Assembly (NCBI GenBank): GCA_003105035.1
Contig: PQAL01000005.1
Coordinates: forward strand, 1-64,000
Source: Anaerolineales bacterium
Lineage (GTDB): Bacteria > Chloroflexota > Anaerolineae > Anaerolineales > UBA4823
Direction: 5' to 3'
Length of the DNA stretch: 64,000 nt
How positions within the stretch are numbered: the first letter of the stretch is position 1; each line of letters begins with the position of its first letter. The notes beneath the pieces are model-generated. The model searched no databases. It was not told the origin of the DNA and worked only from the letters and a program-made list of their open reading frames with translations. The translations under genes were made by a program, and so were the position numbers. Shown here one piece after another: positions 1 through 64,000 of the stretch.

Positions 1-300
1 TTCTCTTTGGGTCAGGATGAGCTTCTTCAACGCTTCATTCCTTCCCTGGCCCGCATCAATCCCAAATTCGAGCCGGGCTGGGTGAACAAGACCTGGCTGT
101 ACCGCACAAAGTATGCCCAACCCGTCCCATTACTGAACCACTCGCGCAATATTCCCGCCATCCAGACCCCCATTCCAGGCCTTTATTTCGCCAGTATGAG
201 CCAGGTCTATCCATGGGATCGTGGTACGAACTTCGCGGTTGAGATCGGCCGTAAGGCTGCCCACATCATGCATGAAGGTCAAGTTTCGCTCACCAGGTAA
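1..300 (+). CDS. FAD-dependent oxidoreductase, amine-oxidase type (C-terminal part only)
   Basis: The frame is open from base 1 and ends with TAA at 298-300, so the gene began before the window and only its last 99 residues are visible. The tail reads like the C-terminal FAD-contacting segment of the flavin amine oxidase / protoporphyrinogen-oxidase-like family: a Gly-Leu-Tyr-Phe-Ala strand, then a Pro-Trp-Asp-Arg-Gly-Thr-Asn turn, then the closing helix. The substrate cannot be told from this fragment. Followed by 128 bases without a gene that hold the promoter of the next gene. Confidence 0.6.
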   Translation, partial: FSLGQDELLQRFIPSLARINPKFEPGWVNKTWLYRTKYAQPVPLLNHSRNIPAIQTPIPGLYFASMSQVYPWDRGTNFAVEIGRKAAHIMHEGQVSLTR

Positions 301-401
301 TCAAACCTCATAAAAGTTAATATCATCCTTTCTGACGTACCAGCCTGCTGGTCAATTTGATCTTACCTGTCGCCAAATTAAGGCTCACCTGACCGGACTG
401 G

Positions 402-423
402 TATAATCAGCCTGGATTGGAGG
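402..423 (+). promoter_or_regulatory. -10 box and ribosome binding site of the DUF6391 gene
   Basis: A perfect TATAAT lies at 402-407. No good -35 hexamer is seen 16-18 bases upstream. GGAGG at 419-423 sits 5 bases before the ATG at 429, which decides that start over an in-frame TTG at 417 that overlaps the binding site. Confidence 0.55.
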
Positions 424-428
424 TTTTC

Positions 429-962
429 ATGGCCGAACCGCTGAGTAACTCAAAACCTGGTCTCCTCGAAGCGCCTGTGCTTTCTCGTATCCGCCGTAAT
501 CATGCTCTTGAACATGCCACATTGCACGTTTTATCCTCTCGTTTACCCCACACCGCCCTGATGGGTCACTCTGATATGGGTGGTTTTTGGATCATTGGTG
601 AAGTCTCACCTGAAGACTTACATGCAGCTGTCCAGGAAGCGCTCACCCGCCTGCGGGCAGGTGAAGCTGATCTGGCAGTCCATCCCAACTGTGGTACGAA
701 TTATGTCACTGCGGGGGTTCTGGCAGGATTATCGGGAGCTGCTGCCATGCTGACAGCCGGCAGGCGATGGCAGGACAAACTTTCGCGCTTGCCATTGGCG
801 GCTTCCCTGGCTACGCTTGCCCTGATCGCTGCGCAACCTCTGGCCCTATCCATTCAACGCCACATCACCACTTCGGGTCAGCCTGGATCCCTGGAGGTCG
901 TGGCGATCACGAACAAAACCCAGGGCCGCATGACTTTGAACCGCATCGAAACAAGAGGCTAG
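429..962 (+). CDS. DUF6391 family protein
   Basis: This 177-residue protein matches the DUF6391 family as known from Cyanobacteria and Chloroflexota: an Arg-Asn-His-Ala-Leu-Glu-His-Ala segment near residue 24, a Gly-Gly-Phe strand, and a conserved His-Pro-x-Cys-Gly-Thr-Asn segment near residue 86. Two hydrophobic stretches after residue 95 are probably membrane helices. The function is unknown; the conserved His, Glu and Cys could suggest a metal or catalytic site, which is inference. The start at 429 is set by GGAGG 5 bases upstream. The gene ends 2 bases before the probable TTG start of holA, so the two are likely co-transcribed and translationally coupled. Confidence 0.75.
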   Translation: MAEPLSNSKPGLLEAPVLSRIRRNHALEHATLHVLSSRLPHTALMGHSDMGGFWIIGEVSPEDLHAAVQEALTRLRAGEADLAVHPNCGTNYVTAGVLAGLSGAAAMLTAGRRWQDKLSRLPLAASLATLALIAAQPLALSIQRHITTSGQPGSLEVVAITNKTQGRMTLNRIETRG

Positions 963-964
963 AT

Positions 965-1969
965 TTGGCTGACGAAGGACCCGAGATTTACTTGTTTGAT
1001 GGCGATGATGAGTTTGCCATCAACGCCTCTATCGCCAAGATCATCAGCCATCTTGGCGAGCCAAGCATCGCCGACATGAATACCATCCGCTTGGATGGCA
1101 GGTTAGCCAGCTTGGCGCAGCTCAAAGATGCCACGGCCAGCGTGCCTTTCCTGGCCTCCAGGCGCCTGGTGATACTCACCCACCCCACTGCCCGTTACAG
1201 GGAAAAAAGTGAGCAGCAGGAATTTATCGGTTACCTGGCAAATCCAAAACCGACCGCGAAGCTGCTCCTGGTGGAATATGATTTTTTGACTAAAGATAAA
1301 TTCCGTAAGGTAGGCAAGCTGCACTGGTTGGAAAAATGGGCTCTTTCACCAGAACAGGCTCACCGGGTATTTGTCCGCCACCATTCCCAACCTGGAGGGG
1401 CCTTGATGGTGAAGTGGATCCAGGATAATATCAAGGCTGCAGGCGGGCAGATCACCACCCCTGGTGCGGTGGCCCTCGCCAGTCAGGTCGGCGATGACAC
1501 CCGCCTGGCTTCGCAGGAAATCGATAAACTTTTAACCTACACGAGCTTCTCCCGCCCGGTGGATGAAGACGATGTCGAGCACCTCACACCCCTGACCGCC
1601 AGGATCGGCGATTTTGATCTGGTGAATGCCATTCGCGATCGCGATCAACGCCGTTCCCAGGCCCTGCTTCACCGCAGCCTGCAAGACGAAGATCCCTTAC
1701 GGATATTTTCAAGTATTATTTTTCAAATTAGGGCGTTGCTTGTTGCCAGGGAGATCCTGGACGAGCATGGCACGGTGGATGAGTTCCCCAGGTCGTTAAA
1801 GATCAGTTACTACCCTGCAAAAATCGCCATGGAAAGTGCCAATCGATTCTCCGCAAAATTCCTTGAGCATATCTATCATCGTTTACTGGATTTTGATGAA
1901 GCGATTAAATCGAGCCAGATGGAGCCGGATTTAGCACTTGAGCTTCTCGTAGTTGAGCTTACGAGCTAG
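965..1969 (+). CDS. holA: DNA polymerase III delta subunit
   Basis: A 334-residue protein of the HolA family, the clamp-loader subunit that opens the beta sliding clamp. The opening segment Glu-Ile-Tyr-Leu-Phe-Asp-Gly-Asp-Asp-Glu matches the family N terminus and the length is usual. The three-domain order is consistent: an AAA-like N domain without a Walker A motif, a middle domain, and a C-terminal helical collar starting near residue 215 (Ile-Gly-Asp-Phe-Asp-Leu-Val-Asn). The start is a TTG at 965 with AGAGG at 954-958; the open frame runs further upstream but only inside the DUF6391 gene. Its 3' end overlaps the convergent small gene by 11 bases. Its client dnaN lies at 29368. Confidence 0.85.
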   Translation: MADEGPEIYLFDGDDEFAINASIAKIISHLGEPSIADMNTIRLDGRLASLAQLKDATASVPFLASRRLVILTHPTARYREKSEQQEFIGYLANPKPTAKLLLVEYDFLTKDKFRKVGKLHWLEKWALSPEQAHRVFVRHHSQPGGALMVKWIQDNIKAAGGQITTPGAVALASQVGDDTRLASQEIDKLLTYTSFSRPVDEDDVEHLTPLTARIGDFDLVNAIRDRDQRRSQALLHRSLQDEDPLRIFSSIIFQIRALLVAREILDEHGTVDEFPRSLKISYYPAKIAMESANRFSAKFLEHIYHRLLDFDEAIKSSQMEPDLALELLVVELTS

Positions 1970-2204
1970 CCGGACCATTACTTGTATTTACCCCCAGCCA
2001 GAAATGATTCGGTAATACCGAGCGGGTGACCCTGATCTCGATACCCGAGCCTTTCCAGGCGGTCTCACCCAGTGTTTTTGGGTGCACGAGACACAGGTTA
2101 GGTGCTTTTCCATATTTAGTATTGTAATACTCAACCGCCTTTTTGATTTTGGTGGTTAGGTCAGAGTGCTTATCATTGTCATACCACAGCATCCCAATGT
2201 TCAT
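1959..2204 (-). CDS. small conserved-looking protein under an SOS-type promoter
   Basis: An 81-residue protein with no named domain that I can assign. Visible features are an N-terminal Asn-Ile-Gly-Met-Leu-Trp-Tyr-Asp-Asn-Asp strand, a helix ending in Tyr-Tyr-Asn-Thr-Lys-Tyr-Gly, a Pro-Asn-Leu-Cys-Leu-Val-His-Pro segment, and a closing Leu-Pro-Asn-His-Phe-Trp-Leu-Gly-Val. Proteins of this look recur in Chloroflexota (from memory, not searched). The ATG at 2204 follows GGAGGTG by 5 bases. The promoter at 2250-2278 is near consensus and contains a palindromic operator, so the gene is likely tightly repressed and induced on a signal, perhaps DNA damage. It converges on holA with an 11-base overlap. 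Confidence 0.7.
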   Translation of the reverse strand: MNIGMLWYDNDKHSDLTTKIKKAVEYYNTKYGKAPNLCLVHPKTLGETAWKGSGIEIRVTRSVLPNHFWLGVNTSNGPASS

Positions 2205-2249
2205 TACAACACCTCCATAAACCTCTCATCGTTCTTTTTACCTGTAATC

Positions 2250-2278
2250 AGTATAACAGAACATATGTTCTATGTCAA
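2250..2278 (-). promoter_or_regulatory. sigma-70 promoter with embedded palindromic operator
   Basis: On the minus strand TTGACA (2273-2278) and TATACT (2250-2255) are separated by exactly 17 bases. The spacer contains the perfect 14-base palindrome AGAACATATGTTCT (2258-2271). Its GAAC-N4-GTTC core is that of the Bacillus-type LexA (SOS) box, a type also reported for Dehalococcoides in this phylum. A repressor bound here would block RNA polymerase. It drives the small gene ending at 2204. Confidence 0.75.
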
Positions 2279-2287
2279 GAGGTTTTT

Positions 2288-2301
2288 AGAATATATGTAC
2301 T
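2288..2301 (-). promoter_or_regulatory. second, degenerate operator copy
   Basis: AGAATATATGTACT matches the operator at 2258-2271 at 12 of 14 positions. The two centres are 30 bases apart, close to three helical turns, which would place two bound dimers on the same face of the DNA. In addition TAATCAGTA (2245-2253) and TACTGATTA (2298-2306) form an inverted repeat that brackets both sites. Confidence 0.5.
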
Positions 2302-2309
2302 GATTATGC

Positions 2310-2709
2310 AGGATGTGTACCAGCTTTTTAAAAATTTTGCTTGGAATATTAGGAATTCTTTCCCCTTATATGGAAATTCTCCCCAAACATATCGACACCA
2401 ATTACTACTCTTCTGGCCGAATTCACCCTTCTTAGTTGTGAAACGAAAGGATCAATTTGATTCCTTGTTTATTTTTTTAACATATTTCCGTCAAAGGGAA
2501 TACGACCAAATAAGGTTTACTGTGACTTGCCCAGTTTCTTTCCCTCATCTATCGTCTCACACTTTTGGCGCTTGGAGGTCAGGGCTGTCTTGTCTTCCTC
2601 CAATTCTGCTCTTACAAAGCTTGTCATATCGTAAAATTCTCACTTTTGAAATTACTGTAATGCAATCCGCTTCGCGCCGTAAACTTCAACACGCAATCGT
2701 CCGGTTCGG
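2310..2709. other. AT-rich stretch without a supported gene
   Basis: No gene is supported here. A plus-strand open frame (2306-2815) has no ribosome binding site, runs 106 bases antisense into the methyltransferase gene and has an unlikely composition. On the minus strand a 36-codon open frame (2517-2627) has a charged, protein-like composition and may be the remnant of a decayed gene that came with the neighbouring methyltransferase. Base composition differs from the flanking GC-richer genes. Confidence 0.4.
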
Positions 2710-3444
2710 TCACACCACCGGAGTAGTCTGTCCTTTAATAGCGCTCATGACAATTAGCGCAATGTCATTATTGGTATCGGAATTCAAAAATTCCACATCC
2801 TTAAAACCGAGATGATCCTTTGCCCATTTTGCCCACGGTTGCCATATTTCTTTAGGTTCTTCCATATCATAACAAGCGGTGATTTCTACAATTCCGGTCT
2901 TTTCCCAAAGATGCCGCCACCAATTCTTGCTGTGAAAGCTGAACATATCCCCCTCCCAATGCTCTTTAAGCGTTTCGGGATAGCCTTTATCAAATTCTCT
3001 CGTCAAACCCGGAACCACGATGCCAAATTGACCACCGGGTTTTACCAACTTTGAGTATGTGCAAGGGAAATACGTTTCATCCGCTCCATAATATTCGTAG
3101 CTATCTATTGATATCGCAGCGTCGAAGAATCCCTCGGCATAAGGCAGGGCATGGGCTTCCGCATGGATGGGAAACACCAGTTCGGCTACGCCGGCTTCCT
3201 CAATGCGTTTGAGGTTCTCTGTCGCACTAATCCACAAGTCGTTGGCAAATACCGTTACGTTAAATTCTTTCGCCAGAAATACTGAAGTAATGCCCTTTCC
3301 GCAACCCATGTCAAGAACCTTCATACCCGGGTTTAATTCTATGTGTTCGCACAATTCCTCAAGCAGCCACAGTGGATTAGGTCCCATCCAGTTTTCACTA
3401 ACCCAGTTACTATCGTATTTTTCTGTTCTCGGATATTTTTTCAT
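2710..3444 (-). CDS. SAM-dependent methyltransferase, class I
   Basis: A 244-residue Rossmann-fold methyltransferase. The SAM-binding motif I is Val-Leu-Asp-Met-Gly-Cys-Gly-Lys-Gly near residues 43-51, the acidic residue closing strand 2 is in Phe-Ala-Asn-Asp near residue 69, and motif III lies around Leu-Val-Lys-Pro-Gly-Gly. It resembles small-molecule methyltransferases; the substrate is not visible. Start ATG at 3444 has AGGAGG 8 bases upstream. Its codon use is more AT-rich than its neighbours and it sits beside AT-rich non-coding DNA on both sides, which suggests horizontal acquisition. It is not clearly in an operon. Confidence 0.8.
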   Translation of the reverse strand: MKKYPRTEKYDSNWVSENWMGPNPLWLLEELCEHIELNPGMKVLDMGCGKGITSVFLAKEFNVTVFANDLWISATENLKRIEEAGVAELVFPIHAEAHALPYAEGFFDAAISIDSYEYYGADETYFPCTYSKLVKPGGQFGIVVPGLTREFDKGYPETLKEHWEGDMFSFHSKNWWRHLWEKTGIVEITACYDMEEPKEIWQPWAKWAKDHLGFKDVEFLNSDTNNDIALIVMSAIKGQTTPVV

Positions 3445-3625
3445 CCCGTTATCCTCCTCGTCTTGTCTATAAACAGTATCCCATCACGTAACTAAAACGT
3501 AGAGCGCATTGCTTTATTTTAAGTCTAAGGGCAGAAACAAAACAGTACGACATTTTTACGATTTTCACACATTGGATATTTACTCTTCAACTTCGAAAAG
3601 CTTTATCTACTGGATTTTCATACCC

Positions 3626-4864
3626 TCACTCTTTTACCCTTGACATCAATGCTACCGTCTCAACGTGATATGTCTGGGGAAACATGTCAAAGAGTGTTAG
3701 GTTATTGAGCTGATATCCCCCTGCAAGCAGTTGTTGACTGTCCCGCGCCAGGGTCGCTGGGTCGCACGACACGTAAGCTAAGCGCTTGGCCCCTTGTGCC
3801 AGCACCCCCTCCACTACTTTAGATCCCAGCCCTGCCCGAGGCGGGTCGAGTACGACCACATCTGGATGAAAATTCACCGATGCAAGCACCTGTTCTACAG
3901 GAGCTTCATATAACTCCACATGATCAAATTCATCCAGGTTGATCGTGAAATCCTCACATGCCTGTGGAGACACCTCGATTCCTACCAGGCGCTTCACTTT
4001 CAAGGCCAGAAAAGCGCTGAATAGGCCCACGCCGCTATACGCGTCCAGCACGGTCATCTCTTTTTCCAGCGGCAGGTGACCCAGCAGGTGCTGCACCATA
4101 GCCTGAGCCTGCAGGCTGTTAACCTGGAAAAATGACCCCGCTGAAACATGGAACTGCCGATCCAGCACTGCCATCATTACATGGATGCTGCCTGCGAGTA
4201 CGGTAAAACCACTCTGTCCTGCCTGGACGATCGAGACCGGCAGGTTTTCTATGCTGAAATCGACTTCTGCCGCATCGTTACTTTCCAAGATGATCATCAG
4301 CTCTTCATCTATACCCTGGCGGATGCTCACCCGCTCCAGGCCAGCGATGGGCTCCAGCTCAATCTGTGGCCATAGCAAATTGATACCAGCTTCGGGCAGG
4401 TAGCATTCCACAATGACGAAGGTCTGGTTGGAACGCGCTTTCTGGAACCCGAGCCTGCCATCCTGTGTCAGATGGAATTGGATCGAGTTCCGGTAGTTCC
4501 ATGCCACTGGAGCAGGTACCACGTCGATCTGCGGTAAATTGTGCAAACCTCCAATCCGTTCCAGCTGTTCCTGCAGGATCATTTTTTTAGCTTCCACTTG
4601 GGCGGCATAATCCATGTGCTGGTAATGGCAGCCTCCGCAGGTATAAAAATGCTGGCAGCGCGGCTCCACCCTACCTGGGGATGATTCCAGAACCTCGAGC
4701 AGCTGGGCTCTGCTAAACTTGGGTTTATCCTCAACCAGCCGTATCTTCACTCGCTCACCCGGGATGGTATATGGCACAAATGTCACCCTGCCGTCTGGCA
4801 ATCTCCCCAGCCCATCCCCACCATACGCCAGGCTTTCAATCTTCACCTCAAACGTATCCGGCAT
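3626..4864 (-). CDS. rlmD: 23S rRNA (uracil-5-)-methyltransferase, RumA/RlmD type
   Basis: A 412-residue enzyme that would methylate C5 of a uridine in 23S rRNA with SAM. A TRAM RNA-binding domain occupies about residues 1-60. Four cysteines for a 4Fe-4S cluster are present: Cys70, Cys76, Cys79 and Cys154, with the family spacing C-x5-C-x2-C. The Phe-Phe-Gln-Val-Asn motif is at 245-249, the SAM motif Val-Leu-Asp-Ala-Tyr-Ser-Gly at 272-278, Asp-Pro-Pro-Arg at 340-343, and the catalytic cysteine is Cys367 in Val-Ser-Cys-Asp-Pro. Whether it modifies U1939, U747 or both cannot be told. It lies 65 bases downstream of the class V aminotransferase with a hairpin between them. Confidence 0.85.
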   Translation of the reverse strand: MPDTFEVKIESLAYGGDGLGRLPDGRVTFVPYTIPGERVKIRLVEDKPKFSRAQLLEVLESSPGRVEPRCQHFYTCGGCHYQHMDYAAQVEAKKMILQEQLERIGGLHNLPQIDVVPAPVAWNYRNSIQFHLTQDGRLGFQKARSNQTFVIVECYLPEAGINLLWPQIELEPIAGLERVSIRQGIDEELMIILESNDAAEVDFSIENLPVSIVQAGQSGFTVLAGSIHVMMAVLDRQFHVSAGSFFQVNSLQAQAMVQHLLGHLPLEKEMTVLDAYSGVGLFSAFLALKVKRLVGIEVSPQACEDFTINLDEFDHVELYEAPVEQVLASVNFHPDVVVLDPPRAGLGSKVVEGVLAQGAKRLAYVSCDPATLARDSQQLLAGGYQLNNLTLFDMFPQTYHVETVALMSRVKE

Positions 4865-4884
4865 CTTCTCCCAGCCCTTTAAAC

Positions 4885-4915
4885 ACAGAGACGCCCCTCT
4901 GGGGAGCGTCTCTGT
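4885..4915 (-). terminator. strong hairpin between aminotransferase and RlmD genes
   Basis: ACAGAGACGC (4885-4894) pairs perfectly with GCGTCTCTGT (4906-4915), with further pairing in the CCCC/GGGG interior. On the minus strand it is followed by GTTTAAAG, a weak T-run, so it may be a partial terminator after the aminotransferase gene or an mRNA-stabilising element inside an operon. Confidence 0.45.
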
Positions 4916-4929
4916 ATAGTAAATTTTGT

Positions 4930-6000
4930 CTACTTGCCTACCATGAATTCATCGATCCCGCCCAGCAGGTTCTCCAGGTCGCTCATCTGGATTTCCGCCA
5001 TGTGGGCGATACGGAAGGTTTTGCCTTTTAGGTCACCGTATCCATTCGCCAGCCTGAGGTTGCGCGGCCCGACAAACTTATTGAACTCGGCGCAGTCGAA
5101 GGTCGGTGGGTTGACAACCACGGTGATGGTCTGTGACCGGTAGCCTTCTGGGGCGAACAGTGGCCAGCCTTTCTTCGTTGCCCATTCCTGTGAGAACCTG
5201 GCCATCGCGCTGTGGCGGGCGAAGCGATTTTCAATCCCCTCAGACAGCATGCGGTCAATTTGATAATCCAGGGCGAAGATCAAAGACATGGCGGGTGTCA
5301 TCGGCGTGGTATCTTTGAGGCGGTGCTTCTCCAAAAGCAGGTAGTCAAAATACCAGCCCCTGAACGGCACTTCCGCAGCACGCGCCATTGCCCGGTCATT
5401 GACGCCGACCAGGGCGATCCCGGGTGGCAGGCCTAAGCATTTTTGCGAAGAGGTGAACAGCACATCCAGCCCCCAGTCATCCATCTCGATTCTCGTACCA
5501 GCCAGGCTGGATACTGCATCGACCGCGATCAAGGTATCCGGGCTCACCCGGTGGACCACTTCAGCGATTTCCTTGACCGGGTTCTGCACACCGGTGGACG
5601 TCTCGTTATGTACGATCGTGATCAGCTCGTACTTTTGTTTCTTGAGGGCTTCTTCCACCATCTCGGGCAGGATGGCTTGCCCCATGGGTACTTCCACCTT
5701 ATCTGCCAGCTTGCCGTTGGCAATCGACACGTCATACCAGCGCTTGGCGAAAGAACCATTCACACAGTTCAAGACACGCTCTTTAGCCAGGTTACGCACC
5801 GCCGATTCCTGTGCACCACTGCCTGAATTGGTCATGATGAAGATGCGGTATTGGGTGAAGAAAATCTGGCGTAACTTATCAGCTGCCCGCTGAAAAATTG
5901 CCTCAAAATCTTTACTGCGGTGAGGCATCATCGCTCTCGTCTGTTGCTGGAGAACATCCGGCGAAACATCTACCGGGCCAGGTACGAACATCGGTGACAT
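4930..6000 (-). CDS. class V aminotransferase (alanine/serine-glyoxylate aminotransferase family)
   Basis: A 356-residue PLP enzyme of fold type I. The N terminus Met-Phe-Val-Pro-Gly-Pro-Val is typical of the alanine-glyoxylate / serine-glyoxylate family; Gly-Ser-Gly-Ala binds the PLP phosphate, Asp in Ala-Val-Asp-Ala-Val-Ser-Ser pairs with the ring nitrogen, and Lys187 in Ser-Ser-Gln-Lys forms the Schiff base. The ATG at 6000 has GGAGGT 4 bases upstream, which rules out the longer frame to 6063. In several bacterial lineages such enzymes transaminate 3-phosphohydroxypyruvate in serine synthesis; the short SerA at 53531 makes that role possible here, but this is inference. Confidence 0.85.
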   Translation of the reverse strand: MSPMFVPGPVDVSPDVLQQQTRAMMPHRSKDFEAIFQRAADKLRQIFFTQYRIFIMTNSGSGAQESAVRNLAKERVLNCVNGSFAKRWYDVSIANGKLADKVEVPMGQAILPEMVEEALKKQKYELITIVHNETSTGVQNPVKEIAEVVHRVSPDTLIAVDAVSSLAGTRIEMDDWGLDVLFTSSQKCLGLPPGIALVGVNDRAMARAAEVPFRGWYFDYLLLEKHRLKDTTPMTPAMSLIFALDYQIDRMLSEGIENRFARHSAMARFSQEWATKKGWPLFAPEGYRSQTITVVVNPPTFDCAEFNKFVGPRNLRLANGYGDLKGKTFRIAHMAEIQMSDLENLLGGIDEFMVGK

Positions 6001-6071
6001 TATTACCTCCTTAGGATAAAGATGTGAGATTTTTAATAGAAGCAATTTTATTCTACCACCCATGGGTATTT

Positions 6072-6077
6072 TATAAT
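6072..6077 (+). promoter_or_regulatory. -10 box positioned for a leaderless transcript
   Basis: TATAAT ends 6 bases before the ATG at 6084, which puts the expected transcription start on or next to the start codon. No ribosome binding site is present upstream. No good -35 hexamer is seen. Confidence 0.5.
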
Positions 6078-6083
6078 ATATGC

Positions 6084-7808
6084 ATGCGTCGCTTTTTCGG
6101 AATGATTTTCATCCTCATTGTAGCCGCGGGTTGTGCTGGCTTACCAATCTCGCTCCTTCCCACTGCCACACCTACCGCCTCCTTACAGCCCACACTTTTT
6201 GCGACCGCATCACTAACTGCAACACCTTCACCGGCCGCAACTGCCAGCCTGGTTCCAGCCACAAGCGTACCAGTCACCCCGCCTACGCCGTCATCGGGCA
6301 CCTTCGAAGTCCTCTACCATCCGGATGATGTGCTCTATGTGGGTGATCAAATCAGCTTCGAGGTGGTTTCGCTTCCTGGAGTGAATGTACAGGGTTCTTC
6401 TCTGCGGGTGCAGATCGATCCACCCTCTGAGACAATCCTCGGGCCTGTTGATTTCGGTCCATGGGGCATTGCAGGCCGTTCTGAAGCCTCCATGATTTGG
6501 GCCTGGGATACGAGTAATCTCCAACCAGGCTACCATAACCTCGAATTCAGTGTCCAGCCTCAAGGGATTACCTGGTCTGAGCGGGTTAACTTGCTGCCTC
6601 GTGAGGATATGCCACCCGACCAGGCGGCTGCCCATTGGGTGGAGACACGCTCCGCATGTTGTGCCATTAATTACATCACTAACACTGCCTCTGAGCGTGA
6701 TCTTACACAGCTCACCACATCAATAGATTCCCAGGCTCAGGACGCCATGCAAAAAATGAGTGCCAGCTTTACTGAGCCTATCACCATAACCATCCTGCCC
6801 CGCTTGCTGGGGCATGGTGGTTTCACCGCCAGCGAGATAAGCGTATCCTATCTGGACCGAAATTACGCTGCAAATTTATGGGAGTTCGTGGTGCATCACG
6901 AAATGATTCACGCCATCGACGCCCACCTGGAAGGTGATTTCCGCCCAACTATCTTCGTGGAAGGCCTGGCAGTCTACATGACTGGGGGGCATTATAAGCC
7001 TGAACCGCTGATGCCCCGCGCGGCTGCATTGTTACCTGTCTACACCAATATGTATATCCCCCTGATTACCCTGTCTGACGATTTTTATGCCCAGCAGCAT
7101 GAAATTGGTTATCTTGAAGGGGCTGCACTAATCGAATATATGGTTAAAACCTATGGTCAGGAAGCCTTCTTAGCTTTTTACCGTGATATCCATACCCGTT
7201 CTGGGGAGGCTCAATCGGCTTCAATTGACGCGGCTCTCCAGGCTCACTTTTCAATTTCCTTCGCTCAGCTAGAGCAGGATTTCCTGGCTGCCCTGCAGCA
7301 GGAGCCTGACACCTCCGCTTGGGTGGATGACATCACCCTGACTGTCACGTATTATGATACGATGCGCCGCTATCAGCAGCTGCTCGACCCGTCTGCGTAT
7401 TTCCGCACGGCGTGGCTGATGGATAACAAAAGCATGCGCGAACGCGGCATCGTTGCCGATTACCTGCGCCACCCGCACACTCCCACCAACCTCGCCCTTG
7501 AAACCCTGTTCATCACCGCCCATCAGCACATGTCCAACCAGGATTACACCTCTGCCAGGCGCATGCTGGAGTATATCAACCTGGTACTGGATGGCCTCGT
7601 GCGCGATGCGTTTGAGCCCTTCTCCATCTCTCAAATAGCCTCCGACTACCTTGCGATTGTAAATACACTTTTGGAATCAGGTTATGAAGTGCAACGGCTC
7701 AACGTAAGTGGGAATACTGCGTCGTGTGAGGTCACAACATCCACGGGGCCAACATTGACGACCGTGAATCTGTCACGCACCAATGGCGCGTGGATGATCA
7801 CCCCGTAA
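6084..7808 (+). CDS. lipoprotein with gluzincin-type (peptidase MA-like) domain
   Basis: A 574-residue protein predicted to be an exported lipoprotein. A signal peptide with lipobox Val-Ala-Ala-Gly-Cys ends near residue 17, then a Thr/Pro/Ser-rich linker to about residue 75, an immunoglobulin-like beta region, and a metallopeptidase-like domain with His-His-Glu-Met-Ile-His at 271-276. A third zinc ligand is probably the Glu of Phe-Val-Glu-Gly-Leu-Ala about 20 residues later, the arrangement of gluzincins. The C terminus resembles a small SnoaL/NTF2-like or beta domain. The ATG at 6084 has no ribosome binding site; the -10 box lies 6 bases upstream. Divergent from the aminotransferase. Confidence 0.75.
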   Translation: MRRFFGMIFILIVAAGCAGLPISLLPTATPTASLQPTLFATASLTATPSPAATASLVPATSVPVTPPTPSSGTFEVLYHPDDVLYVGDQISFEVVSLPGVNVQGSSLRVQIDPPSETILGPVDFGPWGIAGRSEASMIWAWDTSNLQPGYHNLEFSVQPQGITWSERVNLLPREDMPPDQAAAHWVETRSACCAINYITNTASERDLTQLTTSIDSQAQDAMQKMSASFTEPITITILPRLLGHGGFTASEISVSYLDRNYAANLWEFVVHHEMIHAIDAHLEGDFRPTIFVEGLAVYMTGGHYKPEPLMPRAAALLPVYTNMYIPLITLSDDFYAQQHEIGYLEGAALIEYMVKTYGQEAFLAFYRDIHTRSGEAQSASIDAALQAHFSISFAQLEQDFLAALQQEPDTSAWVDDITLTVTYYDTMRRYQQLLDPSAYFRTAWLMDNKSMRERGIVADYLRHPHTPTNLALETLFITAHQHMSNQDYTSARRMLEYINLVLDGLVRDAFEPFSISQIASDYLAIVNTLLESGYEVQRLNVSGNTASCEVTTSTGPTLTTVNLSRTNGAWMITP

Positions 7809-7832
7809 ACACCAAGAAACCGTAATCTAATT

Positions 7833-8303
7833 TTATTGAGGCTGATTGCTGAGCGTGATGATCGCCATCAAGATTGCCAGGTTGCCGATCGATCCGAGCA
7901 TGAGCATGCCAAAACTTTCCAGCCATTTTGCCTGGTAGCGTATGGCGATGATCACCGTTGAGAAGACAAACAGCAGGAAGGTGAGCATTACCACCATACC
8001 AATCGAAAATGCACCCAGGATTGCGATGGGGATGAATGTCCCCGTGATGATCCAGGTCGTTCGAAACCAGCCAGCCGTCTTCATTCGCAAGCAAGAAAAG
8101 GCGGTTACGAAACCAATCGTTCCCAACAAAGTCCAATCGACCAGTACCAGACCCGGCAGTGGCCAGAGTGGTGCGGATCCGATCTGTGCCTGGGAGAGGT
8201 AGGTGAGCACTGCCCCAAAAAATGTGATGACTGCCGCACTAAATGCCAGTAACAAGGCGATCAGGTCTGGCCAGGGTCTCTTTGGCCTCAGATCTGTGTT
8301 CAT
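7833..8303 (-). CDS. small integral membrane protein
   Basis: A 156-residue protein of unknown function with about four to five hydrophobic helices separated by short loops. The ATG at 8303 is preceded by AAGGGTG; the longer frame to 8378 would lie inside the FHA gene and is not needed. It starts 11 bases after the FHA gene stop, so the two are very probably co-transcribed and may work together at the membrane. Confidence 0.65.
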   Translation of the reverse strand: MNTDLRPKRPWPDLIALLLAFSAAVITFFGAVLTYLSQAQIGSAPLWPLPGLVLVDWTLLGTIGFVTAFSCLRMKTAGWFRTTWIITGTFIPIAILGAFSIGMVVMLTFLLFVFSTVIIAIRYQAKWLESFGMLMLGSIGNLAILMAIITLSNQPQ

Positions 8304-8313
8304 CGTGTCACCC

Positions 8314-8967
8314 TTATCGGCAATAACCCAACGCAGAGAAGATGATATCGAATGGCGACACACAGTACAGGCCTCCACCAGGGTTCCAGGGCTGGTCGAT
8401 GAACACCAGCAAGGCGATCACCAGCACCAGGATCACTAGCAAGCACCCGCATCCCGCCAATAACCACGAGTTTATCGGCTTCCTTTCAGCCTCTTCAACG
8501 GGTGTTGCTTCCATTACCCGCGGCTGCGGAGCAGCCACGCCACTCGTTTGAGGCTTCTTGATTTCAACTGGTGCTTGGTAACTCTCTACCGGTACAGGAA
8601 TGGCAGCTACCGGAGTTCGCCCTATGTCAGCTGCGCTCGGCACAGTGAGGTCGACCATGGAGGGCTCACCCTCAAAGACCATGCCCACGTTATCCCCGAA
8701 CATCAAAATCTCACCCACTGCCAGCACATGCGGACCGATCAGGCGCTGCCCATCAATATAGGTCCCATTGGTTGAATTCAGATCTTCAATCGTGTAGCGC
8801 CCATCTTCCAGTGTCAAATGAGCGTGCCTCCGCGAAACTTCAGCATCATTGATCACGATATCATTGGTAATATCTCGCCCGATGGCTATCTCGGTTTTCT
8901 TCAGCTCATAAATTTGGCCAGGGTTAGGCCCCTGTCTGACCACCAGCCGGTACTGTGCCTCTGCCAT
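8314..8967 (-). CDS. FHA-domain protein with C-terminal membrane anchor
   Basis: A 217-residue protein. An N-terminal forkhead-associated domain (about residues 6-95) carries the phosphothreonine-binding residues: Gly-Arg at 30-31, Ser-Arg-Arg-His at 45-48 and Asn-Ser-Thr-Asn-Gly-Thr at 64-69. A Pro-rich linker follows, then one membrane helix around residues 165-190. FHA domains read phosphothreonine made by Hanks-type kinases, and such a kinase is encoded at 12511. The topology would leave the FHA domain in the cytoplasm. It lies between a degenerate GTPase gene and a membrane protein gene in the same orientation. Confidence 0.88.
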   Translation of the reverse strand: MAEAQYRLVVRQGPNPGQIYELKKTEIAIGRDITNDIVINDAEVSRRHAHLTLEDGRYTIEDLNSTNGTYIDGQRLIGPHVLAVGEILMFGDNVGMVFEGEPSMVDLTVPSAADIGRTPVAAIPVPVESYQAPVEIKKPQTSGVAAPQPRVMEATPVEEAERKPINSWLLAGCGCLLVILVLVIALLVFIDQPWNPGGGLYCVSPFDIIFSALGYCR

Positions 8968-9068
8968 ATCTGCCTCCTTGCTGATCTTGCTGGATTAACT
9001 GGTATCGTGATCCTGCTACCAATATTAATGATTATTACCGGTAATGTCAAACGGGCTAACCTTGGGTT

Positions 9069-10415
9069 CTAGCTTACCAACTTCATCCCGCAGTACTGGC
9101 AGAACTGCGCATCCGCTGAGGATGTTCTCCCGCACTGAGGGCACACCTGCAGGTGCTCTGCAGGAGCCAATTTCTGCCTGCGCTGCAGAATCCGGATGCG
9201 TTTGGGCTCCTTGGGCTGCTTTATTCGCTTTCTTGGCAGGTATTTTTCTGCATTGGCTTCTCCGACAGCTGTTGGCAGGAGATCCCCATCGACTTCGACC
9301 GCTTCAGCCGCTTGAGCTCCACTGCTCGTGTCGATCACAATTTCACCTGCAGTTGTGATCCACTCATCCGGCACAAAGGCAGGCTCAATTTTCCCTGCTG
9401 GTAATCCTTCCTGTTTCTTTCTCGGTTTTCGTTTAGGCAGCTTTGCACTAATCGTCCGGGCGTATTCCTTACCCCGCGTGAATGCCTGCAATGATAAATC
9501 GCGCATTTGCTTGGGGGTGAGGTGTTTGCCTCCCAGGTACCAACCCAGGATGGCATGCCCCACTACGTAAGTCCCCGAATAGGCGATCGCTACCTTGGGT
9601 ATGATCCCCCAGCCTGGCACCAGGCCAACCAGGCTGCGCGCCGCCTGCCTCCACACGAATCCGCCTCCGATGACGCCCCCGAACTCAGTCACATAATCCT
9701 GCCAGCGCGTGGAGAATCCCACCAGCAAGCCTAGTTTGTACGCCATAAATGCCTGCGATTTGGTTAAGATCACCAGGTCGGTCAAGTTTAACGGCAGGTC
9801 CAGCACGGGCACAATCTCAGCCAGCCCGGTGCTGAAGGAATAGGCGGCGTTCGAAAAACAGGTTTCATTGATCAGCTGGTGGGCAATCGTCAGCCGGAAC
9901 AAGGGGAACAACCTGCCTAGCGCCAGGTGTCGGTGGGGAAGCATCTCCAGGATTACCGGCACAAATTCGTTAACTAAAAAAGCACTATCATTTGCCGGTC
10001 CAGCCAGCAACCTGGCGACGGGCCACTCCTGAGCGGTACTGATTGCCTTGTTTTCATCCGGAAAGCCTATTTGATTAATAAAGACCAGCAAGTTTTTGCC
10101 CGCCTCGCTCCATTTTCTAGCTAAGCCCAGCTCTTCTGCCAGATCCTCGTGCCTGGCATCAACCATCAAGATGATCAGGTCAGCGGTAAGTGTCTGGCTG
10201 GCCATCTCCACGATGGAGATCATGATCGTCGACTGGGTATGGATATCCGCTCGTTTTGGGTCTGTGCGTAGCTGCTCAGCCAGGGCATGCCTCCCCGATC
10301 CCTCCGCACCCACCAGGGCAAGCCTAAGTGGATAGATCGCCGAATCCCTGATTGGCTTCAGGTCGACCTCTTTGATGTTATTCCAGACCGAGGAAATATC
10401 CTTTAATCCTGGCAC
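9069..10415 (-). CDS. degenerate GTPase-like protein with C-terminal zinc ribbon
   Basis: A 448-residue protein. The N-terminal half resembles a P-loop GTPase of the DUF697/Era-like type: the Walker A position reads Gly-Ala-Glu-Gly-Ser-Gly-Arg-His near residues 36-43, so the usual Gly-Lys-Ser/Thr is lost, and the NKxD position reads Asn-Gln-Ile-Gly. GTP hydrolysis is therefore unlikely. A hydrophobic, Gly-rich middle region (about 215-290) is DUF697-like and may insert in the membrane. The C terminus has a basic linker and a zinc ribbon with Cys-Pro-x-Cys and Cys-x-Tyr-Cys pairs. Start is GTG at 10415 with a GGTGAGG binding site. Confidence 0.65.
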   Translation of the reverse strand: MPGLKDISSVWNNIKEVDLKPIRDSAIYPLRLALVGAEGSGRHALAEQLRTDPKRADIHTQSTIMISIVEMASQTLTADLIILMVDARHEDLAEELGLARKWSEAGKNLLVFINQIGFPDENKAISTAQEWPVARLLAGPANDSAFLVNEFVPVILEMLPHRHLALGRLFPLFRLTIAHQLINETCFSNAAYSFSTGLAEIVPVLDLPLNLTDLVILTKSQAFMAYKLGLLVGFSTRWQDYVTEFGGVIGGGFVWRQAARSLVGLVPGWGIIPKVAIAYSGTYVVGHAILGWYLGGKHLTPKQMRDLSLQAFTRGKEYARTISAKLPKRKPRKKQEGLPAGKIEPAFVPDEWITTAGEIVIDTSSGAQAAEAVEVDGDLLPTAVGEANAEKYLPRKRIKQPKEPKRIRILQRRQKLAPAEHLQVCPQCGRTSSADAQFCQYCGMKLVS

Positions 10416-10651
10416 TTCACCTCACCAGCGAATGCATCGCTTATTTTTACTACACTTCTTATATCATTATACCGCTTGAAAGGTTCAGGCTTTGCGATAA
10501 GCTGCCTTCCCCGCTCGATACGCGCCGTGCTTGTTGAGCATAGGCGCAAGCTCAACCATAATCTGAACATGACCAATATTTCCCTGCTATGCAATTATTG
10601 GAGATCTCTTAGAAAAAAGGGGTGCTGGACGATTCGATTCTCTACTGAAAA

Positions 10652-11287
10652 TTACAGGGCAATCAATCCATTCTGTAAACCGAGTTTGACCGTCTCCAGC
10701 CGGTTGGTGGTTCCCATTTTATTAAAGATAATTGACAGATGGAACTTCACTGTATGGGCGCTGATTTTCAGCCTGGCTGCGATCTGTTTATTCGTCAATC
10801 CCAACGCCAGTAACTGCAGGATCTCCAGCTCGCGGCTGGTGAGCGGTTCTATCTCATCCCCACTCCGCCTCGTCCTGGCCTCCCCCACGGCATACATCCG
10901 GTTGATCCAGGCAGGGCTTGCCACAACCAATCCTTCATTCAATGCATGGATGCTGGCCAACAGCTCCGCCTGGGTCGTTTCCGGATCCAATATGCCCCAA
11001 GCCCGAACCTTGAGCTCTTTGATCGAACGTACTTCCTCCGGGTCATCGTGCAGCACCAGGACGGCTGTTGTCTCCGTTATCACCGTCTTGAGATCAACGA
11101 ACGCTTCGACCTGTTCAACCAGGGATCCAGGCGCCCAGACGATAACATCGCAATCCAATGAAGTTTCATCTATCTCGCCTGGTTTGCCTGCTTCTGCCAC
11201 GACCCGGATCTGCGGGTCCTCGCTTAATAAGGCCCGTAAACCTGCCCTGATTGCTATCGCTGGTGCAATTATGGTAATGCGGATCAA
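10652..11287 (-). CDS. NarL/LuxR-type response regulator with degenerate receiver
   Basis: A 211-residue transcription regulator. The C-terminal LuxR helix-turn-helix (about residues 145-205) is intact: Leu-Thr-Ser-Arg-Glu-Leu-Glu-Ile-Leu, Gly-Leu-Thr-Asn-Lys-Gln-Ile-Ala and Thr-Val-Lys-Phe-His. The receiver domain keeps its shape but has lost its chemistry: the acidic pair after strand 1 is Ala-Pro, the phospho-acceptor Asp position is in Val-Trp-Ala-Pro-Gly, and the conserved Lys is missing. It should not be activated by phosphotransfer. The TTG at 11287 has GAGG 5 bases upstream and gives the family N terminus Met-Ile-Arg. Downstream of the HtrA gene, 79 bases apart. Confidence 0.8.
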   Translation of the reverse strand: MIRITIIAPAIAIRAGLRALLSEDPQIRVVAEAGKPGEIDETSLDCDVIVWAPGSLVEQVEAFVDLKTVITETTAVLVLHDDPEEVRSIKELKVRAWGILDPETTQAELLASIHALNEGLVVASPAWINRMYAVGEARTRRSGDEIEPLTSRELEILQLLALGLTNKQIAARLKISAHTVKFHLSIIFNKMGTTNRLETVKLGLQNGLIAL

Positions 11288-11366
11288 CTTCACCTCGTGG
11301 ATGTATTATATCTTCCGATACAGCCTCGCCACGCTTGCCCGAGGTACTCCCTTGAAAGCAATAACG

Positions 11367-12275
11367 CTATTTCCGCTCACCAATCACCACCGAGATCGTC
11401 TTGGGTTGCCCGCCCCGCATGATTTGCAGGCTGAGCGATTTTCCGACTTTATCTCCACTCAAGTGGACCATTAATGCATCGTGGTCAGGGGTCGCTTGCC
11501 CCTCGATTGCTACCAGGATATCGCCTACGATAAGGCCACCTGTTTCTGCCGGGCTCTCCCTTTCAACGGTGACCAACAACAAGCCTGTCGCTTGCTCCCG
11601 TCCAAGGGCTTTGCTCAGTTCAGGCGCCAGCTCCACCTGCTGTGAACGGATGCCCAGGTAACCGCGCTTGATATATCCAAATTTTGCCAGGTTCTCCGCA
11701 TCCGACCAGACCAGGAAGGCTGGAATGGTGATCGCAACACCATGCGCCAGGCCGGAGGTGTTCAAACCCACCACCCGTCCTTCCGTATCCACCAGTGGAC
11801 CTCCCGAGAAGCCTGGAAAGGGCACCGCATCTGTACGCAGGTAGCGTTCCAACATTCCGCCTCGCCCGGTTCGCACTGGACCACCGATGGCACTGATGAT
11901 ACCCAGGCTGGCCTCGATCCCCTCCTCGCTCGGTCTACCCAGGGCAATTACCAGCTGACCGATGCGGGTATCCTGGTTTACTTTCTCGGCGGGTGAGGCG
12001 GCAGCCTCAGCCAGTCGTATGAGAGCTAGGTCGTTACCCGGATCCCTGCCGGCGATGCTGGCATTAATTTCCCTTCCATCAGCCAACCTCACCGAGATAT
12101 CCTCATCCCTCTCAACCACATGATCAGCGGTTATGATGAGATCATGAGCATAAACGATGCCGCTGGCTGGCATCCGCCGCCTGGCATTTACCAGCACGGT
12201 TGCTTCCCCAGCCTTTTCAACGGCCTTCACCAGGGCGTCAGAGAGCGTATTCAGAGTTCCAGTATCACTTGCCAT
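11367..12275 (-). CDS. trypsin-like serine protease with PDZ domain (HtrA/Deg type), no signal peptide
   Basis: A 302-residue protein of the HtrA family. The triad is visible: His in Thr-Ala-Asp-His-Val-Val, Asp in Gly-Asn-Asp-Leu-Ala-Leu, Ser in Gly-Phe-Ser-Gly-Gly-Pro. A single PDZ domain fills about residues 205-300. There is no signal peptide or membrane helix at the N terminus, either from the ATG at 12275 (GGAGGT 5 bases upstream) or in the longer frame, so it should act in the cytoplasm, unlike DegP or DegS. It is divergent from the Ser/Thr kinase gene and leads the minus-strand signalling block. Confidence 0.88.
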   Translation of the reverse strand: MASDTGTLNTLSDALVKAVEKAGEATVLVNARRRMPASGIVYAHDLIITADHVVERDEDISVRLADGREINASIAGRDPGNDLALIRLAEAAASPAEKVNQDTRIGQLVIALGRPSEEGIEASLGIISAIGGPVRTGRGGMLERYLRTDAVPFPGFSGGPLVDTEGRVVGLNTSGLAHGVAITIPAFLVWSDAENLAKFGYIKRGYLGIRSQQVELAPELSKALGREQATGLLLVTVERESPAETGGLIVGDILVAIEGQATPDHDALMVHLSGDKVGKSLSLQIMRGGQPKTISVVIGERK

Positions 12276-12467
12276 AAACAACCTCCAATTAACCTTCAAA
12301 TATTTGTGCATGCATAATTCCATGCTTTCTGCACTTTTTTAGTATATCCATACTCGATATTGCCTGCATCTTCCATCTGGCTAGCTTGCCCCTGTATATC
12401 TGGGTAGGTAAGATTACCAGCCTTTGTTCATGCTCCTAACAAAGCTGTAAGCTTGCACTGTTCAACC

Positions 12468-12496
12468 TTGCTGTTTACCCTAACCTTGGCTACAAT
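12468..12496 (+). promoter_or_regulatory. promoter of the Ser/Thr kinase gene
   Basis: TTGCTG (12468-12473) and TACAAT (12491-12496) are 17 bases apart. The start codon at 12511 is 14 bases after the -10 box and has no Shine-Dalgarno sequence, so the leader would be only about 7 bases long. Confidence 0.5.
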
Positions 12497-12510
12497 TACA
12501 GACCAGACCA

Positions 12511-14730
12511 ATGGAACTTCAACATATTGGGCGCTATGATATTAAATCTTTGATTGGGCAGGGCGGCATGTCGACCGTCTACCTGGGCTATGACCCGCGC
12601 TCTCAGCGTGAAGTGGCCATCAAGATCCTCCCCCCTTATTATTTACATTCCACCAAATTCCGTGAGCGTTTCGAGCGCGAGGCCTTGATGATTGCCCTGC
12701 TTGAACACCCCGCCATCGTGCCGGTCTACGATATGGGTGAGGAGGAAGGCCAGCCGTACATCGTCATGCGTTACATGTCAGGCGGCTCTCTGGGTGACAA
12801 GCTAAAAAAAGGTCCCATCCCCCTGCGTGAGTGCATGGAAATGTACCTCCGCCTGGCCCCCGCCATGGACACTGCCCATGCCAGGGGCGTCATCCACCGC
12901 GACGTTAAGCCCGACAATCTGCTTTTCGATAAATACGATAATGTTTTCCTTTCCGATTTCGGACTCGCCCGCTTGCGTGAAACCATCGGTTTTGCCAACA
13001 TTTCTGATGGTAGCATCATGGGCACTCCAGCTTATATGAGCCCAGAGCAGATCCAGGGTGAGCGCGAGATAGACGGGCGTTCGGATATATATTCCATGGG
13101 TGTTGTGCTCTACCAGATGCTCAGCGGAGTCGTCCCATATAATGGCGCGACAGCTGCTTCGGTCATGATGATGCACCTGGTCAACCCCGTGCCTCAGGTA
13201 CGCGACCAGAATATTAGCCTGCCAACAGGCATCCAGGCCGTGCTCGATACCGCCATGGCCAAAAAACCAGAAGACCGTTTTCAGACTGCAAGTGAGTTTG
13301 CTAAGGCGATCCAGGCAGTGACTACAGGTGTGCAACGTAAGCCTGCGGTCCAGAGCAGCGCTGCGCCTGCCAGCCGCGCAGCGCGCAATGCTTCAGTACC
13401 CGTTTCCACTCCGCCTCCCATGTCTGCCACCTCTAATGTGGTTTCAACCCCAGCCTCAAAGCCTGAGATTGCTAAATCCAGCAAACCCATACCATCTGGC
13501 ACACCTCCTGGAGGCCAGGTACTTTCTACTCCCCCTGGAGGGATCTCCGCTGCGCGCCCAGGAGCCCAACCAGCTCCGGTCATCAAGCGCCGCTTCATCC
13601 TCCCGGTTTGGGGTTGGATCCTGAGCCTGGTGGTGCTTCTCCTTTTAGCAGTTCTCCTGATCCTGTTGTCACGCGGTTATTTTCCTTTTTGGGGCACTCC
13701 AACCTTGAATGCTACCACCACCGAAGCTCAAATCAGCCCACCACCGACTGCAGGGCAAACCGTTCCCGCATCATCGCCATCATCAAACACCTTTGGCCAG
13801 GCAGATAAGCTTGCTTTTATCCGGTCATCCGATATTTGGGCCTCCAACCTGGATGGGTCCAGCCTGTTGCAGCTCACCACGGATGGCGATCTGAAATCCA
13901 ACCTGCATTGGACACCCGATGGCCAGTCAGTGATTTATACTTCCGGCAACTGCATCAACCTGGTCGGCTTGCAGACCAGAGAAGTCCTCACCCTCACCTG
14001 CTTTCCAGCAGTGACGGCCATTAACGCTTTCGATATTTCCCCGCTTGGCCAGCAGGTCGCACTGGGGTTGGATGGGACCAACCTTTACCTGCTCCCCTAT
14101 GCCCAGCTGTTCAACTTGCCACAAGAAAGCCAACCTGCCAATGTCCAGGCTCTCGCTAGCTGTGCCAGCTTTGCACCATATACGACCGGTGATGTGATTA
14201 AATCAGTGAGTTGGTCCATGGCTGGAAATCAGCTGGCCATGTTGCTTTCCGCCCTGGTGGATGGCATCTCTCGCGACCAGGTCCGTGTACTCGATTTTAA
14301 TAATTGCACCCCAGTGCCGCCCACAATAAAGGATATCTTACCCACCCATTTCCTGTTTACCCTGCGCGGTTATTTCGACCGCCCACAGCTCACCAGTCTC
14401 TCATTGAACAATCGTGGTCAATTATTGCTCAACGGATCAGCGGATAGTGGTTTTGGCGACCTGCAGCTCTACAACCTGGATCAAGGCCAGAGCCAGCCAT
14501 TGGCCCCCAACGGTGACTGTTGCTACCGCGATGCACATTGGAGCCCTGATGGCTCATACCTTTTCTATTCCCATCAGGCTGAACCTGGGGGTGAGATCAG
14601 CTTGTATTACATCCCTGCCGCCAGGTTAGGAGAACCCGCTTCATCTACTACATCTCTGGCTTTACCGGTGGGTTTTCTTGAAGACAGCCAGGCATCACTC
14701 CAGCCTGCCCTGCGCGAAATACGACAGTAA
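12511..14730 (+). CDS. membrane Ser/Thr protein kinase with extracytoplasmic beta-propeller
   Basis: A 739-residue Hanks-type kinase. The kinase domain (about 8-270) has all key residues: Gly-Gln-Gly-Gly-Met at 16-20, Lys38, His-Arg-Asp at 129-131 with Asn136, Asp149-Phe-Gly, and Ser-Pro-Glu at 177-179. An Ala/Pro/Ser-rich linker leads to one membrane helix at about 362-386. Outside the membrane, residues from about 430 resemble a TolB/WD40-type propeller with Trp-x-Pro-Asp-Gly blades (Trp-Thr-Pro-Asp-Gly, Trp-Ser-Pro-Asp-Gly), a likely sensor or protein-binding surface. Substrates probably include the FHA-linked pathway at 8314, an inference from location. Confidence 0.92.
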   Translation: MELQHIGRYDIKSLIGQGGMSTVYLGYDPRSQREVAIKILPPYYLHSTKFRERFEREALMIALLEHPAIVPVYDMGEEEGQPYIVMRYMSGGSLGDKLKKGPIPLRECMEMYLRLAPAMDTAHARGVIHRDVKPDNLLFDKYDNVFLSDFGLARLRETIGFANISDGSIMGTPAYMSPEQIQGEREIDGRSDIYSMGVVLYQMLSGVVPYNGATAASVMMMHLVNPVPQVRDQNISLPTGIQAVLDTAMAKKPEDRFQTASEFAKAIQAVTTGVQRKPAVQSSAAPASRAARNASVPVSTPPPMSATSNVVSTPASKPEIAKSSKPIPSGTPPGGQVLSTPPGGISAARPGAQPAPVIKRRFILPVWGWILSLVVLLLLAVLLILLSRGYFPFWGTPTLNATTTEAQISPPPTAGQTVPASSPSSNTFGQADKLAFIRSSDIWASNLDGSSLLQLTTDGDLKSNLHWTPDGQSVIYTSGNCINLVGLQTREVLTLTCFPAVTAINAFDISPLGQQVALGLDGTNLYLLPYAQLFNLPQESQPANVQALASCASFAPYTTGDVIKSVSWSMAGNQLAMLLSALVDGISRDQVRVLDFNNCTPVPPTIKDILPTHFLFTLRGYFDRPQLTSLSLNNRGQLLLNGSADSGFGDLQLYNLDQGQSQPLAPNGDCCYRDAHWSPDGSYLFYSHQAEPGGEISLYYIPAARLGEPASSTTSLALPVGFLEDSQASLQPALREIRQ

Positions 14731-14771
14731 AGAATAAACGTATAAGCTTGATTTTTAATATATCTGGCATT

Positions 14772-16925
14772 TTATTTCTTCGTCAGAGGTAAAAATGTTA
14801 CACTGTGCCGTTCTATAAGAATCCGGCTACGAGTAGAATTCCCCGCGCGATCATAGGCATATACATATACTTGGTAGATAGAATTTGAAATAAGGTCATT
14901 GCCATTAAAAATAACTTGATAAGGTGGAGAAGTCACGCTGCCAATTACAACATAATCAGGTGGCGTTAAGAAATGATCCCATAATTTGAACACCACACTT
15001 GCAACTTGATCATTATCGCTGGCTGTTGCTTCGAACTTGATCACACCACCCAAAGTTATGTACGTCACTTCGTTTCCAACTGGACCTACCCAATGTACAG
15101 TAGGTGGGATTGCATCTAAAAATACATTTTCATGGTTCGTGTTATTAGTAGTCAAGGGATCATGGGTGTTTGAGTTCACAGTCCCAGTAAAACTAATTTC
15201 TCCTGTCGTACTGCTGATCACCTTCACCGAAAGCTGAATGTGAGTTTCCGAACTCGGTGACAATGGAGCGGTAATAGAACAGTTCACGTCATTACCAGAC
15301 TTAATACAGACACTTGGGTTTGATGACTGATACTCAACTTCTACTGGCAGGTTATTAACAATATTGATCATTTCACCGACGGATGGGCCTTGATTAGTGA
15401 CTGTTATATCGTAGGTATAAATCGCACCAGGGGGTACTGCATCACGGGAGCTTTTTATGTTTATGGATAGGTCAGCAGAGGGCAGAACAGTAGTTGTCGT
15501 CTCAGCGCTATTATTATTCATATCGACATCGTAGCTCGCTGACCCAACAGTTGCAGTAATACTGGTAATCCCATCAACTGTGGGAATGGCAATCACCGTT
15601 ATATTCGCTGTTGAATTCCCAGGAATACTGCCTAAATCACACACAATTCTATTGTCGCACGTTCCCTGTGAAGGAATGGCACTTACAAAATTAACCCCAC
15701 TCGGCAGTGTATCCGTAACAACCACCCCTAGCGCGTCGATACTGCTCAAGTTGCTGACGGTTAGGTGGTAGGTTAGTTGTTCACCTGCATATACTGGATC
15801 AGGGCTGTCAATTTGGGTAACGCCCAGGTTGACTAACCCTTGCTCAGTGCCATATGTAACCGTCGGTTCTGCAATACGGTACTGGCGCACATACACCCAA
15901 TCCACCAATACCCTCGCATTCGAACCATAATAACTATAGAAAGTCACCGGCAGTGGACTGGTTGGTACTTGACTTGGAATACCTGAGCTTACACTCGAAT
16001 TTCCATGGTCGGCATCTGCCATGCTTCGATTGTTGGTAGGTAGCAGATCATCAACCCACCATCGTATCTCAAAAATGTGATAATCGCTATGCCAGTCATT
16101 ACCGGGAATGCGGGGTAAAAGGTTAATATCATAAGCTGTTACCCGATCCTGTAGAAACAGGTCGTCGTTATCCGGTAACGGTCGGTCACCAATTATCGTA
16201 CGCGGTCCCCCTGCTGCACTAATAAATCCTCCCCATTCATATCCACCTGTCCCTAATTCAAAATACGCACGGAAGCCTACAGCATTATTCTTGAATTGGT
16301 TATTTACCGTTTGAATTCCATCATTTTCTTCCAACTCTACTTTTCCATCTAATACTTCAGGCGAACCGTCAAGTACGGTCCAGGGTAATACTCCACCTGG
16401 TGAACATCCCCCTCCTGGGAATTGGCACCAATCATCATCAAAGAAAATAAAAGTCTCTGAGCCGTTGCTTAAATTTTCTGCGGATGTATTTGAAAAATAT
16501 AGATAGATGGTGGTATTCCCAATTTCTAAAGTCGGTACTTCCACCCAAATGTAAGCCAGCTCACCCGATTTACTCCATGATTCGATCCAGTAGTCGAGCT
16601 CAGTAGTGCCATCGCTTTTCGTGAATCGCAGGTCTGATCCGTCGATCTTTGCTTTATTAAAATCAAAATTGCTACTATCCAGCCTAATTAATACCTGGTA
16701 ATCAGTTAACTCACCGCCGCTATTATTGGTTATTATGATGGATCGTCTATAATTCCACAATGGTGGGCTAATCCACGGAGGCCCGATTTGATCAGTGATG
16801 TTTTGCGCATCCCCCATCGCCTGCACATTATCCTGAGCCATGCTGGTGCCCATTCCTGGCTGAAAGATTAAATACACCAGAATGAGCATCAAGATAGGCA
16901 AAGTTAGGCCGGTAAGCTTCTTCAT
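14772..16925 (-). CDS. secreted surface protein with DUF2341 and DUF11-type repeats
   Basis: A 717-residue exported protein. After a signal peptide (about residues 1-30) comes a DUF2341 domain with Trp-Asn-Tyr-Arg-Arg at its start, then a concanavalin-like beta region, two DUF11-type repeats with Asp-Thr-Leu-Pro-Ser-Gly and Val-Asn-Asn-Leu-Pro motifs, and a C-terminal Ig-like domain. The last residues, Thr-Phe-Leu-Pro-Leu-Thr-Lys-Lys, match a Leu-Pro-Leu ending I associate with Anaerolineae surface proteins. A longer frame starting at 16952 is excluded because that ATG lies inside a TATAAT (16951-16956, minus strand); the mRNA starts after it and GAGGAG precedes the ATG at 16925. Confidence 0.75.
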   Translation of the reverse strand: MKKLTGLTLPILMLILVYLIFQPGMGTSMAQDNVQAMGDAQNITDQIGPPWISPPLWNYRRSIIITNNSGGELTDYQVLIRLDSSNFDFNKAKIDGSDLRFTKSDGTTELDYWIESWSKSGELAYIWVEVPTLEIGNTTIYLYFSNTSAENLSNGSETFIFFDDDWCQFPGGGCSPGGVLPWTVLDGSPEVLDGKVELEENDGIQTVNNQFKNNAVGFRAYFELGTGGYEWGGFISAAGGPRTIIGDRPLPDNDDLFLQDRVTAYDINLLPRIPGNDWHSDYHIFEIRWWVDDLLPTNNRSMADADHGNSSVSSGIPSQVPTSPLPVTFYSYYGSNARVLVDWVYVRQYRIAEPTVTYGTEQGLVNLGVTQIDSPDPVYAGEQLTYHLTVSNLSSIDALGVVVTDTLPSGVNFVSAIPSQGTCDNRIVCDLGSIPGNSTANITVIAIPTVDGITSITATVGSASYDVDMNNNSAETTTTVLPSADLSINIKSSRDAVPPGAIYTYDITVTNQGPSVGEMINIVNNLPVEVEYQSSNPSVCIKSGNDVNCSITAPLSPSSETHIQLSVKVISSTTGEISFTGTVNSNTHDPLTTNNTNHENVFLDAIPPTVHWVGPVGNEVTYITLGGVIKFEATASDNDQVASVVFKLWDHFLTPPDYVVIGSVTSPPYQVIFNGNDLISNSIYQVYVYAYDRAGNSTRSRILIERHSVTFLPLTKK

Positions 16926-16950
16926 CAAAAAAGCGGTCTCCTCACCCTGC

Positions 16951-16956
16951 ATTATA
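16951..16956 (-). promoter_or_regulatory. -10 box of the DUF2341 gene
   Basis: TATAAT on the minus strand, about 26 bases before the ATG at 16925. It gives the surface protein its own promoter although the gene upstream points the same way. Confidence 0.5.
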
Positions 16957-16987
16957 CGATAAACCCTCGCTGTGTGAATTTTTATTG

Positions 16988-17839
16988 TCAGTGAGGGGCT
17001 GGAGTGATGGTTGGTATGTCTGGTGGCGGTGTTATTGTAGGTGGTTCAACCGGAGGATTCGTAGGAGGCGGCGGCTGGGTATTTGTCGGGGGTAGCGCCT
17101 GTGTCGGTGGGACAGGTGTGTTCGTCGGATATTGAATCGGTGGCTCAGGTGTCCGTGTAGCTGCCCGGGTCGGCTGAATGTACTCATATGTCACTGTGGG
17201 TGGGTACTCAACTATGGTTGAGGTTTCAGTCGGTAGGAGGGTAGTTGTCTCGCTAGGCGTGATTGTGGCCGTCTCGGTATCTGTTTCCACTTTTTCTTTC
17301 ACTCTGGTTGCTGCAAAAGGTAAGGCCGACTTGCACGCCGGCACGCCGGTCATCCCCAGGTTGTACGCTTCCAGCAAGTTTAATAAGCGCTTGCCATCTT
17401 CAGCTTCAATCACCCCCACCTGGCTCCCCATGGGGTGTGCCACCAACCAACCGTATGCCTCATAAATGGTCGATTGGATATAGCTCTGGTCTGCCCCCAA
17501 CAGGATATTCAAATACGCGCTGGCCAGCTGGGCCTGGAGTAAAGCCTGGAGGTCACTCTGGTCCGAAAAAACCGTTTCAAGTTCTGCCGCCTCGTATACA
17601 TGCTCACCAATCACCACCCGTCCTGGATACAATTCGGGGTGCCTGGTCCAATAACCCACCGGTGAGGCGCAATTTTCTTTTTCCCGCGGGGCATCCATTG
17701 TCTCAGTTGGGCTGGCGCTGTCTGGTAGGTTAAAAGGCAGGAAAGTAGCGATCGCCCATAACAGCCCAATGAACACGATCACGGTTCCAACGATCAGGAT
17801 GACAATAAGTCCACGTTTATCTGTGATCTGGTTACCCAT
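16988..17839 (-). CDS. single-pass membrane protein with Gly-Tyr-Trp-x2-His-Pro motif and Thr/Pro-rich tail
   Basis: A 283-residue protein of unknown function. One membrane helix lies at about residues 10-34. It is followed by a Cys-x4-Gly-Tyr-Trp-x2-His-Pro motif near residues 57-68, of the sort seen near the N terminus of many secreted surface proteins, and a helical domain to about residue 175 with a second cysteine near its end. The last 100 residues are Thr/Pro-rich repeats, typical of a cell-wall spacer. It lies directly upstream of the DUF2341 surface protein in the same direction, so the two may form one surface structure. Confidence 0.65.
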   Translation of the reverse strand: MGNQITDKRGLIVILIVGTVIVFIGLLWAIATFLPFNLPDSASPTETMDAPREKENCASPVGYWTRHPELYPGRVVIGEHVYEAAELETVFSDQSDLQALLQAQLASAYLNILLGADQSYIQSTIYEAYGWLVAHPMGSQVGVIEAEDGKRLLNLLEAYNLGMTGVPACKSALPFAATRVKEKVETDTETATITPSETTTLLPTETSTIVEYPPTVTYEYIQPTRAATRTPEPPIQYPTNTPVPPTQALPPTNTQPPPPTNPPVEPPTITPPPDIPTITPAPH

Positions 17840-18031
17840 TCTGCCGCTTTTCGCTGCATGTTTAGTGCCGAATCAACCCATAGCGAACCGCCAGCTTCCC
17901 AGCAGGTATCGATTGAGAGGATTTCTTACAAATCTCATATTTTTTGTGTATTAAATATTAACAATTTTACTCTATAGTGTGCATTGAATAGAAAATATAA
18001 ATACTTCGAGAAACAAACGGAGGTAAATACT

Positions 18032-18508
18032 ATGTTAACTCGTTGGGATCCTTTCCAGGAAATGTTAAATCTTCGCCGCACCGTCGATCGCCTTTTCGAT
18101 AATGCGTCCACCGACCATGAGTGGCAGCCGATGCAGTGGGGCCTGGCTGTGGATGTGGTTGAAAACAAGGACGATTTCGTGGTGAAAGCATCCGTCCCCG
18201 GCATCAATCCTGATGACCTGGATGTCTCATATGCAGATGACACCCTGACGATTAAGGGCGAGGTCAAGGATGATCATGAGGTGAAGGAAAATCAGTACCA
18301 CCTGCGTGAGCGCCGTTACGGCTCGTTCGTCCGCAGCATCAGCCTGCCCACCAAGATCAAGGGTGATGCCATTGAAGCATCCTATCAGAATGGTGTGCTC
18401 ACCCTTCGCTTGCCCAAGGTGGAGGAAGTCAAGCCGAAACGCATTGCGATCAAGGTTGGCAATCACTCCGATCAGAAGGTGATCGAAGGTAAATCACGCA
18501 ATAAGTAA
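18032..18508 (+). CDS. small heat-shock protein, Hsp20/alpha-crystallin family
   Basis: A 158-residue ATP-independent holdase chaperone. The N terminus Met-Leu-Thr-Arg-Trp-Asp-Pro-Phe is typical of bacterial Hsp20; the alpha-crystallin domain (about 43-135) has Ala-Val-Asp-Val-Val-Glu, Val-Pro-Gly-Ile and ends in the Gly-Val-Leu-Thr-Leu motif. The C-terminal Arg-Ile-Ala-Ile segment is the Ile-x-Ile type oligomer contact. The ATG at 18032 has GGAGG at 18019-18023, which is preferred over the longer frame from 17984. It is monocistronic, with a strong terminator 13 bases after its stop. No CIRCE element was seen. Confidence 0.93.
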   Translation: MLTRWDPFQEMLNLRRTVDRLFDNASTDHEWQPMQWGLAVDVVENKDDFVVKASVPGINPDDLDVSYADDTLTIKGEVKDDHEVKENQYHLRERRYGSFVRSISLPTKIKGDAIEASYQNGVLTLRLPKVEEVKPKRIAIKVGNHSDQKVIEGKSRNK

Positions 18509-18520
18509 CCGATAATATTT

Positions 18521-18548
18521 AGAACGGGTGCCAGGCACCCGTTCTTTT
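18521..18548 (+). terminator. rho-independent terminator of hsp20
   Basis: AGAACGGGTGC (18521-18531) pairs perfectly with GCACCCGTTCT (18535-18545) around a 3-base loop, followed by TTTT. The 11-pair stem and T-run make a clear terminator. Confidence 0.85.
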
Positions 18549-18626
18549 ATCTTCTTCACTTCACAAAAAGCATCAATGCGGATGTGCATCTCGATAATGC
18601 AATCTGAAAAAAAGCAGTTACCCCAG

Positions 18627-19196
18627 CTATCTTCGTAAGTACCCCCGTTTTGCTTTTTCCACGATAGCTTTGATGCGTTTCTCTCGCGTTTCAGGTTTTT
18701 TTGCGCTTTCCATCCAATACAGGTATTGTTTCTTCAGTGATGGCGGCCAATTTTCAAAATCCAACCAGGCATCATTCTCTTCCAGTGCTTGCACAAGGTC
18801 ATCTGGCACCGAGCTAACGTCTTCTCGTTCCATAGCGGCTTCCCATTCACCAGATTCCTTTGCTTCCAGGATCTTCTCCATCCCTGCTGACGTCATCCGA
18901 CCTTCTTTGATCAATTTCTCCACTCGCTGCTGGTTGTTCACCGACCAGATACTGTTGGGTTTGCGGGGTGAAAACCTCAATGCATAAGTTTCTTGATTGA
19001 TCGGCTCAAGGGCCCCATCAATCCAGCCGTAGCATAGCGCTTCCTCGTTAGCTTCTTCGAGACTCAGATATTGATGTGAAGCCCCTTTTCTGCTGATGAG
19101 CAGCCAGGCTTCCTTATCAGTGGCGTGATGCGTTTCCAGCCATGAGCGCCATTCTACCTGGTTACGAAATATCATGGTCCGATCAGTGTGTTTCAT
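18627..19196 (-). CDS. YdeI/OmpD-associated family protein
   Basis: A 189-residue protein of the YdeI/OmpdA family, whose biochemical role is not settled; some members are linked to protection against bacteriocins or antimicrobial peptides. Family features seen are the Trp-Leu-x-x-His start, Glu-Ala-Leu-Cys-Tyr-Gly-Trp-Ile-Asp-Gly near residues 51-60, Arg-Phe-Ser-Pro-Arg near 74-78, Ser-x-Trp-Ser, and the C-terminal Ala-Lys-Lys-Pro-Glu-Thr-Arg-x-Lys-Arg-Ile. The gene is alone and convergent with hsp20. Confidence 0.85.
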   Translation of the reverse strand: MKHTDRTMIFRNQVEWRSWLETHHATDKEAWLLISRKGASHQYLSLEEANEEALCYGWIDGALEPINQETYALRFSPRKPNSIWSVNNQQRVEKLIKEGRMTSAGMEKILEAKESGEWEAAMEREDVSSVPDDLVQALEENDAWLDFENWPPSLKKQYLYWMESAKKPETREKRIKAIVEKAKRGYLRR

Positions 19197-19339
19197 TTCT
19201 GACTGCTATCCCTTGATTATGCCTTGCCAGGAGTTAATTATATAAGCAAATATTCTGCGTTGTTTCAATCACTAGCTATATCACAGTTCGACGCTCTTCA
19301 ATAGACTTGCTTACCTTTTAAGGTAAAGCTCCCCAATGT

Positions 19340-19345
19340 TATACT
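19340..19345 (+). promoter_or_regulatory. -10 box of lipB, leaderless arrangement
   Basis: TATACT ends 6 bases before the ATG at 19352 and no ribosome binding site is present, so the mRNA probably begins at or beside the start codon. No good -35 is seen. Confidence 0.5.
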
Positions 19346-19351
19346 AGAACA

Positions 19352-20050
19352 ATGCAGGAATGTCATGTGCGTTGGCTGGGCCTGGTTCCCTACCAGCAGG
19401 CATGGGATTTACAGGCAGACCTCGCCCGCCAGATCGCCACTGGTGAGCAGCCACCAACTCTGCTCTTGCTCGAACACCCGCACACTTACACTTTCGGGCG
19501 GAGTGGTCATGCCTCCAACTTACGCTGGAATAAAGCTGAGTTAGAGCGGCGCGGAGTGCAGGTCTTATGGGTGGACCGCGGTGGCGACGTCACCTACCAT
19601 GGTCCGGGGCAGCTGGTTGGGTACCCTCTCATTCCACTCCGTATAGATGGCTTGGTCAGCCCTGGGATGGATAGTTCTACACCCCTGCCCCAGGCCGATT
19701 ATCTCGGTTACCTGCGCAGTTTGGAACAGGTTATCATCCTGGCCCTCAAACAGCTCGGCGTTCAGGCAGGTCGTTTACATAATCTCACCGGAGTGTGGGT
19801 GGCTGGCGCCAAGATCGCGGCTATCGGCGTCAAGGTGGATGCCAGGGGCATCACCCGCCACGGTTTTGCACTGAATGTTGCTCCTGATATGTCTTATTGG
19901 GATGGCATTATCGGTTGTGGGCTGGAAGGCCACCCTGTCACCAGCCTTTCCCGGCTTCTGCCAGAGCCTCCCCCCATGCAGCAGGTCATCCAGGCGGTCA
20001 TCGGAGCATTCGCAGAGGTTTTCACCGTCAGGTGTATCAAAGATAGCTAA
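19352..20050 (+). CDS. lipB: octanoyl-ACP:protein N-octanoyltransferase
   Basis: A 232-residue LipB, which moves octanoyl from acyl carrier protein to lipoyl domains in the first step of lipoate synthesis. The signature Arg-Gly-Gly-Asp-Val-Thr-Tyr-His-Gly-Pro-Gly-Gln is at 76-87, the catalytic lysine is Lys154 in Gly-Ala-Lys-Ile-Ala, and the acyl-accepting cysteine is Cys189. The length is usual. It heads a same-strand run of four genes (lipB, sugar nucleotidyltransferase, 71-residue protein, aminotransferase). No lipA is in the window. The start codon lies 6 bases after the -10 box. Confidence 0.95.
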   Translation: MQECHVRWLGLVPYQQAWDLQADLARQIATGEQPPTLLLLEHPHTYTFGRSGHASNLRWNKAELERRGVQVLWVDRGGDVTYHGPGQLVGYPLIPLRIDGLVSPGMDSSTPLPQADYLGYLRSLEQVIILALKQLGVQAGRLHNLTGVWVAGAKIAAIGVKVDARGITRHGFALNVAPDMSYWDGIIGCGLEGHPVTSLSRLLPEPPPMQQVIQAVIGAFAEVFTVRCIKDS

Positions 20051-20106
20051 GGTATAATAACAGCGTTCGCAGAGTTTGTCACAACCATCGCAAATGGAGG
20101 GATTCC

Positions 20107-21120
20107 TTGGGTAATTCGAGCTTGAAAATCGTTATCCCCATGGCAGGCTATGGTGCGCGCCTGCGGCCGATTACTTGGAGCCGTCCCAAGCAACTCATTC
20201 GCATGGCCGACAAGCTTGTGATCGACCATCTTATGGATTCCTTCGCCACGATCCCCGACCTGCCAGATGCTGAATTCATTTTTATCATTGGTTACCTGGG
20301 TGAAAAGATCGAAAATTACATCCACCAGGCCTATCCGGGCCTAAAGATTACTTTTGTCTATCAACCTGTGATGCTCGGTCAGTCGCATGCCATCTCACTG
20401 GCGAAGCAGTTCCTGGGTGGTCCCATGCTGATGGTCTTTCCAGATACGCTGATTGAAACCGATTACTCCTTCCTTTCTAGCGAGACTGCCGGTGGCATAA
20501 CCTGGGTGAAAGCTGTGCCAGATCCGCGCCGCTTTGGTGTAGCGGAAGTTGGGGCAGATGGCTGGGTCACCCACCTCATCGAAAAGCCCAAGGATTTGTC
20601 GAACAACCTTGTCTTGGTGGGAGGGTACTATTTCAAAAGCTCCGCTGACTTATTATTGGCGATTGATGAGCAAATCGAACGTAACATCACACTCAAGGGT
20701 GAGTTCTTCCTAGCAGATGCGGTCAATATTATGCTTGAGCACGGTCTGAAAATGCGTACCCATTCCGTAGATGTCTGGTTGGATGCCGGTACGCCCGACG
20801 ATGTCTTGAGCACCAGCCGCTTTTTACTCGATCACGGTCACATCAGCCTGTCCGATGCGAATCTTGGCCATAATTGCCTAATTATTCCTCCAGTCTTCAT
20901 CCATCCTACTGCATCCGTGCAAAGTAGCATCATTGGTCCTCATGCAGTAATCGGGGCCAATTGTAAGATTGAGGGCTGCATCATCCGCGATAGCATTATC
21001 GAAGACAGCTCAGAGATTTCGAACGTGATATTAGAACACTCGCTTATCGGGCAGAAGTCTCGCGTTTACCACAAGACTAGCCCGCTAAACATCGGCGATC
21101 AGACCGAGTTGAATCTCTGA
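20107..21120 (+). CDS. NDP-sugar pyrophosphorylase (RmlA-like nucleotidyltransferase with left-handed beta-helix)
   Basis: A 337-residue sugar-1-phosphate nucleotidyltransferase. The nucleotide-binding start reads Pro-Met-Ala-Gly-Tyr-Gly-Ala-Arg-Leu-Arg-Pro, a variant of the usual Gly-Gly-x-Gly-Thr-Arg-Leu; the metal-binding Asp is in Phe-Pro-Asp-Thr, and Glu-Lys-Pro marks the sugar site. After residue 245 hexapeptide repeats form a left-handed beta-helix, the long RmlA form. The sugar is not certain (glucose-1-phosphate with dTTP or UTP is most likely). Start is TTG at 20107 with GGAGG 6 bases before. It overlaps the next gene in TGATG. Confidence 0.85.
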   Translation: MGNSSLKIVIPMAGYGARLRPITWSRPKQLIRMADKLVIDHLMDSFATIPDLPDAEFIFIIGYLGEKIENYIHQAYPGLKITFVYQPVMLGQSHAISLAKQFLGGPMLMVFPDTLIETDYSFLSSETAGGITWVKAVPDPRRFGVAEVGADGWVTHLIEKPKDLSNNLVLVGGYYFKSSADLLLAIDEQIERNITLKGEFFLADAVNIMLEHGLKMRTHSVDVWLDAGTPDDVLSTSRFLLDHGHISLSDANLGHNCLIIPPVFIHPTASVQSSIIGPHAVIGANCKIEGCIIRDSIIEDSSEISNVILEHSLIGQKSRVYHKTSPLNIGDQTELNL

Positions 21121-21335
21121 TGGCTGAGGCGCAGGTGGAATGCCGTTCCGACCACGATTATATCGGTCGGCCGCTGGCATTCTACTGGCAGGATCAAAGG
21201 GTAGTAGTTGAGGCGGTTTTACTTGATAAGCGCATACCCACGGGTTACTCATTTCTGGTGCTGACGGAAAAAGGTGACCGCTTTGAGCTTGACTATGATA
21301 TCGATAAAGACCAATGGTCTGTTCACCAAAAATAA
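21120..21335 (+). CDS. 71-residue hypothetical protein coupled to the sugar nucleotidyltransferase
   Basis: A small soluble protein of unknown function, rich in acidic and aromatic residues, with a predicted all-beta pattern (Phe-Tyr-Trp-Gln-Asp-Gln-Arg-Val and Glu-Lys-Gly-Asp-Arg-Phe-Glu-Leu). Its ATG overlaps the stop of the upstream gene (TGATG at 21118-21122), which argues that it is translated by coupling and is real. It ends 14 bases before the aminotransferase start. Confidence 0.65.
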   Translation: MAEAQVECRSDHDYIGRPLAFYWQDQRVVVEAVLLDKRIPTGYSFLVLTEKGDRFELDYDIDKDQWSVHQK

Positions 21336-21349
21336 TCTAAGGAGCGCAC

Positions 21350-22513
21350 ATGAATGACAGGTACTTAGCCAGCCATGTGGTTGGGTTGAAGCCATCCGGC
21401 ATTCGGAAATTCTTCGATATCGTCGCCACCATGAAGGACGTCATATCCCTGGGCATCGGCGAACCGGATTTCGTCACTCCTGAGCCGATCATCGAAGCTG
21501 GTATCAAAGCCCTGCGTGCTGGGGAAACTCATTACACTTCCAACGCTGGTTTGCTCGCCTTACGCCAGGCCATCACGAGCCACATCCAAAAGACCTACGA
21601 CGTCAGCTATGACCCCCAGAGCGAGGCGATCATCACTGTTGGCGTCTCCGAGGCCCTCTACCTGACCATGACGGCCTTGCTCAACCACGGTGAGGAAGTC
21701 ATCATCCCCACCCCGTGCTTCGTCTCCTACCAGGCCGAGGTCATTCTGGCTGGAGGGGTTCCTGTAGAAGTACCCACCTTCGTTGAAGATGGCTTCCAGG
21801 TCAAACCCGAGCGCCTGGAGGCTGCCATCACCCCCCACACCAAGGCGATCCTGCTCGGCTACCCGAATAATCCCACCGGTGCGGTCTACTCTCGAGAAGT
21901 CTTGTTGGAGATCGCCCGCATCGCTGAAAAACACGACCTGATCGTGATTTCCGACGAGCTCTACGACCAGTTGGTATATGGTGTCCAGCATGTGTGCTTT
22001 CCATCCTTGCCCGGCATGCAGCCCCGCACCGTCCTTTTGGGCGGTTTTTCCAAGAACTATGCCATGACAGGCTGGCGGGCAGGTTTTGCCTGTGGCCCAG
22101 CCGATATCATCAAAGGTCTGGTACGCATCCACCAGTATACGATCATGTCTGCCCCCACGATGTCACAGATGGCTGCTCTTGAAGCTATCCTGCACGGGCA
22201 TAAGTTTGTGGTTGAGATGCGCGAGGAGTACGACCGGCGCCGCAAGTTGATCGTGGGCGGTCTGAACAAGCTCGGCTTGCCAACCTTTGAGCCACATGGC
22301 GCCTTTTATGCCTTTCCCAACGTGGCAGTCAGTGGCATGGATGACGAGATATTTGCCCAGAAGCTGTTGGAAGAGGAGCGAGTTGCTGTCGTCCCCGGCA
22401 GGTCCTTCGGGGCGGGTGGGGAGGGTTTCGTGCGTTGTTCTTACGCCACCTCCTACGAGAAAATCGAGGAAGCTCTGCGTCGTATGCAGAACTTCGTGCA
22501 GCGCCATGGGTAA
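21350..22513 (+). CDS. class I PLP-dependent aminotransferase
   Basis: A 387-residue fold-type-I aminotransferase of the AspC/PatA group. Visible features are the N-terminal Gly-Ile-Gly-Glu-Pro-Asp-Phe, Asn-Asn-Pro-Thr-Gly, Ser-Asp-Glu-Leu-Tyr, the PLP lysine Lys235 in Gly-Phe-Ser-Lys, and the C-terminal arginine in Phe-Val-Arg-Cys-Ser-Tyr that binds the substrate carboxylate. The preferred amino acid (aspartate, aromatic, alanine) cannot be read from the sequence. AGGAG precedes the ATG. It closes the lipB run and lies 238 bases before glutamate dehydrogenase, which would supply its usual amino donor. Confidence 0.9.
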   Translation: MNDRYLASHVVGLKPSGIRKFFDIVATMKDVISLGIGEPDFVTPEPIIEAGIKALRAGETHYTSNAGLLALRQAITSHIQKTYDVSYDPQSEAIITVGVSEALYLTMTALLNHGEEVIIPTPCFVSYQAEVILAGGVPVEVPTFVEDGFQVKPERLEAAITPHTKAILLGYPNNPTGAVYSREVLLEIARIAEKHDLIVISDELYDQLVYGVQHVCFPSLPGMQPRTVLLGGFSKNYAMTGWRAGFACGPADIIKGLVRIHQYTIMSAPTMSQMAALEAILHGHKFVVEMREEYDRRRKLIVGGLNKLGLPTFEPHGAFYAFPNVAVSGMDDEIFAQKLLEEERVAVVPGRSFGAGGEGFVRCSYATSYEKIEEALRRMQNFVQRHG

Positions 22514-22751
22514 GATATTTTGGCACAATAGCACAATTAACATCACCATCCGGCACACTAAAGCTGTGGCATTCGTCACTTGACGGGTTATCAGACATTG
22601 GTTACGCTTAAAGCACACGCCAATGGCCAAACAATTCATAAGGAGGGGTAATCGCCTGCAGTCAAGGTTTCTACCCATCGACACAGTAAATTTACAGGCC
22701 TCATCCTGAGCGCCTGAAGCAACTTAACAAAAATACCAACAGGAGTAGATT

Positions 22752-24038
22752 ATGACCGAACAAATTAATGCATTTCAAATGGCACAGCGCCAGTTCGATG
22801 GCGTCGCCAAGCAGCTCAACCTTGACCCGCAGGTGGCTGAAGTCCTTCGCTGGCCTGCCCGCGAGTTCAAGTTCACCATCCCCGTGCACATGGATGACGG
22901 GTCATTACGCCTCTTCACCGGCTATCGTGTCCAGCACAATGATGTGCGCGGTCCCAACAAGGGCGGCATTCGCTTCCACCCCGCCGAAACCCTCGACACC
23001 GTGCGTGCCTTGGCCATGTGGATGACCTGGAAGTGCTCCGTGGCCGATATCCCTCTTGGTGGCGGTAAGGGTGGCGTGCCGGTTGATCCGGCTACCTTAT
23101 CCGTCTACGAGAAGGAAAAACTGTGCCGCGGCTGGGTTGACCAGATGTGGCGTAATATCGGCCCCCGCCAGGATGTGCCTGCACCCGATGTAGGCACTAC
23201 GCCCCAGATGATGGGCTGGATGATGGACGAATACTCCAAGCTGGTTGGTCAATTTACTCCTGGTGTGATCACTGGCAAGCCACTTGGTGGCGGTGGCTCT
23301 TTAGGCCGCACCGAAGCTACTGGCTTCGGTGTTATCTACACCGTGCGCGAGGCCATGAAGCACCTCAAGATTGATCCCACCAAAGCAGTCGCAGCCATTC
23401 AAGGCTTCGGCAATGTCTCTCAATATGCTGCCATCGGCTTTATTGAATTCCTGGGCGGTAAGGTGGCCTGCGTCTCCTGCTGGGATCGCAATGACAAGTG
23501 CTCCTACACCTTCAGTCATCCCAACGGCGTCGATCCCAGGTTCCTGCAGTCAATCACCGACCAGTACGGCACCATCGATAAGGCGAAGGCCCGCGCTGCG
23601 GGGTATCTGCTCGATGACGGTGACGATTGGATCACCAAGGAAGCTGACGTGCTCATCCCGGCTGCCATTGAAGGACAGGTGACCGGTGAGACGATCAAGA
23701 AGATCAGCTCACGCGTTCGCATCATCGCTGAAGGCGCCAACGGCCCCACCACCCCCGAAGCTGATGAGGTCATCAAGGCGAATAACATCTTCGACATCCC
23801 CGACTTCCTGTGCAATGCCGGCGGCGTCACGTGCTCCTACTTCGAGGGCGTCCAGAACGACATGAACTTCTACTGGACCAAGGAAGAGGTGCTCGAGAAG
23901 CTCGACACCAAGATGACCCAGGCCTTCCACTCCGTGCTCGAGATGTCGGAGAAGGAAAAAGTCTACATGCGCGATGCTGCCTATATGGTCGCCATCGCCC
24001 GTGTGGTCAAAGCCATGGAACTGCGTGGCTGGATCTAA
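22752..24038 (+). CDS. gdhA: glutamate dehydrogenase, Glu/Leu/Phe/Val family
   Basis: A 428-residue hexameric-type dehydrogenase interconverting glutamate with 2-oxoglutarate and ammonium. The active-site lysine is Lys106 in Leu-Gly-Gly-Gly-Lys-Gly-Gly; Pro-Ala-Pro-Asp-Val is the second catalytic segment, and the Rossmann motif is Gly-Phe-Gly-Asn-Val near 220. The 415-430 residue length fits the short NAD- or dual-specific forms. AGGAG precedes the ATG by 6 bases. The gene stands alone; a hairpin repeat at 24066-24096 follows its stop and could end transcription. Confidence 0.95.
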   Translation: MTEQINAFQMAQRQFDGVAKQLNLDPQVAEVLRWPAREFKFTIPVHMDDGSLRLFTGYRVQHNDVRGPNKGGIRFHPAETLDTVRALAMWMTWKCSVADIPLGGGKGGVPVDPATLSVYEKEKLCRGWVDQMWRNIGPRQDVPAPDVGTTPQMMGWMMDEYSKLVGQFTPGVITGKPLGGGGSLGRTEATGFGVIYTVREAMKHLKIDPTKAVAAIQGFGNVSQYAAIGFIEFLGGKVACVSCWDRNDKCSYTFSHPNGVDPRFLQSITDQYGTIDKAKARAAGYLLDDGDDWITKEADVLIPAAIEGQVTGETIKKISSRVRIIAEGANGPTTPEADEVIKANNIFDIPDFLCNAGGVTCSYFEGVQNDMNFYWTKEEVLEKLDTKMTQAFHSVLEMSEKEKVYMRDAAYMVAIARVVKAMELRGWI

Positions 24039-24065
24039 ATTGCGTAAATAATGTTCTGAAAAGCT

Positions 24066-24096
24066 TGTAGGGGCAGGTTCATGACCTGCCCCTACA
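24066..24096. repeat. REP-like palindrome after gdhA
   Basis: TGTAGGGGCAGGT (24066-24078) pairs perfectly with ACCTGCCCCTACA (24084-24096) around TCATG. GTAGGGGC-type palindromes of this kind are widespread intergenic repeats in several phyla. Without a good T-run it is a weak terminator at most. Confidence 0.7.
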
Positions 24097-24243
24097 TCTT
24101 TAATCATACGCCCTTCGGAAGGCAATAATTGAGTGCTTCCATTGTTGAATCAGTATTCAGTTCACATTACCAATCATTTGCCCATTAAGGTCGATTATAC
24201 TCATCCATACCATCATAAAGATAGCTGCAAAAATAACAGGTTG

Positions 24244-25983
24244 TCAATGAATGTCGATCTGCTTTTCTTCCATCACAATGTCGGGAACCTTCCATCCTTT
24301 TTGATCCATTAATTCTATGAATGCACGCCGGTATAGCAGTTTCACATTCACCGACAAGTTCCCATCCTGTGGTGACTTAAATAGGTACGTACTTGTGTCG
24401 CTTTCCAAGGCCTTAAGGCGGTTATCGCTAATGACACGCACGGGATTCCAGTATGCACCAGTGGGGGTAATCTCAGTCCAGATCTCTGATAGCACCTTTG
24501 AGAATATTTTTCCAGGCCAGCCAGAGTAGTAACCTTCAACAGGCTCTCCAACCCCCCCAGATATTGGAATTCTAAATCCTTCCACCTGGTCAAGTGGATT
24601 ACCGTTCGTATCATCCACCCGCACCAATAAGATCATCTGGCGCAAGGGCGAATCAGTGGGAACATCGTGGCCTGTCTTGTCATTGACAAGCGTTACGGTG
24701 ACGGTAATCCGATTACTGGATCGTGATGTAGTAACATCCATTTCCACAGCGTTTTGAAGCAGCTCCAGATTGGATGCACCTTGGAAAGTGTGGGCGGGGA
24801 TGGTTTTCGGATCACGTTCTACACCTCCTTTACCCGGAGCTACATTGGTTATCGTCTCGCCGTTTAAAAGTGTAGGCGTAGCCATATGACATTGTTGACA
24901 TGTCTTACCAGATACTGGATCGCTGTATGGGCTTTCAAGCCATTCTCCATAAGAGTTGTAAATTACCGTGTTCCAGAATACACCATAGTGGCATGGAGCA
25001 CACCATGAACTTTCTTTGATCAAAGGGAGATAAGTATCCTCCATGGGTACATTATCATCATCAAAAGAGCCAAAGAAAATCTGGTAGCGGTCTTTGTCTT
25101 CTGAAAACGGACGCAGGATGATCTGCGAGAGGACACCAGGCATATTCGGAAATGGCAAGTTTGTTGCAGGGTCCAATTTCACATCCGCAACCTTATGGCA
25201 ATAGTCACAATGGATCCCAAAGGTGTCTACACCTTCAGCCGTGTTCGGATCTGTATCATATGGAGCATCAATCGCTGCACCCGGGAGGTGGCACGCAGCA
25301 CAATTTCCTGCAGTATTAGGGAAATTAAGCTTATATCCTGGCCCATAATATGGTTGAGACAGATCTGGGAGGAGTGGAACTGCTCCATAATCAGGACTAT
25401 TACCATACTGCGTCAGTGGGCTTTGGTTACCATTCACGTCCGTCCCGTTATACATGCTCAGGAAACGGATGTTTGTAGCCGATTTTCCATGTGCATCATT
25501 GTCCAGCCATACTTGAGTGACCCCCGGCTTGCAACTGTAGCATGAACCGTCTCCGATCGGCGCGATCCACTCATAATTAGCGTTATCTGTAGTCTGCACC
25601 TGACGCATCTTAAGTATTATACCTACCACAGGTGGCTTGGCACTTTCATACTTGGCGCAGTAATACCCTTCCTTCCATGCACTCACGGTTATCGCAACCC
25701 CGTCTTCAAGACCAGAAAGGATAAAACTTCCATCGTCTGCTGTAAGCGTTTGGTTGGTGGTCGCCTGGATCCTTTCCGTCGCTTGTGATAGGGGTGCGCC
25801 AAGGGAATCCACTACCGTACCAGAGATAGTTCCATGGTTACCCAGACTCGACAATCCAGGTGTATTCGATGTGTTGGTGGTAGACAATGTAAAGGTGTTT
25901 ACAGGTGTCAGTTTACTTGTGCAACCTGATAGCAGTACCAATAAGATTACAGCGACGAGCCTCAAGAATCCCTTCATCGTCAT
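24244..25983 (-). CDS. multiheme c-type cytochrome lipoprotein
   Basis: A 579-residue exported protein. The lipobox Leu-Leu-Ser-Gly-Cys puts the lipidated cysteine at residue 21. A carboxypeptidase-regulatory-like beta domain (about 50-125) comes first. Four heme-binding motifs follow: Cys-Ala-Ala-Cys-His 228-232, Cys-Asp-Tyr-Cys-His 249-253, Cys-Ala-Pro-Cys-His 318-322 and Cys-Gln-Gln-Cys-His 352-356. A fifth Cys-x2-Cys at 148-151 is followed by Lys instead of His and may bind heme as a variant or not at all. The C-terminal 180 residues are beta-rich. Its ATG overlaps the stop of the beta-propeller gene (ATGA), so both are made together. Confidence 0.88.
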   Translation of the reverse strand: MTMKGFLRLVAVILLVLLSGCTSKLTPVNTFTLSTTNTSNTPGLSSLGNHGTISGTVVDSLGAPLSQATERIQATTNQTLTADDGSFILSGLEDGVAITVSAWKEGYYCAKYESAKPPVVGIILKMRQVQTTDNANYEWIAPIGDGSCYSCKPGVTQVWLDNDAHGKSATNIRFLSMYNGTDVNGNQSPLTQYGNSPDYGAVPLLPDLSQPYYGPGYKLNFPNTAGNCAACHLPGAAIDAPYDTDPNTAEGVDTFGIHCDYCHKVADVKLDPATNLPFPNMPGVLSQIILRPFSEDKDRYQIFFGSFDDDNVPMEDTYLPLIKESSWCAPCHYGVFWNTVIYNSYGEWLESPYSDPVSGKTCQQCHMATPTLLNGETITNVAPGKGGVERDPKTIPAHTFQGASNLELLQNAVEMDVTTSRSSNRITVTVTLVNDKTGHDVPTDSPLRQMILLVRVDDTNGNPLDQVEGFRIPISGGVGEPVEGYYSGWPGKIFSKVLSEIWTEITPTGAYWNPVRVISDNRLKALESDTSTYLFKSPQDGNLSVNVKLLYRRAFIELMDQKGWKVPDIVMEEKQIDIH

Positions 25984-28949
25984 TCTCTTTTCCTGGATGC
26001 CTGCCAGATCATCAACCCAAGTCCAATGGGGATGACAATAGCAGAGCCACAGATACCAGGTTTAGCTTGGGTAGTCACGGTTGGTGTATCGTTCGGGATA
26101 ATTTGGTATACATCAGTAGGGGAAGCACTAGGAATAGTTTCGAGGCTGGGTGTTAAGGTTGTCAAGAAAATATCTTCTGTTTGTAATGGAGCAGGATTAT
26201 TTACCTCAGGTTGGGGTGGTTGGCCATTTAGATCCATCCGATAAACTCCATTTCCTTCCACCGCAGCGTAAAGGTGCATACCATCGATGGATATCGCCAG
26301 CGAGTTGACTGACCGGGAATTCAAACCATTATTGATTACCTCCCAGGTTTGGCCTCCATCTTGAGATCGATATATCCCGCTGAGCAGGTCAGAAAGATAG
26401 ATTGTGGTTGGAGTAATCGGATCGAATACGATATCGGTGACACTGGCTTCAGGATTAAGACCCGCTGCAGATTTTTGCCATGAAACTCCGCCATCCTCAC
26501 TCTTAAAAATCCCACCCCGTTCTAAGCCCACAAATAGCTCGTTGATATGGTTAGGTTGAATTGCAACCGATAAAACCGGAGATGATTGAGGTAAACCGCC
26601 TCTCAATTGTTCCCAATCTTTACCACCATTCGAGCTTTTTACCAAACCATGATTGGTTGTTGCAGCATATATGAGGCTACTAATAGATGGATCAATTGCT
26701 ATCATCGTAACATGCGCATCTTGAGTAAGAGCCGTATTTACAGGCCGCCAAGAGCTTCCCCCATCCTCTGAACGGTATATGCCAGCTCCTGGCATGGATG
26801 ACTCGAACACACCGGCTGAGTAAAAACCACCCATCCCTGCGTATACTAATTTTTGATCAGATGGCACAAAGGCAATCGCTCGCCAGCCTTGATGATCCTC
26901 CGTAATTTGTGCAGTAACGGTCCAAGAAGTCCCACCATCATGGCTCTCAGCCAGGCCATTCCAATTTGTCGCCCCCAAGAAGTGCTGTCTGTCATTCGGA
27001 TCCACAGCGATGACGTTCCACTCCATCGAGGCAACTGGTTCATAACCCAGACCCTGCCATTCGAATCCAGCATCATGGCTAATGAATATCCCACTGCGTG
27101 CCGCAGCGAGTATACCCGCGGATGAAGAAGGTAAAATCGCAACATCCCGAACTTGTGCACCCGTATATCCACGGCTCATATCCACCCAGGTCTTTCCGCC
27201 ATCCGATGACAGGAAATTTCCCCCACCATACTCATTGGCAAATAAGCGGTCAGGGTCTTGTGGATCAACCTGGAAATCTATTGGGAAACCAGCACACACT
27301 CCCGGTGGTCCCCAGTTTTGTCCACTCGAAACCTGATGCCAGGTCTGTCCAGTATTATTGCTACGATATATGGCCCGAGGATTACCAGCATAAGCGATGG
27401 AAGGAGTAGAGGTGGAAAACTCGACCGCTTCAAAAATATCGTAGCTAACGTTCATTGTATTTATCCAGGTCTCACCACCGTCAGTGGTCAGATAAACTCC
27501 ACCTCCTGTGTGGTATTGGTTATTTCCCGTGGCCGCGAGTAAGATATCAGGGTTTGTTGGGTGCATGAATAATGATGTAATGTATAGGTTTCTCAATCCA
27601 CTATTCACTGAAAACCAGGTCTGTCCTCCATCGGTGGATTTCAAGATGCCCTCGCCCCCTGGTATACCTTGATCTGGATCTGAATTAGCTGCTTCGCGGT
27701 CAAAAAAACCCGTGGAGATATACAACACATCGGTATCCTGCGGGTTGATCCAGATATACCTGGCAAGATTATCCCCCCGCCACACTGCTTTCCAGCTTTG
27801 ACCTCCATTGATTGTCTTATAAATCACGCCTGCGGTCAGATCGAATTCTCGACCCATATGTTGTTTCCGGTCACTGCTCCATACCCAAGAGGAGATCTCT
27901 GCCGCCGCATAGACAATGTCGGAGTTTGTCGGGTCAACGCTAAATCCTCGGAAAGTTATCCCCTCATCTTCAACCACCCCGTTGTCCATCTTTTGCCAGG
28001 ATTCACCCCCATTCGTAGATTTAAATATCCCGCGTTGGAACTGAGTACCCACCCACATGGTGTCAGGATTGATAGGGTCAATCGTCAGTGAGAATACTGG
28101 GATGGCATCTCCCGTTGGACCGGTCCGGGTGGTTATGCCCTGGTTGGTCGGAAACCAGCTCAAACCACCATCGGTACTAACAAACACGCCTGCCCAGGCA
28201 TCTGTCACAAACAAATGGTCAGGGTCATCGGGTCTCATACGGATGTCATAACCTAAACCACCCAGAGGTCCACCCGTCCAAACCCACGTGAGCTGCTCCG
28301 AAGATGGGGATTGAATTTCCTCAGTTGCCTGTGAAGGTACTATGGTTGGTGTTGAAAACAACGTAACATTGATATCGTCGACATACACTTCAGAATCATC
28401 CAGGGTTTCAAAGGCAAAAGAGCCGCCCAAAAGCGGTTCTGCGTCGCTATATTTCATCTCCTCGGCACCATCAACATAAAATGATACTGTGTTCCCCTGG
28501 CCAATAACCTCTATCTGGTGCCACAGATTTGGAGTATGGTTTGCAGAATATTTATCCAGGTCTGAATAAAATACTTCAGGCCAAAGTTGTTTATTAAGAT
28601 AGGCGCCATCAGGGGAAAAACCAATGAAATATCGCCAGGCGGTATTCAGCCGGTATACGAGATGCACAGTCCCCTTTATCAGCTTTAGCCGAAATGACAG
28701 CCTGTAATCATCATCAAATTGCTGGTTGGAACGTGCCCAGAAATGCCCCTGCCCAGCCAATACATAATTGGCATCATCAGTAATCACCTGCCAACCCGAC
28801 TCAAGTTCCCAACCCTGCGCCTGTCCATCCTCAAAATTCTCTTGATAGGCGACACTTTGGGCTGATGCCAGGTAAGGATTGACAGAGGGAGAATTAGCAG
28901 ACAGAACGATGATCACGAGCACAGCACACACAAATATCCGGTGAGTCAT
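25980..28949 (-). CDS. exported beta-propeller protein (BNR / sortilin-like repeats)
   Basis: A 989-residue exported protein. A signal peptide (about 1-30) is followed by a jelly-roll region (about 35-195) like the DUF1080/LamG group, and then many BNR/Vps10-type blades with Ser-x-Asp-Gly-Gly-x-Ser/Thr-Trp motifs (for example Ser-Thr-Asp-Gly-Gly-Leu-Ser-Trp, Ser-Glu-Asp-Gly-Gly-Ser-Ser-Trp), about ten in number, forming one or two propellers. The C terminus has a hydrophobic helix and Arg-Lys-Arg tail, a membrane anchor. GGAGGG precedes the ATG. It overlaps both neighbours by ATGA, so it lies in a three-gene coupled operon with the multiheme cytochrome. Confidence 0.88.
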   Translation of the reverse strand: MTHRIFVCAVLVIIVLSANSPSVNPYLASAQSVAYQENFEDGQAQGWELESGWQVITDDANYVLAGQGHFWARSNQQFDDDYRLSFRLKLIKGTVHLVYRLNTAWRYFIGFSPDGAYLNKQLWPEVFYSDLDKYSANHTPNLWHQIEVIGQGNTVSFYVDGAEEMKYSDAEPLLGGSFAFETLDDSEVYVDDINVTLFSTPTIVPSQATEEIQSPSSEQLTWVWTGGPLGGLGYDIRMRPDDPDHLFVTDAWAGVFVSTDGGLSWFPTNQGITTRTGPTGDAIPVFSLTIDPINPDTMWVGTQFQRGIFKSTNGGESWQKMDNGVVEDEGITFRGFSVDPTNSDIVYAAAEISSWVWSSDRKQHMGREFDLTAGVIYKTINGGQSWKAVWRGDNLARYIWINPQDTDVLYISTGFFDREAANSDPDQGIPGGEGILKSTDGGQTWFSVNSGLRNLYITSLFMHPTNPDILLAATGNNQYHTGGGVYLTTDGGETWINTMNVSYDIFEAVEFSTSTPSIAYAGNPRAIYRSNNTGQTWHQVSSGQNWGPPGVCAGFPIDFQVDPQDPDRLFANEYGGGNFLSSDGGKTWVDMSRGYTGAQVRDVAILPSSSAGILAAARSGIFISHDAGFEWQGLGYEPVASMEWNVIAVDPNDRQHFLGATNWNGLAESHDGGTSWTVTAQITEDHQGWRAIAFVPSDQKLVYAGMGGFYSAGVFESSMPGAGIYRSEDGGSSWRPVNTALTQDAHVTMIAIDPSISSLIYAATTNHGLVKSSNGGKDWEQLRGGLPQSSPVLSVAIQPNHINELFVGLERGGIFKSEDGGVSWQKSAAGLNPEASVTDIVFDPITPTTIYLSDLLSGIYRSQDGGQTWEVINNGLNSRSVNSLAISIDGMHLYAAVEGNGVYRMDLNGQPPQPEVNNPAPLQTEDIFLTTLTPSLETIPSASPTDVYQIIPNDTPTVTTQAKPGICGSAIVIPIGLGLMIWQASRKRE

Positions 28950-29164
28950 GAACCCTCCGTGATGAATTTATCCAAGTGCCATTTATTTTCCAAATACTTC
29001 CTACGAATTACTAATCTCTGTTGATAGCCGGAATTAATATGAGCCCAACTCAATCGGTGAGGGAAATCAATATTAGCATTCGATCCAGGGCAACCCACCC
29101 AATAGCATAAAGAAGCCGTCTGATTTTGATTGAAGACAAATATCCAGGGGGGTGTTATTTTCAT
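28946..29164 (-). CDS. 72-residue hypothetical protein, first gene of the cytochrome operon
   Basis: A short open frame whose TGA overlaps the ATG of the beta-propeller gene (ATGA at 28946-28949), the same junction as between the next two genes. GGAG lies 9 bases before its ATG. It has Cys-Tyr-Trp-Val-Gly-Cys near residue 20 and a basic, aromatic C-terminal half. No family is recognised. It could be only a leader frame for coupling, since its last codons contain the ribosome binding site of the next gene. Confidence 0.45.
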   Translation of the reverse strand: MKITPPWIFVFNQNQTASLCYWVGCPGSNANIDFPHRLSWAHINSGYQQRLVIRRKYLENKWHLDKFITEGS

Positions 29165-29367
29165 TCGCTAATCTCCGGTTACACTTTCATCCTGACAGCA
29201 GGGTTTTTAGTACCCTCCTAAAACCTGCAAGTTGAATTTGATGACAGCTAAACAGTAGATTTAAGCATATTCATTATAGCAGAAGTAAGTACGCCGGTAA
29301 TTGAATACTGGATATTTTCCCCCTCTCGTTGTATACTCCAAGTACCCTACCGAGGAGATAGAGTCCC

Positions 29368-30501
29368 ATGAGAGTCACCGTCTTGCAAGAGAACCTGGCG
29401 CACGGGCTGAGCATTGTTTCACGCGCCGTATCACCCCGCAGCACCTTGCCTGTGCTGGCCAACGTCCTGGTCGCCACCGATGAAGGTCGTCTGCGTCTTT
29501 CCGCCACCAACCTGGAGCTGGGCATCACCGCCTGGATTGGTGCCAAGATCACCGAAGAAGGCTCCACCACCGTCCCTGCGCGCACCTTCACCGACCTGGT
29601 GAGCACTCTGCCCTCTGAACAGGTGGAGATGTCGCTCAATGTACGCAACCAGAAGCTGAACGTCCGTTGTGGTTCATCCAACACGGATATTAATTGCATC
29701 GACGCCCAGGAATTTCCTCCGATGCCGGTGCCCGAGCTGGCTGATGGCATCGAGATCAATGTCATCCAGCTGAAAGAGATGATCCAGCAGGTCGTTTTCG
29801 CCGCCTCAACCGATGAAGCCCGACCGGTTCTTACCGGTGTTTTGATGACCGTGAATGGTAACCTCCTCACCCTGCAAGCCGCGGATGGATTCCGCCTCTC
29901 CATCCGCAAGGCTGAGATCTCCTCCTCGTTGCCCCGCCCTGTCAAAGCCATCATACCGGCGCGCGCCCTGGCAGAATTAGCCCGCATCGCCTCTGACGGC
30001 GAGAACTCTGTCACCATGGTGCTGCCCCAAGGCCGCGGGCAAGTCATCTTCCATATGAAAGACGTCGAGCTGGTATCCCAGCTCATCGAAGGTTCCTACC
30101 CCGACCTGGAACAGGTAATCCCCCGCTCGCACCAGACCCGCACTGTCATCAACACCCCCGCCATCCTCAAGGCCTGCAAGCAAGCCGAGATCTTCGCTCG
30201 CGAAGGTTCGCACATCGCCCGCATCCAGATCACCCCCGGTGACGATAACCAGCCCGGCACTGTCGAAATATCCGGCCAATCGGAAGAAACTGGCTTCAAC
30301 CAGACCGTCATCGATGCTAACATTGAAGGCAATTCGTTGCTGATTGCCTTCAACGTGCGCTTCCTGCGTGAGGTGCTGGACGTGATCAAGACTCCCAACG
30401 TGATCCTCGAGACAAACATTGAAACCACTCCCGGCGTGTTTCGCCCGGGAGGTGAGGATAACTTCTTGCATGTGATCATGCCCATGCACCTGGGCGGCTA
30501 A
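29368..30501 (+). CDS. dnaN: DNA polymerase III beta subunit (sliding clamp)
   Basis: A 377-residue clamp of the usual length with the three repeated clamp domains. The N terminus Met-Arg-Val-Thr-Val-Leu-Gln-Glu-Asn-Leu, Pro-Val-Leu-Ala-Asn-Val-Leu and the C-terminal Pro-Met-His-Leu ending, which forms part of the binding pocket for clamp-binding peptides, are all present. GAGGAG lies 11 bases before the ATG and a TATACT at 29332-29337 may be the -10 box. It is not next to dnaA or recF here, unlike the common dnaA-dnaN-recF order. Confidence 0.96.
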   Translation: MRVTVLQENLAHGLSIVSRAVSPRSTLPVLANVLVATDEGRLRLSATNLELGITAWIGAKITEEGSTTVPARTFTDLVSTLPSEQVEMSLNVRNQKLNVRCGSSNTDINCIDAQEFPPMPVPELADGIEINVIQLKEMIQQVVFAASTDEARPVLTGVLMTVNGNLLTLQAADGFRLSIRKAEISSSLPRPVKAIIPARALAELARIASDGENSVTMVLPQGRGQVIFHMKDVELVSQLIEGSYPDLEQVIPRSHQTRTVINTPAILKACKQAEIFAREGSHIARIQITPGDDNQPGTVEISGQSEETGFNQTVIDANIEGNSLLIAFNVRFLREVLDVIKTPNVILETNIETTPGVFRPGGEDNFLHVIMPMHLGG

Positions 30502-30516
30502 TCCAAACCTGCCTCT

Positions 30517-30578
30517 AGGGGCGAAGCATTCGATGAAATGGTGCGGTTACCTATAACGACATCGAATGCTTCGCCCTT
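30517..30578. repeat. GCGAAGCATTCGATG inverted repeat after dnaN
   Basis: The arms GCGAAGCATTCGATG (30521-30535) and CATCGAATGCTTCGC (30560-30574) are perfectly complementary around a 24-base loop, with some further pairing outside. Palindromes with the GGGGCGAAGCATTCG core are dispersed in many bacterial genomes. It lies between dnaN and the next gene on the same strand. Confidence 0.65.
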
Positions 30579-30629
30579 ACTATTTGTTGAAACGAAGTCT
30601 TCGCCATTACAACTAACATTTTGGTTATT

Positions 30630-32957
30630 ATGACCCTGCCATCCATCAGCACCGAAAAGACTTTGCGCATCTACCTGGCACTGGCGCAATACCCCGTCCT
30701 GTCCACCCAGATCCGGGCACGTATGCGCCGCCTCATCTTTGAGCATGGGGTTATTTCTCAGCATGATTTCGAGACAGAGGTTCGCCGGCAGGCCATCCAC
30801 TCACAAACGCGTGAAGCTGTGCACGATCCCTACATCGAAGAGCCCGCTGACGTCTGGGAGCTACGCCTCTCTCGCATCCGCGATCATCTGACTGATTTTT
30901 ATTTTGCCTATAATCTGCCCTATGAACTGTTTGAGCAGATCGTGCGCGATATCCTGGCCGAGCGTGGCATGCATGTTAATGACCTGATGGTCAGTTTCAA
31001 CCCTGAGCTTGCCCCTCAGTCAATGTTGTTCGAGCAGGCTTCTACTATCGAGAATCTACCCCCTGAAGAGCGCCTGGCTGCAGAACCTCACCTGCGCGAG
31101 ATTAAGGTTGTGCTCATCCGCACCCTGATCAGCGACCAGCTTGCTTATGTAAACATCGCCAAGGATTGGTTAACTATCCGCGACTTGCGCGAGATCTACC
31201 AGCATAAGATCGGTAGTGGCAAGATCGGCGGAAAGTCTGCTGGGATGCTGTTAGCCCGACGCATCCTGGAGAATGTCGCTTCCCATGAGCTGAAAGCACA
31301 CCTGAGCATTCCTGAATCATACTTCCTGGGCGCTGACGTCACCTATGCGTTTATGGCGCTCAATAACCTGATGCATTGGAATGACCAGAAATACAAGCCA
31401 GAGGAAGCCATCCGGGCAGAACATCCCCAGATCATCCGCGATTTCCTGGCCGGCAAGTTCCCACCTGAAATCCTGAGCGAGCTGCGCGAGCTCTTGGCAA
31501 AGATAGGCCAGCAACCCCTGATTGTTCGGTCTTCCAGTCTTTTAGAAGATAACTTTGGCACTTCCTTTGCTGGCAAGTATGAAAGCCTGTTCTGCCCCAA
31601 TCAGGGCAACCTGGAGCAGAACCTTTTTCAATTCACCCAGGCTATCCAGCGCATCTATGCCAGCATCCTTAACCCAGATGCCCTGCTGTACCGTCGCAGC
31701 AAGGGCCTGCAGGATTACGACGAGCGCATGGCGATCCTCATCCAGCTCGTCCAGGGTGAACGGATGGGGAAATATTTCATGCCACACGGCGCTGGTGTGG
31801 CATTCAGCCGCAACCAATTCCGCTGGAACCCACAAATTCGTCGGGAAGCTGGTTTCATCCGCATGGTGGTAGGTTTAGGCACGCGTGCCGTCGACCGTTT
31901 AGGCAACGATTATCCACGTCTGGTTGCCCTCAGCCATCCCCTGTTGCACCCCGAGGCCACACCCCGTCTCGTCAGTCAGTACTCCCAGCATGAGATCGAC
32001 CTGATCGACCTTGCAGCCAACGAATTCAGATCAGTGCCTGTCGTTGAAGTGTTGAACTCTCATTTTCCAGGTCTGCGCTTTATTGCCCAGCTATACAGCG
32101 AAGAGTCAATCCTTCCAATCCGCAGTAACCTGCTCGACGGTCAGCCATCCCAGCTGGTGGTCACCTTTGATGAGCTCTTCCGACGCACACCCTTAGCGGC
32201 GCGATTCCGCGAGATGTTAAGCTTGCTTGAACAACATTATCGCTCTCCCGTGGACACCGAGTTCACCCTGCAGATGATAAATCCCGAGTCATCCCAGGCT
32301 GAGGTGCATATCTGCGTCCTTCAGTGCCGACCACAATCACATTTCAAAGAGAACAAGGTCCGCTTGCCTGCCAGCCTGAATCCTGCCGATGTGGTTTTCT
32401 CTACCACCCGCCTCGTGCCAGATGGTCATGTGCCAGGCATCACCCACGTTATCTACGTCACCCCTGAAGGATATTTCTCCCTGGGCACCCAGGCCGAACG
32501 CAGACACATTGCCCATCTGGTGAGTAAGCTCAACTCCCGCCTGGCCGGGGTAACCTTCATCGCCATCGGGCCCGGCCGTTGGGGAACCATCAACCCCGAC
32601 CTGGGTGTGCCGATCAACTACGGAGACATCTACAATACACGCGCGCTCGTCGAAATCTCAGGAAATGGGATTGGGGCAGCCCCTGAGCCGTCCTTCGGCA
32701 CGCATTTCTTCCAAGACCTGGTGGAAGCCAATATATATCCGCTGGGGATCTACCTGGATGACGCCGATGTCCAGTTCAACAGGGCTTTCTTTTATGACAC
32801 CCCAAACCGGCTGGAAAAGTACCTCCCTGAGGCCAAGGAGTGCAGTGACACTCTACGCTTGATCGAAGTGGCCAGCTTCCGTTCCTCTAACCACCTGGAC
32901 CTGGTTATGGACGACGACAAAGGCCAGGCAGTCGCTTACTTGGTGCCCAATCAGTAA
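30630..32957 (+). CDS. PEP/pyruvate-binding (PPDK N-terminal type) protein without phosphohistidine domain
   Basis: A 775-residue cytoplasmic protein. Its middle (about 195-560) resembles the ATP-grasp nucleotide-binding domain of PEP synthase and pyruvate phosphate dikinase: Gly-Gly-Lys-Ser-Ala-Gly-Met near residue 203, Ile-Val-Arg-Ser-Ser-Ser near 296 and Phe-Ala-Gly-Lys-Tyr-Glu-Ser shortly after. The swivelling phosphohistidine domain and the PEP-binding barrel are absent; instead there is a 200-residue helical N-terminal region and a C-terminal domain with Gly-Pro-Gly-Arg-Trp-Gly. It is probably a regulatory or orphan phosphotransferase; no substrate is evident. ATG at 30630 is chosen over an upstream TTG; no good ribosome binding site is seen. 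Confidence 0.7.
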   Translation: MTLPSISTEKTLRIYLALAQYPVLSTQIRARMRRLIFEHGVISQHDFETEVRRQAIHSQTREAVHDPYIEEPADVWELRLSRIRDHLTDFYFAYNLPYELFEQIVRDILAERGMHVNDLMVSFNPELAPQSMLFEQASTIENLPPEERLAAEPHLREIKVVLIRTLISDQLAYVNIAKDWLTIRDLREIYQHKIGSGKIGGKSAGMLLARRILENVASHELKAHLSIPESYFLGADVTYAFMALNNLMHWNDQKYKPEEAIRAEHPQIIRDFLAGKFPPEILSELRELLAKIGQQPLIVRSSSLLEDNFGTSFAGKYESLFCPNQGNLEQNLFQFTQAIQRIYASILNPDALLYRRSKGLQDYDERMAILIQLVQGERMGKYFMPHGAGVAFSRNQFRWNPQIRREAGFIRMVVGLGTRAVDRLGNDYPRLVALSHPLLHPEATPRLVSQYSQHEIDLIDLAANEFRSVPVVEVLNSHFPGLRFIAQLYSEESILPIRSNLLDGQPSQLVVTFDELFRRTPLAARFREMLSLLEQHYRSPVDTEFTLQMINPESSQAEVHICVLQCRPQSHFKENKVRLPASLNPADVVFSTTRLVPDGHVPGITHVIYVTPEGYFSLGTQAERRHIAHLVSKLNSRLAGVTFIAIGPGRWGTINPDLGVPINYGDIYNTRALVEISGNGIGAAPEPSFGTHFFQDLVEANIYPLGIYLDDADVQFNRAFFYDTPNRLEKYLPEAKECSDTLRLIEVASFRSSNHLDLVMDDDKGQAVAYLVPNQ

Positions 32958-33021
32958 GGCTGTGCACTTGAAGCATTGTTCAATATCAATTTTTTGTAAA
33001 CTTGCTTGAGGAGAAATGGCA

Positions 33022-33681
33022 ATGAAAAAATTCGTGGCAGTTGCAGGGAACATCGGAGTTGGCAAGTCCACCCTGGTCACCATGTTGTGCAATCGCCTGG
33101 GGTGGCAGCCATTCTTTGAACCTGTGGGCGAGAATCCTTACCTGGCGGATTTCTACCACGATATGCATCAGTGGTCCTTTCATTCACAAATTTTCTTCCT
33201 CACCCGGCGTTTACGCTCCCACCGCCAGCTACTCGATCACCCCACCTCAGCCATCCAGGATCGCTGTGTGTATGAGGATGCAGAGGTTTTTGCCCAGAAC
33301 TTATACATCCAGGGCTTGATGGATGAACGCGATTACCTGAGCTACAATGAGTTATACCGCGTGCTGAGCGAGTTCCTGCCTCCACCCGACCTGGTGGTTT
33401 ACCTGCGCGCCTCTGTCGACACCCTCATGCAACGCATCTCCCACCGTGGCCGCGATTACGAGCGTACTATCACCCATGAATACCTTGGCCAGCTCAGCAG
33501 CCTTTATGAGAACTGGATTGCCAACTTCAGCCTCTGCCCGGTCCTCACTGTCCCAGCGGATGCTCTGGATTACGTCGCCCATCCAGGTCACCTGGACCTG
33601 GTGGCTCAGAAGGTCGAGGAGAAGCTCACCGGCAAGGAAGTCGTGATTTTCTCCGCCGACGAGGTGGCAAATTCAGCGTAG
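33022..33681 (+). CDS. deoxynucleoside kinase
   Basis: A 219-residue kinase of the dGK/dCK/dAK family that phosphorylates deoxynucleosides for salvage. The P-loop Gly-Asn-Ile-Gly-Val-Gly-Lys-Ser-Thr is at 9-17; Asp-Arg-Cys-Val-Tyr-Glu-Asp contains the base-catalysis and sugar-binding residues; Arg-Gly-Arg-Asp-Tyr-Glu is the lid. GAGGAG (33008-33013) is 8 bases from the ATG at 33022 and only 2 from the ATG at 33016, so the second start is favoured. The natural base preference cannot be read. Confidence 0.9.
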   Translation: MKKFVAVAGNIGVGKSTLVTMLCNRLGWQPFFEPVGENPYLADFYHDMHQWSFHSQIFFLTRRLRSHRQLLDHPTSAIQDRCVYEDAEVFAQNLYIQGLMDERDYLSYNELYRVLSEFLPPPDLVVYLRASVDTLMQRISHRGRDYERTITHEYLGQLSSLYENWIANFSLCPVLTVPADALDYVAHPGHLDLVAQKVEEKLTGKEVVIFSADEVANSA

Positions 33682-33782
33682 CACAGTTATTACACCACTG
33701 CCATTACTCTTGCCGCTAACTGAGCAAGCCCAGTAATTCTGTCGAGTATTAGTTTTTGCTCGTCCTAGTAGTGCCTGGAGCG

Positions 33783-35486
33783 CTACACCCGCTCAAACTC
33801 TTCTATCTTTGCTTCAGCCAAGCCAATCACCTCGCCCAGTGTTTCCGCATCGAAGGCGAAGTGGGCACCTGCCGTCAAATACAGCTCAGGGATTGGCACC
33901 GTCCCGCCCAATCTCAATGCCCGCCGGTAGGCTGCCACCGCCTGTTTCTGGTCAGTCAGGGCATTACGCCATACCTGTAATGCCCCCATCGATGCCAGAC
34001 CATACTCAATATAATAAAATGGCACCTCAAAAATATGCTGTTTACGTAGCCAGCCGGTAACCATGATCTCATCCAGCCCGCGCCAGTCGATCCCAATCAT
34101 GAACCGCCCCCACAAGCGAGCCCATTCCTGGTCACAATTGTCCGGGTTAGCAGCCGCCTGCTCATGGGTGTATGCCCAGTGTTGGAAGGCATCCACCACT
34201 GCCATGTAGGGTAAAAAGGTCACCATTTCTTCAAGGTGCTCAATTCGCGCCCGTGCTGCATCCTTCTCGGTGTAAAAGCCACCCTCGCTCGCCAGCAGGT
34301 ATGGCGATGCCAGCAATTCCATGGATGTCGAAGCTACCTCAGCAAACTCCATGCCTACAGACAGCTGGTGGTAGTATGGCAGGTGTGCTTCTTCGAACAC
34401 GTGGAAGGCGTGCCCACCTTCGTGGATCAGTGTGGCCACATCTCCATGTAACCCCACTGCGTTTTCAAAGATAAACGGCAACATGACCATGTCGTAATCG
34501 CTGCAATAAGCCCCTGGCGCCTTCCCTTTTCGATTTTCCAGGTCGAGTAATTCATTCGTCCGCATGATATCAAAATATTTGCCCAGCTCATCATCCACCC
34601 GGTGGAAAATCACTGATACCCTGTCCACCAGCTCTTCAATCGTCTCGTACGGCTTCAAAGCCTCTCGGTTAAATGGATCGACGTCCAGGTCCCAGGGTCT
34701 GAGCGAGCTGAGTCCCAGCCTCCCTCGGCGTTTTTCATAGATCCGTTGTGAAGCAGGCACGGCTACCGCCTCGATCGCGTTATGGAATGTGGTGCAGTCA
34801 TCGGGTGTGTAATCGAACCGGTGCAGGTCTTTCCACCGGTAGGCACGGTAATCATCAAACCCTGCATTGCGGGCGATCTTCCCCCGCAGGTCTAGCATAG
34901 TCACCCACAAGTCATTCAGCCGTTGGCGATCTGCTTGCCTGCGTTCCATGCTCAACCGCCAGGCTTTTTCGCGCCTGGATCTGTCAGGGCTGAGGTAGAC
35001 CGGCATCAATTGGGTGGTGGTCACCTCCTGTCCTTCCCACTCGACGGTCTGTGCCCCGATAATCTCATCATACTCATTTACCAGCTTCTTTTCTTCTGTA
35101 AGCAGCGGCAAATTTTCATCGCGGTAGATCTCAGCTTCAACCTGCATGTTCAATAGCGGAATCTTAAATCCCTTGGGTTTCAATCCACTCTTCAACAACA
35201 TTTCCTTATAAGCCTGGTTGGCCACCAGGCTGGGTGTCAGGGTTTCATCCAGGAATGTGTTAAAACGCATTTTAAACTCAGGGTTGGAGGTATCACGCGT
35301 GGTAGCTACCCATAAGCGAGCGAATATCTCCGATACCACCCGGTTTATATCCGACCAATCCATTACCCATTCATCAACGTTTGCCTGGGTTAGTTGCCTT
35401 TTGCTTAAGTCATCTGCATAAGGCTCTAGCTTCTTCCAGTTCCATTCCATGAATATCCTGTGGTCCTTGGGGAGTGTTTTGAACAT
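33783..35486 (-). CDS. M3 family oligoendopeptidase
   Basis: A 567-residue cytoplasmic zinc peptidase of the PepF/thimet group. The zinc motif His-Glu-Gly-Gly-His is at about 355-359, with the third ligand Glu about 25 residues later in Glu-Phe-Ala-Glu-Val-Ala. The start is uncertain: the frame is open to an ATG at 35543, but the N terminus Met-Phe-Lys-Thr-Leu-Pro from 35486 looks like that of related proteins and has an AGGA 4 bases upstream. It would degrade short peptides. No signal peptide. Its neighbours are in opposite or same orientation without tight spacing. Confidence 0.88.
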   Translation of the reverse strand: MFKTLPKDHRIFMEWNWKKLEPYADDLSKRQLTQANVDEWVMDWSDINRVVSEIFARLWVATTRDTSNPEFKMRFNTFLDETLTPSLVANQAYKEMLLKSGLKPKGFKIPLLNMQVEAEIYRDENLPLLTEEKKLVNEYDEIIGAQTVEWEGQEVTTTQLMPVYLSPDRSRREKAWRLSMERRQADRQRLNDLWVTMLDLRGKIARNAGFDDYRAYRWKDLHRFDYTPDDCTTFHNAIEAVAVPASQRIYEKRRGRLGLSSLRPWDLDVDPFNREALKPYETIEELVDRVSVIFHRVDDELGKYFDIMRTNELLDLENRKGKAPGAYCSDYDMVMLPFIFENAVGLHGDVATLIHEGGHAFHVFEEAHLPYYHQLSVGMEFAEVASTSMELLASPYLLASEGGFYTEKDAARARIEHLEEMVTFLPYMAVVDAFQHWAYTHEQAAANPDNCDQEWARLWGRFMIGIDWRGLDEIMVTGWLRKQHIFEVPFYYIEYGLASMGALQVWRNALTDQKQAVAAYRRALRLGGTVPIPELYLTAGAHFAFDAETLGEVIGLAEAKIEEFERV

Positions 35487-35564
35487 GTTCCTGCCTTTCA
35501 TCGCTTTGTCATCAAATGAAATCTCTGCCTTCCCGGCAACCATGTTTTTCCTGTGCAGCTAGTT

Positions 35565-36527
35565 TTACCATTCATTAGTATACCAGCGCAGGTAATCCTC
35601 TACATGTAACCGCCAGTATTCTTCCTCGTGCTCACCCACAAACATGTGCCACTCGTGCGGGATGTTGAAACGGGTCAATAGATTCTCCAACCAGCGTGCA
35701 CCTTCGGTGATCTCCGGTCGATCAGAATTGCCGATGTCCATATAGATCCGCGGGGTCATCCCTTCAGGGATAGCATTCAGCCATTGGTAAATGGGTTGTA
35801 CATCAGAATAAAACGCAAAGCCGCTGTGCACCCCCACTGCTCCAAATAACTCCCAGTGTGAAAGCCCCAGGTGGGCAGCCCAGGCACCGCCCCGCGACAA
35901 CCCACCGATAGCCCGGTGATCACGATCAGGGATCGTCCGGTATTGTGTATCGATCCAGGGGATGAGTGTCTGTTCAACCGCCAGACCAAATTTGTCCTCC
36001 GTTGGCTCAAGCCATACCCTGTCCCTGGGCATCACCACGATGAACGGAGGCACCTGGCCGAGCCTGATCAATCGGTCCGCCATCTCTGGAACGCCCAGGC
36101 GGTCCCACTGCGTATCTGAATACGTCTGTCCATGGATCAGGTACAGAACAGGGTAGGCTTGGTCGGTGTCTTCTTCGTAGCAAGGCGGCAGGTAAACTCG
36201 ATATACCAGCGGGGCAGGCAGTATCACCGTGGAGATCTCCCGCACGTCAACACTCCCGCCCATAACCGTGCATGCCCTGGGCGTGGCAGTTGGAGTGGGA
36301 GGCACGCTTGTTTGGGTGCTTGTGGGAGTCACGGTTGCCTGAGTAGGGCTGGCTGTAGCTGTCTGAGTAGCAATTGGAGACGGCTTGGCAGTTTCAGTGA
36401 CCGGTTGCTCCTTTACTAGCTGCATCTCAGATTCAATCGCATGGGCCGGCTGCGAAGTTGAGTCGACCGGTAGACAGGCCTGGAGAAATAAAATAAAAAA
36501 TAATGCGATCGCAGCAATCCTGGGCAC
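35565..36527 (-). CDS. esterase-type alpha/beta hydrolase lipoprotein
   Basis: A 320-residue exported lipoprotein (lipobox Leu-Gln-Ala-Cys at residue 18), then a Thr/Pro-rich spacer to about residue 85 and an alpha/beta hydrolase of the esterase D / enterochelin esterase-like group. The oxyanion strand is Leu-Tyr-Leu-Ile-His-Gly; the nucleophile is Ser in Gly-Gly-Leu-Ser-Arg-Gly-Gly; the acid is probably Asp in Asp-Ile-Gly-Asn-Ser-Asp and the base His in Gly-Glu-His-Glu-Glu. The natural ester is unknown. Divergent from the selenoprotein candidate, with about 130 bases between them. Confidence 0.85.
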   Translation of the reverse strand: MPRIAAIALFFILFLQACLPVDSTSQPAHAIESEMQLVKEQPVTETAKPSPIATQTATASPTQATVTPTSTQTSVPPTPTATPRACTVMGGSVDVREISTVILPAPLVYRVYLPPCYEEDTDQAYPVLYLIHGQTYSDTQWDRLGVPEMADRLIRLGQVPPFIVVMPRDRVWLEPTEDKFGLAVEQTLIPWIDTQYRTIPDRDHRAIGGLSRGGAWAAHLGLSHWELFGAVGVHSGFAFYSDVQPIYQWLNAIPEGMTPRIYMDIGNSDRPEITEGARWLENLLTRFNIPHEWHMFVGEHEEEYWRLHVEDYLRWYTNEW

Positions 36528-36655
36528 GTCGTGAGTTTACCACAAGAAATCCTCATATGCTTCACATTAAGCTCATGTGAGTAACCAGCTCCGCCAGATA
36601 AAATCTGTACTTTCACTGGTAAAATTAGCCGACATATTCATCTATGGAGAAGTGC

Positions 36656-37942
36656 ATGCGAAAGTTCATCCTTTTTTTACTGCTTCTAGGAGCGGTTGTC
36701 CTGGCTGGCTGTCTGCCTCAAACACAGGCGGCACTTCCCACGGCAACACCGACAGAACCTGTTAAACCTGCTCCTAACAAGGCATTGGTTCTTCCAACTC
36801 AGGCAGCTCTCTTTCCCGACTCCGGTTGTACCGTAGTTGCTAAAAATCCAACCTCTCCAACTGCGGAACCTGGCTACCCTCCCATCACGGATCAAGATTG
36901 GACGAAAGGACCCGCAGATGCCAAGGTAACCATTGTCGAGTATTCTGATTTTCAGTGACCATATTGCGCTCAGCTTGCTCCCGTGATGGAGCAACTCCTC
37001 AAACAATTTCCTGATGATTTCCGCTTTGTCTACCGCAATTATCCCCTCATCGGTACCCCTGAGCAACCTTTCCATGATAAAGCCGCCCTTTCCACCCAGG
37101 CTGCTGAAGCAGCCGGTAAACAGGGCAAGTTCTGGGAAATGCACGATGTTCTGTTTAATAATCAATCCGAATGGTCTACCCTTAGTGTGACTGATTTCCA
37201 GCAGTGGCTGATTGCGAAAGCTGGTGAGATCGATCTGGATGTGGACCAATTCACTGCTGACCTCAACAGTCCTGAGCTGGTCGCTCTGGCGCAAAAAGCC
37301 TGGGACGACGGTGGGAAAATGCGATTATCCGGTACACCGTCCCTCTTTCTCAATGGTGAGACATGGCCAAGTAACGTTCCCATGAGCGAGTCCAACCTGT
37401 CCTCGGTCATCAAGCTCACCTTGATTGAAGATCGCCAGTTCACCCAATGCCCGCCCATGAAAATCAATACCACTAAGCAGTATCTCGCTACCTTGCACAC
37501 TGAAAAGGGCGATATCGTCATCGAGCTATATCCTGATAAGGCTCCCCTGGCTGTCAACAGCTTTATCTTTCTGGCTCAAAACGGTTGGTTTGATGGAGTC
37601 ACTTTTCACCGTGTCATCCCCGATTTCGTTGCCCAGGCTGGAGACCCAAGCGGGACCGGTTACGGAACTCCGGGCTATGCCTTCGAGAATGAGATTTCCG
37701 ACGATCTCAAGTTTGATGCTCCAGGGATGGTCGGTATGGCCAATGCAGGTGCTGATTCGAATGGAAGCCAATTCTTTATCACCTACAGCGCGCAGCCCAC
37801 ACTGGATGGAAAATACACCATCTTTGGTCATGTCCTCCAGGGGATGGATGTGGTGAAAAACCTTGCGCCGCGCGATCCTTCCCAGAGTGCTGAGCTTCCC
37901 CCAGGGGATAAGATCCTCAGTGTAACCATTGAGGAAAAATGA
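36656..37942 (+). CDS. probable selenoprotein: DsbA-like thioredoxin domain fused to cyclophilin, lipoprotein (UGA read as Sec at residue 101)
   Basis: Read through the in-frame TGA at 36956-36958, this is one 428-residue protein. It has a lipobox (Leu-Ala-Gly-Cys), a Thr/Pro-rich spacer, a DsbA/DSBA-like thioredoxin domain (about 85-270) and a cyclophilin-type peptidyl-prolyl isomerase domain (about 277-428; Phe-His-Arg-Val-Ile-Pro, Ser-Gln-Phe-Phe-Ile). The TGA falls exactly where the family has the first cysteine of Cys-Pro-Tyr-Cys: Tyr-Ser-Asp-Phe-Gln-UGA-Pro-Tyr-Cys. The cis-proline is Pro228. A SECIS-like hairpin follows. ATG 36656 has GGAG 6 bases upstream. The protein would form or isomerise disulfides and help fold exported proteins. 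A sequencing error or pseudogene is the alternative. Confidence 0.8.
36972..36996 (+). promoter_or_regulatory. SECIS-like hairpin downstream of the UGA
   Basis: TTGCTCC (36975-36981) pairs with GGAGCAA (36988-36994) around the 6-base loop CGTGAT; two more pairs (AG/CT) extend the stem past a bulged C. The stem begins 16 bases after the UGA and the loop 23 bases after it, with a G as its second base. These values fit the published pattern of bacterial SECIS elements, which lie inside the coding region just after the UGA. Confidence 0.65.
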
Positions 37943-37999
37943 CATCTAATTACCCTGGAGCTGGCTGATCAATCGGCCGGCGGGGGATTTTTATACTGA

Positions 38000-39451
38000 A
38001 TGATCGCTTCTGGTATTTCTAACAAGCCCAATAAGGCGCCATTAGACCGGCCTTTGCTGATCCAGCTGGTGCTGAGTGTGCTGTTTTCATTTATCCTAAT
38101 TGCTGCTGCCGGGGTTTTCGTAATCGCCGGCATTTACCAATTCTATTCTCAGGGTTCAGCCGGGCAGAATGTCACCCAGTCATTTATGCTGGCAGGTAGC
38201 CTGGCATTTGCTGGAGCACTTGTCATTCCATCCGCCTGGTATGCCTGGAAGCACATCGCTTATCCCCATGCTCAGCGAGCAGAGAAACCTGAACCACGCA
38301 GGTTTGGTTTGATCCTGACCTTAATCACCTTGATCGGTTCTGGTTTGGCATTGATCATTGGCAACCTGGTCGCGCAAAACGACCAGATCGCCTGGTTGAT
38401 CCTACCACCACTCAATATCATCGCCACGGGTCTGCCTGCAATATGGGTGATATATTTTGGCACCCGTGGCTTGCTTCCAAATATTCCCCGCTATAAGTGG
38501 GGTGTATTTGCTAGCGGCCTTGTACTGGGACCCTTGATCATCCTGATCATCGAGCTGGCGATGCTCATCGGTGTGGGTATCCTGGCAATCGTTTGGATCA
38601 TGCTGGACCCCACCCTTGCCCCTCAATTCAGTGGCTTCTTACACCAGCTGCAGACCATGGGTACTAATCCTCAAGCCATCTTGAATAACCTGCCAACTTT
38701 CCTGCTGAATCCGGGCGTGTTGTTCATCGGCTTTGCCTTTGTGGCTGTGCTGGTTCCAATCGTGGAAGAGACCTTCAAACCGATCGGGGTGTGGTTCATG
38801 GCAGGTCGAAAAATCACCCCCGCCCAAGGCTTTGGCTTCGGTGTATTGAGTGGAGCCGGTTTTGGCCTTTTTGAGAACCTCGGAAACACCAGTGCTGGAG
38901 GCGAAAGCTGGGCTTTGCTCGCAGGTTCACGTATCAGCACATTGTTATTGCATAGTTTTACTGCTGGGTTAGTCGGCTGGGCTCTGGCGTACGCCTGGAG
39001 TGAGAGGCGTTTTCTCCGGCTGGCAGTCTGTTTTGGCATTGCCATCCTGATACACGGCTTATGGAATGGCATGGCAATCCTCAGTACCGCATCATCCCTG
39101 GAAGGGTTGGTACCCATCTCCTTGCCCACCTGGCTCCAAACCCTGGCTACCATCGCTACTCCTGGCATTTTCGTCCTGGGTTTGGCTGTGGTAATTGGTT
39201 TCTTCCTGTTCAATGCCTCCCTCAGGCAAAACCTGGCTACCGCCCCGCTTCCTGCAGCAGAGAATGTCAATAATGCTTATCCGGAAGCTGCCTTACCATC
39301 ACCAGAGACTTCACTTCCTGCATCCACACCCGGCGGTCCGCTCACTCCACCCCTTCAAGCAGCAGTAGATAAGCCTTCCTCTACTGTACACGAGCTACCT
39401 CTTCAGACTTCGCCTGAAATTCCACCAAAAAAATCGGAAACTAAACCATGA
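38000..39451 (+). CDS. PrsW-type intramembrane metalloprotease
   Basis: A 483-residue polytopic membrane protein with about nine to ten helices. PrsW-family motifs are present in the membrane part: Glu-Glu-Thr-Phe-Lys-Pro near residue 256 (the EExxK motif), Gly-Phe-Gly-Leu-Phe-Glu-Asn near 290, His-Ser-Phe-Thr near 318, and His-Gly-Leu-Trp-Asn-Gly near 352. The last 70 residues form a Pro/Ser-rich cytoplasmic or surface tail. In Bacillus PrsW starts anti-sigma factor cleavage; no anti-sigma factor is visible here. It overlaps the DedA gene by ATGA. TATACT at 37992-37997 is too near the ATG to be its promoter. Confidence 0.82.
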   Translation: MIASGISNKPNKAPLDRPLLIQLVLSVLFSFILIAAAGVFVIAGIYQFYSQGSAGQNVTQSFMLAGSLAFAGALVIPSAWYAWKHIAYPHAQRAEKPEPRRFGLILTLITLIGSGLALIIGNLVAQNDQIAWLILPPLNIIATGLPAIWVIYFGTRGLLPNIPRYKWGVFASGLVLGPLIILIIELAMLIGVGILAIVWIMLDPTLAPQFSGFLHQLQTMGTNPQAILNNLPTFLLNPGVLFIGFAFVAVLVPIVEETFKPIGVWFMAGRKITPAQGFGFGVLSGAGFGLFENLGNTSAGGESWALLAGSRISTLLLHSFTAGLVGWALAYAWSERRFLRLAVCFGIAILIHGLWNGMAILSTASSLEGLVPISLPTWLQTLATIATPGIFVLGLAVVIGFFLFNASLRQNLATAPLPAAENVNNAYPEAALPSPETSLPASTPGGPLTPPLQAAVDKPSSTVHELPLQTSPEIPPKKSETKP

Positions 39452-40116
39452 ATATCATTAAGCAAATCATAGACCTGATCCTGCACCTTGATAAGTACCT
39501 CGGGCAAATCATCCAGAACTATGGTGTCTGGACCTATGCCCTCCTGTTCTTCGTGATCTTCATGGAGACTGGTTTCGTAGTCACCCCATTCTTGCCTGGC
39601 GATTCGCTAATTTTCGCGGCGGGTACATTTGCCGGTATGGGATATCTTAACTTTTGGATCTTGTGGATCGTCCTGTGTGCAGCAGCCATTCTTGGCGATA
39701 CCGTGAACTACTGGATCGGGCATTATATTGGCCCTCGTGCTTTTAGTGGGAGTGTCCGTTTCTTAAAGAAGGAATATCTCGACCGCACACATGCTTTCTA
39801 TGAGAAACATGGCGGTAAGACCATCATCATCGCCCGTTTCATCCCCATCATCCGCACCTTTGCCCCCTTTGTAGCCGGTGTTGGCGCCATGACCTACCCC
39901 AAATTTATTTCCTACAACATTATCGGGGGTGTTGCCTGGGTGTCGCTGTTCTTACTTGGGGGGTATTTCTTTGGTGGGCTGCCTTTCGTCCAGAATAATT
40001 TCTCCTTTGTAATTGTAGCCATTATCTTAATATCCCTCCTGCCAGCGGTTATCGAGGTGATTAACAGCCGTCTTCAAGCTCGTAAACAAACCGAGCCACC
40101 TGCTAGCATTTCGTAA
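39448..40116 (+). CDS. DedA family membrane protein
   Basis: A 222-residue SNARE-associated/VTT-domain protein. Family motifs are Phe-x-Glu-Thr-Gly near residue 38, Phe-Leu-Pro-Gly-Asp-Ser near 49, and Gly-Arg-Phe-like Ala-Arg-Phe-Ile-Pro-x-x-Arg-Thr-Phe-Ala-Pro near 130 with the conserved arginines, then Gly-Gly-Val-Ala-Trp. DedA proteins are linked to lipid scrambling/undecaprenyl phosphate recycling and envelope homeostasis. It is translated from an ATG overlapping the stop of the PrsW gene. Confidence 0.9.
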   Translation: MNIIKQIIDLILHLDKYLGQIIQNYGVWTYALLFFVIFMETGFVVTPFLPGDSLIFAAGTFAGMGYLNFWILWIVLCAAAILGDTVNYWIGHYIGPRAFSGSVRFLKKEYLDRTHAFYEKHGGKTIIIARFIPIIRTFAPFVAGVGAMTYPKFISYNIIGGVAWVSLFLLGGYFFGGLPFVQNNFSFVIVAIILISLLPAVIEVINSRLQARKQTEPPASIS

Positions 40117-40137
40117 TAATCTGGTTGTTTGGCGAGG

Positions 40138-40143
40138 TACAAT
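40138..40143 (+). promoter_or_regulatory. -10 box of the biotin ligase gene, leaderless arrangement
   Basis: TACAAT ends 6 bases before the ATG at 40150, giving an expected transcription start at the start codon. No properly spaced ribosome binding site is present and no good -35 is seen. Confidence 0.45.
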
Positions 40144-40149
40144 CGATCC

Positions 40150-40986
40150 ATGGATCAAGCCTCCCTGGAATCGTCCCTGGCAGACCTGGAGCTGCCAGCT
40201 GTTCGATATTTTCAATCGATAGACTCAACCAATGATGAGGCCTGGCGATGGGTGGAGATTGGTGCTCCACATGCAGCCCTGGTGGTTGCTGATGAACAGA
40301 CAGCCGGACGAGGTCGTTATCAGCGCCGCTGGATCACCGCCCGCAACACTGGCCTGGCGTTCAGCCTGATCCTTCGCTCACCTGCCTTCCAGGTGCATCA
40401 GGTTCATTTGCTCACTGGGTTGGGTGGTCTGGCAGTCTGCCTGGCATTGCAAGACTGTTATTCCATACCTGCACAGGTGAAATGGCCTAATGATGTCTTG
40501 CTTGGTGGGGGCAAGGCTGCGGGCATCCTGGTAGAAGCTCGCTGGGAAGGTGAGAAATTAAATGCCGCGGTCGTGGGGATTGGCATTAACATTGCACCTG
40601 AATCCATCAATCCGGATACCCTGTCCTCGGCAGGATTGGATGTCCCTGCCACTTGCGTTGAGTGCTTTGTGGATCATCCGGTGGATCGATTGGAATTATT
40701 GCATGCTATCCTTGGTGGATTCCTCAGCTGGCTGCCTCGCCTCGCCATCTCTGCCTTTATTAATCTGTGGGAGGCAAATCTGGCTTACCGTGACCAGTGG
40801 GTTGTAATTCTTCCGCCCTCTCCAGGCCACCTCACTGGTCGACCCGTGGTTCACCCGCCTATTTATGCTGGAAAACTGGTCGGCCTCACCATGGATGGCT
40901 CCGTAAAAATATTGACTGCATCGGGTGAGTTGGTGACCGCTCAGGTCGGTGAGCTTCACCTAAGACCTGTTGGTCCACCCGGATGA
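40150..40986 (+). CDS. birA: biotin--[acetyl-CoA-carboxylase] ligase
   Basis: A 278-residue class I biotin protein ligase without the DNA-binding domain of E. coli BirA, so it is an enzyme only. Thr-Asn-Asp-Glu opens the catalytic core, the biotinyl-AMP loop is Gly-Arg-Gly-Arg-Tyr-Gln-Arg-Arg-Trp near residues 56-64, Lys-Trp-Pro-Asn-Asp and Gly-Ile-Leu-Val-Glu follow near 115 and 130, and an SH3-like C-terminal domain ends the protein. It overlaps the small membrane protein region downstream. Confidence 0.92.
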   Translation: MDQASLESSLADLELPAVRYFQSIDSTNDEAWRWVEIGAPHAALVVADEQTAGRGRYQRRWITARNTGLAFSLILRSPAFQVHQVHLLTGLGGLAVCLALQDCYSIPAQVKWPNDVLLGGGKAAGILVEARWEGEKLNAAVVGIGINIAPESINPDTLSSAGLDVPATCVECFVDHPVDRLELLHAILGGFLSWLPRLAISAFINLWEANLAYRDQWVVILPPSPGHLTGRPVVHPPIYAGKLVGLTMDGSVKILTASGELVTAQVGELHLRPVGPPG

Positions 40987-41000
40987 GCTGGAGGGTCGGC

Positions 41001-41237
41001 ATGTTTGAAGATTTTAGAAAACAAATCGATGACCAGGGATTCCCTGATGACGAGACGCCTATTGCCCCATCGCAGCACACGCCTGTCACAGATCGCGATC
41101 ATTTCATGGGCATGTCGCCAGTCCAGCGTTTTATTGTTGCCCTCATGCTCCTGGTGATGGCGGTCATCCTGGGAATTCTTTTCCTGATGGTGACCTCCAA
41201 GATTGCCCTGCCAGCCATGGCGTTACCTTCTGTCTGA
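41001..41237 (+). CDS. small single-pass membrane protein
   Basis: A 78-residue protein of unknown function: an acidic N-terminal half and one membrane helix at about residues 42-66. GGAGGG at 40990-40995 lies 5 bases before the ATG at 41001, which is preferred to the ATG at 40983 that overlaps the birA stop. Probably co-transcribed with birA. It is convergent with gyrA. Confidence 0.6.
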   Translation: MFEDFRKQIDDQGFPDDETPIAPSQHTPVTDRDHFMGMSPVQRFIVALMLLVMAVILGILFLMVTSKIALPAMALPSV

Positions 41238-41280
41238 ACCCAAAGGCAATCGCCTCCTACAGCCAGCTCCTATCTTCCCC

Positions 41281-43752
41281 CTACTCGCCCTCTTTTACCC
41301 CTGCTCGTAGTAAGTCGGCTGTGGAGATCCTGGCCAGGGATGCCACTGAATCCTCTTTCTCCAATGAGATCAGCAGGTCGCACTTGGCCACCCGGCCGCC
41401 ACGCTTGATATCTTTCACCCGCGTTCTCAACACCACCCCTCCTGCCGAGATGATCGTCAGCTCATCCACCGCCTGAACCACCCGTGCTGCTGAGATAATC
41501 CCCACCTCCTTCAAGCTCTTCGGGTCGATGGACCGCACGCCACCCGTGGCCCTACCTTTTGGAGGATAATCGTTTAGCGAAGTACGTTTTCCGTAACCAC
41601 CGGTGGTGATCACCAGTAGCTCTCCCCCTTCTTCCACCAATTCCATGCTTGCCACATGGTCGCCCTTGGCCAGGCTGATCCCGTTCACTCCTCCTGCTGC
41701 CCGCCCCATGGCGCGTACGGAGGCTTCTGAGAAGCGTAATGCCTGCCCTTGTTCCGTCACCAGGATAATTTCATCTTCCCCGTCGGTGAGCTTAGCCCAT
41801 GCCAGCTCATCCCTTTCCTCGAGTCCAATGGCGATCAACCCCGATGGCCTGACTGAGCTGAACTCCGCCAGCTCCACCCGCTTCACTTTGCCATTGCGGG
41901 TTGCCATCGTGCAGTATTCAGCAGCCACAAAATCGGGCGCCGCCACTGCCGCTGTGATTGTCTCACCTGCACTCAACGCCAGGATATTGACAATCGGGAT
42001 ACCTCGTGCGGTGCGGTCAGCATCCGGGATTCGGTAAGCTTTTTCTGAGTACACCTTGCCTTTATCTGAGAAAAACAGGATGGTATCCAGTGTGCGAGCC
42101 GGGAACAGGAACATCACTTCGTCTTCCTGTTTCGTGGTGTGCCCAGTCACGCCTCTCCCACCCCGGCTTTGTGGTTTGAAGGTCTTCGCCGCCACTCTCT
42201 TCACGTACCCGCGCTGGGTGATGCTGATCAGCACTGCCTCATCCACCACCAGGTCCTCTTCGTTGAATTCTTCCCTGGCTTCGTGGGCGATGCGTGTACG
42301 GCGGGGGTCTGAGTACTTCTTCGTCAACTCTCCCAGGTCGCTCTTGATCAGCTCAAGCACCTTGCGGGGGTTGGCCAGCAAGTCTTCCAGATACGCGATG
42401 CGTTCCAGGATCTGCTTGTGCTCATCCTCAATTTTCTGCCTCTCCAGGGCTGCCAGTCGCCTCAGCTGCAGGTCAAGGATAGCCTGGGCTTGAAGCTCAC
42501 TCAATTTAAAGCGGCTTATGAGCCGTTCCCTGGCTTGGTCGGCATCCGCGCTTTCGCGAATCGTCCGGATCACCTCATCCAGGTTCGCCAGGGCAATCAA
42601 TAACCCTTCCAGGATGTGAGCCCTGGTGCGCGCCTTGTCTAGCTCAAAGCGCGACCTGCGTACGATCACTTCCTGGCGGTGATCGATATATACCTGTAAC
42701 ATCCGCTTGAGTGAGAGCAGGCGTGGTTCTCCATCTACCAGTGCCAGCATCTGCACTCCAAAGGTGGATTGGAGCGGGGTGTATTTGTAAAGCTGATTCA
42801 AGACCTTCATCGGCTGAGCCCCGCGTTTCAGCTCGATGATGATGCTCATCCCCCGCCGGTCAGACTCATCCCGCAGGTCGGATATGTCGTTTAATTTCCC
42901 CTCTCTCGCCAGCTCGGCGATGCGCTCGAGCAAGCTGGATTTATTCAGCAGATAGGGGATTTCTGTGATTACGATGCGTTGCCTTCCAGCAACCATATCT
43001 TCGAAATGCGCCAGGCCGCGCAACACCAGTCTCCCCCGCCCGGTGCTGTATGCCTGCCGGATGCCTTCGTTGCCCACAATCTCCCCACCGGTTGGGAAAT
43101 CCGGCCCCGGAACCATCCTGAGCAGCTCTTCGTTGGGGATCTCTTCCAGTCGCTCATAATTGTCGATCAGGTAGAAAATCGCTGCAGTCAGCTCACTCAG
43201 GTTGTGCGGAGGGATGTTGGTCGCCATGCCCACTGCAATCCCTGACGAGCCATTCAAAAGCAAGTTGGGCAGCCTGGCGGGTAACACACTGGGTTCTTTG
43301 AGCGATCCATCGAAGTTATCGGTGAAATCCACCGTGTCCATCTCGATATCCGCCAGCATTTCTTCGGCCATACGCGACAGGCGTGCTTCGGTATAACGCA
43401 TTGCCGCGGGTGCATCCCCATCCACACTACCAAAGTTACCCTGCCCATCGACGAGCAGGTAACGCATCGAAAAGTCCTGCGCCATGCGTGCCATTGATTC
43501 ATATACCGCGGCATCACCATGCGGATGGTACTTCCCCAGTACCTCGCCCACGATGCGGGCTGATTTTTTATAAGCCGAGCCTGCCCCGATCCCCATATCA
43601 TGCATGGCGAATAATATCCGCCGGTGAACCGGTTTGAGCCCGTCACGTGCATCCGGCAAAGCGCGAGCCACGATCACGCTCATGGCATAATCCAGGTAAG
43701 CCGCCCGCATCTGCTGGTCGATATCCACTTGTTCAATGTTTCCGATTTCCAT
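41281..43752 (-). CDS. gyrA: DNA gyrase subunit A
   Basis: An 823-residue type IIA topoisomerase subunit. The catalytic tyrosine is Tyr120 in Ala-Met-Arg-Tyr-Thr-Glu; the region around His-Pro-His-Gly-Asp-Ala-Ala-Val-Tyr is the quinolone-resistance-determining stretch. The C-terminal beta-pinwheel begins with a GyrA-box-like Gln-Ser-Arg-Gly-Gly-Arg-Gly, favouring gyrase over ParC, although the usual box is Gln-Arg-Arg-Gly-Gly-Lys-Gly. GAGG lies 5 bases before the ATG at 43752; the longer frame to 43794 is not needed. gyrB is not in the window. Confidence 0.93.
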
Positions 43753-43868
43753 CCAGGCCTCGTTCCTTTTTTCCACCGCCATCTTGCTGATCACTTATCC
43801 ACACTACCAGCCACTGTATCCTTCCACATAATGGAAAGTGGAAATTATGGTGATGGGTAGAATTCAAC

Positions 43869-43902
43869 AAAAAAGATGTGCACGCCAATGGCGCACACAT
43901 CT
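43869..43902 (-). terminator. rho-independent terminator of the GltD-like operon
   Basis: On the minus strand AGATGTG and CACATCT form the base of a long stem (43874-43902, 2 mismatches), closed by GCGCCA/TGGCG-type pairing, followed by a run of six T. It stands 28 bases after the stop of the last GltD-like gene, before gyrA. Confidence 0.8.
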
Positions 43903-43929
43903 GAATTATAAACCAGGAATTTTATACCG

Positions 43930-45360
43930 TTACCAGCCCAGGTAGCGGTCTATCGCTGCTGCAGCCTTCCGCCCCGCCACCATGGCGGTGACTACCAGGT
44001 GCGGTCCGGTGACCATGTCACCCCCACCGAAGATGCCCCGCCGGTGTGTGGCACCGGTATTCTCGTCCGTCATCAGCAGGCCAGATGTGTGGGTTTGTAT
44101 CCCCGGGGTGGTCTCACCGATCACTGGATCGGGTTTGTAGCCGATCGCCATCACTGCCGTGTCTGCTTCGATGATGAAGTCGGATCCCTCAACAGTCATG
44201 AATGAGCGGCGTCCATTCTCGTCAGGTTCACCCAGCTGCGTTCGTACGCATTCAATCTGCGCCAGACGCCCGTTTGCTCCAGCGATGAAGCGCACTGGTT
44301 GAGTCAAAAAGTGGTACTTGGCTCCCTCTTCAACTGCCATCTTGCGGTCTTTATAACCGCCGGGCATTTCCGCCTCGCCCCGCCTGTACAGGCAGGTCAC
44401 TTCCTGGGCATTCATCCGTAAAGCGGTCCGCAAACAGTCGGAGGAGGTATCCCCTCCGCCGATCACTACTACCTTCTTGCCTACTTCTGGTCGGCTGCAC
44501 ATCTCATGCGGCAACAGGTCCATATCCACGTTCGAGCGGATCAGAAAATCTGTCGCTTTATACACCCCTGGTAGCAGTTCCCCTGGGATGTTCATACTGG
44601 CATCCACCGTGGTTCCCACCCCCAAGAACACCGCGTTATAGCCTCCGCTGAACAGCTTATCCACGGTGATCTTCGGCCCGATATAGGTGTTGCATACAAA
44701 GGTCACCCCTGCTTTAAGCAAGTCATCCCAGATGTCAAACACCACTTTCTTGGGTAGCTTGAAATTGGGAATCCCATAGATCAGCAAACCACCCGGGGCC
44801 GGTCGCGCATCGAAGATCGTTACCCAATGGCCACAACCTACCAGCTGCTTGGCACACGCCAATCCGGCCGGCCCTGCCCCGATGATGGCCACCTTCTTCC
44901 CGGTAAATTTACCCACCGAAAGTGTAACACCCACCTTGCGCCGCTCATAATGGGTGGCAAACGCCTCCAGCACGCCCGTCGGCACGGGTATTTCGCCCTT
45001 CTTTCCCCGCACGCAGGCTCCCTCGCACAGCTTTTCCTGCGGGCAGATCCGCCCGCACACCTCAGGCAGGCTGCTGGTCTCCCGGTACACGCTTGCCGCT
45101 TGAAGGAACTCACCCTGCTCGATCAGCCACATGGCATATGAAATGTCATTTTTTGCCGGGCATGCCTTCTGGCAAGGGGCAGGGTCTGGGCAATGGATGC
45201 AGCGGCTGGCTTCATATCTGGCCCACTCCTCGTCGATGCGGATAATAGCCTCATCCCAATCTTTAACCCGTTCTGCAGCTGGGCGCGTGGGCAGCCCGCG
45301 CGAAGGGATCGCCATTCGTGCTTTTCGATCTACACCCGAAAAATCCCTTGGGATTTCCAT
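43930..45360 (-). CDS. GltD-like FAD/iron-sulfur oxidoreductase, paralogue 1 of 3
   Basis: A 476-residue flavoprotein like the small subunit of glutamate synthase. The N-terminal domain has two 4Fe-4S cysteine sets (Cys-Ile-His-Cys...Cys-Gln-Lys-Ala-Cys and Cys-Gly-Arg-Ile-Cys...Cys-Glu-Gly-Ala-Cys), then an FAD Rossmann motif Gly-Ala-Gly-Pro-Ala-Gly and an NAD(P)H motif Gly-Gly-Gly-Asp-Thr-Ser. Such subunits pass electrons from NAD(P)H to a partner (GltB, NfnA, PreA). No partner is encoded nearby. It is the last of three tandem paralogues and is followed by the terminator at 43869-43902. Confidence 0.88.
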   Translation of the reverse strand: MEIPRDFSGVDRKARMAIPSRGLPTRPAAERVKDWDEAIIRIDEEWARYEASRCIHCPDPAPCQKACPAKNDISYAMWLIEQGEFLQAASVYRETSSLPEVCGRICPQEKLCEGACVRGKKGEIPVPTGVLEAFATHYERRKVGVTLSVGKFTGKKVAIIGAGPAGLACAKQLVGCGHWVTIFDARPAPGGLLIYGIPNFKLPKKVVFDIWDDLLKAGVTFVCNTYIGPKITVDKLFSGGYNAVFLGVGTTVDASMNIPGELLPGVYKATDFLIRSNVDMDLLPHEMCSRPEVGKKVVVIGGGDTSSDCLRTALRMNAQEVTCLYRRGEAEMPGGYKDRKMAVEEGAKYHFLTQPVRFIAGANGRLAQIECVRTQLGEPDENGRRSFMTVEGSDFIIEADTAVMAIGYKPDPVIGETTPGIQTHTSGLLMTDENTGATHRRGIFGGGDMVTGPHLVVTAMVAGRKAAAAIDRYLGW

Positions 45361-45434
45361 CTAGTCCACTCCTCGGAAAATGTTGGACATTCTCTAATTA
45401 TTATGAAGGAGCCTTTTGAATAATTGTAGTCGTA

Positions 45435-46862
45435 TCAACCGAGGTATGCATCGATCGTATACCCGGCCTTACGCCCCGCTACGACGGCGGTTACCACCAT
45501 ATCAGGTCCGGTGACCACATCTCCACCCGTAAACACCCCGAACCGGCTGGTCGCCCCGGTCTCGCGATCCGCCACGATCATGCCCCACTTCTGTGTTTTC
45601 AAGCCTGGTGTCGTAGCAGTCACGATCGGGTCGGGGTAGTATCCCATAGCTACAATGGCAGTATCTGCATCGATAATAAAATTTGAGCCTTCTATGATCT
45701 CGGGGTAGCGCTGGCCTTCCTCATCCGGCTCGCCGACCATGATCTTCACACAGTCGATCCATGCCAGGTCTCCATCTGGGCCAGGGATCAATCTCACTGG
45801 TTGGCAAAGGTATTCGAATTTTACACCCTCTTCGATCGCCAGTATCCTGTCCCGGGCTCTGCCTGGTATCTCATGCTCAGTATAACGGTACAAACATGTG
45901 ACTTCCTTTGCACCCAGCCTCAGGGCAGTTCGTGCACAGTCAGTCGCCGGGTCTCCGCCCCCAATCACCACTACCCTCTTTCCCACTTCGGGATTAACCC
46001 GCATCCTGGGAGGCAGATGCGTTTTATCGGCGTTAGCCCGGATCAAAAACTCTGTGGCCTTGTAAACGCTCGGCAGATCCTCTCCAGAAATTTCCAGCGG
46101 AGCATCGATTCCGCTTCCCACGCCCAAAAAGACGGCTTCGTACCCTTCCTCAAACAGGTCGTTGACCGTCTTCTTCTTCTTACCGACCAGGGTGTTGCCC
46201 ACGAAGGTCACGCCGGCCTGTTTTAATCCGTTCCAAATATCTGAAATCAGTGCATGGGGGAGTTTGAAATTCGGGAACCCGTAGGTCAAGGCTCCCCCAG
46301 GGTATGAGCGGGTGTCATAGATCGTCACCCAGTGGCCCATGCGAATCAACACATCCGCACACGCCAGCCCCGACGGACCGGCACCCACGATCGCCACTTT
46401 CCGGCCGGTCAGATCGCCGGGTTGGATTTCAACACCCTTTTCCCGGCGCTCATACTCACACGCGAAAGATTCGAGCACGCCAATAAGAACGGGGTCACCG
46501 ATTTTCTTAAGCACGCATGCCCCCTCGCACAATCTTTCCTGGGGGCAAACCCTTCCACAGATCTCGGGCAGGAAGTTGGTCTTCCTGAAAATGCCCGCCG
46601 CTTCGATGAATTTACCCTTTTCAATTAAAAAGAGCGCTTGAGGAATATCACTCCCGGCCGGGCAGGCACGGCGGCAGGCTGCCATCTCATGGCAGTGGAT
46701 GCAGCGCGATGCCTCGTATTTCGCCCATTCTTCGTCGAGGGGTGCCCTGCCTTCATTAAAGTCCTTTACGCGCTCATCAACAGAACGGGTAGGTAGCCCG
46801 CGCGACGGCAGGTGGATACGCGCTTTTCGGTCAATTACCGAAGAGTCAAGCTGGGAATCCGT
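45435..46862 (-). CDS. GltD-like FAD/iron-sulfur oxidoreductase, paralogue 2 of 3, probable ACG start
   Basis: A 475-residue homologue of its two neighbours with both cysteine sets (Cys-Ile-His-Cys...Cys-Arg-Arg-Ala-Cys; Cys-Gly-Arg-Val-Cys...), the FAD motif and the NADP motif (Gly-Gly-Gly-Asp-Pro-Ala). The first ATG in frame (46685) would remove the first iron-sulfur cysteines. Reading upstream, the family N terminus (Ile-Asp-Arg-Lys-Ala-Arg, Pro-Ser-Arg-Gly) continues without any ATG, GTG or TTG. The codon aligned with Met1 of paralogue 1 is ACG at 46862-46860, with GAGG 5 bases before. It begins 7 bases after paralogue 3. A mutated start (ATG to ACG) or a very rare initiation is implied. 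Confidence 0.72.
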   Translation of the reverse strand, partial: TDSQLDSSVIDRKARIHLPSRGLPTRSVDERVKDFNEGRAPLDEEWAKYEASRCIHCHEMAACRRACPAGSDIPQALFLIEKGKFIEAAGIFRKTNFLPEICGRVCPQERLCEGACVLKKIGDPVLIGVLESFACEYERREKGVEIQPGDLTGRKVAIVGAGPSGLACADVLIRMGHWVTIYDTRSYPGGALTYGFPNFKLPHALISDIWNGLKQAGVTFVGNTLVGKKKKTVNDLFEEGYEAVFLGVGSGIDAPLEISGEDLPSVYKATEFLIRANADKTHLPPRMRVNPEVGKRVVVIGGGDPATDCARTALRLGAKEVTCLYRYTEHEIPGRARDRILAIEEGVKFEYLCQPVRLIPGPDGDLAWIDCVKIMVGEPDEEGQRYPEIIEGSNFIIDADTAIVAMGYYPDPIVTATTPGLKTQKWGMIVADRETGATSRFGVFTGGDVVTGPDMVVTAVVAGRKAGYTIDAYLG

Positions 46863-46869
46863 CTGTACC

Positions 46870-48303
46870 TCACTTACTCTGTAGATAGTGATCGATCGCT
46901 GCGGCCGCCTTGCGTCCAGCGACCATGGCCGTCACGACCAGGTCCGGACCGGTAACGTCGTCACCACCTGCAAATACGCCCGGCCGTGTGGTTGCACCGG
47001 TCTCGTGGTCAGCAACAATCAAGCCGTATTTCTGGGTTTTAAGCTCAGGGGTGGTGTCACCAATTATCGGGTTAGGCCAGTACCCCAGCGCCAACACTGC
47101 CGTATCAGCTTCAACGATGAAGTTTGATCCCTCAATCGGGACAGGCTTGCGCCGTCCCTTTGCATCAGGCTCACCCAGCTCCATGCGGATGCATTCAATT
47201 TTGGCCAGGTGGCCTTGCTCATCTGCAATGAATTTTACTGGCTGTGTCAGGAATTGGTAATGCGCGCCTTCTTCTAGAGCCAGCTCACGGTCCTTCACGC
47301 CGCCCGGCATTTCCTTAATTGTACGCCGGTACAGGCAGGTTACTTCCTCTGCCCCCATGCGCAGCGCTGTCCGCAGACAGTCTGAAGCGGTATCACCACC
47401 ACCGATCACCACTACCTTCTTGCCGATCTCCGGTCGTGAGCGCCAATCTTCAGGGAGCAGATCCATATCCACATTGCTGCGTGCCAAAAATTCTGTGGCC
47501 TTGTAAACACCGGGCAGGTCTTCACCGGGTACTTCCATCGGGGCATCCACATTGGAACCGACTCCAACAAATACCGCGTCAAATCCGTTCTCAAACAGTT
47601 GGTCGATGGTAATGTCCTTGCCAACGTAAGTGTCATACGAGAACTTTGCCCCGGCTGCTTCCATGTCTCCCACCCGACAGAAAACGATTTCTTTTGGGAT
47701 CTTGAATGGTGGGATACCATACACCAATAATCCTCCCGGGGCAGGCTTGGCTTCGATCACGGTTACATCGTGACCTTTTTGCAGCAATTGTTCTGTGCAG
47801 GCTAAGCCAGCCGGGCCTGCGCCTACAATCGCCACTTTCTTACCCGTCGGAGCCCCCACCGGCACCTTCACTCCCACTGTTCGCCTCTCATAGCAGGTTA
47901 CATAAGCCTCCAACGGCCCCGTCAATACGGATGCATGGCTCTTGATATGTGAACACGAGCCCTGGCAAAGCTGCTCCTGTGGACACACACGCCCACAGAT
48001 TTCAGGCAGGCTGCTGGTATGGCGGTATAATTTAGCGGCTTCCAGGAATTCACCTTGCTCAATCAGCCACATCGCTGACGGGATGTCATTATGGGTAGGG
48101 CAAGCTTCCACGCAGGGGGCTGGATCGGGGCAATGCACGCAGCGCGACGCCTCAAACATGGCCTCTTCAGGTGTCATCGGGATGCAGATATCATCAAAAT
48201 CACACACCCTCTGCGAGACGGTGCGATGGCTGATATCCAGGCTAGGTAGCCGGGCACGCGCCTTGCGATCGATCGCTAATGAATCACTTGAGATTTTTTC
48301 CAT
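46870..48303 (-). CDS. GltD-like FAD/iron-sulfur oxidoreductase, paralogue 3 of 3 (first in operon)
   Basis: A 477-residue protein with the same layout: Cys-Val-His-Cys...Cys-Val-Glu-Ala-Cys, Cys-Gly-Arg-Val-Cys...Cys-Gln-Gly-Ser-Cys, Gly-Ala-Gly-Pro-Ala-Gly and Gly-Gly-Gly-Asp-Thr-Ala. Start ATG at 48303 follows AGGAGGT by 5-6 bases; the longer frame to 48336 is not needed. It is closer in sequence to paralogue 1 than to paralogue 2. It is promoted from the 48304-48556 region, which contains a Crp-type palindrome. No glutamate synthase large subunit is near, so the physiological acceptor is unknown. Confidence 0.88.
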   Translation of the reverse strand: MEKISSDSLAIDRKARARLPSLDISHRTVSQRVCDFDDICIPMTPEEAMFEASRCVHCPDPAPCVEACPTHNDIPSAMWLIEQGEFLEAAKLYRHTSSLPEICGRVCPQEQLCQGSCSHIKSHASVLTGPLEAYVTCYERRTVGVKVPVGAPTGKKVAIVGAGPAGLACTEQLLQKGHDVTVIEAKPAPGGLLVYGIPPFKIPKEIVFCRVGDMEAAGAKFSYDTYVGKDITIDQLFENGFDAVFVGVGSNVDAPMEVPGEDLPGVYKATEFLARSNVDMDLLPEDWRSRPEIGKKVVVIGGGDTASDCLRTALRMGAEEVTCLYRRTIKEMPGGVKDRELALEEGAHYQFLTQPVKFIADEQGHLAKIECIRMELGEPDAKGRRKPVPIEGSNFIVEADTAVLALGYWPNPIIGDTTPELKTQKYGLIVADHETGATTRPGVFAGGDDVTGPDLVVTAMVAGRKAAAAIDHYLQSK

Positions 48304-48384
48304 CCTGCACCTCCTGCACGAGAAACGTATTTTCATATTATCGGGGTTAAACCGAAAAAATTAGTCCCTATTGTCATATAATTT

Positions 48385-48400
48385 TGTGACGGTTGTCACA
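48385..48400. promoter_or_regulatory. Crp/Fnr-type palindromic operator
   Basis: TGTGACGGTTGTCACA fits TGTGA-N6-TCACA exactly, the consensus for Crp-family activators. It lies between the divergent GltD-like operon and the exporter operon. A TATAAT on the plus strand (48377-48382) is adjacent, so binding would also affect that promoter. Confidence 0.6.
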
Positions 48401-48556
48401 TGCTATTTGGTCAGATTCTTGCACGTTTTGAAGCACATTCTTTCATTTCTAATGCAGTTCTTACAATGTTTTGATAAGATGGTCTCTTGCACTCAGCAAC
48501 AAATATCTTCTCAAATTGTCACCTCTTTGGGGCTGCCTCAGGAGGAGGGTTAAATC

Positions 48557-49939
48557 ATGCGCAAATTCATTATCATCGTACTGAGTCTGGTCGCCCTGGG
48601 TATCATTGGTTATTTTGGCTACCAGGTGGTTAAAAATCGCCAGCAAGCCAGGTCCATCAGCAATTTGGAAACCGTCACTGCCAGCCAGGGTAGCCTGACG
48701 GCTACCGTCGGAGCGACCGGCACAGTTCGCCCTGATCAATCTGCCCTCATTGCCTGGCAGACCACTGGCAATATCGACCAGGTGTACATACAGGTAGGTG
48801 AAGTGGTCACCTCAGGCCAGGTACTTGCCAGTCTGGTCAAGACCTCTCTACCCCAAAATATCATCCTGGCCCAATCCGATATGATTGCCGCTCAGAAACA
48901 GCTGGATGACCTGCAGAACAACCAATCCGCCTCCAAGCAAGCCTTGCAGGCAATAAATGCTAGCCAACAGGCAGTCTATGATGCGGAACGGGCGATGGTC
49001 AGGTTTGACCAAAAAGCGTATAAGGATGAGCTCGAAAAAGCCCAGAACACAGTGGTGGACAAAAAAGACGCCCTTGATGAGGCCCAGAAAGATTTTGATC
49101 CCTACAAGGATTGGGACCCCAACAATGCTACCTATCAGAAATATGAGCAGCGCCTGACGGATGCTCAGATCGCCTACGATGAAGCTGTCCGTAAGGTCAA
49201 TGAGCTTGAGCTGCAGCAACAGGCTGCCCAGGCGAACCTCGACGCAGCCCATGCCGCCCTGGCTGATGCCCAACGCGCTTTTGATAAGGTCAAGGATGGA
49301 CCAAACCCGGATGACATCACTGCGTTGCAAACCCGTATCGCGGCTGCACAGGCAACCCTGGATAACGCCAGCCTGACTGCCCCGTTTAACGGAACAATCA
49401 CCGAGATTGACATTAAATCTGGCGACCAGGTCGCTCCTGGCCTCACAGCGTTTCGCCTGGATGACCTCGGCCGCCTGCTCATTGATGTGCAGGTTTCAGA
49501 AGTAGATATCAACAGCATCAAGGTCGGTCAGCCGGTCACTTTGAGCTTTGATGCCATTCAGGATAGGCAATTTGCGGGTGTGGTCAGTCAGGTGGCACCT
49601 GTCGGGAATATTGTCCAGGGCGTGGTTAATTTCGAGGTCACCGTGGAGCTAACCGATGCCGATGAAAATGTGAAACCTGGGATGACTGCTGCGGTGAATA
49701 TCATCATCGATCAGATTACCGATGCCTTGCTGGTTCCTAACCGCGCTGTGCGTGTGGTGGATGGTAAGCAGGTTGTGTACATCCTGAATAACGGGCAGTT
49801 GCAGGAAGTTGAAGTAACCCTCGGCGCTTCCTCTGATAGCATGAGTGAAGTGACCGGCGGTAGTTTGCAGGCAGGTGATCAGATCGTCCTGAACCCGCCT
49901 CAAGATTTATTGACGATGGGGGGTCCCTTTGGAAGGTAA
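48557..49939 (+). CDS. periplasmic/extracytoplasmic adaptor of a MacA-type export system
   Basis: A 460-residue membrane-fusion protein of the HlyD/MacA family. An N-terminal signal anchor (about 3-25), a biotinyl-lipoyl-like half (Val-Gly-Ala-Thr-Gly-Thr-Val), a long coiled coil of about 150 residues (about 110-270), the second lipoyl half (Asn-Gly-Thr-Ile-Thr-Glu), and beta-barrel and membrane-proximal domains follow in order. GGAGG is 9 bases before the ATG. It is the first of three genes and should bridge the MacB-type permease to the outside. In an organism without a typical outer membrane the partner channel is unclear. Confidence 0.9.
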
Positions 49940-49940
49940 C

Positions 49941-50660
49941 ATGGCTGGATACGCTTTCACAACTAATCCCATGCCCCCTGCCAACGGGTGGGTCATTCAT
50001 GCTGACAACCTGACCAAGATCTATAAAATGGGCCAGGTGGATGTCCATGCCCTCAATGGGCTGTCTTTAAATATCTCCCGCGGTGAGATTGTCGCCATCA
50101 TGGGCCCTTCCGGTTCTGGTAAATCGACCCTGATGAACATCATCGGTTGCCTAGATCGGCCCACCTCTGGGGAATATATCCTGGATGGTGAGAACGTCTC
50201 GCGTCTCACCGATGACCAGCTAGCCACGATCCGTAACCGTAAAGTAGGTTTCGTCTTCCAGAGTTTTAATTTGCTGAACCGCGCCACTGCCCTGGCCAAT
50301 GTTGAGCTTCCATTACGTTATTCAAGTCAGGATAAAGGCCGACGTGAAAGGGCACTCCATGCCCTCGAATCCGTCGGGCTGTCTGATCGTATCGGTCACC
50401 GCCCAAACGAGCTATCTGGCGGGCAACAACAGCGCGTGGCTATCGCCCGTGCCCTGGTCAATGACCCTGCCATTATTCTCGCCGATGAACCGACCGGTAA
50501 TCTTGATACCAAATCAGGCCTTGAAATTATGGAACTCCTGTTGAGCCTTAACCGCGAGCAGGGCACTACCCTGATCATCGTCACCCATGCTGCAGATATC
50601 GCTTCCCAAACACAGCGCATCATCCGCATACGCGATGGTGTGGTGGAGGCAGCTCAATGA
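49941..50660 (+). CDS. ABC transporter ATP-binding protein, MacB/LolD type
   Basis: A 239-residue ATPase. Walker A is Gly-Pro-Ser-Gly-Ser-Gly-Lys-Ser-Thr near residue 56, the signature is Leu-Ser-Gly-Gly-Gln-Gln-Gln near 157, and Walker B is [11 protein letters not shown]. The Gly-Asn-Leu-Asp tail is characteristic of the MacB/LolD group. GGAAGG lies 3 bases before the ATG at 49941. It overlaps the permease gene by ATGA. Confidence 0.95.
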
Positions 50661-51883
50661 ACATCGGGCAGGCCGTCCTCGAAGCATTTGAAAGTCTGGC
50701 AGCCAATAAGTTGCGCGCTGGGTTGACCATTCTAGGTATTGTCATCGGTGTGGGAGCTGTTATCGCCATGGTTTCGGTTGGCCGTGGTGCCCAGGCTACT
50801 ATCACCGAATCGATCAACGGCATTGGCACCAACCTGATTTTCGTTTTCCGCGGTGGCTCGGAGGATGTACGCAATCCCAAGCACATCACGCTGCAGGATG
50901 CACAGGCCATCGCCGATCCTTTTCAAGCTCCTTCTGTCAGTGCAGTCGCTCCAGTCATCCAGGATTCTGGTAAAGTAACCTTCGGGCGGGAGAGCACAAC
51001 TACCAGCATCACTGGCGTTACGCCGGAATACCAGAGTGTGCGTAAGTACGGCTTGACCGAAGGTGAATTCATCAACCAGGAACAGCTGCTCGGCCAGGCT
51101 TCTGTGGTGTTGTTAGGCTCCGAGGTGGCTGATAAGCTCTTCGGTCGCCAGGAAGGCCTGATCGGCGAGACCGTGCGTATTGAAGGGCAACCCTATCGTG
51201 TCATTGGCGTCCTGGAGTCTAAGGGTGGCTCTGGCTTCTCCAATGCCGATAACCAGATCATGGTACCTTTTTCCACTGCCCAGGCCCGCCTCATCCGTCA
51301 TGCTGTCACCGACCAGGTGGATCTGCTTCTTGTAGAAGCAGTCAGCCCCAAAGCCGTGCCCGCTGCCAGTGAAGAAGTCGCCCAGATCTTGCGCACACGC
51401 CACCGCACCGCCATCGGTGCCGACGACTTCACCATCCTGACCCAGCAAGATTTCTTGTCAACAGCCAGCACCATCACCAATGTGCTGACCATCTTCCTGG
51501 GTGGCGTTGCAGCCATTTCGCTGCTTGTGGGTGGCATCGGCATCATGAATATCATGCTGGTCTCGGTCACCGAGCGTACCCGTGAGATTGGTTTACGGAA
51601 AGCGGTTGGTGCTCACAAAAGTGATATCCTGATCCAGTTCCTGGCCGAGTCTTCCGTGCTCAGCCTCATCGGTGGTGTCATCGGCATCATCCTCGGTTAT
51701 GCCATCGCGATTGTCGTATCACAGATTGCCAAGGCGAGTAATGCCAACATCGCCCCCACGATCAGCCTCGATATCATCTTGATCGCCACCTTGTTTTCCA
51801 CAGCTGTGGGACTGTTCTTCGGTCTATATCCGGCCAACCGCGCTGCCAACCTCGAGCCGGTTGAAGCACTACGCTACGAATAA
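50657..51883 (+). CDS. ABC transporter permease, MacB/FtsX type
   Basis: A 408-residue permease. One N-terminal helix (about 18-42), a MacB_PCD periplasmic-type core domain of about 220 residues, and three C-terminal helices with the FtsX region (Gly-Gly-Ile-Gly-Ile-Met-Asn-Ile-Met, [10 protein letters not shown]). MacB-type machines move substrates by mechanotransmission from the extracytoplasmic side. Together with the two preceding genes this makes a full exporter for an unknown peptide, lipid or antibiotic. The next gene is on the other strand. Confidence 0.93.
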
Positions 51884-51889
51884 ACTGGA

Positions 51890-53068
51890 TCAATCTCCCA
51901 GCTTATCAAGCGCAGTCTTCATCCGTTCCAGGGCATGAGTCAGCGTCACCCAAGAGCAGGCGAAGTTAAGGCGAACAAACCCCTTCCCACCCGTCCCAAA
52001 GGTTGCTCCGTCATTCAATCCCACGCGGGCTTCCTTTATGAAAAATTCGCATGGATTCCCCTGGATACCAGCTTTCCGGCAATCCAGCCATCCCAGGTAC
52101 GTACCTTCTGGTTGCATCATATGTAGGCTGGGCAGCTGCTCTCGCACATATTGCGTCAAATAATCGCGGTTGCTTTCCAAATAATTTAATGCCTGATCCA
52201 GCCATTCCTGGCCATCCCGGTATGCAGCCAGAGTCGCCCGCAGGCCCATCAAGTTTACCCACATGACCAGCCCCCGCATGCTTTCAACGAATTTCCTGCG
52301 CAGCTCCTGATTTTGGATGATGGCAAAGGAACACTGCAATCCGGCAATATTAAATGTCTTGGTCGGTGCCATCAAGGTGATCGTGTTCTGAGCGACTTCC
52401 CTACCCAATGTTGCAATGGGGATATGTCTGTGCCGTTTAAACACCAGGTCACAGTGAATCTCATCGGAGCAGATCACCACCTCTTTACGCAGGCAGATTT
52501 CTGCCATGCGCTCCAGCTCATCTTTGCGAAAAACACGCCCTACAGGGTTATGCGGGTTGCACAAGATGAATAACCTGGTACGCTCCGTGATCGCCCTTTC
52601 AAAGGTCTCCCAGTTGATTTCATAATACCCATCGCGACCCTGTTCTAAAACAGCTTCGTGTCGTTTCATGTTCGCATTTTGGGCGGTGCCCAGGAATGGA
52701 GGGTAGACCGGTGTCTGCACCAATACACTGCCGCGTGAAACGGCAAGGCTCTGGCAGGCAAGGTTCAACCCTACGATCACCCCTGGCAAGATGACCACCT
52801 CCTCGGTTGCCACCTTCCAGTCATACAACCTTAACATGCGTTCAACGATCACCTCTCGCAGCTCGGCGATGGGTTTGTGGTTGGAAAAAACATCCGGGTA
52901 GCCATAAATCGCCTCGTCAACACGTTCCCTCAGTGCCCGCCTGATCGGATCGGCCACCGGGTAATCCATGTCTGCCACCCATAACGGAAGCACATCTGGC
53001 TCAAATTGGTTCCACTTGACGCTGTCCGTTAACCGCCGGTCTGGTAGGTGATCGAAATCGTATCGCAT
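51890..53068 (-). CDS. MalY/PatB-type PLP-dependent C-S lyase or aminotransferase
   Basis: A 392-residue fold-type-I PLP protein of the MalY/PatB group, which act mostly as cystathionine beta-lyases or cysteine desulfhydrases. Visible are Asp-Met-Asp-Tyr-Pro near residue 34, Tyr-Gly-Tyr-Pro, Asn-Pro-His-Asn-Pro-Val-Gly, Ser-Asp-Glu-Ile-His-Cys-Asp, the PLP lysine in Pro-Thr-Lys-Thr-Phe-Asn, and a C-terminal Arg-Leu-Asn-Phe-Ala. With cysK and cysE in the window it could take part in cysteine/methionine turnover; MalY also acts as a regulator in E. coli, but that is not implied here. Confidence 0.87.
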   Translation of the reverse strand: MRYDFDHLPDRRLTDSVKWNQFEPDVLPLWVADMDYPVADPIRRALRERVDEAIYGYPDVFSNHKPIAELREVIVERMLRLYDWKVATEEVVILPGVIVGLNLACQSLAVSRGSVLVQTPVYPPFLGTAQNANMKRHEAVLEQGRDGYYEINWETFERAITERTRLFILCNPHNPVGRVFRKDELERMAEICLRKEVVICSDEIHCDLVFKRHRHIPIATLGREVAQNTITLMAPTKTFNIAGLQCSFAIIQNQELRRKFVESMRGLVMWVNLMGLRATLAAYRDGQEWLDQALNYLESNRDYLTQYVREQLPSLHMMQPEGTYLGWLDCRKAGIQGNPCEFFIKEARVGLNDGATFGTGGKGFVRLNFACSWVTLTHALERMKTALDKLGD

Positions 53069-53530
53069 GTTACCCCTTCATGAGCATTGATGAAAGCTTC
53101 AAGGTCAGATTTTGTAGGTTGGGTTGAGCAAACGACTTTTTGTAAAACCCAACACCGCTTCGGATTGGGTCAATCCGTTTTACTTTTATTTACCTGCTTG
53201 TATGTTGGGCCTGTCCGTTTCGCTCTTTTACCGGATTATGCGTGTGATCTTTCACGCGAAACCCAACAAAATTAAGATGATTACTGTCACAATCCTACAC
53301 GAAACCCGCTAACTCAATATTTCTTGCACCTACGACACATTAATACAATTTCGCAATTAATCATGCAGAACCACGCATAGTCTAACACAATCTCAAAAAA
53401 AATACCCCATTAAATAGTGCCCATTTTCATAATTCCCTCAAGCAAAAATCACCCTTCGCCTGCCCGTCTTCCTTTTGGTGTAAAATTAGCTTACCAGTAC
53501 CCATCAGTTTACATTCTAAGGAGGTATGCT
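53069..53530. other. intergenic region with GTAGGTTGGGTT repeats
   Basis: No gene is supported in these 462 bases. GTAGGTTGGGTTGAG occurs at 53114-53128, and AAACCCAACA-type complements occur at 53146-53155 and near 53260-53270. Together they could fold into large hairpins. The rest is AT-rich. The SerA ribosome binding site (AAGGAGG) lies at its end. Confidence 0.5.
53114..53275. repeat. GTAGGTTGGGTTGAG...AAACCCAACA dispersed repeat
   Basis: The left part GTAGGTTGGGTTGAG has complements AAACCCAAC at two downstream places. The same core is found in this window at 57390, 61935 and 61957. A GTAGGTTGGGTT/AACCCAAC element of this sort is dispersed in many bacterial genomes (known pattern, not searched). 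Confidence 0.6.
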
Positions 53531-54472
53531 ATGTCTAACTGGAAAGTCCTTATCACCGATGGTCTTTCTGATAAGGGCATCTCGATCCTCAGTTCCGCCG
53601 CGCAGGTTGATAACAAACCCGATATCGCAGCCGACGACCTGTTGAAAATCGCCGGTGACTATGATGCCATGGTCGTGCGTGGTCGCACTAAGGTCACCCC
53701 AGTCGTTTTCGATGCAGCTGTCAAGCTTAAAGCAGTGGGGCGCGCTGGCGTGGGGGTAGATAACATTGATTTGACCGCCGCCCGCAGCCACGGGGTGACG
53801 GTGGTAAACGCCCCCATATCCACCTCATTGGCTGTCGCAGAGCTGGCTATCGGCCTCATGTTTTCGCTGGCACGCATGATTCCCAAGGCAGACACCACCA
53901 TGAAACAGGGCCAATGGATCAAGAAGCAGCTCGAAGGGATTGAGCTTAATGGCAAAATCCTCGGCATCGTGGGAATGGGCAATATCGGCACCGCCCTGGC
54001 CTCCCGCACTGCAGGCCTCGGTATGAAAGTCATCGGCTATGATAGCCTGGTCCCCGCGGAAGAGATCAAGAAGCGTGGAGCACAGCCAGTTTCAGCAACC
54101 GACCTGTATGCCCGGTCCGATTTCATCTCCTTCCACCTGCCGCTCACCCCCGAATCAAAGGGCATGGTCAACGGCCAGGTGCTTGCCCAGATGAAACGTG
54201 GCGTCCGCCTGGTGGATGCCGCCCGCGGGGGTATTATGGACGAAACAGCCCTTTTGGCAGCCCTCGAAACCGGCCAGGTTGCAGCGGCCGCTTTGGATGT
54301 TTTCGCAACCGAACCCCCCGGTCTCACTGCCCTGGTCGCCCACCCCAATGTGGTTGCCACACCTCATATCGGTGCCCAGACTGAGGAAGCCCAAGACCGC
54401 GCCGCTGAAGACATTGCCTCTGAAGTGCTTAATGTCTTGCGCGGTGAAACCTTGCGCTGGAAGATCGTCTAG
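53531..54472 (+). CDS. serA: D-3-phosphoglycerate dehydrogenase, short form
   Basis: A 313-residue 2-hydroxyacid dehydrogenase. The NAD motif is Gly-Met-Gly-Asn-Ile-Gly, the catalytic Arg is in Ala-Ala-Arg-Gly-Gly, the Glu in Asp-Val-Phe-Ala-Thr-Glu-Pro-Pro and His in Pro-His-Ile-Gly-Ala-Gln-Thr. The Gly-Ala-Gln-Thr-x-Glu-Ala ending favours phosphoglycerate dehydrogenase over glyoxylate reductases. It lacks an ACT domain, so it should not show the serine inhibition of the E. coli type. AAGGAGG precedes the ATG at 53531. The partner aminotransferase may be the class V enzyme at 4930-6000. Confidence 0.88.
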   Translation: MSNWKVLITDGLSDKGISILSSAAQVDNKPDIAADDLLKIAGDYDAMVVRGRTKVTPVVFDAAVKLKAVGRAGVGVDNIDLTAARSHGVTVVNAPISTSLAVAELAIGLMFSLARMIPKADTTMKQGQWIKKQLEGIELNGKILGIVGMGNIGTALASRTAGLGMKVIGYDSLVPAEEIKKRGAQPVSATDLYARSDFISFHLPLTPESKGMVNGQVLAQMKRGVRLVDAARGGIMDETALLAALETGQVAAAALDVFATEPPGLTALVAHPNVVATPHIGAQTEEAQDRAAEDIASEVLNVLRGETLRWKIV

Positions 54473-54660
54473 GTCACAAACATTGCCTGGGCAGGCTGTA
54501 CCGTCGCTTCAGAACTCAGCCTGCCCAACTGATGATCCCTGGCGAACAATACCGTGATAACCGGTGTGTACCGAACCGGATTAGTTCGATACAGGTATAA
54601 TAATTGACTGCACGACGATTAGTTATTTTATGATAAACCGATATGATTTAGAGGAGCACT

Positions 54661-56169
54661 ATGCAACCTGAACAACAACTCCAGGAACTCAAGACCCACC
54701 TCGGTGAGGTTTTCGACCTCATGCATGCAGCCGCTTTGCTCAGCTGGGACCAGCAGACATACATGCCTCCTGGCGGAACAGAGAACCGCGGTCAGCAGCT
54801 GGCCACTCTCCAACAGATCGCCCACAAAAAATCAACTTCTGAAGAAGTAGGCCGTTTGCTGGATGACCTCCAGCCCTATGTTGCTCAGCTTGACCCCGAC
54901 TCTTTCGATGCGCGCCTGGTAAAGGTGACCAAGCGCGCCTACGACAAGGAAGTAAAAATCCCGGTTGATTGGGTGATGGAATTTGTCATGGTCACCACTG
55001 CTGCGCATGAGATCTGGGCCAAAGCGCGCGCTACCAACGACTTTCCCCTTTTCCAGCCCCATCTGGAGAAGATCCTCGAGCTCACTCACCGGTATGCAGA
55101 GATTTTCGCACCTTATGATCACCCTTACGATCCCGCGGTCGATGTTTTTGAGCCAGGTTTGAAAACCGCGGATATCAAGGCGATCTTTTCCGCTCTCCGC
55201 CCCCAGCAAGTCGAGCTGATCCGCCAGATTGCCAGTCGCCCACAGGTAGACAACTCCTTCCTTTTCCTCACTTACGATGAACAAAAGCAGTTGGACTTCG
55301 GTGTTGAGATCATCACCAAGATGGGCTATGATTGGAACCGCGGCCGGCAGGACAAAACTGTTCACCCCTTTTCCACCTCCTTCGGCTGGGGAGACGCACG
55401 CATCACCACACGTGTCTACCCCAATTTCCTATCACCTGCTCTCTTCGGCACCCTACACGAAACCGGGCATGCCATGTATGAGCTTGGTTCCGATAAATCC
55501 CTCGACCGCACGCCGTTATTCGGCGGGGTCTCTTCCGGGGTTCATGAATCCCAATCCCGCATGTGGGAGAACCTGGTTGGGCGTTCCATGCCGTTCTGGC
55601 AGCATTTCTATCCCCGTCTGCAGGAATACTTCCCCTCCCAAATAGGTAATCTCTCCCTCGAGAATTTCTACAAGGGCATCAACAAGGTCCAGCCCTCATT
55701 AATCCGCGTCGAAGCTGATGAAGCCACCTATAACCTGCACATCATGTTGCGCATGGAGCTCGAGATTGCTCTTATGGAAGGCACCCTGGTAGTAAAAGAC
55801 CTGCCTGATGCCTGGAATACCCGTTCGCAGGAATATCTGGGCATCACACCTCCGGATAATAAACAAGGCGTCCTTCAGGATGTTCACTGGTCTGGTGGGA
55901 TGATCGGTTACTTCCCCAGCTATGCGCTTGGCAACCTGATCGCCTCCCAACTTTGGGAGCTCATCAACCGCGACATCCCCGACCTGCCTGACCAGATCCG
56001 CCGTGGAGAATTCGCTCCATGGGTTGCCTGGCTGCGCGAGAAGGTCCATGTCCACGGATCAAAATTTGAGCCTCAGGAACTTATCCAACGCATAACGGGT
56101 AGTAAGATAGATCCTGCCCCGTACATGCGTTACCTTACAACCAAATTTAGCAAGATATACGACATTTAA
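54661..56169 (+). CDS. M32 family metallocarboxypeptidase
   Basis: A 502-residue cytoplasmic zinc carboxypeptidase of the Taq family. The zinc motif is His266-Glu-Thr-Gly-His270 with the third ligand Glu296 in Val-His-Glu-Ser-Gln-Ser-Arg; the family motif His-Pro-Phe lies at 245-247. The length is typical. GAGGAG precedes the ATG by 5-6 bases. It would release C-terminal residues from peptides. The next gene follows 45 bases later in the same direction. Confidence 0.95.
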   Translation: MQPEQQLQELKTHLGEVFDLMHAAALLSWDQQTYMPPGGTENRGQQLATLQQIAHKKSTSEEVGRLLDDLQPYVAQLDPDSFDARLVKVTKRAYDKEVKIPVDWVMEFVMVTTAAHEIWAKARATNDFPLFQPHLEKILELTHRYAEIFAPYDHPYDPAVDVFEPGLKTADIKAIFSALRPQQVELIRQIASRPQVDNSFLFLTYDEQKQLDFGVEIITKMGYDWNRGRQDKTVHPFSTSFGWGDARITTRVYPNFLSPALFGTLHETGHAMYELGSDKSLDRTPLFGGVSSGVHESQSRMWENLVGRSMPFWQHFYPRLQEYFPSQIGNLSLENFYKGINKVQPSLIRVEADEATYNLHIMLRMELEIALMEGTLVVKDLPDAWNTRSQEYLGITPPDNKQGVLQDVHWSGGMIGYFPSYALGNLIASQLWELINRDIPDLPDQIRRGEFAPWVAWLREKVHVHGSKFEPQELIQRITGSKIDPAPYMRYLTTKFSKIYDI

Positions 56170-56214
56170 TCAACCGAGAGGACGAGGCTCTTTCGAAACA
56201 ACTTCGCCATCGTT

Positions 56215-57276
56215 ATGTACCGGTTCACCCTCGTCCTCTCCTTTATCCTACTGATCCTGCTTGGTGTGGGTTGTTCCAGGTTGCAGGAAACAACCGTACC
56301 CACCCCTCTCCCTTTAGATTACATCCCCACGGCCGTACAGCTCACCCTGCAGGCAGCCCAGACAGATACACCTGACGATATTCCCACCTCGACCTCCACT
56401 CCAACAAATATCCCATTTGCTTTTCCCACCATTCCTCAGCTGGATTCCCCCACGCCAGGTGGACCATTGCCTACTTCCCCGGCGAACAACCAGACCGTTA
56501 CCTTAAGCCCAACCCCCTCAGCCACAGCCACATCGAACCCAAACGCCACAGCCACCCCGCGCCCTTCTCGCGCTCCCAGCCTCACCCCCACGCCTACCCT
56601 CCCCCCGGCAGGTGTGCAAATTAACTCACCCGGTCCCATGTCGCGTGTAGCCTCGCCTCTCAAGCTCACTGCCAATTTGCGTGCCGTGGCTTCTGGTTCC
56701 TACAATGTCGAGTTGTGGATCGAGCCTCTCCAGCCTGGTGGTGACCCACGCCTGCTCTATCGTGAGGTCGAACGGTTGATCAGCAACCCTGTGGAGTGGC
56801 TATACCTGGATCAGCACATCGAGTTCGAGCTCGACCGCGTCTCTGAATATGGACAGCTGCGTATCACCGTCCTGGATTCCTTCGGAAGGGCGGTTTCCAT
56901 CAACTCAATCAACGTTATCTTGCTCCAGTTGGGGCAGAGCAGCCTCACCCCAGCCGGCCTCAAGACCGAGTCGCTCGTCATCAATGAACCGACCCCTAAC
57001 CACCTCATCCAGGGTGGAGTGCTCATTGTCAGCGGTATTGCCCTTCCCACCGAAGATTTCATTCATGCCCAGCTGGTTACCGCCGATGGACGGACCGTTG
57101 GTTCAGCCGATTATGCTGTCATCCCTTCATCCGATGGCTCTTATGTTCCATATTCCGTTGAAGTTCCCTACCAAGTGGAAATCCCTACCTGGGTACGCCT
57201 GCAGGTGTCAGAATCAAGCTCCCGCATTGCCGGCATCGATCATCTCTCATCCGTTCAGGTGCTCCTCAGCCCCTAG
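56215..57276 (+). CDS. lipoprotein with Thr/Pro-rich spacer and beta domains
   Basis: A 353-residue exported lipoprotein. The lipobox is Gly-Val-Gly-Cys at about residue 20. A 110-residue Thr/Pro/Ser-rich spacer follows, then two beta-sandwich-like domains (about 140-240 and 255-350) with Gly-Val-Gln-Ile-Asn-Ser-Pro-Gly-Pro and Glu-Pro-Thr-Pro-Asn-His segments. No catalytic motif is seen. No clear ribosome binding site precedes the ATG. Its role is unknown; it is probably a surface-exposed structural or binding protein. Confidence 0.65.
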   Translation: MYRFTLVLSFILLILLGVGCSRLQETTVPTPLPLDYIPTAVQLTLQAAQTDTPDDIPTSTSTPTNIPFAFPTIPQLDSPTPGGPLPTSPANNQTVTLSPTPSATATSNPNATATPRPSRAPSLTPTPTLPPAGVQINSPGPMSRVASPLKLTANLRAVASGSYNVELWIEPLQPGGDPRLLYREVERLISNPVEWLYLDQHIEFELDRVSEYGQLRITVLDSFGRAVSINSINVILLQLGQSSLTPAGLKTESLVINEPTPNHLIQGGVLIVSGIALPTEDFIHAQLVTADGRTVGSADYAVIPSSDGSYVPYSVEVPYQVEIPTWVRLQVSESSSRIAGIDHLSSVQVLLSP

Positions 57277-57403
57277 CCGAAATCTCCAACCCAATAAGCA
57301 CGCCTCAATCTTTGGTGAGGGGTCGTTTTTTCCTCCCCTAAATCCCGATCTGTGGGATTTGGGGGAGGTAGGAGGGGGTCAGAGAAATCGTAGGTTGGGT
57401 TAA

Positions 57404-57427
57404 GGTCACCTGGTCACCTGGTCATCT
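57404..57427. repeat. 8-base tandem repeat x3
   Basis: GGTCACCT, GGTCACCT and GGTCATCT follow each other without spacing, directly after a GTAGGTTGGGTT core. Confidence 0.75.
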
Positions 57428-57480
57428 GCACGAATTTTGTGCGGCACGAATTTCGTGCGGCACGAATTTCGTGCGGCACG
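57428..57480. repeat. 16-base palindromic tandem repeat
   Basis: GCACGAATTTCGTGCG is repeated three times (the first with one change) plus a partial fourth GCACG. Each unit is a palindrome around a central T, so the array could form three small hairpins or bind a dimeric protein repeatedly. Confidence 0.8.
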
Positions 57481-57693
57481 TTTTACATGCGGAGTGGGTC
57501 ATTTTCTCCTCCCCTAAATCCCGATCTGTGGGATTTGGGGGAGGTAGGAGGGGTCTGAAAGCTAACCTTAATCGCTGGTTCATGCAGAAAATCTATTTTT
57601 CCATTATCTACCTGCTCTTGTCCTTCACATAATATTCCCCACGACTCATATTCCACTTAGCTATTTCATCTCTTTTCTTGGTTAAAATGCGAG

Positions 57694-57699
57694 TATTAT
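57694..57699 (+). promoter_or_regulatory. -10-like box of the MFS gene
   Basis: TATTAT ends 7 bases before the ATG at 57707; no ribosome binding site is seen. It fits the leaderless arrangement of 6084, 19352 and 40150 but is the weakest of the four. Confidence 0.35.
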
Positions 57700-57706
57700 C
57701 AAACCC

Positions 57707-58954
57707 ATGAGTCAGCTATCCGTCACATTTAAACGCCTGACCAACGAGACGTTCACATCCTTCGCCGTTCGTAATTACCGGCTGTACTACATTGGGCAGA
57801 TTATCTCTACCTCGGGCACCTTCATGCAGAGTGTCGCCCAGGCCTGGCTGGTGCTTAAGCTGACCAACTCTGGCACTGCACTGGGGATCGTCTCGGCCTT
57901 GCAATATATTCCCATCCTGCTGTTCGGCACTGTGGGTGGTGTCATGGCCGATCGCTTCCCCAAGCGCACTGTGCTTTACTTCACTCAGGCGGCAGCCGGC
58001 CTGCTGGGCTTAACCCTGGGGGTGTTGGTAGCGACCAACCTCGTCACCCTGTGGATGGTCTACATTCTGGCCTTTCTGCTGGGTTGGGTGACCGTGTTTG
58101 ACAACCCGGCTCGCCAGACTTTTGTTTTGGAGCTGGTGGGAGAGAGTCGGCTGAGAAACGCGGTAACTCTGTACTCCACGCTGGTGAATCTCTCGCGCGT
58201 GATCGGCCCCACCCTGGCGGCCTTATTGATTGCTTCCATTGGCCTGGCTCCCTGTTTTATTCTCAATGGCCTCTCTTATGGGGCCGTGGTAATCATGCTC
58301 TCCCTGATGCGTGCCAGTGAGCTCCATGTCACCCCACCAATAACCGCCACGAAAGGGCAGCTGCGTGAGGGTATCAACTACGTGCGTACCACACCCATCT
58401 TGTTGAACACGTTGCTGATGCTGTTCGTTGTGGGCATGTTGACCTTCGAGTTCCAGGTGAGCCTGCCCCTCCTTGCTCAATATACGTTTAACAGCGGTGC
58501 TAGCGGTTATGCCTTTCTATCCGCCTGCTTGGGCATGGGGGCTGTCGTCGGCGGTTTGGCTGTTGCCAGTCAGCGAAAGTATTCACCGGCTTTGTTGGTA
58601 ATTGCTGCTTTCCTGTTCGGGGCAACGGTGTTAACTGCAGCCATCATGCCTACCCTTTACCTCTCAGGATTGTTGTTGGTGTTAGCCGGCGCCTGTTCAA
58701 TTTACTTCACCTCACTGGGGAACACCATCCTGCAGCTATCCAGCTCACCCCAGATGCGCGGGCGGGTGATGTCCTTCTGGTCGATGGCTTTCCTGGGCTC
58801 CACCACCATCGGCGGCCCTCTGGTTGGCTGGTTTGCCCAAACCTTTGGCGATCGCTGGGGACTGGCAATCGGTGGACTTGCCGGCCTTGCTGCCGGGCTC
58901 CTCGGATTGATCAACCTGCGTAATTCACATTCGAAAGCAGACCATCCTGATTGA
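57707..58954 (+). CDS. major facilitator superfamily transporter
   Basis: A 415-residue membrane protein with about 11-12 helices, of the enterobactin-exporter/MFS_3-like group that includes many Chloroflexota proteins. The conserved Gly-Gly-Val-Met-Ala-Asp-Arg-Phe-Pro-Lys-Arg after helix 2 is the MFS motif A. Substrate and direction cannot be read; related proteins are often annotated as drug or siderophore exporters. The gene stands alone; a hairpin follows at 59119-59146. Confidence 0.9.
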   Translation: MSQLSVTFKRLTNETFTSFAVRNYRLYYIGQIISTSGTFMQSVAQAWLVLKLTNSGTALGIVSALQYIPILLFGTVGGVMADRFPKRTVLYFTQAAAGLLGLTLGVLVATNLVTLWMVYILAFLLGWVTVFDNPARQTFVLELVGESRLRNAVTLYSTLVNLSRVIGPTLAALLIASIGLAPCFILNGLSYGAVVIMLSLMRASELHVTPPITATKGQLREGINYVRTTPILLNTLLMLFVVGMLTFEFQVSLPLLAQYTFNSGASGYAFLSACLGMGAVVGGLAVASQRKYSPALLVIAAFLFGATVLTAAIMPTLYLSGLLLVLAGACSIYFTSLGNTILQLSSSPQMRGRVMSFWSMAFLGSTTIGGPLVGWFAQTFGDRWGLAIGGLAGLAAGLLGLINLRNSHSKADHPD

Positions 58955-59118
58955 GAGCGACTCCTGAATCATCTATGGGCGGATTGCATCCGCTCGAGGT
59001 GGTAACCCCAGATTATGGTGCACACTCTTCAGCCCTAGAAAGATGTGCAGGTCTGCCCTTCCTTTTTAGACAGTCTTATACGTCTCTTTACCTCCCCGTA
59101 AATGGTATTAAACAATCG

Positions 59119-59146
59119 GGGCTGTCTACCAAATGCTAGACAGCCC
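59119..59146. terminator. hairpin between convergent MFS and cupredoxin genes
   Basis: GGGCTGTCTA (59119-59128) pairs perfectly with TAGACAGCCC (59137-59146) around CCAAATGC. ATTTTT follows 9 bases later on the plus strand. It probably ends transcription of the MFS gene and perhaps of both genes. Confidence 0.55.
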
Positions 59147-59181
59147 TATGAAGAATTTTTGATGATATTGAGTCAGGATGA

Positions 59182-60255
59182 TTACTTCGGAACCACCTGT
59201 AATATTGCCTCCATCCCACTGGTATCATGCAGGATACACACGTACAAGATATTACCGCTGATGTCCCCTATCGTCACGGTGTACTCGTAAGGTCCAGGGC
59301 CAAGGGGGTTCAACAAGCCTGAGCTATAAATTCCACTGCGGGTCAGGGGTTGGCCAGGGTTGATCGGTGCCAACACCTGGGGGTTGATCAACAGCACTGG
59401 TGGACCAGGCGGGTTCGGGATGGGTGTGATGAAGCTGATATCATCTGCACCGTTCAGGAATGTCACCGTATGCGGGGCTTCGGTGTTCGTCGGGCTGAGC
59501 GCAAACGTGACAGTATCGCCTTGATGTACAGCAAGATTATTCGGGATAAAGTCCATCAGATCATATTGGCCCTGTGACCAGCCGATCAAGACAGTATAGT
59601 TGGTTGAGCCATCTGGGTTCTTCTTCGGCGCTGGCACTTTGCCCAATGCTGCGCCATACAATGCATATGAATTAGCTAGTTGCGCACTCATAGCTGCTTG
59701 TGCCTGGATAGACACCACTGCTGGTGATGGGATTGATACTGATGAAGCCTCAACCACCACAGTGCCTGACATCATCATCCCGTGGATGACGCAAACATAC
59801 GGGAACGATCCCTGCTTGGTAAATGTCAAGTTGAACTGTGTTGGCTGGCCAGGATCAATTGACATCACACCTGAGTTGGCATAAGTTGAGCCATCATACA
59901 TCCCATCTTGTGGCATAGCCGGGAACGCAACTTGCGGATTTAACATCAACCCTGCAGGCGTAAAGCCAGACGGGGTTGGCACGAGCGTCTGCGGCATAGC
60001 AGCCCCTGCCAGGAACGTGACTGTATGGATTTCATGCGTGTTCTGTTTCCAGATCACGGTATCGCCCACATGGATATGCAGCGTTGCTGGAAAATATGCC
60101 ATCACGCCGGTCCTAAGGGCAACATTCTCTGCGCCTACCAGAACAGTATAGGTCTGTGCTGTGCTGGCTGAGGCCAGGCCAGGCATCGCCAGTCCAATTG
60201 CAGAAATTAATAAAGACAAAGCGATTACTAGCCTAAATACTGGTAACCTTTTCAT
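59182..60255 (-). CDS. exported two-domain cupredoxin
   Basis: A 357-residue secreted protein: signal peptide (about 1-31), a first plastocyanin-like domain (about 35-170), a linker, and a second (about 215-356). Both domains keep type 1 copper ligands: His in His-Thr-Val-Thr-Phe, and Cys-x3-His plus Met in Cys-Val-Ile-His-Gly-Met-Met and Cys-Ile-Leu-His-Asp-Thr-Ser-Gly-Met. Two copper centres on one small exported protein suggest an electron shuttle. The operating partner is unknown; the multiheme cytochrome at 24244 is a possible one only by class. AGGAGG is 6 bases before the ATG; the promoter is at 60323-60350. Confidence 0.88.
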   Translation of the reverse strand: MKRLPVFRLVIALSLLISAIGLAMPGLASASTAQTYTVLVGAENVALRTGVMAYFPATLHIHVGDTVIWKQNTHEIHTVTFLAGAAMPQTLVPTPSGFTPAGLMLNPQVAFPAMPQDGMYDGSTYANSGVMSIDPGQPTQFNLTFTKQGSFPYVCVIHGMMMSGTVVVEASSVSIPSPAVVSIQAQAAMSAQLANSYALYGAALGKVPAPKKNPDGSTNYTVLIGWSQGQYDLMDFIPNNLAVHQGDTVTFALSPTNTEAPHTVTFLNGADDISFITPIPNPPGPPVLLINPQVLAPINPGQPLTRSGIYSSGLLNPLGPGPYEYTVTIGDISGNILYVCILHDTSGMEAILQVVPK

Positions 60256-60556
60256 TCATTTCCTCCTATTTATTTGTTAAAGATATTTTAGTTTGTGTAG
60301 ATTACATCCCCAAATCGACCTAATTCTACCTTGTTTATCCGGTTTGTCAAATTAAGGTCTGCTCATTATCAAACCGAACGACAGGCAACCTCTGATTAAT
60401 TCCTTATCGAAATTTTGAGCTGACGAAAAATGATGTTTATGCCTGTTTCAGGATAAATATCCACTTATCTATGCGGTTAAATCTATTCAAACCTCACCAA
60501 TCTTGATATACTCCTCCTACTTCTGGAGGACATCACTCTGACTGGAGGTATACCAT
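60256..60556. other. divergent promoter region of cupredoxin and aminomutase genes
   Basis: No gene is supported. A good minus-strand promoter lies at 60323-60350 and TGATATACT (60504-60512, extended -10 type) on the plus strand is a likely promoter of the aminomutase gene. The middle part is AT-rich with nothing recognised. Confidence 0.5.
60323..60350 (-). promoter_or_regulatory. sigma-70 promoter of the cupredoxin gene
   Basis: On the minus strand TTGACA (60345-60350) and TAGAAT (60323-60328) are 16 bases apart. This is near consensus and predicts strong expression. Confidence 0.6.
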
Positions 60557-61906
60557 ATGTCCAACCACCCCTTCCTTTCCAAACGAGCTCCGATCTATAA
60601 AGACATTCCCGACGACCAGTGGAACAATTGGCGCTGGCAGCTTTCCAACCGTCTTAATACCGCCGAAGAGATCGGCAAGGTGCTCACCCTCACCGAAGAT
60701 GAGAAGAACGCCCTTAATGCCCCGCATCTTTTCCGCGTTGATATCACCCCTTATTACATTTCCTTGATCAATCCCGACGACCCCGAAGACCCCATCCGCA
60801 AGCAAGTCATCCCCAACGACTGTGAGATGCAACCCTTCACCGCGGAAATGGCCGATTCTCTCTCAGAAGACGCTCACTCCCCTGTCCCGGGTCTTGTACA
60901 CCGTTACCCTGACCGTGTCCTCATGTTGGTCACCACCCAATGCGCGTCATACTGTCGCTACTGCACACGCAGCCGCATTGTGGGTGACCCATCCGCCACC
61001 TTCTCTCGCCATGAATTTGAGCTCCAGCTTGAATACCTGCGCAATACACCCCAGGTCCGTGATGTCCTGCTCTCGGGCGGTGACCCGCTCGTCCTGGCCC
61101 CCAAGATCCTTGAAGAAATCCTTACCCGCCTGCGTGAGATCCCTCATATCGAGATCGTCCGCATTGGCTCGCGCGTCCCAGTTTTCCTGCCCATGCGTGT
61201 TACCGACGAGCTGTGTGACATGCTCCAGCGCTTCCACCCCTTATGGTTGAACATCCATGTCAACCACTCCAATGAGATCTCTGCTGAGCTTGCTCAGGCT
61301 ACCGATAAGCTCACTCGTGCTGGGATTCCCCTAGGCAACCAGTCCGTTCTCCTAGCCGGTGTCAACGATAACGTCCATGTCATGCGCCAGCTCGTGCAAG
61401 ACCTGATCCGCATCCGCGTTCGCCCCTACTATCTCTACCAATGTGACTTGGTCCACGGTGCCGGGCACTTCCGCACTCCGGTTGCCAAAGGCATCGAGAT
61501 CATGGAGGGATTACGCGGCCACACCTCCGGCTTTGCTGTTCCCACTTACATGATCGACGCTCCTGGCGGAGGCGGCAAGATCCCTGTTATGCCCAACTAT
61601 CTCATCAGCATGTCAGATCACAAGATCATCCTGCGGAATTTCGAGGGGTACATTACCACTTATGAAGAACCCACCGATTACACCCCCGCGAAAGCTGCAA
61701 AATTCCTGGGTGACAAACGCCCCGAACCCGGCCAGGAGGGCCTCACCGCCCTATTGGATGGCGACCAGATGTTCATCAAGCCGGAGGGCTTCGAGAAAAC
61801 CCACGAGCGCGGCGGTCTGCAGCATCGTCTGAAGGATCCCACCAAGTGGAAGCCACTCGGCATCGGCTCTGGTGAGCCTGCCGAACCTACCGACCTTCCA
61901 AAATAA
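60557..61906 (+). CDS. kamA: KamA-family radical SAM enzyme (lysine 2,3-aminomutase type)
   Basis: A 449-residue radical SAM and PLP enzyme. The 4Fe-4S motif is Cys129-x3-Cys133-x2-Cys136; Ser-Gly-Gly-Asp-Pro-Leu is the second SAM contact; the PLP lysine is Lys341 in Pro-Gly-Gly-Gly-Gly-Lys. The family isomerises L-lysine to beta-lysine or acts on glutamate or arginine. The lysine-binding acidic residues are not certain here. GGAGG precedes the ATG. A downstream acetyltransferase that would indicate N-acetyl-beta-lysine production is not present. Followed by a terminator at 61961-62003. Confidence 0.88.
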   Translation: MSNHPFLSKRAPIYKDIPDDQWNNWRWQLSNRLNTAEEIGKVLTLTEDEKNALNAPHLFRVDITPYYISLINPDDPEDPIRKQVIPNDCEMQPFTAEMADSLSEDAHSPVPGLVHRYPDRVLMLVTTQCASYCRYCTRSRIVGDPSATFSRHEFELQLEYLRNTPQVRDVLLSGGDPLVLAPKILEEILTRLREIPHIEIVRIGSRVPVFLPMRVTDELCDMLQRFHPLWLNIHVNHSNEISAELAQATDKLTRAGIPLGNQSVLLAGVNDNVHVMRQLVQDLIRIRVRPYYLYQCDLVHGAGHFRTPVAKGIEIMEGLRGHTSGFAVPTYMIDAPGGGGKIPVMPNYLISMSDHKIILRNFEGYITTYEEPTDYTPAKAAKFLGDKRPEPGQEGLTALLDGDQMFIKPEGFEKTHERGGLQHRLKDPTKWKPLGIGSGEPAEPTDLPK

Positions 61907-61956
61907 CGTCCAGGTTTAGTCGTATTATTTATTTGTAGGTTGGATTGAGTAGATTT

Positions 61957-62003
61957 GTAGGTTGGGTGGAGCACTGATTTTCCGTTCTCCACCCAACTTT
62001 TTT
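61957..62003 (+). terminator. terminator built from a GTAGGTTGGGT repeat
   Basis: GTTGGGTGGAG (61961-61971) pairs perfectly with CTCCACCCAAC (61987-61997) around 15 bases, followed by six T. A repeat copy just before it (GTAGGTTGGATTGAG, 61935) is unpaired. It should end the aminomutase transcript. Confidence 0.75.
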
Positions 62004-62062
62004 CTGTAATTGTTAGGAGGGCGACCTTAAGATCCTTCAAGTACCCATACTCCATACACCCC

Positions 62063-62090
62063 TTGACAATCCTCCTTTTCCAGCTATAAT
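62063..62090 (+). promoter_or_regulatory. sigma-70 promoter of cysK-cysE
   Basis: Perfect TTGACA (62063-62068) and perfect TATAAT (62085-62090) are separated by 16 bases. Transcription would start near 62097 and give a leader of about 230 bases before cysK. Confidence 0.75.
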
Positions 62091-62096
62091 TACCCC

Positions 62097-62327
62097 TTAA
62101 TCTATCTATTATGTCTACTTTTGGAGTGTTTACCTTTTTCGTTTGCACATGTCCGAGGCGGGGTTCCTAGCCGCCTCTGCGTCATGACCTTCTCCCTTAC
62201 CGGACGACTGACAATCTGACGTAAATGGTGGCAGCACCCCGCTTGCCGACCTTATTTTTCGTGGTTATCATGCCACTTTTTTGTGTAGTTATCCGTCGTT
62301 CAAATTTGCAGAAAGGGAAAATCATCC
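62097..62327 (+). promoter_or_regulatory. structured leader of cysK, possible attenuator
   Basis: The leader holds GAGGCGG/CCGCCTC (about 62156-62178), and near 62228-62260 a stem GGT-GGCA / TGCC-G-ACC followed by TTATTTTT, which looks like an intrinsic terminator in front of the gene. A GGTGG-centred segment there recalls a T-box antiterminator, but the standard consensus is not met. Regulation by cysteine or serine supply is possible; the riboswitch class is not identified. Confidence 0.4.
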
Positions 62328-63260
62328 ATGAATATCGCCAGCAATATTACCCAGCTGGTCGGGAACACACCCCTCGTCCGGCTCAACCGCCTCACTGCAG
62401 GCGCGAAAGCCGATGTGCTAGTTAAGCTGGAATCATTCAATCCCGCCCACAGCATCAAAGACCGTATCGGCGTCGCCATGATCGATGCCGCCGAGCAAGC
62501 CAGCCTGATAAATCCCGGCAGCATCATCCTTGAGCCTACCAGCGGTAACACAGGCATCGCCCTGGCCATGGTATGTGCTGCTCGCGGTTATCGCTGCACC
62601 CTGACCATGCCCGATACGATGAGCCGGGAAAGGCGTATGCTCTTACGCGCCTACGGTGCCGAGCTGATTCTCACCCCAGGTAGCGAAGGCATGTCCGGCG
62701 CCATCCGTAAAGCGGAGGAATTGGCTGCCTCCGACCAACGCTATGTCATCCCACAACAGTTTAATAACCCCGCTAATCCCGAAATCCATCGCCGCACCAC
62801 TGCCGAAGAGCTTTGGCGTGATACTGATGGCAAGCTGGATTTGTTGGTTGCTGGTGTAGGAACCGGCGGTACTATCACCGGCGTCGGGGAGGTGATCAAG
62901 GCTCGCAAGCCCTCATTCAAGGTTGTGGCTGTCGAACCACGGGGGTCTTCAGTGCTATCCGGTGGCGAGAAAGGTCCCCATCAGATTCAAGGTTTGGGTG
63001 CGGGCTTCATCCCCCAGGTGCTCAACACCCATATCTACGACGAGGTCATCAGCGTGTCGAATGATGATGCGCTGCAGACTGCCCGGCGGATGGCAAATGA
63101 AGAAGGATTGCTGGTAGGCATCTCATCCGGAGCAGCGGTTTGGGCTGCTTTACAAGTGGCGCACCGATCCGAGAATGACGGCAAGCTGCTGGTGGTCATC
63201 GCCCCCGATTTTGGCGAACGCTATTTGAGCACCCCGCTCTTCGCCGACCTGGCAGACTAG
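62328..63260 (+). CDS. cysK: cysteine synthase A
   Basis: A 310-residue fold-type-II PLP enzyme making cysteine from O-acetylserine and sulfide. The Schiff-base lysine is Lys44 in His-Ser-Ile-Lys-Asp-Arg; the substrate loop is Pro-Thr-Ser-Gly-Asn-Thr-Gly; the PLP phosphate loop is Gly-Thr-Gly-Gly-Thr; Ser in Gly-Ile-Ser-Ser-Gly is near the ring nitrogen. The length is standard. The ribosome binding site (AAAGG) is only moderate. cysE follows 73 bases downstream, so both last steps of cysteine synthesis share one transcript. Confidence 0.96.
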
Positions 63261-63333
63261 CCACGTACCTTTTTTTATTCCATCTATCAAGCCGCAAGGA
63301 TAAATTCCTGTAGCTTGACGATTAGGAGCCATT

Positions 63334-64000
63334 ATGGAAATTAATACCTACCGATCCACTACTACAAGGACAGCCAGACCTGCAGGTATTTTGGAAACCT
63401 TTCGTCAGGATGTGCACTCAGCCTTGAGTCGCGACCCGGCGGCAAGGTCTGCCCTGGAGGTGATCCTGGGTTACCCAGGCCTGCACGCTTTATGGGGTTA
63501 CCGCATTGCCCACTGGTTCTGGCGGCATGATCTCAAGCTATTCGGGCGGCTTCTCTCCCAGCTCGTGCGCGCGATCACCGGCATCGAGATTCACCCGGGT
63601 GCACAGATCGGCTCAGGTCTGTTTATTGACCATGGTATGGGGGTGGTTGTTGGTGAGACCGCTGAAATTGGTCAGGATGTCACCCTTTATCACGGCGTCA
63701 CCCTGGGTGGCACCAGCCTGGAAAAAGGAAAACGCCATCCCACCCTGGGTGACCGTGTTGTTGTGGGTGCCGGCGCTAAGATCCTGGGTCCCATCACCAT
63801 CGGGCCCGACAGCCGTATCGGCGCCAACGCCGTGGTGGTGAAGTCTGTCCCCGCCAACGCAGTGGTCGTGGGCGTCCCGGGCCAGAATATCGCCCGCAGC
63901 AAGCCCCACCGCCAGAGTGATGCGCCTGATCTCAACCACACCTCCCTGCCCGACCTGGTGGGTGTGTCATTGGTTGACCTGATCAAGCGCGTGGAAGCCT
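63334..64000 (+). CDS. cysE: serine O-acetyltransferase (cut by window end)
   Basis: At least 222 residues are visible and the frame is still open at base 64000. It is a hexapeptide-repeat left-handed beta-helix acetyltransferase making O-acetylserine. Family motifs are Asp-Pro-Ala near residue 35, Ile-His-Pro-Gly-Ala-Gln-Ile-Gly near 88, [12 protein letters not shown] near 101, and Tyr-His-Gly-Val-Thr-Leu-Gly-Gly near 123. AGGAG lies 5 bases before the ATG. It may form the cysteine synthase complex with CysK. The C-terminal tail that CysK binds is at or beyond the window end. Confidence 0.9.

Follow-up and report, generated by a model that had tools for sequence, protein, structure and literature searches.

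Does the TGA at 36956-36958 of the window, the 64,000-nucleotide stretch of DNA analysed here, end a gene, mark a damaged one, or encode selenocysteine (Sec)? The first-pass annotation favored the last of these after noting two same-frame ORFs split only by this triplet, which stands at the first Cys of a CPYC motif, and translation gives the same picture. Positions 36656-37942 (+) form one frame, interrupted only by the TGA at residue 101 and closed by a final TGA, and with TGA translated as U the surroundings of residue 101 read YSDFQ-U-PYCAQLAP. Under this translation, and in alignment with full-length homologues, the frame constitutes a complete predicted selenoprotein gene of 428 residues with UGA as codon 101, and a GGAG at 36646-36649 (+), 6 nt 5′ of the ATG at 36656, is its probable ribosome-binding site. 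Mechanical ORF calling cuts the gene at the UGA, making it easily overlooked.

The encoded protein has the architecture expected from the first-pass annotation, namely a UxxC thiol oxidoreductase joined to a prolyl isomerase on a lipoprotein. Its signal peptide (36656-36712, +) carries the lipobox LAGC at residues 16-19, with predicted lipidation at Cys19, and of the 62 homologues whose upstream frame is complete, 52 have a lipobox-like motif. A DsbA-like domain occupies residues 81-248 (36896-37399, +), where Pfam reports Thioredoxin_4 (E = 5e-20) and also DSBA (E = 5e-16), both over their cut-offs. The U-P-Y-C motif spans 36956-36967, and its Pro102 and Cys104 are invariant across all U forms (homologues with UGA at this site), while Pro228 (37337-37339, +), the predicted cis-proline of the thioredoxin fold, is invariant in 138/138 alignment rows. 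A cyclophilin-type peptidyl-prolyl isomerase domain follows at residues 279-423 (37490-37924, +), supported by Pfam Pro_isomerase (E = 6e-44; 150.6 bits against a cut-off of 21.7), solved relatives, Foldseek and the FHR...F..Q signature, of which R319, F324, and Q327 are present. The cis-proline and the complete cyclophilin domain are thus kept downstream of the UGA, as had been claimed. An AlphaFold2 model built with seven sequences (mean pLDDT 71, pTM 0.59) is best in the thioredoxin domain and has a helix at residues 102-117, directly following residue 101; its Foldseek fold matches are mostly cyclophilins, plus the thioredoxin-like oxidoreductase 3gyk. On the 3′ side of the fusion gene (window 38000-40116) lie genes for a PrsW-type protease and DedA/VTT-type proteins. 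Of 72 loci checked over limited flanks, 52 have a PrsW relative next to the homologue and 22 have a DedA relative there.

A TGA in one assembly could arise from a sequencing or assembly error, or from a nonsense mutation in a decaying gene, and the assembly is indeed a draft in 43 contigs. Homologues were sought among 60 relatives and, within the class, in 396 genomes, with 80 further genes fetched, and six more were added from a named genome collection, where they are entered as uncultured Chloroflexi, Chloroflexota, Anaerolineaceae, Anaerolineales or Anaerolinea, in line with the Anaerolineae proposed at first pass. At alignment column 101, the 144 homologous loci have TGA in 75 cases, a Cys codon in 51 and another codon in 18; for the 138 genome-search loci only, the counts are 73 (from 72 genomes and 12 families), 48 and 17. 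The alignment with Cys-containing homologues that had been suggested as a check finds Cys at the identical column in 51/144 loci. With the same-column TGA recurring in 72 genomes of 12 families, an intact and conserved frame downstream, and a covarying hairpin that tracks the UGA forms (described below), error or decay is exceedingly improbable, and the first-pass view that the gene is not decayed stands. Judged from sequence, the fusion gene is a genuine selenoprotein gene rather than a product of decay or sequencing error.

Unrelated residues at this site had been named as evidence that would speak against Sec, and they do occur, in 18 loci; these are mostly in family f12, largely separate from the others and hairpinless, and all remaining loci have TGA or Cys. 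Among f12 homologues (e.g., L049-L052, L054-L056, L058, and L059), the place of Sec/Cys is taken by Ser, Thr, Ala, Asp or Glu. The second Cys is retained in 12 of 17 rows with neither Sec nor Cys, and most of those genomes have selA. One apparent second TGA, in homologue L199, proved to be merely its terminal stop. In a sample of 400 genomes from across the phylum, fused homologues at E < 1e-50 were found, among the matches listed, only within the class, and the matches listed outside the class cover the cyclophilin part alone.

Recurrence of the codon leaves the question of how it is read. The UGA might be decoded as Cys or Trp, through suppression or a variant code, or might serve as a regulated stop yielding a short lipoprotein, in either case with no use of selenium. 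Cys would be chemically suitable at this site, since it is found there in 51 loci, and failed Sec insertion would likewise leave a product that stops after residue 100. Against this, the genome encodes the complete set of factors that the first-pass annotation had proposed to look for: a tRNA-Sec (72.6 bits; anticodon UCA according to ARAGORN), SelA, SelB, and SelD (profile matches of 556, 335, and 364 bits, respectively). The fusion gene and its neighbors also terminate normally, the fusion gene itself in TGA, and the same genome has two or more further genes with a UGA at a redox site. Given, in addition, that a hairpin accompanies the UGA and is mostly missing from the Cys forms, as detailed below, a selenium-free reading is very unlikely. 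selA was found in 64 of the 72 genomes with U forms, the eight without a match being bins at most 90% complete; SelA is common in the class (320/396 genomes), so this co-occurrence is a matter of consistency rather than discrimination.

Other in-frame UGA codons were seen in the same genome. selD (L237, C25:31327-32262) is likewise predicted to encode a selenoprotein: it contains an in-frame UGA, and a strong 7-bp hairpin with a GUG loop follows at a spacing of 33. A second Dsb-like gene (L239, C2:84075-84704) has an in-frame UGA at L239:1696 in the context LIEFSDYQ-U-PYC; it scores 147 bits against the NCBIfam model NF041057, under the model’s cut-off, and its hairpin has 6 bp, a spacing of 28 and a weaker energy of -6.0 kcal/mol. 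A TGA flagged at a separate cyclophilin gene (C36:142500) was set aside, as it sits just upstream of that gene’s apparent start.

Incorporation of Sec at this UGA would call for a SECIS, and a hairpin at the expected distance, with a G near the start of its loop, had been noted at first pass. The published rule for bacterial SECIS elements, as quoted in a recent source, describes a loop of 3-9 nt, a stem of 4-16 bp, a G in the first two loop positions, a spacing of 16-37 nt and an energy of at most -7.5 kcal/mol (PMC13188914). The window hairpin, TTGCTCC-CGTGAT-GGAGCAA at 36975-36994 (+), falls within every one of these limits: it has a 7-bp stem, a 6-nt loop (CGTGAT, 36982-36987) with G at position 2, a UGA-to-loop spacing of 23 nt and an energy of -9.1 kcal/mol. 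Compensatory changes among relatives, set out below, bear out the earlier claim further. When this gene was synonymously recoded, 7/7 pairs formed at the same place in 0.7% of trials. In energy, the stretch after the UGA does not stand out from its synonymous recodings (z-score 0.1), and the case for this candidate SECIS accordingly draws on position-specific pairing and on relatives. An Rfam search of 36900-37100 returned nothing relevant.

Across the family, RNAalifold returned no structure when given the 70 UGA sequences as one set, because two hairpin positions were mixed; splitting the set resolved this. Type A, to which the window hairpin belongs, occurs in families f1 (the window’s), f7, f8, f55, and f59 and in single members of f24 and f49, and pairs +19..+25 with +38..+32 (counted from the U of UGA) around a CGUGNU loop. 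Standard pairs fill 92.9% of the pair cells in its 32 sequences, both sides have changed in five of the seven pairs, and covariation scores 0.398, compared with 0.132 for shuffled alignments (reached in 0/500 shuffles) and 0.109 for the best slide, figures to be read with the proviso that types A and B are defined by the pairing itself, which favors per-group covariation by construction, and that kinship among sequences inflates shuffle comparisons. Type B (families f17, f24, f25, f30, f49, and f68; alignment A2) has the core CGTCTGGTAGACG and lies at +32..+52, with a loop of GGU, GUU or similar, a spacing of 37-38 nt and, before it, a weaker first hairpin; six of nine pairs are changed on both sides. 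L185 and L203 match neither type, and these two together with L201 have an 8-bp hairpin with a spacing of 17 and a GGN loop. One genome, G350, holds two UGA copies of the fusion gene (L164 and L200), one with each hairpin type.

The association of hairpin and codon was measured by calling a hairpin wherever at least 6/7 pairs were present at position A or B, with pair sets taken from the U sequences, and by synonymously recoding each gene with pooled codon usage in 300 trials. A hairpin A or B was called in 66 of 70 distinct U sequences, compared with 9.7 expected and a maximum of 18 in any trial, in 4 of 51 Cys sequences (2.5 expected) and in none of the 18 others. Applied with at least 5 bp required, the published rule picks out 55/70 U, 3/51 Cys, and 0/18 other sequences. 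This distribution weighs both against error or decay and against a selenium-free decoding of the UGA.

On a tree of the 138 rows, calculated with active-site columns removed, the distribution of U, Cys and other states takes 24 changes. Tips with Cys lie nested between clades of U forms, and residues other than Cys and Sec are confined, with few exceptions, to a single region, f12; being unrooted, the tree counts changes between Sec and Cys without giving their direction. The hairpin types follow the families apart from single members with the other SECIS type, L198 in f49 and L200 in f24, and the local protein sequence (APV..Q vs. RLVD) accompanies hairpin type. The SECIS has probably been exchanged within one orthologous family while the Sec codon stayed fixed, giving spacings of 23, of 37-38 and, in a few cases, of 17. 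If so, the SECIS would have relocated inside a single gene family, with one class lying at the outer edge of the spacing range that is accepted.

We put the probability of the whole reading, a SelB/SECIS-dependent, lipid-anchored foldase with two activities, seleno-DsbA and cyclophilin, at roughly 93%. On this reading, tRNA-Sec and SelB would decode the UGA at 36956 as Sec, with the predicted SECIS at 36975-36994 recruiting them, and the product would be exported to sit outside the cytoplasmic membrane on a lipid anchor. The DsbA-like domain would use U-P-Y-C as its redox center, with Sec101 attacking and Cys104 resolving, the cyclophilin domain would isomerize Xaa-Pro bonds, and both domains together may act on secreted proteins. 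The computation establishes the structure of the gene, its domains, the conserved UGA, the covarying hairpin and the presence of the Sec machinery; that Sec is inserted in the cell, that the protein is lipidated and that its domains cooperate is what we infer, along with both activities, the redox direction and the substrates.

The role of the redox domain is where a further alternative has to be weighed. Selenols are strong nucleophiles and reductants, and the protein, while still a selenoprotein, could instead employ its DsbA-like domain on extracytoplasmic thiols, in a peroxidase or reductase role, and not in folding as a disulfide oxidase or isomerase. A CcdA/DsbD-type (DsbD_TM) protein encoded in the genome could supply electrons to it, and the cyclophilin signature is not universal, with R, F, and Q conserved in 63/73, 62/73, and 63/73 U homologues, respectively; with these residues substituted in part of the U forms, PPIase activity may not be a property of all of them. 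The DsbA/Thioredoxin_4 architecture, the cis-proline, the attached foldase domain and the VKOR oxidase encoded in the same genome suit protein folding, and a peroxidase or reductase role is unlikely, if still deserving consideration. Since VKOR and the CcdA/DsbD-type protein are both encoded, oxidation, reduction and isomerization are all possible for the DsbA-like domain of the proposed foldase.

Cyclophilin-type peptidyl-prolyl isomerases are usually separate proteins. The domain found here resembles them (PF00160) in being complete and in having the FHR...F..Q signature, and differs in being fused behind a seleno-DsbA domain, while the same genome also encodes a separate cyclophilin, at C36:142500. 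UxxC DsbA-like and DsbG-like selenoproteins are established (PMC1088965, PMC13188914), with the latter listing NF041057, the Rcas_1661 thioredoxin-like (seleno)lipoprotein, as a DsbG-like UxxC selenoprotein (PMC13188914). NF041057, a thioredoxin-like lipoprotein family that includes UxxC selenoproteins, is the best NCBIfam match of the fusion protein (residues 9-213, E = 8e-20); the score, however, is 71.4 bits against a cut-off of 190, and the NF041057 model, 247 positions long, is cyclophilin-free. Likewise, form 1 of the DsbA-like selenoproteins (PF01323) shares the DsbA domain with UxxC, but, going by the descriptions in the main texts, the cyclophilin/prolyl isomerase part sets the fusion apart (PMC1088965, PMC13188914). 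Neither of those main texts mentions a cyclophilin or prolyl isomerase, the main text of a 2026 review lacks the cyclophilin fusion, and searches of open-licence papers turned up no prior account of either the fusion or Rcas_1661, though one may exist elsewhere. Because the UxxC kind is known and the cyclophilin goes unmentioned in both main texts, we class the fusion as a new version of it; dozens of related species have the same gene, which points to a real, apparently unlisted kind of selenium protein. Among the hairpins, the type A element of the window conforms to the bacterial consensus in stem, loop, G, spacing and energy, whereas the 37-38 nt spacing of type B is at or just past the 16-37 nt range (PMC13188914). 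The variants with Sec, Cys or other residues and with differing hairpin distances form a natural data set on the retention, replacement and loss of Sec and on the tolerance of SelB. Compared with what these sources list, the bacterial selenoproteome would gain a two-domain foldase architecture, seleno-DsbA plus cyclophilin, found in 72 sampled genomes, which would place selenium chemistry in extracytoplasmic protein folding.
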